Positions 1 to 42,234 of a DNA stretch of 42,234 nt are shown here, piece after piece. Within the stretch, counting starts at the first letter, position 1, and each line of letters begins with the position of its first letter. The position numbers and the translations under genes were made by a program. Source of the stretch: an uncultured Lachnospiraceae bacterium (GTDB lineage: Bacteria > Bacillota > Clostridia > Lachnospirales > Lachnospiraceae); assembly GCA_902800325.1 (NCBI GenBank), contig CADCDW010000009.1, positions 1-42,234 of the forward strand. The letters are read 5' to 3'. The notes under the pieces were generated by a model. The model was given only the letters and a program-made list of their open reading frames with translations, did no database searches and was not told where the DNA came from.

Positions 1-133
1 CATTTGCTAACTGGCCGGTCAGCAATGACAGTTTAACTTAGGTATCTATTTTTGTAAAATCATTTACTCTCTACACTTTGAATTATACAGGAAGCTATTT
101 AATTTTTAAATATCACAGTTATCGGAGGATGCC

Positions 134-1021
134 ATGACCACAAAACAGATAGATTACTGTATAGAACTTGCAAGAACGCAGAGTTTTTCAAGAGGCTCAG
201 AGAATATGTATGTAAGCCAGCCTACTTTTTCTTATCAGATTAAACTTTTGGAGGAAGAAGTCGGATTCGATATCTTTGAGAGGAACGGAAAGGGTGCAAC
301 GCTTACTCCAGCCGGTCAGCAGTTTGTAAGCTTTCTTTCAAATATGCGAGATGATATGAAGCGAGCTATCGAACAGGGGCAGAATTTCAGTGCCAAATAC
401 AGGGACAATATCTCTATCAGTCTCATGGTGAGACAGGCAGTATACTTCCTGCCGGAAGCCATCCGTATCTTTGAAAAAAGGCAATCACATGTGCAGATTA
501 CACCAAAATTCTAATACGAAGGTGGTATGGACAGTTTCTTAAAAAACGAAGCAGATATTCTCTTCACCTTAAAGGAACATACAAAACAGCTCGCAGGCAC
601 AACTGTCCACGAGCTATTCAAAAGCCATATATATTTGATTACGGACAAAGGCGACCCACTTGCCTCAAAAAACATCATCACTGATGAAGATATTTACGGA
701 AGAACTCTCATGGTCGGCGGCGGTTCACCGGCCTTACTTCGAGCTGTTCAGCAAAAACTCATATCATCCGGCAAGATTTCATATTTCAACAGCCCGGATC
801 ATGAAACTACACTTACCAATGTCGCGGCAGGTCGCGGAATCTGCCTTGCTCCCGGTTTTTTAAATGACCATAGCGGGCAGTTTGCATGGGTACCATATGA
901 CTGCAAGGATACATTTAACTGCGTTCTCTGTACACATAAAACTGACAATAGAGAAAGCTTGTCGGAATTCATAAATACGCTCAAAAAACTTTACGACGAT
1001 GTGGTTGCTTTTCCGTTATAA
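134..1021 (+). pseudogene. LysR-family transcriptional regulator interrupted by an in-frame TAA
   Basis: Two open stretches (134-514 and 527-1021) lie in the same reading frame and are separated only by a TAA at 512-514 followed by four sense codons (Tyr-Glu-Gly-Gly) before an internal ATG. Read through, they make about 295 residues, the normal length of a LysR regulator. The first part holds the N-terminal winged helix-turn-helix (about residues 1-60, with the family-like SFSRGSENMYVSQPTFSYQI) and the start of the effector domain; the second holds the rest of the periplasmic-binding-like effector domain. A GGAGG at 124-128 supports the ATG at 134. A single C-to-T change from CAA would explain the stop. 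The broken product would keep DNA binding but lose most effector sensing, so I infer a recent pseudogene. The target gene is not evident; its divergent neighbour would lie before base 1. Confidence 0.85.
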
Positions 1022-1092
1022 TAGAGCATACAACTTATAAGGCATACTATACATCATCTCCATCTGAATACTTCGCTATGAGTGTATTACCA

Positions 1093-1605
1093 TTATATAT
1101 ATTGAACACCTAATGCTTTTAATTCCGCTCTCATTTTTTTTACCTTTTTATCCGGGAACCGTCTTCCTATACAGTCCTTCAGCATAATTACTTTAACTCC
1201 TGTCCTTGCTGCACCTTTTGCTGTGGCGCCAACGCATCCACACTCATCAAGTCCACAAAGAACAACTTCATTATATCCCTGTTTTTCCATATGTAGCCTA
1301 AAATCTTTTGACGTATAAGTATCAGAATGATTCTTCTCAAAAATTAATTCGGAAACCAAATTAAGTCCGGGATAAAACAGGGCACCCTCAGTACCTTTGA
1401 TTGAAAAACCTACTCCCCACATTACTTTAGGCAGAATATGCTTGATATAAATAATGTCATATCCACTTTCCTTATATGTCAAAATAGCCTGATTTACATT
1501 GTCTACAAGTTTATCCGTATCATAAGTAAACATAGATTTTCTTTTATCCCATAGATAATCATTTTGCATATCTATAACAAGTAAAGCTTTATCTTTTACC
1601 GACAT
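1093..1605 (-). CDS. Isochorismatase-family cysteine hydrolase
   Basis: The product (170 residues from the ATG at 1605) has the isochorismatase-like hydrolase fold signature. It has an early Asp in LLVIDMQNDY (D12), a Lys in EKNHSD (K91) and a Cys in the GCVGATA motif (C124), which match the Asp-Lys-Cys triad of this family. Members hydrolyse amides or enol ethers such as nicotinamide, N-carbamoylsarcosine or isochorismate; the substrate cannot be told from the sequence. A GTG at 1614 also opens the frame, but the AGAAGGTGAG just upstream fits the ATG at 1605 as ribosome-binding site, so I chose the shorter form. It is convergent with the broken LysR gene and stands alone. A cytosolic location is inferred from the absence of a signal peptide. 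Confidence 0.82.
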   Translation of the reverse strand: MSVKDKALLVIDMQNDYLWDKRKSMFTYDTDKLVDNVNQAILTYKESGYDIIYIKHILPKVMWGVGFSIKGTEGALFYPGLNLVSELIFEKNHSDTYTSKDFRLHMEKQGYNEVVLCGLDECGCVGATAKGAARTGVKVIMLKDCIGRRFPDKKVKKMRAELKALGVQYI

Positions 1606-1649
1606 TTTTCTCACCTTCTATTCTTGACTCTAAAAATCAACACTTCTGT

Positions 1650-2651
1650 TTAATTTTTCTCTGCTTTCTTATCCGGAAACAATAATAAATCATCCGGTAT
1701 AAATACAAGAATCGCTTTCGTATCATGAACCTTCTTTTCGCGTATACCGACACAGGTACAATAATCATATTTGTACACTCTGCCACCATGTCTTATCAGC
1801 AATTTATATGTTTTAACCTCTTTTACAATCGCATGGTAGGCAATGTATTCATGACGGCGGACAACTCTTAATTTATATACAGTATTTGTTATATAATATG
1901 CCATTATAGGTATACCGAATACAATGAAAAAAAGCATAATAAAAGCTAAAGGTCCTGCTGCTCTCTCTGCTCTTACATGAATTATCGAAGCAATGATTCT
2001 GCCCTTATAATCCGCATCCGATTCATGTGTTATTGAAACCATTGCAAACAACACAAATCCTATCATAAGAAAGACAACTGTACCTAAATTTAAAACCTGA
2101 TCTTTAAGTACCGCAAAATATAATTTTCTCTGAAACGGCACCGGTGGTTTAACTATGTAAAAATTTTCAGAATCCTCATATGTATGAAGATTTCCATTTT
2201 TATAAAATATATCTTTCCAGTTCTTCATATCATTTAATGCATATCTGACTATATTGGGAGTTACAAAAATACCTATGCATGGAAACATGATAAATCCGAC
2301 AATTGCTACTGAAAGCTTGTCATTTACTATATCATCAATTCCTATTAAAACAATCGCTGTTACAATTAATGTCGGAATAAATGCAGCAATAATTTTATCC
2401 ACATACCACATAGTAGTTTTTTTCTTTTTATTTCTTGAATAGTTTTTTAACAAGACCATCAATGATACATATGATGAGGCACCTGTAATAAGCAAAAAAA
2501 TGATTGTTCTTAATAATCTGTTATTCTTAAACCATATATACTTAATCGTAAATGAAATATTGACGCCAAACATAACCAACGATATAGAAAAAATCAATAT
2601 TACCAACAGCTGTTTTCCTGTAGAGAGTGGTTCTTTAGCCAACTTAAACAC
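1650..2651 (-). CDS. Multi-pass membrane protein of unknown function
   Basis: I do not recognise the family. The 333 residues show about six hydrophobic segments: two near the N terminus (about 14-35 and 45-67), a pair in the middle (about 86-108 and 114-134), and two more at about 186-208 and 235-258. Each pair is separated by charged loops, and the tail of about 75 residues after the last segment looks soluble, possibly a cytoplasmic beta domain. The reading frame opens at a GTG (2651), but AGAGGTG overlaps that codon. A TTG at 2642 (Leu-4) sits at a better distance from it and may be the true start. The gene lies just downstream of the glyoxalase remnant and of another small membrane protein on the same strand. 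No catalytic motif is visible. Confidence 0.6.
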   Translation of the reverse strand: MFKLAKEPLSTGKQLLVILIFSISLVMFGVNISFTIKYIWFKNNRLLRTIIFLLITGASSYVSLMVLLKNYSRNKKKKTTMWYVDKIIAAFIPTLIVTAIVLIGIDDIVNDKLSVAIVGFIMFPCIGIFVTPNIVRYALNDMKNWKDIFYKNGNLHTYEDSENFYIVKPPVPFQRKLYFAVLKDQVLNLGTVVFLMIGFVLFAMVSITHESDADYKGRIIASIIHVRAERAAGPLAFIMLFFIVFGIPIMAYYITNTVYKLRVVRRHEYIAYHAIVKEVKTYKLLIRHGGRVYKYDYCTCVGIREKKVHDTKAILVFIPDDLLLFPDKKAEKN

Positions 2652-2670
2652 CTCTTTTCTAATTATATTT

Positions 2671-2841
2671 CTAAACTGTTATTTCAATTTGATTTCCAAA
2701 GGTATCAAGAATACAACTCTCATAATAACCTTCTCCGGTTATACGAGGACCACTTAACACTTTATATTCGTCTTTCTTAAGCCTGTATGTCAGTTCATCA
2801 ACTTTTTCTTTGCTTCCAACCGAAAATGCAATATGTGCATA
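2671..2841 (-). pseudogene. C-terminal fragment of a glyoxalase/VOC-family protein
   Basis: Read on the minus strand, 56 sense codons followed by TAG encode the C-terminal half of a vicinal-oxygen-chelate (glyoxalase/bleomycin-resistance) protein: [17 protein letters not shown], then [17 protein letters not shown], then FGNQIEITV at the end. The TG(D/E)GYYES and D..GN.IEI pattern is characteristic of these proteins, which are normally about 125 residues long. The N-terminal half and a start codon are missing. The fragment is read in a different frame from the upstream membrane-protein gene, whose last 17 codons run into it. This is best explained by an old deletion that joined the two genes. 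It is too short to be found by an ordinary gene caller. Confidence 0.75.
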
Positions 2842-3371
2842 CGAAAGACAACATAATTATCCGAATTATCAATATAACCTACCGTTGCGTAATACACAGG
2901 ATTTTTCCTTGCTCCAAAACCTATCTTATATATCTCAAGATTAAGGCATACTCCTCTTCGTTTAGTGTAATGCTGCCAATCATTATGATGACATAAAAGC
3001 CTATATACAAGATAAACCGTAAGACAGCAAAGTATTATATCAAGTAATATAAATACTCCAACCCAGGCACCTGATACATCAGCGATATTATGTATTCCGC
3101 TTATAATCAATATTCCGAATAATCCTAAAATAATCGGCAGCGTTATAAGCGCATATATCCCGGAATGACGCTGTTTTAACCTTTCTCCATCATCAGAATT
3201 TAACGGAAAAGCTTCCTTAGATAAGGCAGCTTCTTTAAGTTTTTCTGAATATTTATCTATTTCTTTTATCCTTGCCGTCTTCAACCTTTTTCTGCTCGTA
3301 AATGCCACTATTACAACAATTAAGTCAGGTAGCAAAACAAAGCAGAAAAATATAATAATTAATTCAACCAT
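2790..3371 (-). CDS. Small membrane protein with a foreign C terminus
   Basis: The 193-residue product starts at an ATG preceded by AGAGGAT. It has an N-terminal hydrophobic segment (about 3-23), a basic and charged cytoplasmic stretch (about 27-72), two further membrane segments (about 73-92 and 100-125), and a C-terminal soluble part whose pattern ([13 protein letters not shown]...YYATVGYID) faintly resembles DUF3592-like beta domains. The native sequence appears to stop around Val-Val-Phe near 2845-2850. The final residues ([17 protein letters not shown]) are an out-of-frame reading of the adjoining VOC-protein fragment, so the protein is probably truncated. Its function is unknown. It is transcribed in the same direction as the 1650-2651 membrane protein. 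Confidence 0.5.
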
Positions 3372-3444
3372 AATATCCTCTTAAATATATTTTTCAGTTT
3401 ATCTTTTGCCTTTAAAAATTATATCATATTTCTATCAATAATAG

Positions 3445-3480
3445 AAGCGCACCCTGCATTATACAAGCAAAGGTGCGCTT
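3445..3480. terminator. Hairpin terminator
   Basis: A 9-bp perfect stem (AAGCGCACC at 3445-3453 and GGTGCGCTT at 3472-3480) has an inner TGC/GCA pairing. The clear T-run (3479-3483) is on the plus strand; on the minus strand the tract after the stem is only CTTCTATT. It lies between the 3' end of the MATE gene and the 5' end of the small membrane-protein gene, so it most likely ends MATE transcription on the minus strand despite the weaker U-tract. Confidence 0.6.
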
Positions 3481-3551
3481 TTTATCATTATTCTTTCAAT
3501 TAGTTTATGCCTTTGAATTATGAAGATATACAAAGAAATATTTTCAACATC

Positions 3552-4889
3552 CTACAAAATATCCTTTTTCTCCTTCCACGGTCCGTTATGATAAAAAATA
3601 ACGGACATAACCATCGCTATGCTCCATCCTATCGGCCATGCGAGCCATATCCCTGTTGCACCGATAAGATTCGAAAATGCCTTAGCAAGTATCACCCTCA
3701 TAATCAGATCCGTGAATGTCGAAATCATAAAATTATTCATAAGTCCCGCACCTCGCAGTATACCATCTGCCACAAGCTTGACAGATATAACGAAGTAAAA
3801 CGGCACCAATATATGAAGAAACATCATACCAGTATGAAGTGCTGTCTCTGACGGAGAATTTACAAAAAACACAATAAGCTTTTTCGCAAATAACATATAT
3901 AGAAATACAATCGGTATGCATATAATCCATACCATCTTAACTCCTGCCTTAAAACCGTCCTTAATCCTCTTCAATTTTCCGGCACCAACATTTTGAGCGG
4001 TATAGTTGGATACTCCGTTTCCAAGCGTAGTAAATGATGTTATAACCAGATTATTAAGCTTAACTGAAGCCGAATATCCTGCAATAACTCCTGAACCATA
4101 GCTGTTAATTATGCTTTGAATAATTATATTTCCAACTGATATAAAGCTCTGTTGAAGTATGCTCGGCACAGCTATAATAGCAATCTTCTTTAATATGTCC
4201 TTCGAAAACACCTTCACCTTATCATCAGTATTAACTTCTGCAAGCCTCTTAAATACTACAACGATAGCGAACACACAGCTTATTCCCTGACATATAAAGG
4301 TTGCCCATGCTACACCACTCACTCCCATGTTAAAGCTTTTTACAAACCATATATCCATAAATATATTTGCCGTCGAAGAACACGCCAAAAATATAAATGG
4401 AGTCCTAGAATCACCAAGTGCCGAGAATATTCCGGTCGCAATATTATAAAAGAATAAAAAAGGAAGTCCCCATATGTATATATCCAGATAAAGCTTTGAA
4501 TCATTGAAGATATTATCGGGAGTATTAATAAGCCCCAGAAATCCGTCACAGAATACAAATCCAAATACCATAAGAAAACCACATATTACAGCACTTGATA
4601 TAAGCGTGGTATACACGGCGGTTTTCAAATCTCCGTATCTTTTTGCTCCGAAAAGCTGTGATACAATAACCGAACAGCCTATGTTGCATCCGAATGCAAA
4701 GGCTATAAATATAAGGGTAATCTCATAGCTGTTGCCAACTGCCGCAAGTGCATTTTCTCCTACAAATTTTCCTGCGACAAGACTGTCAGCTATATTATAA
4801 AGCTGCTGAAACACTATACTCCCAAACAACGGCAGACAGAATTTCCACAAAACCAACTCAGGCTTTCCCACTGTTAAATCCCTATTCAT
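3552..4889 (-). CDS. MATE-family multidrug efflux transporter
   Basis: The 445-residue, very hydrophobic protein has about twelve membrane segments in two similar halves, the length and layout of MATE (multi antimicrobial extrusion) transporters. The N terminus carries the family-like LFGSIVFQQLYNIADSLVAG with the following GENALAAVG, and a related pattern recurs in the second half (LQQSFISVGNIIIQSIINSYG). MATE pumps export cationic drugs or metabolites using sodium or proton gradients; the substrate here is unknown. The gene is divergent from a LysR regulator starting at 5008, with 118 bp between the start codons, so control by that regulator is likely. A hairpin at 3445-3480 lies downstream. 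Confidence 0.93.
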   Translation of the reverse strand: MNRDLTVGKPELVLWKFCLPLFGSIVFQQLYNIADSLVAGKFVGENALAAVGNSYEITLIFIAFAFGCNIGCSVIVSQLFGAKRYGDLKTAVYTTLISSAVICGFLMVFGFVFCDGFLGLINTPDNIFNDSKLYLDIYIWGLPFLFFYNIATGIFSALGDSRTPFIFLACSSTANIFMDIWFVKSFNMGVSGVAWATFICQGISCVFAIVVVFKRLAEVNTDDKVKVFSKDILKKIAIIAVPSILQQSFISVGNIIIQSIINSYGSGVIAGYSASVKLNNLVITSFTTLGNGVSNYTAQNVGAGKLKRIKDGFKAGVKMVWIICIPIVFLYMLFAKKLIVFFVNSPSETALHTGMMFLHILVPFYFVISVKLVADGILRGAGLMNNFMISTFTDLIMRVILAKAFSNLIGATGIWLAWPIGWSIAMVMSVIFYHNGPWKEKKDIL

Positions 4890-5007
4890 ATCTTACACTC
4901 ACTCTTTTCTTGTATTTTTCTCAATGATGTATTATACTTAAGTCTTAGAAATATGTAAAATATATAATTAATATATCCAATATATAAAATTTATATAAGA
5001 GGTAAAT
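4890..5007. promoter_or_regulatory. Divergent MATE/LysR control region
   Basis: This 118-bp, very AT-rich gap lies between the divergent MATE and LysR genes. It contains near-palindromic AT tracts such as ATATATAATTAATATAT around 4959-4975, compatible with a T-N11-A LysR box but not distinctive in such AT-rich DNA. AAGAGGT before the ATG at 5008 is a clear ribosome-binding site for the regulator. The operator assignment is inference from gene arrangement. Confidence 0.35.
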
Positions 5008-5889
5008 ATGAATATTAATTACGAGTACTATAAAATTTTTTATTATGTTGCAAAGTATAAGAGCTTCACAAGAGCTGCTGAAGAGCTTAATAACAATCAA
5101 CCAAACATTTCCCGTGTTATCAAACTTTTAGAACACGAATTAGGATGCAGACTGTTAAAACGAACCAATCACGGCATTATACTTACTCCTGAGGGTAAAA
5201 TATTATATTCACATATAAAAATAGCAATAGACCGGATTATGCAGGCGGAGGATGAATTACTTTCAATAACCAATTTACACGACGGAGTTATAACCATAGG
5301 TGCAAGTGAGACTGCTCTTTATATGGCGCTGCTTCCCTCATTAAATAAATTCAAAAAAAGCCACCCCGGTATTCGTATAAACATAAAAAATCATCTTACA
5401 AAAGAAGCTGTTGAATCCGTTAAAAATGGTATGGTTGATTTTTCAATAGTAACTACACACAAAGATTTGCCAAAACCGCTTATCTCCACCACAATTATGG
5501 AGATAAAAGATATATTGGTAGGAGGTCCGTCATATCAATTCACTAATGAACCGATTTCCCTTAAAGACATAGAACAGCTTCCACTTATATGCATGGGAGA
5601 GGAAACCATGGTTTATGAGCTTTATTTTAATTATTTTAAGGAAAATGGTCTGACCTTCAAACCGGAATTCGAAGCCGCAACTACAGACCAGATACTTCCA
5701 ATGATTATAAATGACTTAGGAATAGGATTTATACCGAAAATGTATGCAGCCGATGCATTAAAAAAGAAAAAGGTTTATGAGATTAAACTAAAAGAGGATA
5801 TTCCTGTCAGAAAAATCTGTCTTGTTGAAAACAGTGAATATCCTCTTAGTATAGCGGCCACAGAGCTAAAGAACGAACTAAAAAAATAA
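5008..5889 (+). CDS. LysR-family transcriptional regulator
   Basis: The 293-residue protein has the standard LysR layout: an N-terminal winged helix-turn-helix (about residues 3-62, YYKIFYYVAKYKSFTRAAEE, then a recognition helix with QPNISRVIKLLE), a linker helix, and a periplasmic-binding-like effector domain from about residue 90 to the end. It is intact, unlike the broken LysR gene at the start of the window, and the two are clearly different in sequence. It is divergent from the MATE transporter, the classic arrangement for a regulator that controls its neighbour and itself in response to a small molecule. The inducer is unknown. Confidence 0.93.
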   Translation: MNINYEYYKIFYYVAKYKSFTRAAEELNNNQPNISRVIKLLEHELGCRLLKRTNHGIILTPEGKILYSHIKIAIDRIMQAEDELLSITNLHDGVITIGASETALYMALLPSLNKFKKSHPGIRINIKNHLTKEAVESVKNGMVDFSIVTTHKDLPKPLISTTIMEIKDILVGGPSYQFTNEPISLKDIEQLPLICMGEETMVYELYFNYFKENGLTFKPEFEAATTDQILPMIINDLGIGFIPKMYAADALKKKKVYEIKLKEDIPVRKICLVENSEYPLSIAATELKNELKK

Positions 5890-5931
5890 CTTATCCCAAG
5901 TCGCTGCCTCCTCTATGCTTCACTTCGATGT

Positions 5932-7866
<1,935 letters not shown>

Positions 7867-7946
7867 CTAAATAATAATCTCTTTTACTTTCTTAAATAGA
7901 GTCATCACAATTATAGTGTTTACTCATCTTTCTCATAAAAATCCAA

Positions 7947-8231
7947 TTATTCTACAACCGCAAGTATGTCTGCCTGCTTAACGATTATATATTCTTCATC
8001 ATCAAGCTTAACCTCTGTTCCTGCATATCTTGAGTAGATTACTTTATCTCCAACTTTAACTTCCATAGGAATCTTCTCACCATCAACAACGGCACCCGGA
8101 CCAACTTCTACAACCTCTGCATACTGTGGCTTTTCCTTTGCCTGTGATGGAAGAACGATACCTGACTTGGTAGTTTCTTCTGCAACTGACTGCTTTAATA
8201 CAACTCTGTCGCCTAATGGTAATAATTTCAT
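7947..8231 (-). CDS. groES: Co-chaperonin GroES (10 kDa)
   Basis: GroES is the seven-subunit lid of the GroEL chamber. The 94-residue length is standard, and the sequence carries LLPLGDRVVLK at the N terminus, a mobile loop (ETTKSGIVLPS, with the IVL that docks onto GroEL), and the C-terminal DDEEYIIVKQADILAVVE. A GAGGAGG-type ribosome-binding site precedes the ATG. It is the first gene of the groES-groEL operon and is preceded by a perfect CIRCE operator and a sigma-A-type promoter. Confidence 0.99.
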   Translation of the reverse strand: MKLLPLGDRVVLKQSVAEETTKSGIVLPSQAKEKPQYAEVVEVGPGAVVDGEKIPMEVKVGDKVIYSRYAGTEVKLDDEEYIIVKQADILAVVE

Positions 8232-8294
8232 TGTTAACTCCTCCTCGTCTATATCTTTATTGACAATTATTTCAGACTCGAATGTCTGTATTTT

Positions 8295-8359
8295 TTAGCA
8301 CTCATTTAGTTTGAGTGCTAACATAATTATTATTGTACTCATTTTTTTGAAAAAATCAA
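8295..8359 (-). promoter_or_regulatory. groESL promoter with perfect CIRCE operator (HrcA site)
   Basis: TTAGCACTC at 8295-8303, nine bases, then GAGTGCTAA at 8313-8321 is a perfect CIRCE inverted repeat, the binding site of the heat-shock repressor HrcA. On the minus strand a TTGATT (8354-8359) and TACAAT (8332-8337) with a 16-base spacer form a plausible sigma-A promoter. The predicted start of transcription then falls at or just before the CIRCE, the usual arrangement for repression. Confidence 0.92.
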
Positions 8360-8452
8360 CCCCTAATTATAAAATTAACAGCTTTTTCACAAATTATTTT
8401 TTTAATGTCCAAACCGGATATGTAATAACCTTGTAAAAAAGCTGTATTTATA

Positions 8453-9433
8453 TTATTTTCCAAGTCCTTTTTCTCTTCCGTAATAAAACAGATACTGCTG
8501 CGCATATCCCGCATACTCGCCATATCTTTCATATGCAAAGTTTTCTATAATTTCTTTTTTAGTATCTTCACCAAAGTACATATATTCCATAATCCTCTTC
8601 ATCCACACGTCAACCGGAAATGCATTGGTAAAGGAAAGGCCGTACAAAAGCACACAATTTGCTACCTTCTCACCAACACCTTTTATAGTCATAAGATTAT
8701 CTCTCGCTTCATTAAAGCTCATTCTTTTAAGTTTATCCTCGCTTATCTCACCATTATATACCTTACAAACTGCATCTCTTATATAAGGTGCTCTAAACCC
8801 TACCTTACACTCTCTAAGTTCTTCTTCACTTACCTCATAAAGCCTATCCACACCCGGAAATGTGTATACTACTCTCTCATCAGGAAGCACAATCTTATCT
8901 CCGTAACGCTCGGATATGGTATGTACAATCTGCTTTATATGTGGTATCTGCTTATTTTGCGATATGATAAATGATATAAGTGTTTCAAAAAAATCCTGTT
9001 TTAATATCCTGATACCTGCTTTTGCCGTAATCGCCTCTTTAAGCCTGTCATCAAAAGTCAGAACCTTATTTTTTATATCAGAATAATCAACCTCCATATC
9101 AAAATATTTAGACCATATTTCATTATAATCCTCCAAGGAAGTATTATATAAAATTATCCTACTGCAATTTTTTTTATCATCACAACCTGTATCATTTTTT
9201 GACGCATCAATTTTTACTGTATCTTTTTTTGCTTTACCTTTATTCTTCTTATCTGCTTTTTCCTCAAACTGCCTGATATGAAGGTACTTACCATACGCCA
9301 TAAGCTCGTAATCCTTATCATCAAGTCTTGTAAAATGAAAGCACTGCCCGCATTCCATGATATCCTCTATATCAAAATCCTTAGCGTCCTCTATTATTAC
9401 ATTTTTATCCTCACTGTATATATTCATATTCAT
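8453..9433 (-). CDS. 8-oxoguanine DNA glycosylase, OGG1-type
   Basis: This base-excision-repair enzyme removes oxidised guanine and nicks the strand. The 326-residue protein has an OGG N-terminal domain (with MECGQCFHFTR near 26-36) and a HhH-GPD fold. In the helix-hairpin-helix, GVGEKVANC holds the likely catalytic Lys (K256), followed by the conserved Asp in PVDVW (D275). SQNKQI (158-163) occupies the position of the base-probing SxN segment. An insertion rich in Lys and Asp (about 58-90) separates strands of the N-terminal domain and is probably a disordered loop. Two ATGs (9433 and 9427) are possible; GAGG spacing slightly favours 9427. It lies 73 bp downstream of the alpha/beta hydrolase gene. 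Confidence 0.85.
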   Translation of the reverse strand: MNMNIYSEDKNVIIEDAKDFDIEDIMECGQCFHFTRLDDKDYELMAYGKYLHIRQFEEKADKKNKGKAKKDTVKIDASKNDTGCDDKKNCSRIILYNTSLEDYNEIWSKYFDMEVDYSDIKNKVLTFDDRLKEAITAKAGIRILKQDFFETLISFIISQNKQIPHIKQIVHTISERYGDKIVLPDERVVYTFPGVDRLYEVSEEELRECKVGFRAPYIRDAVCKVYNGEISEDKLKRMSFNEARDNLMTIKGVGEKVANCVLLYGLSFTNAFPVDVWMKRIMEYMYFGEDTKKEIIENFAYERYGEYAGYAQQYLFYYGREKGLGK

Positions 9434-9506
9434 GACCTCATATAATTATGCCCAATTTTCCCTGGTCAAAGCTGACATGCACAAAATATTTACCCACAAA
9501 AAACTA

Positions 9507-10256
9507 CTAAACCAACTTTTTTATCTGCTTTGCAAAATACTTCGGATATCCCATAGCATACTCGCCATGATCCATATTCGGAATCTGGCGAAATTTAACT
9601 TTAGGAATATGCTTCTTGATATATCTCATGTCAGTTTCTCTAAATCTTTGCTCTTCACTTCCGTACCAATACTCAAAATAGGTATCCATCTTAGGAAAAT
9701 GTTCCGGCATATGAAAATTATCCATCGAACTGTAAAGTCTCCTTATGCTGTCTACACTCATACATCTTATAACACCATGCATAAGGTCAACCTGCTTTCT
9801 GTCATACTCATCTTCCGGAAAGACGAGAGACATAAGTCCTCTGCTTTTTTTCTCAAATTTTTTAAATGTAACGTCTGCCCACAGCTTAGCCTTTGCAAAG
9901 GTCTTTCCGTAATTCTTCGGTGTAACACCTCCATCAAGAACAACATTTTTCGCATGTATCCTGTTGTAAGCAAGAAGCCTTATGGCGATACCTCCACCCA
10001 TTGAAAATCCATAGATAACATCAATATCGCTTAAGTCCATTTCCAAAAGCTTATTTTCAATTCTTTTCGCAACATTTTCTATAGATGTGAACTCATCAAA
10101 TAAAAGCAAATCATGTCCCGGAACCGCAACCGCGATTATATGAAAATTCTTTTTCAAAAGCCTTATATTTTCCTTAAAATTTCTCCAGGACATACAAGCC
10201 CCATGTATCATAAGTAATATCTTATCGTTTTCTTTTCCAAACTCGTGAAATGTCAT
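9507..10256 (-). CDS. Alpha/beta-fold hydrolase
   Basis: The 249-residue protein is an alpha/beta hydrolase. It shows the HG oxyanion-hole motif after the first strand (LLMIHGACMSW, about 14-24), a nucleophile elbow GFSMGGG (Ser about 86), and a late MDHGEYAM with the presumed catalytic His near residue 232. The middle Asp carrying the acid role is probably in the DTYFEYWYGSEEQ region but I cannot fix it. The substrate is unknown; small esterases, lipases and peptidases share this pattern. It has no signal peptide. It is divergent from the Cys/His protein at 10387 and may be co-transcribed with the downstream glycosylase gene. Confidence 0.85.
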   Translation of the reverse strand: MTFHEFGKENDKILLMIHGACMSWRNFKENIRLLKKNFHIIAVAVPGHDLLLFDEFTSIENVAKRIENKLLEMDLSDIDVIYGFSMGGGIAIRLLAYNRIHAKNVVLDGGVTPKNYGKTFAKAKLWADVTFKKFEKKSRGLMSLVFPEDEYDRKQVDLMHGVIRCMSVDSIRRLYSSMDNFHMPEHFPKMDTYFEYWYGSEEQRFRETDMRYIKKHIPKVKFRQIPNMDHGEYAMGYPKYFAKQIKKLV

Positions 10257-10386
10257 ATGTACCTCCTGATTTCATACTACAAAATATAAATAATTATAGC
10301 AAATATCCTCGATTTAGTATATACTTGATTTGTAAACAGATAACAAAAATAAATAATACAAAATCTTCAATCGAAAGGATAAATCT

Positions 10387-11112
10387 ATGGCAGAACAGCT
10401 TTATACCATACCGGTAAATGATGCATTTGATACAGACTGCGAATGTCCGGTCTGTGCTATGTATGCAGAATTGGAAAGAAATGCAATTGACTATACTATG
10501 GGTCCAAGCTATATGGAGGATGACAACCGCGCCATGACTGATAAGCTCGGATTTTGCAGTCATCATATCAGATTTTTATATGGTGAAAAAAATCGTCTCG
10601 GACTTGCCCTTATGATGAAAACACATACAGATAAAACTATAAAGGATTTAAAGGCTTTAAGTGAAAATAAGCCTGTAGCACAGGGTTCGTTTTTCAAAAA
10701 ACAGGGTTTTTCTTCAGTAGGTGAATATGTAAAGAATCTTGAAAAAACCTGTTTTATATGTGAACGTATCGAAGGGACCTTTGACAGATATATAGATACC
10801 ATCTTCCACCTTTGGAAAAAGGAACCCGAATTCAAGGATAAGGTTAAAAAATCCAAAGGCTTTTGTACATATCATTACGGACTTTTATATGACTATGCCG
10901 CTACAAAACTTTCAAAAGATTCTTTAAATGATTTTATAGATACATTAAATGCAGTTTACTTTGAAAATATGGAACGTATAAACGGTGATATAGGCTGGTT
11001 TATCGATAAATTTGATTACCGCTTTAAAAATGAACCGTGGAAGAACTCAAAAGATGCTCTTCCACGTGGTATCATCAAAACAAATCATACAATTATATCT
11101 CAGGATAAGTAA
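10387..11112 (+). CDS. Cys/His-rich protein with two repeated metal-site-like modules (DUF6062-like)
   Basis: The 241-residue protein has an internal duplication of a Cys/His pattern. Module one is CPVC (C20, C23) followed by FCSHH (C57, H60). Module two is CFIC (C122, C125) followed by FCTYH (C160, H163). The spacing between CxxC and FCxxH is almost the same in both (33 and 34 residues), so each module probably binds one metal ion, likely zinc, with a Cys3His set. From memory this resembles proteins labelled DUF6062 in Lachnospiraceae; no reaction is known. It starts at an ATG with GAAAGGAT upstream and ends only 5 bp from the convergent papain-like gene. It has no signal peptide or membrane segment. 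Confidence 0.7.
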   Translation: MAEQLYTIPVNDAFDTDCECPVCAMYAELERNAIDYTMGPSYMEDDNRAMTDKLGFCSHHIRFLYGEKNRLGLALMMKTHTDKTIKDLKALSENKPVAQGSFFKKQGFSSVGEYVKNLEKTCFICERIEGTFDRYIDTIFHLWKKEPEFKDKVKKSKGFCTYHYGLLYDYAATKLSKDSLNDFIDTLNAVYFENMERINGDIGWFIDKFDYRFKNEPWKNSKDALPRGIIKTNHTIISQDK

Positions 11113-11117
11113 TTATT

Positions 11118-11810
11118 TTACAGAACCATAGCTGCTTTTTGGGCAAGATTTTTAATCATACATTCCGAAAAGTACTCTTTGTTGCTTTCCTCGGTAATGT
11201 TATTGTCCTTTAAATACTGCCTGTAATCCTTTAGCTTTCCCTCATAGATCAGCTCAAGCTTATCCCATTGTCTGAAATCTTCAGGTCTTACAAGTCCGGC
11301 CTTTTTATCAAATGTATCTGCGCCGGACTTTTCAAGTACATGATATACAAATTGTGAACAGAAATAATTATATTCTCTCTCCACAGCCTTGTTAAACATA
11401 ATGCCGACTATACCCAGATAATTATATTTATAATCCATATCATGTTTCTTAAACTCATTTATCATTTTTCTCATTTTTTTATATGAATTAGAACTTACCT
11501 TAAGCCTTGCCACGCGACAAGTGGTATCAACATCTCTGCCAAACACCCCTGTTGTTATATCTTCTTTTATAAATCCACAGTAAAAAGGATTATGTAATTT
11601 TCTCCTTGCAAAGCTATACATATCGTTAAGCTCTATGTCAAACGAAAGTGATGTATGAGCATATGGTTCCTTGGTCCACATCTTTATAACATTTGAAGGT
11701 AATGTAGATGTTTTTGATATAACTATATAGATACTTTTATCTTTAACATTATTCTTTTTTCGATTTGTTCTTTTAATATTCTTTTTATTGGCATAAGTTT
11801 TATTACCCAT
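11118..11810 (-). CDS. YiiX-like permuted papain-fold (NlpC/P60 superfamily) protein
   Basis: The protein (230 residues from the ATG at 11810, which has GGAGG at proper spacing) begins with a very basic stretch (about 1-25) and then a domain with the order expected of circularly permuted NlpC/P60 enzymes: a conserved His first (YAHTSL, H52) and the nucleophile Cys late (FCSQFVYHVLE, C151). This order identifies the YiiX/YebB-like branch, whose members are thought to be amidases or lipid-modifying enzymes. No signal peptide or membrane anchor is visible, so a cytosolic or nucleoid-associated location through the basic tail is possible. It is the last gene of the glnS-DUF2225 run, 25 bp after the preceding gene. 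Confidence 0.65.
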   Translation of the reverse strand: MGNKTYANKKNIKRTNRKKNNVKDKSIYIVISKTSTLPSNVIKMWTKEPYAHTSLSFDIELNDMYSFARRKLHNPFYCGFIKEDITTGVFGRDVDTTCRVARLKVSSNSYKKMRKMINEFKKHDMDYKYNYLGIVGIMFNKAVEREYNYFCSQFVYHVLEKSGADTFDKKAGLVRPEDFRQWDKLELIYEGKLKDYRQYLKDNNITEESNKEYFSECMIKNLAQKAAMVL

Positions 11811-11853
11811 AAAAAGACCTCCAATCAAATAGTGAATTTGATAATATTATACG

Positions 11854-12702
11854 TTAGTTCCTATCATTAGCCACATCTTTTTTTATCAATTCCTTTAAAT
11901 CAAGTGCCGCATCCTTAAGTCTGTGATTTGTAGCTTTGGATGTAAGAACACTTGCAAGAAGTCTGGCTGATTCTTCATATCGTTTAAGTTTTCTTGCAAG
12001 ATCTGCCATTATATACTTTAGCGTACTTTCATCCATACCTGCTATAGGAAACGGTTCATTGGATATAGCAAGCACAAATCCTTCATAAGCATTTTTTATA
12101 CAATCCATCTCGCTATCTGATAATTCTCTGTATTCAGATGAATTTTTATCAAGTGTTTGCATTTTTCCACGTAGAACCCATGCTGTTTTTAGACATGTAT
12201 ATGCACGTTCACCATTTTTTGCTCCTTTTACCATAGAACAAAGAATCGCCAACTTATGTCTTGTAATCGCATCATCATACGAATACGCTCCTTCGATATC
12301 AGGAAGGCCTTTAAATCTGCTGCCTATACCGGCCTTTATCTCCTTTATCTGTCTCATGGAGAGTCGCCCATAATATCTTACCAAAGAGGCATATCCGCAA
12401 TACGAACATGCAACCACATCATATTTTAGAGGATCCATAAACTCATATGTCGGTCTCAGATCAGTATCATGTCCTGACAGCTTTATCTTTCCGCTTTTTA
12501 CGCATTTTGATGTAAAGCCTATATCGCATACCGGGCAGGTATATTTTTTATCAAATATATAATCTTCCTCTTTACGTTCAAGTTGCTTTGCAGCCTGTTC
12601 AACGTTAGAATTAATATTACGAGTATTGTTATTTTTTTCAATTACTTCTGCATCGCTGTAGCTTCCCAAACCCAGCTTTTCCATATCGGAAAAAAGTCCC
12701 AT
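11854..12702 (-). CDS. DUF2225-family protein
   Basis: The 282-residue protein has the DUF2225 features: a CPVC zinc-ribbon half (YTCPVCDIGFTSKCV, about 54-68) and a second CSYCGYA half about 45 residues later, followed by an all-helical region that looks TPR-like (residues about 140-280, with repeated A..C..A and LA..L patterns). DUF2225 proteins are common in Firmicutes; their function is not established. It lies 66 bp downstream of glnS and 25 bp upstream of the papain-like gene, so the three probably form an operon. A GAGGT precedes the ATG. Confidence 0.8.
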   Translation of the reverse strand: MGLFSDMEKLGLGSYSDAEVIEKNNNTRNINSNVEQAAKQLERKEEDYIFDKKYTCPVCDIGFTSKCVKSGKIKLSGHDTDLRPTYEFMDPLKYDVVACSYCGYASLVRYYGRLSMRQIKEIKAGIGSRFKGLPDIEGAYSYDDAITRHKLAILCSMVKGAKNGERAYTCLKTAWVLRGKMQTLDKNSSEYRELSDSEMDCIKNAYEGFVLAISNEPFPIAGMDESTLKYIMADLARKLKRYEESARLLASVLTSKATNHRLKDAALDLKELIKKDVANDRN

Positions 12703-12768
12703 ATTATAACCTCATATATTATTGCATTTTGTTTTTTATTAAATCCGGACTCAACCAAAAGCTGATAT

Positions 12769-14430
12769 TTAGCTTGGCCTGTATGAACTTTTAAGTGATA
12801 CTATCCTGTTAAATACAAGCCTGTCCTCTGTGGTGTCTTTGGTATCAACACAGAAGAATCCATGTCTTATAAACTGGAATGAATCACCCGGTTTTGCATT
12901 TTTAAACGCAGCCTCAAGCTTACAATTATCCAAAACTGTAAGTGAATTAGGATTATAATTAAGCGTACCGTCCTCATTGAGCTTACCTTTTTCCTCATCT
13001 ACTATATTCTCGTAAAGTCTTACAGTAGCATCTACGGCAGTATTTGCATCTACCCAGTGAATAGTTCCTTTAACCTTACGTCCTTCAAATCCCGAACCAC
13101 TTCTTGTTTCCGGATCATAAGTGCAATGTATCTCTACTACATTACCTGTTTCATCTTTTTTATAATCAACACATTTTACAAAATATGCACCTTTAAGTCT
13201 GACTTCATTTCCCGGAAATAGTCTGAAATATTTTTTTGGTGGTTCTTCCATAAAGTCTTCTCTGTCGATATATAACTCACGGCTAAAAGAAACCTTTCTT
13301 GTTCCTGCCTCTTCATTTTCCTGATTATTGTCTATATCAAAATACTCTGTCTGACCTTCCGGATAATTATCTATTATAAGTTTTATAGGATCAAGTACAG
13401 CCATCATACGATCTACCTTCATCTTTAAATCTTCTCTTATACAATACTCAAGCATCGCATAATCAGATGAGCTCTGTGCCTTTGATATACCGGAAAGCTC
13501 CATAAATTTCCTAATTGATTCAGGTGTATATCCTCGTCTTCTTAGTGCAGCTATGGACACAAGTCTCGGATCGTCCCAGCCATCAACTATACCATCCTCA
13601 ACCAGTTTTTTGATATATCTCTTACCTGTTACAACATTGGTAAGATAGAGCTTTGCAAACTCGATCTGTCTCGGCGGATTTGGATATTCAAGTTCATTTA
13701 CAACCCACTCATATAAAGGTCTGTGATCCTCAAACTCAAGCGTACAGATAGAATGAGTTATACCCTCTATAGCATCCTCAATCGGATGAGCAAAATCATA
13801 CATAGGATATATGCACCACTTATCACCCGTATTATGATGTGTCATACGAGCTATTCTGTATAAAACCGGATCCCTCATATTGATATTTGGAGAGGACATA
13901 TCAATCTTGGCACGAAGCACCTTTGATCCATCAGGGAACTCTCCGTTTTTCATACGCTCAAACAAATCCAGATTTTCTTCTATACTTCTGTCCCTATATG
14001 GACTGTTTTTGCCGGGATTTTTGAAATCTCCCCTGTATTCCTTAATCTCATCAGCACTAAGGTCGCATACAAATGCTTTACCCTTCTTTATAAGCCTGAC
14101 AGCAGCCTCGTACATATCATCAAAATAATCAGACGCAAAACGTACAGTATCCCCAAAATCTGCTCCAAGCCATTTTATATCATCTATTATAGACTGAACA
14201 AATTCAGTTTTTTCCTTTGTAGGATTGGTATCATCAAATCTAAAATTGAACCTTCCGTTATACTCTTTAGCAAGTCCGTAATTTAAAAGAATCGACTTAG
14301 CATGTCCTATATGAAGATATCCATTTGGCTCAGGAGGAAATCTTGTAACAACTTCCTTATATCTTCCCTCTTTTAAATCCTTATCAATTTCCTGCTCTAT
14401 AAAATTTCTTGAAATAACTTCGCCTTCCAT
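12769..14430 (-). CDS. glnS: Glutamine--tRNA ligase (GlnRS)
   Basis: This class I aminoacyl-tRNA synthetase attaches glutamine to tRNA-Gln. The 553-residue protein shows the HIGH motif in [14 protein letters not shown] (40-43), the RFDDTNP that follows the first half of the Rossmann fold, and VTGKRY in place of the KMSKS-type loop, followed by GWDDPRL...[11 protein letters not shown], which is diagnostic for GlnRS rather than GluRS. The C-terminal two-barrel anticodon-binding region is complete. Many Firmicutes lack GlnRS and use GatCAB; its presence fits Lachnospiraceae, which often carry it. No T-box leader is visible upstream. It is the first gene of a likely operon with DUF2225 and the papain-like gene. 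Confidence 0.97.
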
Positions 14431-14552
14431 ATCTGCCTCCTAATCATAATAAACCAATGATTATAATAACATTAAACCTACATAACGTCAATTTTTAAAT
14501 TTCGGTAAAATCATATCCCATATTAACTGAATATATAGTGGTTTTTACATAA

Positions 14553-14584
14553 AAAGCTTACGGAACTTTAATCCCGTAAGCTTT
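14553..14584 (-). terminator. Intrinsic terminator after the cohesin protein gene
   Basis: An 11-bp stem (AAAGCTTACGG at 14553-14563, CCGTAAGCTTT at 14574-14584) lies immediately downstream of the 14590-16527 gene on the minus strand and is followed by a short T-tract (CTTTTTATG). Confidence 0.8.
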
Positions 14585-14589
14585 CTTTA

Positions 14590-16527
14590 TCAGTTATCTG
14601 TATCATCAGGGAAAATAAACTTTATAGTCTCTATATCAGATTCTTTTTTTTCTTCCATTTTGCTATTTTTATCTTCTGCAATACCGGAAGTCTCAGATTC
14701 TTTTTGATTGGATTGTTCACGGTTTTTATCCTCATCTGCACTTACCGTCATCTGTTTTTCAGTATTATTTTTATCTTCTTCCTTTTTCTTAAAGCTCATA
14801 ATACTGATATTTCGGTCTTCCTGCTTGGTTTCTTCCTGCATATTGGAAAGATCAAAGCTGGCCGGGATACTATGACTTGGTTCTCTGTCTTCCTCATATG
14901 CCTTTCTTTCTTCATCATATACAGATTCTTTAGATACATCTGACGTATCTGCCTGCTCTCCTTTGGCTTTTCCTGATAACTTCACACTTTCAGGTTCTTT
15001 TAACGACTCATCTGATTCTTCTTCATCTTCTTCATCATTTTTAGCTTTTAGCATAGTTACAAGAGTTATGATTCCTATAAACAGTATAAACGCCAAAATT
15101 CCAAATACTATGGCAATTATTCCCAAAGTCTTTCTACTGAAAAAGCCTTCATCCTGCGGTACTACCTTTTCTATCACTACAGGTTCGGCAGGAGTTGCCA
15201 TAGTTTGGGTTGCAACCTCTTCTGTATTTTCTGCTATATCTCTTTCCACATATCTTAAAAATGCTTTTTCCCTGGCATCATACCAGTAAAAGCCTTCATC
15301 TCCGGCTATATTTATCGCATATACAAGATATATGTTTTTATCATTTATATCATTTGATTTATATACTGTAACCTTTTCACCTATTCCTCCTATGTCAAGC
15401 TCTGTTTTTTCAAATCCATCAGGAATATCAACTCCCTCCGGAGCCTCAATTATAACATACCTGTTAAACTCAGATGAATATTCTCTGTATGGTATGAAGC
15501 TTTCCTTGTCCTTATCATATATAAACCACTCTAATCCACCGTCTTCATCCGCATTTTCATCTTTAGACTCAAGGCAGACCAAGATAATTTTTTTGTTGGG
15601 AGACTCAAAAGCAAGCACTTCCCAGTCCTTGTATTCGGTTGTTATCTCTTTAAAACCTTCGGGAATTTCAAGCCCGTTACTGCTTTGAACAAAATCATAT
15701 TCTACACCATCTATGGTTGTTTTGGCATCACCGAGCACTTCACCGGCCGCAACACTAAGTGTATAGACCTTAACCGCTCCGTTTTCAGCAGTAACTGTAA
15801 CAGTTACTGTGTTGGCTCCCGGTTCTATAAGACCTGCACCTCTAACTGAGGTAGATGCTTTTTCATCCTCTGCAACCGCACTTACAACCATACTTGTAAC
15901 ATCTTCATCTACCTGAACAAAATATGATGTAGTAGATGGTGAAAATGCAGGTTCAAGCGTTCCCGGAGAAATCTGCAAGCTCTTTAAATTGCAATTTGAT
16001 GAGCGGTCATCCTCCTCTGTTGTAGCATCATCATTTTTGTCGCTGTTATTATTGTTATTATTGTTGTTATTGTTACTGTTATTTCCATTATCATTATTTG
16101 AAGCTGTAGCAACCGTAACACTTGCTCCTCCATGTGATATGGATATAGGATTATAATCAATATCATAACATTCTGTTCCGCTTGTGGAGATATAGCACGA
16201 GCCATTTCCTATAGCGGTAAAGGAAAGTGTTGTTGAACCTGCTCCCGTTCCTACAAGTCTTATAGTTCCGCCACCGCCATTGGCCTGAGCGGATCCGCTG
16301 CCCGAATTATACTGAAGTACACTTGCATCATATGAAACATATATATCATAAGCCGAAATATCCGAGCCGTTTACACTTACAGTAACACTTACTCCTCCTC
16401 CTATACTTGTCGAACCGGTAGAAAGACCTATAGTTACTGATGCAGCCGCCTTTGAATCAAGTGTTCCAAAACTAAAGCACACAATTATCGTCAAAAACAA
16501 CGTCAAAATCTTCTTAATACTTTTCAT
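14590..16527 (-). CDS. Membrane-anchored surface protein with cohesin and cadherin-like domains
   Basis: The protein (645 residues from the ATG at 16527, which has GGAG at the right distance) has a signal peptide. Numbered from an upstream in-frame ATG at 16539, the signal ends near residue 32. Next comes a cohesin-like beta sandwich (33-145, with ISAYDIYVSYDASVLQY typical of cohesins), an Asn-rich linker (148-165), and a cadherin-like beta-sandwich domain (184-263, of the type in PF12733). Then follow about 200 residues of unassigned beta-rich sequence, one membrane helix (about 472-497) and a 150-residue acidic and Lys-rich cytoplasmic tail. Cohesins bind dockerins, and the adjacent upstream gene on the same strand encodes a secreted enzyme with a dockerin. 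A role as surface receptor for that enzyme is inferred. Confidence 0.8.
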   Translation of the reverse strand: MKSIKKILTLFLTIIVCFSFGTLDSKAAASVTIGLSTGSTSIGGGVSVTVSVNGSDISAYDIYVSYDASVLQYNSGSGSAQANGGGGTIRLVGTGAGSTTLSFTAIGNGSCYISTSGTECYDIDYNPISISHGGASVTVATASNNDNGNNSNNNNNNNNNNSDKNDDATTEEDDRSSNCNLKSLQISPGTLEPAFSPSTTSYFVQVDEDVTSMVVSAVAEDEKASTSVRGAGLIEPGANTVTVTVTAENGAVKVYTLSVAAGEVLGDAKTTIDGVEYDFVQSSNGLEIPEGFKEITTEYKDWEVLAFESPNKKIILVCLESKDENADEDGGLEWFIYDKDKESFIPYREYSSEFNRYVIIEAPEGVDIPDGFEKTELDIGGIGEKVTVYKSNDINDKNIYLVYAINIAGDEGFYWYDAREKAFLRYVERDIAENTEEVATQTMATPAEPVVIEKVVPQDEGFFSRKTLGIIAIVFGILAFILFIGIITLVTMLKAKNDEEDEEESDESLKEPESVKLSGKAKGEQADTSDVSKESVYDEERKAYEEDREPSHSIPASFDLSNMQEETKQEDRNISIMSFKKKEEDKNNTEKQMTVSADEDKNREQSNQKESETSGIAEDKNSKMEEKKESDIETIKFIFPDDTDN

Positions 16528-16570
16528 AATAATCTCCATTCTGTTTTTTATGACAAAATCATTATAAATA

Positions 16571-16663
16571 CTAATTAATGGTTTCTGTGCCGACTATATG
16601 TCTAATTAATGGTTTCTGTGCCGACTATATGTCTAATTAATGGTTTCTATGCCGACTATATGT
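16571..16663. repeat. 31-bp tandem repeat, three copies, over a gene's 3' end
   Basis: A 31-bp unit beginning CTAATTAATGGTTTCT and ending GCCGACTATATGT occurs at 16571-16601, 16602-16632 and 16633-16663. The third copy is the coding end of the dockerin enzyme, including its TAG stop and the codons for HIVGIETIN. The two downstream copies are identical to each other and differ from the coding copy at one base (GTG against ATG). Confidence 0.97.
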
Positions 16664-18561
16664 CTCTGAATCTTTACTATATCGAGTACGGATACCTTTC
16701 CGTCGCCATTTACATCACAATTCATATCCATTGAATCAAGACCTACGATAACTCTTTGTATCTTAACTATATCGAGTACGGATATCTTGCCGTCTCCATT
16801 TATATCACCCTTGGTTCCGCCGACATTGGTCTGTGTTGAACCACCTGACATATCTTCTCCTATGGTTTGTGAGCCTGCAGCAGCATTGCCGCGAACAACC
16901 GTAAGCGTATAGGTCTTAACTGCACCGGTTTGAGCTATAACATTAATCTTAATATAATTTGTTCCTTCTATAAGATTTATCGTTCCCGTTCCTTTTACTG
17001 TTGATGTAGATACAACCGATGCGGCAGAAACATTTATCGAAGAAACTGAAGAATTAACTATAAGCGAATAATCAGTTACGTCATTTACCGCAAATGTAGG
17101 AGTAATTGTATATCCTGTTATATCAAGCGACTTAAGCCAGTTGTTGGGATTTCCCGAATCCGCCGGTTTTACACATGCTCTCTCCGGCATATTTTTATAC
17201 ACCGGTATCTTAAATACCATGGTCGAATCAAGCAGGTTATTGGCTTTATATGCCCTGTAATTTGTCTGACTTTCGGTTGTAGGTGACTGGATATTGGACA
17301 TATACTGATGATTAAACAGACTTCCTGTATATGTAACATTAAACTTCTGTGTATATAATGTATCCTGACCCCTTTGGATATAAGATGCTCCAAGATACTG
17401 AGCACCTCCTATAATACTCTTTGACACAGTATTCCAGGGTCTTCCGTAACTGCCTGACTGTGATGCCCAAAATAAACCTTTTTCAACCGGTGCCCCGTTG
17501 GCTGTATCAAAAGCACCGATATTATAATAATTATATATGCCCGGATAATTGGTGCTTGTGCCCTTGGCAGCCACTCCGGCGGTATTGCCCATCTCAAGCT
17601 TGATTCTTGATGCAATATGATATGGACTGACTCCGCTTTGCGCAGCCGCATCCATTATTATATCCGAATATTGTTTGGATTCGCCCGGAGGTGTTGCATT
17701 GGTCATAAATGAACCCCTTAATATAGCTTCAACGCCTATCTTATTTTGAGCACCTTCCTGATATGAAAGACTTTCAAATACAAATACAAAATTTTCATAG
17801 AGATATGTACGTGGGTCAATATAATATCTTACGAGATCATCCGATGCAGCAAACCAAACCTTTCCGTCAAACGGCGACCATACATTTGATGCCGGATTAT
17901 AACCAACCGTTATACTTCTCCAGTTATAATGCGGTGCTGACGAAGCACCATATATAAGATTCTTAATCTGTCCCTTTTTATTGACTTCATTGGCAATAAG
18001 CGTATTCCAGTCAATTCCTGTTTGTACTGCCTTAAACTGCCAATTCGGATGAAGAGCATGTATATCCCTAAGCAAAACCTTATAACTTTCAGGGAATCCC
18101 TCTGCGGCAAGCTGAGCTTCAAAATCCGAAGAACCAAGTAAAGTACCATCACCTTCTACCAATTCATCATCTTCGGCAGTATTGGTATTATCTGTAACTG
18201 TTGTATCTGCATTTGTTGAATCTGTAGAACCATTATTTAGTGTAACAAACTGTGAAGAAACATACCCTGTATATGTGGCACCGTTATATACAACAGACAC
18301 CTTGTACCACGCTGAATTGGTTGTATCCAGAACTGTAAGTTCCTGCCCACCATTAAGCTTAATGCCTTTACCATTCTCATCTGTTACAGCGTTACCGTTT
18401 GGTTCAACCCTGAAATTGACATTGGTTACTCCTTCACTAATCTTGGCAGTTGTTTCGGCATGAGATACCATTGAACCACCTTGTCCAAAACATAAACTGT
18501 TGAACAATAAAACTAAAATCAATAAAAAATATATATTCTTTCTTTTTTTCGTAATTATCAT
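16633..18561 (-). CDS. Secreted glucosaminidase with SH3b, cadherin-like and dockerin domains
   Basis: This secreted peptidoglycan hydrolase has 642 residues. It has a signal peptide (to about 36), an SH3b cell-wall-binding domain (about 40-108), a Thr/Asp/Asn linker, and a glucosaminidase domain of the LytD/endo-beta-N-acetylglucosaminidase type (about 150-460). That domain carries YYIDPRTYLYENFVFVFESL and a likely catalytic Glu in IASRIKLEMGN. A cadherin-like beta sandwich follows (about 476-560), then a C-terminal type I dockerin (about 587-637). The dockerin has two calcium-loop repeats, DINGDGKISVLDIVKIQR and DVNGDGKVSVLDIVKIQR. The enzyme would cleave glycan strands of the wall. The dockerin suggests docking on a cohesin; the downstream neighbour carries one. 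Its last 31 bp are triplicated. Confidence 0.88.
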   Translation of the reverse strand: MIITKKRKNIYFLLILVLLFNSLCFGQGGSMVSHAETTAKISEGVTNVNFRVEPNGNAVTDENGKGIKLNGGQELTVLDTTNSAWYKVSVVYNGATYTGYVSSQFVTLNNGSTDSTNADTTVTDNTNTAEDDELVEGDGTLLGSSDFEAQLAAEGFPESYKVLLRDIHALHPNWQFKAVQTGIDWNTLIANEVNKKGQIKNLIYGASSAPHYNWRSITVGYNPASNVWSPFDGKVWFAASDDLVRYYIDPRTYLYENFVFVFESLSYQEGAQNKIGVEAILRGSFMTNATPPGESKQYSDIIMDAAAQSGVSPYHIASRIKLEMGNTAGVAAKGTSTNYPGIYNYYNIGAFDTANGAPVEKGLFWASQSGSYGRPWNTVSKSIIGGAQYLGASYIQRGQDTLYTQKFNVTYTGSLFNHQYMSNIQSPTTESQTNYRAYKANNLLDSTMVFKIPVYKNMPERACVKPADSGNPNNWLKSLDITGYTITPTFAVNDVTDYSLIVNSSVSSINVSAASVVSTSTVKGTGTINLIEGTNYIKINVIAQTGAVKTYTLTVVRGNAAAGSQTIGEDMSGGSTQTNVGGTKGDINGDGKISVLDIVKIQRVIVGLDSMDMNCDVNGDGKVSVLDIVKIQRHIVGIETIN

Positions 18562-18651
18562 AAAATAATTTCTCCGTTAATTATAAACCAAAAAACCGCT
18601 TAAAAATCATTTTTTAAATTATGTCAACTCAAATAATACTTAATCTATCAT

Positions 18652-18657
18652 AGTATA
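18652..18657 (-). promoter_or_regulatory. Possible extended -10 promoter for the glucosaminidase gene
   Basis: On the minus strand TGGTATACT is an extended -10 element (TG, one base, TATACT). There is only a weak -35 (GTGCAA) 17 bases upstream. The start codon at 18561 lies about 90 bases downstream. The gap 18562-18761 holds nothing else I can support apart from A/T tracts. Confidence 0.4.
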
Positions 18658-18761
18658 CCACGAAATGTAGTGTATTGCACCTTTTTTTTACAAAAAACAG
18701 CATTTTTTTACATTTTTTAAGTATCTGCCCCTTATTTGCCCCTTTTTTAAGTCAAATAAAA

Positions 18762-18810
18762 AAGCAATCTTCCTAAAGCCTTGATTTTACTTGCTTTAGT
18801 AAGATTGCTT
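18762..18810 (-). terminator. Terminator of the sigH-tRNA operon
   Basis: An 18-bp stem with one mismatch (AAGCAATCTTCCTAAAGC at 18762-18779 against GCTTTAGTAAGATTGCTT at 18793-18810) lies 14 bases after the tRNA on the minus strand. It is followed by a T-run (complement of AAAAAA at 18758-18763). Confidence 0.92.
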
Positions 18811-18824
18811 ATGGCATAGATAAA

Positions 18825-18897
18825 AGCTGCTAACGGGAATCGAACCCGTGGCCTCCGCACTACCAATGCGACGCTCTACCGACTGAGCCATAGCAGC
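18825..18897 (-). tRNA. tRNA-Thr (anticodon GGT)
   Basis: The minus strand folds into a complete cloverleaf of 73 bases without an encoded CCA. The acceptor stem is GCTGCTA/TAGCAGC, the D stem GCTC/GAGC, the anticodon stem TCGCA/TGCGG around the loop TTGGTAG (anticodon GGT, threonine codon ACC), and the T arm ACGGG-TTCGATT-CCCGT. It begins 38 bases after the sigH stop on the same strand with no terminator between, so it is probably processed from the sigH operon transcript. Confidence 0.96.
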
Positions 18898-18935
18898 TTA
18901 TAAAAAATATTTGTTATTAAATTTGTCAGAATCAA

Positions 18936-19532
18936 CTACTCACTTAGCTTTCGTCTTATTCTCTGTAAAGCATTATCTACTGATTTTTCCGTTTTGTCAA
19001 GTCTTTGTGCAATTTCCTGATAAGAAAGTCCATCCAGATACAGACTTAAAACCTTTTTTTCATAGGAACTAAGCGCTTTTTCAATAGTTTCATTTAATGC
19101 TTTACTTTTTTCTTTTGCTATCATCATATCTTCAGGATTTGAATTATTATCATCGGATTCAAGATTATCCTCAAGTTCATATCCGTATTTATCATTTTCT
19201 GTATATATAGATATATAGTTATTTAAAGGTATATGTTTTTTCCTGTTTGAATTATTTATAGCTGTTTTTATCTGCCTTCTGACACATAATGTTGCAAAAG
19301 TTGAAAATACCGTTCCTTTATCCGAGTCAAAGTCTCTTATAGCTTTAAAAAGACCTATCATACCTTCCTGCATCAAATCGTCCGGTTCGGCTCCGATAAG
19401 ATAAACTGTACGAACCTCTCTTTTGACAATTCCGCCATACTTTTTCATCATATATTCCATGGCATCATTGTCATTTGCAGAAATTCTGGATATTATTTCA
19501 TTGTCCGATAAAGAATCGTAATTTATACTCAT
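18936..19532 (-). CDS. sigH: RNA polymerase sigma factor SigH
   Basis: SigH is the sigma-70 family factor that starts the transition to sporulation in Firmicutes. The 198-residue length, the region 2 sequence (DDLMQEGMIGLFKAIRDFD, 51-69, and FSTFATLCVRRQI, 76-88) and the region 4 helix-turn-helix (LSYQEIAQRL...VDNALQRIRRKL) are typical. Its place downstream of cysS, mrnC, cysE and rlmB matches the arrangement around sigH in Bacillus and Clostridia, which makes the assignment firm. It sits 91 bp downstream of rlmB and is followed by a tRNA-Thr gene rather than by rpmG-secE-nusG within 300 bp. Confidence 0.95.
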   Translation of the reverse strand: MSINYDSLSDNEIISRISANDNDAMEYMMKKYGGIVKREVRTVYLIGAEPDDLMQEGMIGLFKAIRDFDSDKGTVFSTFATLCVRRQIKTAINNSNRKKHIPLNNYISIYTENDKYGYELEDNLESDDNNSNPEDMMIAKEKSKALNETIEKALSSYEKKVLSLYLDGLSYQEIAQRLDKTEKSVDNALQRIRRKLSE

Positions 19533-19623
19533 TGAAGCCTTTATCCTTTCAAACTATCGAAATAGTCCCGTTAATATATAACCAATAACCGTCAAATATA
19601 AATTGTTTTTATATTTAAAAATA

Positions 19624-20403
19624 CTATCTTCCAAGTCTTTGTCTTAATACTTCGTAAGCCAGCACTCCCGCAGCGACAGATGCATTTAATGAATCTATAT
19701 CCCCTTTCATAGGTATGGATACAACATAATCGCATTTTTCCTTAACAAGTCTTCCGACACCTGAGCCTTCATTTCCAATAACTATTCCTATAGGACCTGT
19801 AAGATTGACATCGTACATTATCTCTCCGCCCATATCGGCACATGCAAACCACATACCTCTTTGTTTAAGGTCTTCAATAGTCTGGGCAAGGTTTGTAACC
19901 TTGGCAACAGGCGTATAATTTATAGCGCCTGCGGATGCCTTGACAACGGTAGCGGTAAGCCCTGCTGCTCTTCTTTTAGGTATTATTACTCCATGTGCAC
20001 CGCAAAGATTGGCAGTTCTTATAATAGCTCCAAGATTGTGAGGATCTTCTATCTCATCAAGTATAAATATAAAAGGTTGTTCTCCTTTTTCTTCGGCATT
20101 TTTAAATATATCTTCAATATCCGAATACTGATATGCCGAACAGATTGCCATAACTCCCTGATGTTTGCCGGTTTTTGACATCTGATCAAGTTTTTCCTTA
20201 GATACAAAATTAACTATTGTGTCTTTCTTTTTTGCATCTCTTAAGATCGAACTTATAACACCGTCCTTAAGCCCGTTTTGAACATATAACTTGTCTATGG
20301 TTTTACCTGCACGATAGGCTTCAAGAACAGAATTTCTGCCTTCAATCATATGAGAATCTTCTTCTGTATATCTGTTATTATCATTTGATTTATTGTTGGA
20401 CAT
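19624..20403 (-). CDS. rlmB: 23S rRNA 2'-O-methyltransferase RlmB (TrmH/SpoU family)
   Basis: This SPOUT-class methyltransferase modifies a guanosine of 23S rRNA. The 259-residue protein has an N-terminal substrate-binding domain (MIEGRNSVLEAYRAGK..., about 19-90) and a trefoil-knotted catalytic domain. The three SpoU motifs are visible: DPHNLGAIIRTAN (about 120-132), the IGNEGSGV segment (about 208) and SIPMKGDIDSLNASVAAGV near the end. The ATG at 20403 has only a distant purine tract; an internal ATG at codon 19 would trim a polar N-terminal tail. It lies 59 bp downstream of cysE. Confidence 0.94.
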   Translation of the reverse strand: MSNNKSNDNNRYTEEDSHMIEGRNSVLEAYRAGKTIDKLYVQNGLKDGVISSILRDAKKKDTIVNFVSKEKLDQMSKTGKHQGVMAICSAYQYSDIEDIFKNAEEKGEQPFIFILDEIEDPHNLGAIIRTANLCGAHGVIIPKRRAAGLTATVVKASAGAINYTPVAKVTNLAQTIEDLKQRGMWFACADMGGEIMYDVNLTGPIGIVIGNEGSGVGRLVKEKCDYVVSIPMKGDIDSLNASVAAGVLAYEVLRQRLGR

Positions 20404-20462
20404 AATCTATATACGTGGCAAAAGCCATCCCCTTTTTTATTTCTATAAGGTCGTGAAAACAA

Positions 20463-21128
20463 TTATTTTTTTTCTGCCTTTTCAACTTTGTCAAGCAACT
20501 TTTTAAATGCAATCTTAAGTTCTTCATTTTCTTTCTTAAGAATATTAAGATCATTGAGCACCGGATCAGGAAGGTGTGTCTGATCAAGATCAAGACGTGG
20601 AAGTCTTACATCCTCACGTTTTACTACTCTTCCGGGTATACCTACAACCGTTGAATTGGGCGGAACTTCTGAAAGGACTACAGAGCCTGCACCTATCTTG
20701 GAATTTTCTCCCACGGTAAACGAGCCTATTACCTTTGCTCCGGCACTTATCATAACATTATCTCCGATGGTCGGATGACGCTTACCGCTTTCTTTTCCGG
20801 TACCACCTAAGGTAACACCCTGATACAGAGTAACATTATCGCCTATAATAGTAGTTTCGCCTATTATAACTCCATTTCCATGGTCGATAAAAAAACCATC
20901 ACCTATGGTTGCTCCCGGATGTATCTCGATTCCGGTCTTTCTGGCAGCGCGCTGAGATATATACCTTGCCCTGAAATAATGTTTCTTAAGATAATGCTTA
21001 TGTGCCTTTCGGTAGCTGTATATAGCTCTAAACGACGGATAAAGCAGTACCTCTAAATCGTTTTTTATAGCCGGATCTCTTTCTCTTATGACCTTTACTT
21101 GTTCCTTGTAATACTTAAACCATGACAT
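20463..21128 (-). CDS. cysE: Serine O-acetyltransferase
   Basis: This enzyme acetylates serine with acetyl-CoA, the first step of cysteine synthesis. The protein (221 residues from the ATG at 21128, with GGTGAT upstream; the frame also opens at a TTG at 21140) has the short helical N-terminal domain and a left-handed beta-helix of hexapeptide repeats (IHPGATIGDG, VIIGETTIIGDNVTLYQGV, PTIGDNVMISAGAKVIG). The active-site motifs FIDHGNGVIIGE and GKRHPTIGDN carry the catalytic His residues. A coiled-coil-like C terminus follows. Its place beside cysS repeats the gltX-cysE-cysS association of Firmicutes and ties cysteine synthesis to its charging. Confidence 0.95.
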   Translation of the reverse strand: MSWFKYYKEQVKVIRERDPAIKNDLEVLLYPSFRAIYSYRKAHKHYLKKHYFRARYISQRAARKTGIEIHPGATIGDGFFIDHGNGVIIGETTIIGDNVTLYQGVTLGGTGKESGKRHPTIGDNVMISAGAKVIGSFTVGENSKIGAGSVVLSEVPPNSTVVGIPGRVVKREDVRLPRLDLDQTHLPDPVLNDLNILKKENEELKIAFKKLLDKVEKAEKK

Positions 21129-21171
21129 AATTATCACCAAATCTTTTTTTGTATATTATTATATTATTCAA

Positions 21172-21609
21172 CTAGTTTTTATCAAGATAATCCTTTATCA
21201 TCTTATCTGTAAAATATTTTAAACGTTCTGTTTCATTTTTCAGATAAAGATAGCCTATCATTGCCTCAAGTCCTGTAGCTTTTCTATACTCACTTCTGGT
21301 AGCATTTTTTGCCTTTGAGTGGGCGTTGGCATTTCGTCCCCGCTTATATATATCGAGCTCATCCTCTGAAAGTTCATCCATAATGCTATCTATGAAAGCC
21401 GACTGATTTACCGCATTTACTATATGCGTAACATCCTTATGGTACTTGTAGGTCTGCTTGTTGACATTTACAACAAAATAAGACTTAACCATAAGATCTA
21501 AAACACTGTCACCGAGATATGCAAGTGAAAGCGGCGAGTACTGATATGCATTTACATTTTCATTCTCAATCTGAGGTATATTTATATCCTCATTTAAGCC
21601 CTTTTCCAT
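21172..21609 (-). CDS. mrnC: Mini-ribonuclease III (Mini-III)
   Basis: Mini-III is an RNase III catalytic domain without the dsRNA-binding domain and matures the ends of 23S rRNA. The 145-residue protein has the metal-binding signature YLGDSVLDL (about 31-39) and the second acidic motif [13 protein letters not shown] (about 111-123), both in the expected order. It overlaps the end of cysS by 16 bp and is followed by cysE after 43 bp. The cysS-mrnC coupling is a hallmark of Firmicutes. Confidence 0.95.
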
Positions 21610-23000
21610 CTTACTCCTTCTCTTGTATCCTCAAGGATTATACCCTTTTCCAAAAGTGTATTTCTTATCTCATCCGCTTTTGCAAAGTCCTTATTTTTCC
21701 TTGCATCCTGTCTTTCCTGAATAAGCTTTTCTATATCGGCATCCAAAAGTTCTGCCTCGGTTTTAGCCTTTATTCCAAGCACGTCACATAGCTTAACTAT
21801 CATTTCATATACCTTTGATGCAAATTCTTTACTTGAAGAATCATTTACATTGGTATTGGCAAATTTAACCAATTCAAATATCGCAGATATGGCATCTGCA
21901 GTATTTAAATCGTCCTCCATAGCATCCTCAAACTTCTTTTCATAACTGTCAAGTTCTGATACAAGTAAAGCTTCAGCATCAGTTATTTTATCGGATTTTG
22001 AAGCATTTATAATCTCATCAAGCTTTGAAACAGCAGTCTTTATTCTTTCTAAAGATGTCTTTGCGGCCTCAACCAGATCATCAGAGAAATTAAGAGGACT
22101 TCTGTAATGAGCACTGAGCATAAAAAATCTGATAATCTGTAAATCGTATTTTTCACTGATTTCTCTTACAGTAAAGAAATTACCAAGTGACTTTGACATC
22201 TTCTCATTATTTATCTTTAAGAAACCGTTATGCATCCAGTATCTTGCAAACTCAGCATCATTGGCAGCTTCACTTTGAGCTATCTCATTTTCATGATGAG
22301 GGAAGATTAAATCTTCACCACCGGCATGTATATCTATAACATCACCTATATATTTCTTGGACATTACCGAACATTCAAGATGCCAGCCCGGTCTTCCGTC
22401 TCCCCATGGTGATTTCCAGAAAGGCTCTCCTTCCTTCTTTGGTTTCCAAAGAACAAAGTCAAGCGGATCTTCTTTTTCTTCTTCGCCGGAAACCTTCAAA
22501 TCTCTGAATCCGCTTCTTAAATCATCTATATTTTTCTTGGAAAGCTTACCATAATCAGAGAACTTTCTTGTTCTGAAATAAACCGTTCCATTCACTTCAT
22601 ATGCATAGTCCTTTTCGATGAGTGTCTTTATCATCTCTATCATATCGTCTATTTCTTCGGTAGCCTTAGGGTGTGTTGTAGCTTCTCTTACATTCAACCC
22701 CTCCATATCCTTTTTACATTCCTTGATGAATCTTTCGGATATAACAGATGCATCAACGCCCTCTTCATTGGCTTTTTTTATGATTTTATCATCCACGTCA
22801 GTGAAATTTGATACATAATTTACATCATATCCCTTATACTCAAGATATCTTCTTAATGTATCAAATACTATCATAGGTCTTGCATTTCCTATATGTATAT
22901 AATCATAAACTGTAGGTCCGCATACGTATATTCCGACTTTTCCTTCATTTATAGGAACAAATTCATCCTTATGTCTGGTAAGTGTGTTAAATATCTTCAT
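21594..23000 (-). CDS. cysS: Cysteine--tRNA ligase
   Basis: This class I synthetase charges tRNA-Cys. The 468-residue length is standard. The zinc ligand Cys in CGPTVYDY (C27), the HIGH-type motif HIGN (36-39), further zinc ligands in LECSVM (C210) and PHHENE (about 234-239), and KMSKS (267-271) are all present. The C-terminal helical anticodon-binding domain is complete. It is the first gene of the cysS-mrnC-cysE-rlmB-sigH-tRNA run. An AAGAGGAG site precedes the ATG, and TTTACA/TAAAAT with a 17-base spacer about 60-90 bases upstream is a plausible promoter. No T-box is visible in the 208-bp leader. Confidence 0.98.
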
Positions 23001-23157
23001 CTACAATCTCCTCTTTCAAAATAAAACTAATATCATTCAGCTATATCAAATTAATCAATAAAAGATATTTTAATATAAAAATACTACAATGTAAATATAT
23101 TAATTTTCTAAAATTGCCATTTTTATCATAAAAAGCATATAGTACAAAAAGAAAAAA

Positions 23158-23187
23158 AGAGACTACCAAAACAAACGAGTAGTCTCT
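23158..23187 (-). terminator. Intrinsic terminator after the flavodoxin gene
   Basis: A 9-bp perfect stem (AGAGACTAC at 23158-23166, GTAGTCTCT at 23179-23187) is followed on the minus strand by a T-rich tract (complement of AAAAAGAAAAA just below 23158). Confidence 0.92.
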
Positions 23188-23208
23188 TACATAGATTTTT
23201 ATGATTAT

Positions 23209-23640
23209 TTATGCTGATGCCAACTGATTACCAAGTGCGACACAATCAGCAATTGCATCTTCATCAGGTGCTTCGTGAGCCATAAGGCCCTCACCGTTTA
23301 GAACATTTGCACCTGCGGCAACCATACGATCAACCCAGTCACGCATCCACTGGCCATCACCCCAGCCATAAGAACCGAATAATGCAATAGTCTTACCTGA
23401 TGCAAAAGCCTCTACATCACATACGAAAGGTTCCATTTCGTTTTCCTCCAGAACTTCAGCTCCCATTGCAGGGCAACCCAGCGCAAAAGCATTTGCTGCC
23501 TTTAAGGCCTCTATTGAAGCATCACTTACAAAAACTACTTCCGCTTCTTTTCCGCCTTCTTCAATTCCTCTGCCAATAGCTTCAGCCATAGCTTGAGTGT
23601 TTCCACCCTGTGACCAGTAAACTACCTGTATCTTGTCCAT
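23209..23640 (-). CDS. Flavodoxin
   Basis: This is a short-chain flavodoxin, an FMN-binding electron carrier. The protein has 143 residues from the ATG at 23640, which has a GGAAGGAG site; an in-frame TTG further upstream is unlikely. It shows the FMN phosphate loop WSQGGNTQAMAEAI (about 9-22), the ALGCPAMG loop after the third strand and the GSYGWGDGQWM segment that stacks on the flavin. It lies 34 bp downstream of the DUF3793 gene, and the two probably share a transcript; that pairing is common in Clostridia. The redox partner is not apparent. Confidence 0.95.
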   Translation of the reverse strand: MDKIQVVYWSQGGNTQAMAEAIGRGIEEGGKEAEVVFVSDASIEALKAANAFALGCPAMGAEVLEENEMEPFVCDVEAFASGKTIALFGSYGWGDGQWMRDWVDRMVAAGANVLNGEGLMAHEAPDEDAIADCVALGNQLASA

Positions 23641-23674
23641 ATTACTCCTTCCTACCAAAAATGGTTAAATGTAT

Positions 23675-24352
23675 TTAATAATTGATTTGTATTTTCCTGT
23701 TCTTATCACAGCATATACTTATTATCTCAGACATGCTAACACCATGATATAAAAGATTTATAAGGCTCTCTTTAGCATTTTCAAAGCTTTCAAATATTTT
23801 CATTTTTTGCTCATAATCTTTGTATACTTTCCAATATCCCACATATTGATATTTTTCGCCTTTATGGTTTATAAATCCTTTTATATCCTCAACCGGATAT
23901 CCAAGTAAAAAACCAAGTTCATGCGGAAAATTATCTTTCATTTTCATATATACAGCATATTTTTCGGAAAACTTTTTAAGCAGTTCCTTAAGCATACTTC
24001 TTCTAAAAAAAACCGAACACCTGCCTGTTTTATCATTATATATATTGATAAAAAATTCTTCGTATCCCATCTTAAAGAATTCACCCGACACTTCTTGTCT
24101 TGAAAGATAATCATTTAACAACTCGGAATTATACAACAGGATATTCGCCTTATAGCCATCCTCATATAAAACAAACCATGATATACTGCTCTCTTTTAAA
24201 AGTTCGTCCAGCCTTCTTAGCTCTTTTATACTGATATTTAACAGATTTGATACCTTTAAGCCTGCTATAAGAGGTGCGCATTGAAGTGCAAGTTCCAAAT
24301 CAACACCGCTTACCTCAATTTTTTTTATAAGCTCCCAAGCTTCATTACTCAT
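23675..24352 (-). CDS. DUF3793-family protein
   Basis: The 225-residue protein matches the DUF3793 family. It has the N-terminal region CAPLIAGLKVSNLLNI, a central LLYNSELLNDYL, and the diagnostic FPHELGFLLGYPVEDIKGFI followed by YVGYWKVYKD near residues 143-178. The family has no established activity. It is often found next to flavodoxin genes, as here (34 bp upstream of one), and may have to do with iron, haem or flavin handling; that is inference from context only. It begins 47 bp after enolase on the same strand, with AAGGAG upstream of the ATG and no terminator between, so eno-DUF3793-flavodoxin may be one transcript. Confidence 0.85.
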   Translation of the reverse strand: MSNEAWELIKKIEVSGVDLELALQCAPLIAGLKVSNLLNISIKELRRLDELLKESSISWFVLYEDGYKANILLYNSELLNDYLSRQEVSGEFFKMGYEEFFINIYNDKTGRCSVFFRRSMLKELLKKFSEKYAVYMKMKDNFPHELGFLLGYPVEDIKGFINHKGEKYQYVGYWKVYKDYEQKMKIFESFENAKESLINLLYHGVSMSEIISICCDKNRKIQINY

Positions 24353-24399
24353 ATAAGCCGCTCCTTGTCATTCGCCAACCTGCTTATACGTAAAGTCTG

Positions 24400-25817
<1,418 letters not shown>

Positions 25818-25832
25818 ATGATTTACACAAAA

Positions 25833-25889
25833 GTTAGTTTAATTTAACTAACCGAGATAAAATATATCATACATATTTTTATATGTCAA
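25833..25889 (-). promoter_or_regulatory. Strong sigma-A promoter of eno with a palindrome at the start site
   Basis: On the minus strand TTGACA (25889-25884), a 17-base spacer and TATATT (25866-25861) form a near-consensus promoter. A 20-bp near-palindrome, GTTAGTT-N6-AACTAAC (25833-25852), covers the region just downstream of the expected start and could be a 5' hairpin of the transcript or an operator. Confidence 0.75.
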
Positions 25890-25927
25890 CAAATAAAAAA
25901 TTATTCTTAAAACTCAAAAAATATGTG

Positions 25928-26075
25928 ACAGGGCAGGAGCTTTGTCAAATCTTGAAAACAAATCAGACTGTATAAAAAAAATGTGCAATACACGGCTTTA
26001 AGTAACACGTGCCATGCTTGCACATTTTTTTCATATTATTGAAACAATTTCGATATGACAATGCTCCTGCCCTGT
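25928..26075 (-). repeat. Nested-hairpin 3'-UTR element, copy 1 (after htpG)
   Basis: This 148-bp element begins 20 bases after the htpG stop. Its outer arms ACAGGGCAGGAGC/GCTCCTGCCCTGT (13 bp, perfect; extended by partly matched TTTGTCAAATC/GATATGACAAT) enclose an inner stem ATGTGCA/TGCACAT flanked by A- and T-runs, and an apical stem GCATGGC/GCCGTGT. The loop region GGCACGTGTTACTTAA (minus strand) lies inside 24 bases (25998-26021) identical to the copy at 32952-32975. The gap 25699-26095 therefore holds the eno promoter and leader plus this element. Confidence 0.85.
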
Positions 26076-26095
26076 TGAGCACTTTATATAATACA

Positions 26096-28156
26096 CTATT
26101 CTTCTATAAGAATATTAAGTATTTCGTTGCTTCTTGCTACAAAAGCTGTCATTTCTTCAGGAGAAAGAGGTTTATTGGCAAGTACCGCAAGGTCATATAA
26201 CTGGCAGCAAACTGTATTGGTATGCTTACCCTCCGGATTGTCAAGAACATACTTAACCAGCTTGTTGTTGGCATTTAAAACAAGAGTTTCGCCCTCATTA
26301 CCGAACATATCGGAATTCATACCCGGCATACTGTAAACCTTCATCATCTCAGCCATACGTCGAGATTCCTCTGAAAGTGTAATCATGGATGATACATTTT
26401 CATTCTTAAGGCTCTCTACCTTAACCGTAAGCTTTTCTTTACCGGTTGCTTTCTTGAAAATTTCAGTTAACTTATCAGTATATTCCTTTGTCTGTTCTTC
26501 AGTAAGTGCCTCACCTACAAAATTATCTGCAAGGTCTGCATCTATACGAAGGAACTTGACGTTTTCATTCTTGCTCTCAAGATGAGTGATATACGGATTA
26601 TCTATGTTGTGAGTAAGGTATACCGCATCTATACCCTCTTCCTTAAACATATTGATATACTGTGACTGCGCAACCTCATCACTTACATAGAATACTTTAT
26701 TTTCATACTTTTCCTTACCTGCCTCAAGGTAATCCGGAAGTGTGATGTACTTGCCCTCAAGGTTCTTGAATAGCATATAATCTGTCATCTTCTCGCAGAA
26801 TTTATCATCTCTTAAGCAACCGAACTTGATAAACGGACTGATATCATCCCAGTACTTCTCGTATTCTTCTCTCTCGGTCTTGCACATTCCTGAAAGTTTA
26901 TCTGCAACCTTCTTCGTAATATAATCAGCAATCTTCTTAACAGAACCATCATTTTGAAGTGCACTTCTTGAAACATTAAGCGGTATATCAGGACAATCAA
27001 TAACGCCCTTAAGAAGCATCAAAAATTCCGGAATAACTTCTTTGATATTATCAGCTACAAACACCTGATTGTTAAAGAGCTTTATCGTACCCTCCAACTG
27101 ATCATACTGTGGATTAATCTTAGGGAAATAAAGTATACCCTTTAAGTTAAACGGATAATCCATATTAAGATGTATCCAGAACAACGGCTTTTTGAAATCT
27201 AAGAACAAATGCTGGTAAAAGTCTATATATTCTTCCTCTGTACAGTCCTTTGGATTTTTAAGCCAAAGAGGATTGGTATTATTAAGCGGAACCTCTTTTT
27301 TCTCATCTTCCTCTTCATCCTTTTTATCATCAGCTTTTGCTTCATCATCTGACTTTTCTTTCTCATCTGTTTTATCTTTATCAGATTTCTTGTCAGCCTT
27401 ATCTTTAGTCTTTTTATCCTTTTTTTCATCTCCTACAAGGTCATTCTCTTCGGTAGTATCGACCTCGATAACCTTGTCTTTTTTCTTAGCTTCCTCTTTC
27501 TTCTTCTTAGCCTCTTCCTCAGCCTTATCCTCGTCAGTAAAATAGATATTGTAAGGCATAAATGCACAATATTTCTGAATAACCTCTCTTACACGATATT
27601 CATTGGCAAACTCGTAGCTGTCTTCGTTAAGATAAAGGGTAATGGCTGTACCTCTTGTATCATCATCGCTTTCAGTCATGGAAAATTCGGTACCACCATC
27701 GCACTCCCAAAATACAGGAACTGCATCCTTCTTATAAGAGCATGTTTCTATTGTAACCTTGTCGGCAACCATAAATGCAGAGTAAAATCCAAGTCCGAAA
27801 TGTCCGATTATCTGATCGTCATTGGACTTATCCTTATATTTATTAATAAAATCCGTTGCACCCGAAAATGCTATCTGATTGATATACTGCTCAACCTCCT
27901 CAGCGGTCATTCCAAGACCATTATCTACAAATGTAAGTGTCTTGTCTTTTGGAGATGCATAGACATCAATTCTGTACTCTTCTCCTTCTGTCTCCTCAAA
28001 CTCCCCCATCATAGCAAGCTTCTTTAATTTAGTAATCGCATCACAACCATTTGAAATAAGTTCCCTTATAAATATATCATGATCCGAATAAAGCCATTTC
28101 TTGATAATCGGGAATATATTCTCGCTGTTGATTGATAAGCTTCCCTGTTTTTCCAT
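26096..28156 (-). CDS. htpG: Molecular chaperone HtpG (Hsp90) with a long charged linker
   Basis: HtpG is the bacterial Hsp90, an ATP-driven dimeric chaperone. The 686-residue protein has the N-terminal GHKL ATPase (RELISNGCDA, DNGLGM about 78-83, GHFGLGFYS about 118-126), the middle domain (starting LWLKNPKDCTEEEY near 297) and the C-terminal dimerisation domain. Between the first two lies about 80 residues made almost only of Lys, Asp and Glu (about 209-289). Typical bacterial HtpG, about 625 residues, has no such linker; eukaryotic Hsp90 does. AGGAGG precedes the ATG. A perfect CIRCE lies upstream, which suggests HrcA control. A structured element follows the stop codon. Confidence 0.97.
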   Translation of the reverse strand: MEKQGSLSINSENIFPIIKKWLYSDHDIFIRELISNGCDAITKLKKLAMMGEFEETEGEEYRIDVYASPKDKTLTFVDNGLGMTAEEVEQYINQIAFSGATDFINKYKDKSNDDQIIGHFGLGFYSAFMVADKVTIETCSYKKDAVPVFWECDGGTEFSMTESDDDTRGTAITLYLNEDSYEFANEYRVREVIQKYCAFMPYNIYFTDEDKAEEEAKKKKEEAKKKDKVIEVDTTEENDLVGDEKKDKKTKDKADKKSDKDKTDEKEKSDDEAKADDKKDEEEDEKKEVPLNNTNPLWLKNPKDCTEEEYIDFYQHLFLDFKKPLFWIHLNMDYPFNLKGILYFPKINPQYDQLEGTIKLFNNQVFVADNIKEVIPEFLMLLKGVIDCPDIPLNVSRSALQNDGSVKKIADYITKKVADKLSGMCKTEREEYEKYWDDISPFIKFGCLRDDKFCEKMTDYMLFKNLEGKYITLPDYLEAGKEKYENKVFYVSDEVAQSQYINMFKEEGIDAVYLTHNIDNPYITHLESKNENVKFLRIDADLADNFVGEALTEEQTKEYTDKLTEIFKKATGKEKLTVKVESLKNENVSSMITLSEESRRMAEMMKVYSMPGMNSDMFGNEGETLVLNANNKLVKYVLDNPEGKHTNTVCCQLYDLAVLANKPLSPEEMTAFVARSNEILNILIEE

Positions 28157-28258
28157 TTTTACATTCCTCCTGACAACTTATATATTATTTATTATATTTT
28201 TTTGTCAATACATCTTTAATATACTATTATTACGATGTATTTTTAACTCCATAAAGAT

Positions 28259-28321
28259 AATATAATACCCCTTTCACAGAATGTCAAGAAAAAATTAGCA
28301 CTCATTTCGATTGAGTGCTAA
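28259..28321 (-). promoter_or_regulatory. CIRCE operator and promoter upstream of htpG
   Basis: TTAGCACTC (28295-28303), nine bases, GAGTGCTAA (28313-28321) is a perfect CIRCE, identical in its arms to the groES one. On the minus strand it is followed after seven bases by TTGACA (28287-28282), a 17-base spacer and TATATT (28264-28259), a near-consensus promoter about 100 bases before the htpG start. A second TTGACA nearer the gene (around 28206) is also possible. The CIRCE here lies upstream of the -35 rather than at the start site. Confidence 0.88.
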
Positions 28322-28343
28322 TTATATCTTATATACCAAGCGA

Positions 28344-28387
28344 ACAGGCACTTTGTCACATAAGATATAATGTAACAAAGTGCCTGT
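28344..28387 (-). repeat. Short hairpin related to the nested 3'-UTR elements
   Basis: A 13-bp perfect stem (ACAGGCACTTTGT at 28344-28356, ACAAAGTGCCTGT at 28375-28387) is extended by ACAT/ATGT after one mismatch. It lies six bases after the stop codon of the 28394-28873 gene on the same strand. There is no T-run, so it is a poor intrinsic terminator. Its TGACAAAG and ACAGG...CCTGT ends resemble the outer arms of the 148-bp element at 25928-26075. Confidence 0.65.
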
Positions 28388-28393
28388 AACACA

Positions 28394-28873
28394 TTACACA
28401 TAGTATTTTTCAACTGTTTTATCCCAGAGCTGCTCTAAAGTTTTATCCATGGTAAATATATTTAATGAAGTTCCTGTAGTTATCAAAAGCTTATCATCTG
28501 AAAACAGAACATTCATAAATAACGCTCTGACATTTTCCGGATGAATAGGGATATTGTTCATCTCTATCAAGCGATTAACATTGTCCTTGTTAAACATAAG
28601 AATAAGCTTCATCTTAACAGGAAGTTTTCCTTCCCTCATAAATCCAATTATCGTCTTTTTCATATCACGCCAGCATATGTAATCTTTTTCGACAAGTTCT
28701 TCAAACTCCTTTTCATCATAAAAATCCCGGTTAATTTTTCCGTCTATATCATAAGAAACATCCGAATCAAGTTTCAAAGAAAAGAGATAGAAGCTGTCAT
28801 ATCTTTCATCAGTAAACAGACCATTTAAAAATTCTTTTATTTCTTTTTTTTCATTAATTTCAAAATTATTCAC
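28394..28873 (-). CDS. DUF5721-like protein
   Basis: The 159-residue soluble protein ends with SLNIFTMDKTLEQLWDKTVEKY, preceded by a beta-rich region (VRALFMNVLFSDDKLLITTG). From memory this pattern matches the DUF5721 family of Lachnospiraceae, which has no assigned activity. There is no signal peptide, membrane segment or obvious catalytic motif. It starts 11 bp after the transglutaminase-like gene and is the last gene of that small operon. A hairpin begins six bases past its stop, and the htpG control region follows. Confidence 0.65.
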   Translation of the reverse strand: MNNFEINEKKEIKEFLNGLFTDERYDSFYLFSLKLDSDVSYDIDGKINRDFYDEKEFEELVEKDYICWRDMKKTIIGFMREGKLPVKMKLILMFNKDNVNRLIEMNNIPIHPENVRALFMNVLFSDDKLLITTGTSLNIFTMDKTLEQLWDKTVEKYYV

Positions 28874-28884
28874 GATAACACCTG

Positions 28885-29964
28885 CTATTTATTAAAATTA
28901 ATAGTCATTATATAATATGATCCATAAGGTTCCGGACTGTAAGTAAAGGATGTGATTCCCTGAACATTTGCTATCTGCGACATATCATATGTCTCCTTGC
29001 TGTAATCTGTCAGAACATATTCTACAGTTCCGTAAGGATCTCTTAATGCCCAAAAATCCATCTTGTTTTTAAATGCCTGATAATCTCCAATTGCATTATT
29101 CACCTTAAAATAATTGTAATCCATGGCATCGCATTTCTCATAATCCTCAATCGTCCATATGTGAGTATCATCCATAATTTCATCAGTTACATTAAAGAAC
29201 TGATGACCTGCGAAACTGCCTCTGTCAGGAATCGGATCATCCCAGGTCGAATCGACCTGATACCATTTACCATCCAGCCTTACCCTGTTCCATGCATGAA
29301 GCTCGCTGCTTGCCCAGCCTGTCATTATTTCATTTTCCACACCTACACAATTGAGTAATAGTGCCATAGCCTCCGCATATCCGTTACATACGGCTTTTCC
29401 CTGAACCAATGCCCCATATGCTCTATAGGCATAATCATTAGAATAATCTACATATCCATATTCACAGTTTGTAACGATATAATCATGTATAGCGAGTTCT
29501 TTTTCATAATCAGTCATATCTGATTTAATTATTCTCGGTATTATTTCATTTATCTTATCGTACAATTTCATAGCTGCCGGTCTGTCTGACGGTATACCTG
29601 TACCATTTGTATATTTTTGGTAAACATAGTAATTATCCGATATTTCATAAAAGAACCTGACTTTCATACCATGTCTGCTTTTTTCCAGAACCGAATACTG
29701 ACTTACATTTCCATTCAGACTACATATATAATCATTTATACCGGAAAGCTCATCCTGACTTATATTTTTAATATAAAAATCTCCGCTTTTTTTACCATCA
29801 TCTATCTGGTCACTTATCATCTTTGTAAGCTCAGCTAAATCATCAGTTGTCTGGTCAGGATGAAAATGAGCTCCTATATCCCAACTGTACATATAGGCTA
29901 CAAATACGATTACTATAACCAAAAGGGGTACAATTAAATATAATTTGGAACCACTGTTTCTCAT
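28885..29964 (-). CDS. Membrane-anchored transglutaminase-like protein
   Basis: The 359-residue protein has an N-terminal membrane anchor (about 9-27) and then an extracellular region. A transglutaminase-like domain lies at about 150-245. Its Cys-His-Asp triad is visible: Cys in GKAVCNGYAEAMALL (C193), His in ELHAWNRV (H223) and Asp in WYQVDSTWDDP (D238). Such domains act as peptidases, amidases or protein cross-linkers at the cell surface in Firmicutes; the substrate is unknown. It is the middle gene of a three-gene run: a small acidic-tailed membrane protein (17-base gap counted from the preceding gene's coordinates at 29994) upstream and a DUF5721-like gene downstream. Confidence 0.85.
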   Translation of the reverse strand: MRNSGSKLYLIVPLLVIVIVFVAYMYSWDIGAHFHPDQTTDDLAELTKMISDQIDDGKKSGDFYIKNISQDELSGINDYICSLNGNVSQYSVLEKSRHGMKVRFFYEISDNYYVYQKYTNGTGIPSDRPAAMKLYDKINEIIPRIIKSDMTDYEKELAIHDYIVTNCEYGYVDYSNDYAYRAYGALVQGKAVCNGYAEAMALLLNCVGVENEIMTGWASSELHAWNRVRLDGKWYQVDSTWDDPIPDRGSFAGHQFFNVTDEIMDDTHIWTIEDYEKCDAMDYNYFKVNNAIGDYQAFKNKMDFWALRDPYGTVEYVLTDYSKETYDMSQIANVQGITSFTYSPEPYGSYYIMTINFNK

Positions 29965-29993
29965 AAAAAAACCTCTTAAAATGTTAAAATTTA

Positions 29994-30182
29994 TTAATCA
30001 TCTGTATCTTCATCATTATCATCAGTATCATCATCATTGTCTTCATCTTTTTTATTTATCGTTCTGCCCGTTATAACCAGAACAACCGTAAGAATAACAG
30101 ATATAATGAGACATATGGCTATAAGCAGTGGTTTACTGCTATCTCCGGTTTGAGCCATTAACATAATCAAAATATCATTCAT
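29994..30182 (-). CDS. Small single-pass membrane protein with an acidic tail
   Basis: From the ATG at 30182, which has GGGAGG nine bases upstream, the protein has 62 residues: a short N terminus, QTGDSSKP, one membrane helix (about 19-40), then a few basic residues and a tail made almost only of Asp, Glu and Asn. The TGDSSKP-helix-charged layout resembles the anchor end of surface proteins, but here it stands alone. The frame also opens nine codons upstream without support. It lies 29 bp upstream of the transglutaminase-like gene, divergent from argH. Its function is unknown; a partner of the transglutaminase-like protein is a guess from position. Confidence 0.6.
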   Translation of the reverse strand: MNDILIMLMAQTGDSSKPLLIAICLIISVILTVVLVITGRTINKKDEDNDDDTDDNDEDTDD

Positions 30183-30299
30183 TTTTAAATCCTCCCAAGA
30201 GTACAACATTTAATTCTTCTAAAATCAACTTATTCTATTATAAAGCCAGTCTATAAAATAATCAAATTCTTTTTATCACTTGCTACATTTAATACATTG

Positions 30300-30328
30300 T
30301 TGTAAAATATTATAGCATTAAATATACT
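30300..30328 (+). promoter_or_regulatory. Promoter of argH
   Basis: TTGTAA (30300-30305), a 17-base spacer and TATACT (30323-30328) form a reasonable sigma-A promoter 65 bases before the argH start. I see no clear ARG box in the AT-rich gap. Confidence 0.55.
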
Positions 30329-30393
30329 TTAACCGGCATATTTAATATCTTTTTATATTTAAACATATTATTCAAAAAAAGTGAGGTAAAAAT

Positions 30394-31776
30394 ATGGCTC
30401 AGCTATGGGGAGGTCGTTTTACCAAAGAAACCGACCAATTAGTTTATAATTTTAACGCTTCCATATCCTTTGATCAGAAGTTTTACAAACAGGATATACG
30501 TGGAAGTATAGCTCATGTAACTATGCTTGCAGCTTCAGGCATACTTACTGACGATGAAAAAAATCAGATTATCGACGGACTTACCGGAATATTAAATGAT
30601 GTCGAAACCGGAAAGCTTGAAATATCAGATAAATATGAGGATATACATAGCTTCGTTGAGGCAAATCTTATCGACAGAATCGGTGATGCGGGAAAGAAAC
30701 TTCATACCGGTCGTTCAAGAAATGATCAGGTTGCTCTTGATATGAAGCTCTATGTAAGAGATGAACTGACTGAAGTGAAACTTTTGGTAATAAACCTCAT
30801 TAAGGAGCTGCATATCCTTATGAAAGATAATATAGATACATATATGCCGGGCTTTACACATCTTCAAAAAGCCCAGCCTGTAACCTTCGCACACCATATA
30901 GGCGCATATATGGAAATGTTTAAAAGAGATCTTAGCAGAATAAATGATATATATGAGCGAATGAACTACTGCCCTTTGGGTGCCGGTGCCCTGGCAGGCA
31001 CAACCTATCCGCTTGACAGGGAGCTTACTGCAAGACTTCTTGAATTCAACGGTCCGACACTTAACAGTATGGATTCCGTATCTGACAGAGATTACGTTAT
31101 AGAAATGCTTTCAGCATTTTCAACAATTATGATGCATCTTTCAAGATTTTCAGAAGAAATAATAATCTGGAATTCAAATGAGTACCGGTTTGTTGAGCTT
31201 GACGATGCATACAGTACCGGAAGTTCAATTATGCCGCAAAAGAAAAATCCTGATATAGCCGAACTTGTCAGAGGCAAAACAGGTCGTGTATACGGCGCTC
31301 TTATTTCTATACTTACAACCATGAAAGGCATACCGCTTGCATATAATAAAGATATGCAGGAGGACAAAGAACTTACATTTGATGCTATAGATACCGTTAA
31401 AGGCTGTCTTGCTCTTTTTACAGGCATGATTAAAACCATGAAGCTCAATAAAGCCAATATGGAAAGAAGTGCCATGAACGGATTTACCAATGCAACAGAT
31501 GCGGCTGACTATCTGGTTAATCACGGCATTCCATTCAGAGATGCTCACGGAATCGTGGGACAACTTGTACTTTATTGCATAGATAATGATAAATCTCTGC
31601 TTGATATGACTTTAGACGAGTATAAAGCCATAAACCCTGTATTTGAAAATGATATATATGAGGCCATAAGCCTTAAAACATGTGTAGAAAAAAGAAATAC
31701 AATCGGTGCTCCGGGTAATGAAGCTATTAAAAAAGTTATTGCAATTAATGAAGAATATATCAGCAATCTTTGTTAA
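30394..31776 (+). CDS. argH: Argininosuccinate lyase
   Basis: ArgH splits argininosuccinate into arginine and fumarate, the last step of arginine synthesis. The 460-residue length is standard. It has [11 protein letters not shown] at the N terminus, the substrate-binding [13 protein letters not shown] (104-116), [10 protein letters not shown] with a catalytic His (H156), and the superfamily signature [12 protein letters not shown] (276-287) with the catalytic Ser. A GTGAGG precedes the ATG. argG is not adjacent, unlike in many genomes. A small acidic protein follows after 76 bp. Confidence 0.98.
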
Positions 31777-31852
31777 TATATTGCCGATAAAAATTAATTA
31801 TCTTACATTACATAATACATTTTAACATAACATATAAGGAGAATTATTAACC

Positions 31853-32128
31853 ATGAATAAAACCGACAAAGCAAAACTTGACGTTGCCAGAAGAATGTTA
31901 AAAGGGAAAATAGAAGTAGATGAGGTTGTTCTTATGACAGGTCTTGATAAGAAAGTTATCGAAGATCTTAACGAAGAAATCAATCCTAAAAACTCAGATG
32001 CAGCTATACTCGAAAACCTTGATAATGTTGATTTAGATATCGGTCAGCTTCTCTATGACGATCTTCCTGCCGAAGATGAGGAGCTTGAAGGATTTAAAGC
32101 CAACCCTTCTCAAGAAGATGAAGATTAG
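31853..32128 (+). CDS. Small acidic protein of unknown function
   Basis: I do not recognise this 91-residue protein. It has AAGGAG before its ATG, a basic N-terminal helix (KTDKAKLDVARRMLKG), a short segment that resembles the helical end found in some transposase-like nucleases (KIEVDEVVLMTGLDKKVIEDL), and a strongly acidic C terminus (PAEDEELEGF...EDED). It is soluble. It lies 76 bp downstream of argH on the same strand and may be read from the argH transcript, as I see no terminator between them. Confidence 0.55.
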   Translation: MNKTDKAKLDVARRMLKGKIEVDEVVLMTGLDKKVIEDLNEEINPKNSDAAILENLDNVDLDIGQLLYDDLPAEDEELEGFKANPSQEDED

Positions 32129-32176
32129 GTTTTCACTTAATCCAATATTATTTTTTATCATTTTGATAGTATTTTA

Positions 32177-32204
32177 TTGACATATTATTTATATAATTTA
32201 TAAT
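32177..32204 (+). promoter_or_regulatory. Promoter of the pseudopilin gene
   Basis: TTGACA (32177-32182), a 16-base spacer and TATAAT (32199-32204) are both consensus hexamers, 50 bases before the ATG at 32254. This suggests the orphan pilin-like gene is expressed on its own. Confidence 0.6.
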
Positions 32205-32253
32205 TTATTATGATGATACTTGTTAAATGCGGCATTATAAAGGGGATGAGAAT

Positions 32254-32892
32254 ATGAAAAAAACAAAAAATTCCGGTTTCACCTTGGTCGAACTTATAAT
32301 TGTTATAGCTATAATGGCAATTTTAGCCGGATTGATGGCTCCCGGACTAATAAGATATATAAACAAAGCCAGAAAAGCAAGAGATAAATCTGCTGCTGAA
32401 GCATTAGGTAAATCTCTTCAGGCTGCATATGTAGGCGACGAGGAATTTGCTGAGTTTTTGGATTATGCTACAAGCACTTACGGCAACAATATGGAAGCAA
32501 AGCCAAGTTTCAACAAATACTATCGTGTTTTAGGCTACGCTAATGTTCCTACGGGTTCTCATGCAAAATATGCTATGGATTTCCATTTAATCAACACTGC
32601 TCTCCCAAGCAGTTTAAACAAATCTAACTTGGCAGTTTTAATTAAATCATATATAGAAAATGATTTAGTACCACTCAAATTTGAAAAAGATAATGTGCTT
32701 GATGAATGGATTATCTGTGCGGATAAGAATCAAAATATATATATCTTTGTAGGTGCAGGTATGAACGATAACAGATATTTTATGTCAAAAGACGGAGTCA
32801 ATGATATGGGGAAAGGACGCCAATGTTATATGATTTGGCCTGAAGTTGATCCAAGATATGATGCGCTCGGAACGCCAAATGATGCACAATAA
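32254..32892 (+). CDS. Type IV pilin-like (pseudopilin) protein
   Basis: From the ATG at 32254 (AAAGGGG upstream; an earlier in-frame ATG at 32227 would spoil the leader) the 212-residue protein has a class III signal: a short basic leader MKKTKNSG cut before Phe, giving FTLVELIIVIAIMAILAGL with the invariant Glu at +5 and the long N-terminal helix. The remaining 170 residues are a unique globular domain. Type IV pilins and pseudopilins build pili or secretion and DNA-uptake filaments. No prepilin peptidase, assembly ATPase or platform gene lies in the window, so this is an orphan whose machinery must be elsewhere. A nested hairpin element begins three bases after its stop. Confidence 0.85.
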   Translation: MKKTKNSGFTLVELIIVIAIMAILAGLMAPGLIRYINKARKARDKSAAEALGKSLQAAYVGDEEFAEFLDYATSTYGNNMEAKPSFNKYYRVLGYANVPTGSHAKYAMDFHLINTALPSSLNKSNLAVLIKSYIENDLVPLKFEKDNVLDEWIICADKNQNIYIFVGAGMNDNRYFMSKDGVNDMGKGRQCYMIWPEVDPRYDALGTPNDAQ

Positions 32893-32895
32893 ATT

Positions 32896-33040
32896 AATAT
32901 GTCATGGGCATAAGCCTTTTCACATTTTCAACTTTTGACTGTAAAAAATGCGCAAGCATGGCACGTGTTACTTAACGCCATGCTTTACGCATTTTTACAG
33001 TCTTTTTGTATTATGTGACGGCTCATGCCCACGACATATT
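32896..33040 (+). repeat. Nested-hairpin 3'-UTR element, copy 2 (after the pseudopilin)
   Basis: This 145-bp element begins three bases after the pseudopilin stop. Its outer arms AATATGTC-A-TGGGCAT-A-AGCC / GGCT-C-ATGCCCA-C-GACATATT (32896-32916 and 33020-33040) differ in sequence from copy 1 but keep pairing. The inner stem ATGCG/CGCAT with A- and T-runs continues to ACTGTA/TACAGT, and the apical stem is GCATGGC/GCCATGC around a loop containing ACGTGTTACTTAA. The right arm overlaps the stop codon of sigG on the other strand. The T-run after CGCAT makes it a likely terminator for both convergent genes. Confidence 0.85.
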
Positions 33041-33818
33041 ATCTCAGATAATTTCTCATACTTTTTATTGCGCTTTTTTCAAGGCGGCTAACCTGTGCCT
33101 GTGATATCGAGATTTCATCAGCAACCTCGGTCTGAGTTTTACCTTCAAAAAATCTTAATTTTATTATGTTATATTCTCTGTCATCAAGCCTATCCATAGC
33201 ATCCTTCAGAGCCATATTTTCAACCCAGTTTTCCTCACGGTTTTTCTTATCACTTATCTGATCCATAAGATAAAGAACATCCTGACCTTCCTGATAAACC
33301 GGTTCAAACAAAGACATCGGAGTAGCTATGGCATCAAGTGCATTGATAATATCCTCCTCCGGCATATCCACTTCATCGGCAATTTCCTTAATCGTTGGTT
33401 CCCTGTCAAGCTTCTTTGTAAGTAAATCCTTGGCATAAATAGCCTTATATGCGATATCTCTTAATGATCTTGAAACTCTTATGGCATTATTATCTCTCAT
33501 ATATCTCCTACACTCACCTATTATCATCGGAACCGCATAGGTTGAGAATTTTACATCCATATTTCTGTCAAAATTATCAATGGCCTTTATCAGACCTATA
33601 CATCCAACCTGAAATAAATCATCGGCATTTTCCGCATTATTTCCTGCGAAACGTTGAATCACGCTTAATACTAATCTTAGGTTTCCTTTTATAAATTCCT
33701 CTCGTGCTTCCTTGTCACCCTTATCTATACGATCAAACAAAGCTTCCTTTTCTTCTTCGGAAAGTAAAGGAAGCTTTGATGTGTTAACTCCGCAAATAAC
33801 CACCTTATTAAGTGCCAT
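33039..33818 (-). CDS. sigG: RNA polymerase sporulation sigma factor SigG
   Basis: SigG directs late gene expression in the forespore. The 259-residue length and the N terminus (NKVVICGVNTSKLPLL) are diagnostic of SigG. Region 2 (LFQVGCIGLIKAIDNFD, FSTYAVPMIIGECRRYMRD), region 3 (PTIKEIADEVDMPEEDI) and region 4 (KTQTEVADEISISQAQVSRLEK) are all complete. GGAGG precedes the ATG. spoIIG genes are not adjacent, although sigE often lies beside sigG. Together with sigH this marks the organism as having a sporulation programme at least in part. The stop codon sits in the arm of the structured element at 32896-33040. Confidence 0.97.
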   Translation of the reverse strand: MALNKVVICGVNTSKLPLLSEEEKEALFDRIDKGDKEAREEFIKGNLRLVLSVIQRFAGNNAENADDLFQVGCIGLIKAIDNFDRNMDVKFSTYAVPMIIGECRRYMRDNNAIRVSRSLRDIAYKAIYAKDLLTKKLDREPTIKEIADEVDMPEEDIINALDAIATPMSLFEPVYQEGQDVLYLMDQISDKKNREENWVENMALKDAMDRLDDREYNIIKLRFFEGKTQTEVADEISISQAQVSRLEKSAIKSMRNYLR

Positions 33819-33904
33819 CTTTTATTCCTCCAAAGTATAAAATCTACACTTTAAAGGATTAACATTTACAGAGTTTTCTATTCAATTTTTAAGCTGGTAA
33901 ATCT

Positions 33905-35353
33905 TTACTGCTGATTATCTTCAAGCATCTTAACCTTAGTATCATAAAGCTTCTTGGATAAATCTACATAATGAATATGCGGATTTTCATAACGCTGCTC
34001 TTCCTCCCATACCTTATTCTTAAGCTGGTCAGCTACATAAGCTTTAATTTCTTTTAATTCCGGCTTATTATATACAAGCTCACCATCCTTAAATATAGGT
34101 ACCTGAAGTTCCTTAACATCAACATTTTCAAACTTCATCTTCTTCCAAGGCTTTTTAGGATCCACATAAGCAAATGGTTCATCACCTTTAACCTCTTCAT
34201 CATTAAGAGTTATTAAATCTGCCAAACCATATCCTGTCTCTTTGCTAAAGATTCTCCAAAGTCTCTTTTTACCCGGATTGGTGATTTTTTCAACATTTTC
34301 AGATATCTTAATCTTTGGAACATACTCTCCGTCTTTTCCATCCTTAACGGCAACAAGCTTGTAAACTCCACCAAATACAGGATCAGACTTTGATGTAATC
34401 ATTCTTTCTCCAACACCATATGAGTTAATCCTTGCACCCTGCTTATTTAAGGATCTTATAAGATATTCATCTACACTGTTTGAAACAACGACATTACAAT
34501 CCTCCATGCCGTTCGCATCAAGCTGTTTTCTTATCTTCTTTGAGAAATACGCAAGGTCTCCGCTGTCAATTCTTACACCCTTAAGTCTCTTGCCCATCGG
34601 TTCAAGAACCTCTTTTGCAACCTTAATTGCATTTACAAGACCACTCTTAAGGATGTCAAAGGTATCGATAAGAAGCACACAATTATCAGGATAAACCTCC
34701 GCATAAGCCTTAAACGCCTCATATTCATTATCAAAAAACTGAACCCAGCTATGCGCCATTGTTCCTATGGCAGGAACCCCAAACATTTCATCTGCAAGCA
34801 CTGTAGCGGTTGCTGCCGCTCCACCTATATATGCTGCTCTTGCACCAAGAGTAGCTGCATCTGCACCATGTGCACGTCTTGCACCGAATTCCATAACAAT
34901 AGCTCCGGTATCCCCCGCTGCACGACAAATTCTTGAAGCCTTTGTTGCGATAAGTGACTGGAAATTGATTGTAAGTAAAAGCATAGTTTCAAGGAGCTGA
35001 GCCTCTATAACCGGTGCAGTTACCGTAACAAGCGGAGTGTTTGGATAAACTATGGTTCCTTCAGGAACTGCATCTATATTACCGGTAAATTTGAAATTCT
35101 TTAGATACTCTAAAAAATCCTCTGAAAATTCACCTTTTTTTCTTAAATATTCTATATCCTCATCATTAAATGAAAGATTTTGAATATATTCGATAAGCTG
35201 TTCAAGTCCTGCTGATACCACAAAACCACCATTGTCCGGATTATTACGATAGAACATATCAAATACGGCAATTCTGTCCTTATATCCCTTTTTAAAATAT
35301 CCATTGGACATCGTAAGCTCATAATAATCCATAAGCATCGTAAGATTTCTCAT
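33905..35353 (-). CDS. pncB: Nicotinate phosphoribosyltransferase
   Basis: This enzyme makes nicotinate mononucleotide from nicotinate and PRPP in NAD salvage. The 482-residue protein shows the N-terminal LTMLMDYYELTMSNGYF, a central region with FGARRAHGADAATLGARAA holding substrate-binding residues, LIDTFDILKSG and VRIDSGDLA of the type II phosphoribosyltransferase barrel. GGAGGT precedes the ATG, whose first bases overlap the stop of the HAD phosphatase gene by 4 bp (ATGA), so the two are translationally coupled. Confidence 0.95.
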   Translation of the reverse strand: MRNLTMLMDYYELTMSNGYFKKGYKDRIAVFDMFYRNNPDNGGFVVSAGLEQLIEYIQNLSFNDEDIEYLRKKGEFSEDFLEYLKNFKFTGNIDAVPEGTIVYPNTPLVTVTAPVIEAQLLETMLLLTINFQSLIATKASRICRAAGDTGAIVMEFGARRAHGADAATLGARAAYIGGAAATATVLADEMFGVPAIGTMAHSWVQFFDNEYEAFKAYAEVYPDNCVLLIDTFDILKSGLVNAIKVAKEVLEPMGKRLKGVRIDSGDLAYFSKKIRKQLDANGMEDCNVVVSNSVDEYLIRSLNKQGARINSYGVGERMITSKSDPVFGGVYKLVAVKDGKDGEYVPKIKISENVEKITNPGKKRLWRIFSKETGYGLADLITLNDEEVKGDEPFAYVDPKKPWKKMKFENVDVKELQVPIFKDGELVYNKPELKEIKAYVADQLKNKVWEEEQRYENPHIHYVDLSKKLYDTKVKMLEDNQQ

Positions 35354-36003
35354 TTCTTAAGTACCTCCCTTTCAATATCTGCCGGTTTTTCGGCAAAAAC
35401 CTTTGCTCCTTTTTCTATTAGAAAATCTCTGTCCCTAAAGCCCCAAAGACAGATTATTAAATCAAGACCTGCATTTTTTGCGGTAGCCATGTCCACCTCA
35501 GAATCACCCACATATACCGATTCTTCTATGCTGCTGTTCAAAAGCTTAAGTGCTTTAAAGCAGGAGTCCGGCTCAGGCTTTCTTTTTATATCAGGACTGT
35601 CACCGATAGCTATATCGATAACATCACTGAAAAACTTTTCTCTAAGCTGGTCAACTGCACTTTGAACCTTGTTGGATACAATAGCCATCTTAATACCTTT
35701 ATTTTTAAGGTCATGCATAAGTGTAATCACACCGTCATAAGGTTTTGTCTTATCCTGATTGTGGACATTATAATACTCTTTAAAATAATTAAATGTCTTA
35801 TCAAAGTCCACATCCGGTATTCCGTCAGGTACAGACAGCTTCATAAGCCTCTTTATCCCGTTTCCTAAAAAAAATCTTATTTCACTTTTTTTCCTTAACG
35901 GATAATTCATTTTTGAAAGTGCATAATTGACACTGTCTGATAAATCATCCAGTGTATCTAAAAGCGTTCCGTCTAAATCAAAAATCACAGTATTATAGCT
36001 CAT
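35350..36003 (-). CDS. HAD-family phosphatase (phosphoglycolate phosphatase-like)
   Basis: The 217-residue protein is a class IA HAD hydrolase. It carries the nucleophile motif FDLDGTLLDT (D9 and D11), a helical cap, the Ser/Thr motif MAIVSNKVQ, the Lys in IKRKPEPD and the final acidic motif YVGDSEVDMATAKNAG. The closest functional group is Gph/PpaX-like phosphatases acting on phosphoglycolate or pyrophosphate, but substrate cannot be read from sequence. Its TGA overlaps the pncB start by 4 bp. It starts 82 bp after typA on the same strand without a visible terminator. Confidence 0.9.
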   Translation of the reverse strand: MSYNTVIFDLDGTLLDTLDDLSDSVNYALSKMNYPLRKKSEIRFFLGNGIKRLMKLSVPDGIPDVDFDKTFNYFKEYYNVHNQDKTKPYDGVITLMHDLKNKGIKMAIVSNKVQSAVDQLREKFFSDVIDIAIGDSPDIKRKPEPDSCFKALKLLNSSIEESVYVGDSEVDMATAKNAGLDLIICLWGFRDRDFLIEKGAKVFAEKPADIEREVLKK

Positions 36004-36085
36004 ATTTTTATCCCATCAATTAAAAAATCTTTTATTACATGCAATCTATAATTAATAATTATGTCTCTCTTATTATTCCAAAGTA

Positions 36086-37924
36086 TTAGCTTGTCTGCAT
36101 AGCTCTTTTAGCACGCATACGCAGTGTTGGATCAAGTATCTTCTTTCTGATACGTATATGCTCCGGAGTTATCTCAAGAAGCTCGTCAGTATCAATAAAG
36201 TCAAGTGCCTGCTCCAAGCTTAGAATCTTAGGCGGCGTAAGCTTAAGTGCCTCATCAGAACCTGAAGCACGGGTATTGGTAAGCTGTTTCTTCTTACATA
36301 CATTTACCTCTATATCCTCGGTCTTTCCACACTGGCCGACTACCATACCACCGTAAACCTGCTCACCCGGACCTATAAAAAGAGTTCCCCTTTCCTGAGC
36401 ATTAAAAAGTCCGTAGGTAATTGCCTCACCGGCCTCAAAAGCTATAAGCGAACCCTGACTTCTATATGACATATCCCCCTTATATGACTCATAGCCTTCA
36501 AATAAGGTATTTATAATTCCGTTACCCTTTGTAGCGGTCATAAAATCACCTCTAAAGCCGATAAGGCCGCGAGACGGAATCAAAAACTCAAGTCTGGTTG
36601 TACCATTTCCGGTAGGTGCCATACCCTGAAGCTCGCCCTTACGATTGTTAAGCATATTTATAACCGTTCCTGAAAACTCATCCGGTACATCTATAACTGC
36701 AAGCTCAAACGGTTCGAGCTTTTTACCCTTTTCATCCTCTTTATATATAACCTCAGCCTTACTTACAGCAAACTCATATCCCTCTCTCCTCATATTTTCA
36801 ATAAGAACCGAAAGATGAAGCTCGCCACGTCCGGATACCTTAAAGCACTCTGTAGTATCTGTTTCTTCAACTCTTAAGGAAACATCCGTATTTAACTCTC
36901 TGAAAAGTCTGTCTCTTAGATGTCTTGAGGTTACAAACTTTCCTTCCTTGCCTGAAAGCGGAGAATCATTTACCATAAAATCCATAGAAATCGTCGGCTC
37001 GGAAATCTTCTGGAATGGTATCGGCTCAGGATTCTCCGGCGAGCATATAGTATCACCAATATGAATATCCGAAATACCCGATATGGCTACTATTGAACCT
37101 ATACCGGCCTCATTAACCTCAACCTTGTTTAATCCGTCAAATTCATAAAGCTTACCAATCTTAACCTTAACCTTTTTCTCAAGCTCATGAGCATTAACGA
37201 TTACACATTCCTGATTAAGCTTAAGAATTCCGTTATCAACCTTACCGACACCTATTCTTCCTACATACTCATTGTAATCTATAGTACTTATAAGCACCTG
37301 CGTACCCGCATCAGGATCACCTGTAGGTGCAGGAATCGACTTTATTATAGTCTCAAATATAGGCTTCATATCCGTTCCCGGCTCGTCCGGACTATAAGAT
37401 GCATATCCATCTCTTGCTGAAGCATATACGAAAGGACAATCCAACTGCTTTTCATTGGCATCAAGCTCTATTAAAAGCTCGAGCACCTCTTCTTCTACTT
37501 CGGCAGGTCTTGCTTCCGGTCTGTCTATCTTATTGATACAAACAATAACATTAAGATCAAGCTCAAGTGCCTTCTTAAGCACAAATTTTGTCTGTGGCAT
37601 AGCACCCTCAAATGCATCAACAACAAGTATAACACCATCAACCATCTTAAGAACACGCTCAACCTCTCCACCGAAATCCGCATGTCCCGGAGTATCAATG
37701 ATATTAATCTTAGTATTGCCATAAGTAACTGCTGTATTTTTGGAAAGAATGGTTATACCTCTTTCTCTTTCGATATCATTTGAGTCCATTACTCTTTCTG
37801 CTACTTCCTGATTCTCACGAAATACACCGCTTTGTTTTAAAAGCTCATCCACAAGTGTTGTCTTACCATGATCAACGTGTGCAATTATCGCAACATTTCT
37901 TACATCTTCTCTTGTTATCTTCAT
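36086..37924 (-). CDS. typA: Translational GTPase TypA/BipA
   Basis: TypA (BipA) is a ribosome-binding GTPase related to EF-G and LepA, needed for ribosome assembly and growth under stress. The 612-residue length is standard. The G motifs are visible: AHVDHGKTT (G1, 15-23), RGITI (G2), DTPGHADFGGEVERV (G3) and NKIDRPEARP (G4). The EF-G-like domains II, III and V and the TypA-specific C-terminal domain follow, with SRGLIGFRGDFMT as a typical marker. It is probably the first gene of a typA-HAD-pncB run. Confidence 0.98.
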   Translation of the reverse strand: MKITREDVRNVAIIAHVDHGKTTLVDELLKQSGVFRENQEVAERVMDSNDIERERGITILSKNTAVTYGNTKINIIDTPGHADFGGEVERVLKMVDGVILVVDAFEGAMPQTKFVLKKALELDLNVIVCINKIDRPEARPAEVEEEVLELLIELDANEKQLDCPFVYASARDGYASYSPDEPGTDMKPIFETIIKSIPAPTGDPDAGTQVLISTIDYNEYVGRIGVGKVDNGILKLNQECVIVNAHELEKKVKVKIGKLYEFDGLNKVEVNEAGIGSIVAISGISDIHIGDTICSPENPEPIPFQKISEPTISMDFMVNDSPLSGKEGKFVTSRHLRDRLFRELNTDVSLRVEETDTTECFKVSGRGELHLSVLIENMRREGYEFAVSKAEVIYKEDEKGKKLEPFELAVIDVPDEFSGTVINMLNNRKGELQGMAPTGNGTTRLEFLIPSRGLIGFRGDFMTATKGNGIINTLFEGYESYKGDMSYRSQGSLIAFEAGEAITYGLFNAQERGTLFIGPGEQVYGGMVVGQCGKTEDIEVNVCKKKQLTNTRASGSDEALKLTPPKILSLEQALDFIDTDELLEITPEHIRIRKKILDPTLRMRAKRAMQTS

Positions 37925-38013
37925 ATCGATTATCTTCCTCTTTTATAATAATTCTTATATACCTTTAAAAACCTTGTTATTGTAACACAGCACACCTAAT
38001 ATTTCAACAAAAA

Positions 38014-38039
38014 AACTGCCGCATAATAATGCGGCAGTT
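38014..38039 (-). terminator. Intrinsic terminator after the chemotaxis receptor gene
   Basis: An 11-bp stem (AACTGCCGCAT at 38014-38024, ATGCGGCAGTT at 38029-38039) with a four-base loop is followed on the minus strand by a T-run (complement of AAAAAA before 38016). It lies 12 bases after the receptor stop. Confidence 0.93.
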
Positions 38040-38051
38040 AAAAATTTTAAA

Positions 38052-39764
38052 TTATACTTTAAAAAATGCAATTTGCTTTCTTAGCTGTTCTGCTATTGTT
38101 TGTAAGCTGACTGCATTCTGGGAAATTATCTGGAAGGTTGAATTAAGCTCTTCCATAGATGCATTGGTTTCCTCTGTTGATGCAGCATTTTCTTCTGATA
38201 TTGCGGATAAGTCTTCCATGATATTGATAAGACTTTCCTTTGTAACATTGATTGTGTCTGCCTTATCACCTGTATCTGAAACCGAGCTTTGAACTCTTGT
38301 TGCATTTTCAGAAAGTGCGCTCATATCTTCTCTTGTAAGCATAATCTTATCGGACTGAGTCTCAAATTCGAAAACAAGCGAATCAACTGTCTGAACTGAA
38401 CTAATTGAATCCTCAACCAGCTTCTGGGTAACCTCTTCAATCTTAACAACAGCATCCTGTGACTGGGTTGCAAGATTGGATATTTCAGATGCAACTACCG
38501 CAAAGCCTCTTCCTGACTCTCCAGCTCTTGCAGCCTCTATGGTTGCATTTAATGAAAGGAGGTTGGTCTGGTCTGCTATCTCAGAGATAATCTGAGTCAT
38601 CTGTGATATCTCCTGAACAGAATTTGCTGTATTTTCAATAACGCCTCTGATAGAGCTTACGGCCTCTGTTACATCACCATTTTGAGCAAGCAGGTCTTCC
38701 ATAGCTATCATCGCTCTGTCACTTGCATCCTTCATGCTGTCAACAAGTTCATTGAGAGTATGTATATTATCTGTGATTCCCTCTATATCATCACCAATCT
38801 GGTTAGTATTTTCAGAAGAAGTCTGAACACTTTCTGCCTGTGAAAGTGAACCCTTTGTAATATCCTCAACGGCTGAAACAACCTGGCTCGATGCCTCTGC
38901 AGCGCCAGATGCCGATGACGACAGATCATAACCTGAAGCCTTTATCTGATCGGCAAGAGTTTTGGTATTGCCTATAACTTCAGAAAGCTTATTCTTTAAT
39001 TCAGATACCGCTCTCGCAATAGCTCCGATTTCATCAGGTCTCTTCGTAAGTACAAATTCAACGTCTCTTGTAAGGTCTCCACCTGCAATTACCTTGATAT
39101 CTTCAGCAAGAAGATTCATCTTACCGGATACAAGACCTGCGAGTGAGAAACCTATTGCACAGCTAATTGCACTAAATATAACTATTGCAATAACTATCTT
39201 TTTTACAAGATCACCTATATCATCCTTAACGTCAGCTGCCGGACGACCGGTAAATACCATACCTACGATTTTACCGTCAGGATTTTTAAGTGGAGTATAG
39301 TATCCGTAATATGGCTTACCGCCTATGTTAAGATTATTGGAATAACAATCATTGCCCGAATCAAGTACATCAAGAACATTGGCAGTTGTAACTGCAGTTC
39401 CAACCATTCTCTTACCCTGCTTATCTATAAGAGTTGTCATTCTTCTTGTATCACCGTAAAACAAAGCATAATCAAGCTTTGTTCTTTCATGAAGGATATC
39501 AAGCTGTTCCTGAAGTTCATCCTGAACTTCGATTCCACCTTTATATAGATTTTCACCGTCTAAGGTCCAATCACCATCATATTCATTGGACATCTCATTT
39601 TCAAGCTGTATAGCACCTACCATCAGCTCTTCCTTTGTAAGCTTGTAAATCATATTTTTTGATGATCTGATACTTATAATACCAACCAAAACAGCTGTAA
39701 GAACAAGTGCAATCGCTGACAGCACTATAACTTTGACAATAATCTTTTCTCTAAAATTTCTCAT
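38052..39764 (-). CDS. Methyl-accepting chemotaxis protein with single-Cache sensor
   Basis: From the ATG at 39764 (AAGGAAGGA upstream) the protein has 570 residues: a membrane helix (about 8-32), an extracellular sensor of about 150 residues with single-Cache features ([16 protein letters not shown]..., [25 protein letters not shown]), a second membrane helix (about 185-208), a HAMP domain, and a long cytoplasmic signalling coiled coil. The conserved hairpin tip is present as [22 protein letters not shown] with [12 protein letters not shown] after it. It would modulate CheA and so flagellar movement; no other chemotaxis gene is in the window. The ligand is unknown, although Cache domains often bind small organic acids or amino acids. 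Confidence 0.95.
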
Positions 39765-39855
39765 ATTGTTTATCCTTCCTTGCAATTTATGAATAATATC
39801 AAGTTTAGATAAATTTATCCCCCCATAGGCAATTTATCAAATAACACCATAGAAA

Positions 39856-39884
39856 ATTATAACATTTATCTGTTATTTTGTCAC
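39856..39884 (-). promoter_or_regulatory. Promoter of the chemotaxis receptor gene
   Basis: On the minus strand GTGACA (39884-39879), a 17-base spacer and TATAAT (39861-39856) form a good sigma-A promoter about 90 bases before the ATG. A palindrome, GATAAATTTATC, lies between the promoter and the gene. Confidence 0.6.
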
Positions 39885-39965
39885 TATGTATTTTATAAGC
39901 AGATGACAAATATAAATAAGTTCCATGAAATAAAAATCTATGTAAAACAAAATATAAAAAAACTG

Positions 39966-42234
39966 TTACAGGAAATACTCAACACCGGATTCGAATATCT
40001 TCTGATCCTGTTCACCATAGATATTGATTGCAACAGCATCTCCTCTACGCTCTGAATGTGCCATCTTACCAAGCACTCTTCCGTCAGGACTTGTAATACC
40101 TTCTATTGCGTAGTAAGAACCATTGATATTATAGTACTCATCCATAGTCGGATTTCCATCTATATCCACATACTGTGTGGCAACCTGTCCATTTGCAAAA
40201 AGCTTTTCTATCCACTCTTTGCTTGCCACAAATCTTCCTTCTCCATGAGATATAGGTACTGTATAGACTCCGCCAAGCTCTGCCTTTTTAAGCCATGGAC
40301 TCTTGTTTGTAACAACCTTTGTGTAAACCATCTTGGACTGATGACGACCTATACTGTTCATGGCAAGTGTAGGTGAATCCTCTGTCTGTGGTCTGATTTC
40401 TCCATAAGGAACAAGTCCAAGCTTTATAAGCGCCTGAAAGCCGTTACAGATACCAAGTGCAAGTCCGTCACGCTCATTTAGAAGCTTCATAACCTCATCA
40501 GCAATCTTGGCATTTCTGAAGGCTGTTGCGATAAATTTACCTGAACCATCCGGTTCATCACCGGCAGAAAAGCCACCCGGGAACATGATAATCTGACTAT
40601 CACTTATGGCTTTTGCAAACGCATCAACCGAATCTCTTATATCCTGTGCATCCTGATTCTTAAATACTATTGTAGTTACCTCAGCACCCGCTCTTTCAAA
40701 GGCTTTGGCAGAATCATATTCACAGTTGGTACCCGGAAATACAGGAATAAATACCTTTGGCTTTGCAACCTTATTTTTAGCCACAAGTACGGTTCCCTTA
40801 TCATAGATTGATGACTTAACTATTCCGTTTTCTATCTTAAGCTCATCATTAATCTTATCCTCCTGTGATACATTTGAATAATTAGGAAATACCTTTTCAA
40901 GCTTTCCTGTCCATGCATAAAGTGCTGCATCCATGGATATCACAGTATCACCGTATCTAAACTCAGGCTCTTCCGTAACCTTACCGATTACTATGCAAGG
41001 GATGCCGAGAGCATCCAAATTTTCTTCCTTTATCTCAAGGATTATCGAACCATAGTCTTTAGAATAAAGCTTATCAGCCGGATAAGCCTCTTCTATCTCG
41101 ACACCAAGCTTATTACCAAATGCCATCTTGCTTACCGCCTCGATAACACCACCAAAGCCGACTGCATAAGAAGACTCTACCAAACCGTTTTTAATCGCTT
41201 CATAGAGTTTTCCGTACTTGTTAAGTGCATCCTGATAATCCGGTATATCATATTCATCTTTATCAATGTTAAATTTAACCAATATATTTCCGGCATTTTT
41301 AAGTTCAGGAGTTACAACATTCATATAGCTTGCTACGTCTACCGCAAAGGAACAAAGTGTAGGCGGAACATCTATATCGTTGAAGGTACCTGACATGGAA
41401 TCCTTACCACCGATAGAAGGAAGACCAAGTCCCATCTGTACATCATAAGCACCAAGAAGTGCTGCAAGAGGCTGTCCCCAACGATAAGGGTCCGTTCCGA
41501 GTCTCTTGAAATACTCCTGGAAGGTAAGTCTTATCTTGCTTACATCACCACCTGAAGCTGCAATCTTGGCAACGGATGTAAGAACCGCATATATTGAACC
41601 GTGATAAGGGCTCCAGCTTGAAAGATACGGATCGAAGCCGTAGCTCATCATAGTAACGGTATCTGTCTTGCCCTTAAGTACAGGAAGCTTTGCAATCATT
41701 GTCTGTATAGGTGTAAGCTGATATTTACCACCATATGGCATAGTTACAGTTCCGGCACCTATGGATGAATCAAACATTTCCACAAGACCCTTTTGTGAGC
41801 AGACATTTAAGTCTGAAAGTACTGAAAGCCAAAGCTTTTCTATATCCTTTGTATCCTTCTTTTCTTCAAAATATTTGGATGCCTCATCCGGCATATTGAC
41901 CTTAACCTCAGTCTCCTGATGAGCACCGTTTGTATCAAGAAATGCTCTTGAAAGATTAACAATATCCTTACCTCTCCAGTTAAGAACAAGTCTTGGCTCC
42001 TCGGTTACGACCGCTACAGGCACCGCTTCAAGATTTTCTTCCTTAGCGTAAGCGAGCATAGTATCTACATCCTTCGGATCTACAACTATGGCCATTCTTT
42101 CCTGTGACTCTGATATGGCAAGCTCTGTTCCGTCAAGACCTGCATATTTTTTAGGCACCTTGTCGAGATCTACCTTTAATCCATCTGCAAGCTCACCGAT
42201 TGCAACAGATACACCACCTGCACCAAAATCGTTA
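39966..42234 (-). CDS. purL: Phosphoribosylformylglycinamidine synthase, 3' part
   Basis: This enzyme makes FGAM from FGAR, glutamine and ATP in purine synthesis. The reading frame is open to the end of the window, so the 5' part is missing; about 755 codons are visible. They begin inside the first AIR-synthase-like half (NDFGAGGVSVAIGELADG), continue through the second half (GLGLPSIGGKDSMSGTF) and end with a fused glutaminase domain. That domain has the nucleophile Cys in ALGICNGFQ, and the His and Glu in PISHGEGRF. The fused glutaminase identifies the long single-chain PurL type also found in Clostridia, about 1,250 residues in full. The in-frame GTG at 42158 is internal, not a start. Confidence 0.97.
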   Translation of the reverse strand, partial: NDFGAGGVSVAIGELADGLKVDLDKVPKKYAGLDGTELAISESQERMAIVVDPKDVDTMLAYAKEENLEAVPVAVVTEEPRLVLNWRGKDIVNLSRAFLDTNGAHQETEVKVNMPDEASKYFEEKKDTKDIEKLWLSVLSDLNVCSQKGLVEMFDSSIGAGTVTMPYGGKYQLTPIQTMIAKLPVLKGKTDTVTMMSYGFDPYLSSWSPYHGSIYAVLTSVAKIAASGGDVSKIRLTFQEYFKRLGTDPYRWGQPLAALLGAYDVQMGLGLPSIGGKDSMSGTFNDIDVPPTLCSFAVDVASYMNVVTPELKNAGNILVKFNIDKDEYDIPDYQDALNKYGKLYEAIKNGLVESSYAVGFGGVIEAVSKMAFGNKLGVEIEEAYPADKLYSKDYGSIILEIKEENLDALGIPCIVIGKVTEEPEFRYGDTVISMDAALYAWTGKLEKVFPNYSNVSQEDKINDELKIENGIVKSSIYDKGTVLVAKNKVAKPKVFIPVFPGTNCEYDSAKAFERAGAEVTTIVFKNQDAQDIRDSVDAFAKAISDSQIIMFPGGFSAGDEPDGSGKFIATAFRNAKIADEVMKLLNERDGLALGICNGFQALIKLGLVPYGEIRPQTEDSPTLAMNSIGRHQSKMVYTKVVTNKSPWLKKAELGGVYTVPISHGEGRFVASKEWIEKLFANGQVATQYVDIDGNPTMDEYYNINGSYYAIEGITSPDGRVLGKMAHSERRGDAVAINIYGEQDQKIFESGVEYFL

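Follow-up and report, generated by a model that had tools for sequence, protein, structure and literature searches.

Gene layout and domain content

The window is a stretch of 42,234 nucleotides of DNA from an uncultured Lachnospiraceae bacterium. Two of its genes, here called A and B, are listed with their features in Table 1; a first-pass annotation made from the sequence had described them as neighbours, and both lie exactly where it put them, on the minus strand. Gene A is upstream of gene B, the spacer between them is 93 bp long, and both products carry a signal peptide. A promoter scan returned 17 sites against 18.5 expected and a terminator scan one against 2.6 expected; the single terminator-like site is inside gene B on the plus strand, and none was located in the A-B spacer.

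Table 1. Genes A and B, their domains and other features, with positions in the window.
Feature	Position	Strand	Remarks
Gene A	16633..18561	minus	642 aa, secreted; SH3_3, glucosaminidase, PF12733, dockerin
SH3_3 domain of A, residues 69-106	18244..18357	minus	25.3 bits, just under cut-off of 27
SagB/Atl-type glucosaminidase domain of A, residues about 146-460	17182..18126	minus	profile span; NCBIfam SagB; PDB matches
Glu323 codon of A	17593..17595	minus	aligned with catalytic Glu116 of AtlA-gl
PF12733 cadherin-like beta sandwich of A, residues 477-557	16891..17133	minus	27.9 bits, cut-off 24.2
Type I dockerin of A, residues 584-635	16657..16812	minus	two near-identical repeats
31-bp tandem repeat, 3.1 copies	16571..16665		spans end of gene A into A-B spacer
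Gene B	14590..16539	minus	649 aa membrane receptor; cohesin, Asn linker, PF12733, duplicated beta region, transmembrane helix, acidic tail
Cohesin-fold domain of B (predicted), residues about 33-143	16111..16443	minus	20.6 bits, below cut-off; profile, relatives, Foldseek
Asn-rich linker of B	15991..16101	minus	sequence; pLDDT <50 at residues 148-171
PF12733 domain of B, residues 185-263	15751..15987	minus	36.3 bits, over cut-off
Membrane-proximal beta region of B, two diverged repeats	15247..15714	minus	no Pfam match
Predicted transmembrane helix of B	15067..15123	minus	mean hydropathy 3.08 over 19 residues; model helix 469-504
Acidic cytoplasmic tail of B, about 158 residues, predicted disordered	14593..15066	minus	model and sequence

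The sole match of A in an NCBIfam scan was to the SagB glucosaminidase (49.3 bits, E 3.6e-13). Since this score is far under the equivalog cut-off of 425, A is taken to be of the same type as SagB and not SagB itself. The PDB matches of the domain were to AtlA (6fxo), SagB (6fxp and 6u0o) and AtlE (4pi7). The catalytic residue of AtlA-gl, given as Glu116 in PMC7170848, aligns with Glu323 of A, and this column is invariant among the 66 A rows of alignment A1, some of which are truncated and one of which has no recognised glucosaminidase, gaps presumably being uncounted. No match to PF01832 was returned by the Pfam scan of the window A protein. By its family match and catalytic glutamate, the product of gene A is a SagB/Atl-type glucosaminidase.

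The C terminus of A had been described as a type I dockerin with two calcium-loop repeats, and the profiles agree: Dockerin_1 (PF00404) is matched with two F-hand repeats at 37.9 bits, over the Pfam cut-off of 22.9, and both calcium loops are of the form D-x-N-x-D with D12. Each of the two repeats carries V10, L11, Q17 and R18, positions which we take, following the cellulosome literature, to be the recognition residues.

The first domain of B, annotated earlier as cohesin-like, required more evidence. Against a cut-off of 24.1 bits, PF00963 (Cohesin) fell short in the protein scan (16.1 bits) as well as in the genome search (20.6 bits), and the window cohesin taken alone would thus be missed under Pfam rules. 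The annotation is upheld instead by its relatives and by fold. PF00963 is matched at E<=0.01 in 38 of 83 B relatives (best 4.3e-8), the 83 being those of 92 B proteins in which a custom cohesin profile found the domain, with the nine lacking it excluded. AlphaFold models of the B cohesin had as their best PDB matches the cohesin-like modules 2w1n, 2jh2 and 2xdh. In one Foldseek search ranks 1-6 were all cohesins and rank 7 (9ifr) was an adhesin domain; in the other, ranks 1-4 were cohesins (TMt up to 0.73), followed at ranks 5-6 by the multidomain BbgIII (7nit). The predicted structure and the relatives therefore support a cohesin fold for this domain despite its sub-threshold Pfam score.

Both proteins had also been said to share a related cadherin-like beta sandwich, and PF12733 is over the cut-off in each; the two domains are 35% identical across the matched stretch (E 5e-9). 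The beta region of B is duplicated internally, the copies being 27% identical across 79 columns (pairwise E 2e-4). The tail of B contains 47 D/E and 25 K/R residues, and its cytoplasmic location is deduced from the signal peptide and the single transmembrane helix.

Recurrence of the pair in related bacteria

In the window genome, the assembly of which is missing 3%, Pfam matched Dockerin once and Cohesin once, in the adjacent genes A and B. A cohesin-fold receptor next to a dockerin-bearing wall hydrolase, as first proposed, is what the locus holds, and the two account for the genome's only matches of either kind.

A related-locus search with B as the query returned one locus. The survey of relatives, which is conditional on a B-like match, took in 94 fetched loci together with the window and locus L034. 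An A-type gene on the same strand precedes 66 of the 92 B-type genes, with a median stop-to-start spacing of 22 bp (<=150 bp in 61 of the 65 pairs measured, the window not counted). The first-pass annotation would have been refuted had the two genes never been neighbours in homologous genomes; the adjacency recurs in many genera. Most of the many relatives that share the arrangement give no sign of a cellulose-degrading complex.

A dockerin was detected in 36 of the 66 A proteins by an iterated custom profile, and in 35 by Pfam at E<=1e-3. The whole-genome Pfam count is exactly one dockerin (E<=1e-4) and one cohesin (E<=0.01) in 27 of the 36 genomes with a dockerin-bearing A. The sole cohesin sits in B in 26 of these 27, and the sole dockerin in A in all 23 genomes for which its place was listed, 22 of them among the 26 with the cohesin in B. 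At the class level, 18 loci (16 outside the family of the window) were considered; the ORF just upstream of B carries a dockerin in 14 (12 outside the family), and B has a cohesin in 12 of those 14 (10 of 12).

These counts bear on whether the pair could belong to a cellulosome-like complex or be left over from one. Many dockerins do occur in some relatives (26 in G098, 21 in G140 and 29 in G181), but the single dockerin and cohesin matches of the window genome and the peptidoglycan glucosaminidase type of the A enzyme make either highly improbable. The cellulosome pattern itself, a scaffoldin with several cohesins and several dockerin enzymes, was not found here and is disfavoured by the genome counts.

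At positions 10, 11, 17 and 18 the two dockerin repeats resemble each other far more within a protein (mean BLOSUM score 3.66) than across proteins (1.47), a value reached in none of 5000 permutations; the other helix positions together display the effect to the same degree (3.19 versus 1.82), the symmetry being helix-wide. This likeness is consistent with selection for a two-fold recognition surface, despite ligands 1, 3 and 5 of calcium loop 2 being complete in just 22 of the 36 dockerins.

Pairs without a dockerin and other neighbours of B

In each of the 30 pairs that lack a dockerin, the custom cohesin profile still finds its domain in B, and no Pfam dockerin is present in 24 of these genomes. 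In addition, nine B paralogues follow LCP-type genes. Because the cohesin is kept in B where the dockerin partner is absent, dockerin binding cannot be its only role across the family, and B would appear to represent a wider family of envelope receptors in which dockerin docking is one mode. The original idea, that the cohesin is there for the dockerin, agrees with the adjacency and the sole matches but is too narrow for these loci. Retention of the cohesin only alongside a dockerin is accordingly rejected within the family; joint non-detection of the two was seen in one other family alone (f44, 4 of 4 loci), perhaps as one event.

The dockerin-less pairs are also pertinent to the view that what brings A and B together is chiefly the related PF12733 domains, or other surfaces, and that cohesin-dockerin contact has a secondary part or has disappeared from many lineages. 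All 30 such loci keep the two genes together, and a PF12733-type domain is present in B in 61 of the 66 loci after gene A versus none of the nine after LCP-type genes (Fisher 1.6e-8, relatedness uncorrected). Against this, PF12733 is widespread, with many class-level matches to the B profile covering the PF12733 part alone, and no correlation of cadA-cadB distances is left once the other domains are allowed for (partial r 0.07, p 0.26). We regard association of this kind as unlikely.

At least two SH3 domains were present in none of the 36 dockerin-bearing A proteins versus 15 of the 30 dockerin-less ones (Fisher 5.8e-7). On a tree holding 64 of the 66 pairs, four independent comparisons of SH3 gain with dockerin loss fall on supported branches, of which three fit and one gives no difference (sign test p 0.25). 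A coupling of dockerin loss to SH3 gain in A is thus suggestive only.

B proteins have the main conserved cohesin positions in common whether they stand next to an LCP-type protein or to an enzyme with or without a dockerin. Relaxed evolution of the cohesin in dockerin-less groups was set aside: mean identities differ, with no clear pattern.

Possible docking at the membrane and known systems

We propose that A and B probably form a two-gene envelope module in which the dockerin of A holds the enzyme to the cohesin of B at the membrane. A would be exported and would cleave glycan strands at N-acetylglucosamine. Its C-terminal dockerin would bind, in a calcium-dependent 1:1 complex, the cohesin at the membrane-distal end of B, and the otherwise soluble enzyme would thereby be kept at the outer membrane face, above a stalk (linker, PF12733 and duplicated beta region), the transmembrane helix and the acidic tail, which might have some part in control. 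The likely purpose would be the cutting or trimming of nascent strands near their site of synthesis, comparable to what SpdC may do for SagB in Staphylococcus aureus. The first-pass annotation also had the acidic tail connect wall cutting with the cell interior, which it may do: tails of at least 60 residues are found in B in 32 of the 36 loci with a dockerin-bearing A, one of the four exceptions being cut by a contig end, but also in 14 of the 15 loci whose A has no dockerin and no more than one SH3 domain.

AlphaFold was applied to the natural read-through of the form dockerin-linker-cohesin (pLDDT 86.6, pTM 0.51) and, judged by these two scores, gave good domains and no convincing docking interface. 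Partial Mantel analysis was carried out on 29 of the 36 pairs, after removal of L055, L093 and L112 (incomplete or odd), L109 (no cohesin) and three lacking one of the six domains. Once the glucosaminidase and beta domains are accounted for, dockerin and cohesin distances correlate with partial r 0.20 (p 0.014). The values for other domain pairs are 0.175 for dockerin-beta (p 0.0045), 0.29 for glucosaminidase-cohesin, 0.33 for cadA-cohesin and 0.53 for glucosaminidase-beta. The dockerin-cohesin signal is weak and not specific, and co-evolution was set aside as support for the pairing.

The weak complex prediction, like the conserved cohesin positions shared whatever the neighbour, would suit a cohesin-like domain that is a mere stalk or binds wall glycan or another protein, with the dockerin of A attaching to the wall or to an unseen partner. 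In 26 of the 36 dockerin-bearing genomes, however, there is no second Pfam cohesin (E<=0.01) to receive the dockerin, and in the one family f44 the dockerin and the cohesin went undetected together; we consider this arrangement improbable.

Docking of A to B by dockerin and cohesin may be compared with several known systems. The Archaeoglobus fulgidus cohesin (2xdh, Foldseek rank 3) is likewise a non-cellulosomal cohesin fold, although archaeal, and we know of no tie between it and a wall enzyme. Clostridium perfringens glycoside hydrolases with cohesin-like modules act on host glycans. These non-cellulosomal modules (2jh2, 2w1n and 2vo8) are the nearest solved folds to the B cohesin; they are, by their entry titles, parts of glycoside hydrolases, whereas here the cohesin is on a transmembrane receptor beside a wall enzyme. 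In S. aureus the membrane-associated SagB, a glucosaminidase of the same type, is held and oriented by a membrane protein, the CAAX protease homolog SpdC (PMC10581084), and B would be its equivalent. The difference lies in the putative dockerin-cohesin link and in B being a single-pass receptor: B has one predicted transmembrane helix and no Pfam match to the CAAX-protease-like family, and in this does not fit an SpdC-type partner. According to PMC6403190, peptidoglycan hydrolases also bear dockerins in the Ruminococcus champanellensis cellulosome, for which a "lyticome" was suggested; the acceptor there is a cellulosome scaffoldin, while here it is a transmembrane protein with one cohesin in a genome without other dockerins.

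No description of the A-B pair was found in the literature searched, including the available portions of PMC2914790, PMC6118326, PMC5814915, PMC6403190, PMC7170848 and PMC10581084; an earlier description may exist elsewhere. Should the docking be correct, the cohesin-dockerin interaction would gain a housekeeping role in cell-wall growth in many Clostridia without cellulosomes, the lone dockerins of such genomes would be partly explained, and natural, divergent one-to-one binding pairs would be on offer for study and engineering. Membrane control of a SagB-type enzyme would also become testable beyond staphylococci. Among the few-dockerin Clostridiales of the Hungate1000 paper (PMC6118326), some lone dockerins may have a partner whose cohesin, like that of the window, scores too low for the Pfam cut-off; the suggestion derives from the window and not from the Hungate genomes.

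More tentatively, and with some doubt, B could be the founding member of a class-wide group of envelope receptors which use exchangeable connectors to arrange wall enzymes at the membrane. Many lineages would have a private cohesin-dockerin pair for this; others would rely on multiplied SH3 domains that bind the wall (the B tail is usually lost there), others again on a short C-terminal GGSNVTIVP-like strand, and in yet others LCP-type proteins would replace the glucosaminidase; the acidic tail would be a cytosolic contact, and the lone dockerins of non-cellulosomal Clostridia would mostly be wall-enzyme tethers.

Domain structure of A and B

Gene A, separated from gene B by a spacer of 93 bp, specifies a signal-peptide-like start, an SH3_3 domain (scoring just under the cut-off), a glucosaminidase domain, a cadherin-like beta sandwich (PF12733) and a type I dockerin. 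The glucosaminidase domain was not called in a PF01832 scan of the window's A; it matches NCBIfam SagB and the solved structures of AtlA, SagB and AtlE. Together with the dockerin, these matches bear out the first-pass annotation, which had described a dockerin-bearing glucosaminidase upstream of B on the same strand. Glu323 of A aligns with Glu116 of AtlA, named as catalytic in the excerpted text of PMC7170848, and this column is invariant across 66 aligned A rows. Pieces of the dockerin end recur out of frame within a 31-bp tandem repeat.

Features of the A-B locus in the window
Feature	Position	Strand	Remarks
Gene A	16633-18561	minus	upstream of B
Gene B	14590-16539	minus	downstream of A
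31-bp tandem repeat	16571-16665		3.1 copies, 98% match; spans the final A codons and part of the A-B spacer
Beta region of B	15247-15714		internal duplication; no match in a Pfam scan

The B protein comprises a signal peptide, a cohesin-like domain, an Asn-rich linker, PF12733, the membrane-proximal beta region, one transmembrane segment and an acidic tail. AlphaFold, run with relatives, predicted the N-terminal domain as a confident beta sandwich, and the top PDB matches of both models were cohesins (ranks 1-6 in one, 1-4 in the other), with the adhesin domain 9ifr and multidomain proteins ranking below. On predicted structure we take this domain as a cohesin fold. The earlier description of it as cohesin-like is upheld by the models and by relatives, but not by the window's own PF00963 score, which falls under the Pfam cut-off.

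Recurrence of the pair

Searching 200 family genomes with B gave matches in 110, the window's genome among them; regions around listed matches were fetched for 94 of the remaining 109, omitting 15 genomes, and the sample is thus conditional on a B-like match. With the window and locus L034 there were 96 sources, in which genes were called by iterated profiles. A B-type gene was present in 92. The check for conserved adjacency suggested in the first-pass annotation came out positive: 66 of these follow an A-type gene in the same orientation; one (L042) has a dockerin, but its glucosaminidase was not recognised. The median stop-to-start spacing is 22 bp, and 61 of 65 measured pairs lie within 150 bp. 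The cohesin profile was found in B of 65/66 pairs, and A carries a dockerin in 36/66 by iterated profile and 35/66 by Pfam. In L093 the dockerin match lies within the glucosaminidase domain instead of at the C terminus.

Among all B-type proteins, 83/92 possess the cohesin domain by iterated profile, and 38 of those 83 match PF00963 (E<=0.01); only profile-positive proteins were given to Pfam, leaving nine outside this test (L074, L088, L097, L101, L106, L108, L109, L123 and L124). Judged from protein starts alone, the gene 3' of B is glutaminyl-tRNA synthetase-like in L006 and L008, as in the window, and ClpC-like in L010, L011, L025, L057 and L069.

In the assembly that holds the window (2.77 Mb, 97% complete), the one dockerin match and the one cohesin match are A and B themselves. 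When matches were counted across each of the 200 sampled genomes (E<=1e-4 for dockerin, E<=0.01 for cohesin), 49 genomes had exactly one dockerin, and 32 of these 49 belong to the 36 dockerin-pair genomes; in one of the 32 (G125) the listed dockerin is situated elsewhere than A. Exactly one of each domain occurs in 27/36. The cohesin of these lies in B in 26/27 (elsewhere in G129). A holds the dockerin in each of the 23 genomes for which its place is among the matches listed, those of G016, G044, G055 and G096 being too weak to appear there. The other nine form overlapping groups: more than one dockerin in four (G030, G051, G073, G130), no cohesin at E<=0.01 in five (G050, G051, G089, G110, G122) and more than one cohesin in three (G030, G125, G130). 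Across the sample the two domains tend to co-occur: 58 genomes have both, 13 dockerin only, 36 cohesin only and 93 neither (Fisher 2e-13, relatedness uncorrected).

At class level, a profile search matched 100 of 196 genomes, many through the PF12733 part alone. Twenty loci were retrieved, two of which (the window's genome and its genus) were set aside, leaving two from the family and 16 outside it. The ORF just upstream of B contains a dockerin in 14/18 (12/16 outside the family), and B has a cohesin in 12 of those 14 (10/12 outside). The four loci without a dockerin all belong to family f44; cohesin was undetected in them as well. A glucosaminidase was seen in 10/18, with flanks of just 1.5 kb from which upstream ORFs mostly run off.

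Putative docking of A on B

We propose with moderate confidence that the dockerin of A would bind the cohesin of B, so that A is held on B. Since both genes are in one frame, read-through of the natural DNA joins dockerin, linker (about 60 residues, B's signal peptide included) and cohesin in one chain; its AlphaFold model has pLDDT 86.6 but pTM 0.51, and these two scores speak neither for nor against an interface.

An alignment of 36 dockerins shows that, at nearly all helix positions, a protein's own two helices are far more alike than helices taken from different proteins; this includes positions 10, 11, 17 and 18, the recognition positions in the numbering of the cellulosome literature. 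Loop 1 has the full set of calcium ligands 1, 3 and 5 in 36/36, loop 2 in 22/36. This pattern is consistent with a type I dockerin of the dual-binding kind. The equal strength of the symmetry at helix positions other than these four means that the repeats may instead have evolved in concert. The repeats are asymmetric in L053, L059 and L062.

With less confidence than for docking, and by analogy, tethered A may cut nascent strands. The module would be an analogue of SagB-SpdC, in which, according to the excerpt of PMC10581084, a membrane protein serves as the enzyme's scaffold in such cutting. Excerpts of two further sources state that dockerin-bearing wall hydrolases are already known in cellulosomal bacteria (PMC6403190) and that Clostridiales that have only a few dockerins and lack cohesins are most likely non-cellulosomal (PMC6118326). 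Three things appear to be new here: that one dockerin and one cohesin would be reserved for each other on a membrane receptor, how widely this arrangement occurs, and that other connectors are found in its place; our literature search recognised no paper describing this A-B arrangement.

Pairs lacking the dockerin and lone B genes

All 30 dockerin-less pairs retain the cohesin in B, and 24 of their 30 genomes have no Pfam dockerin. In a first class, 15 A proteins carry 2 to 9 SH3 domains, and the B tail is shorter than 60 residues in 13/15 (median 15, against a dockerin-class median of 144). In most SH3-array systems the match to the beta-region profile covers only about half of it. The second class comprises 15 A proteins that have one SH3 domain or none, one being truncated by a contig end; an insertion splits the enzyme domain in 12/15. 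By eye, nine of the 14 intact ones terminate in a GGSNVTIVP-like strand, following a Gly/Ser-rich linker at the dockerin's place (L046, L049, L054, L058, L077, L078, L084, L095, L111).

B stands without an adjoining A at 26 loci, at least three of them at contig ends. The A catalytic domain (E<=1e-10) occurs elsewhere in seven of these genomes and nowhere in 19. Nine lone B genes follow a gene aligning as one LytR-CpsA-Psr (LCP) family, confirmed by Pfam in four; these B paralogues (L081, L082, L090, L115, L116, L121, L125, L126, L128) are without PF12733. B is thus a wider receptor family. Six is the minimum number of changes in dockerin presence among pairs on the beta-region tree (89/92 B), for careful and quick trees alike; gain and loss are indistinguishable because many branches are weakly supported.

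An acidic-aromatic ending such as DDDFEFIDLD is frequent in B tails (for example L062, L054, L126). Counted by a regular expression written after the tails were viewed, it occurs in 37/71 intact tails of at least 40 residues, with just 8/32 in the dockerin class; the window's B tail ends otherwise.
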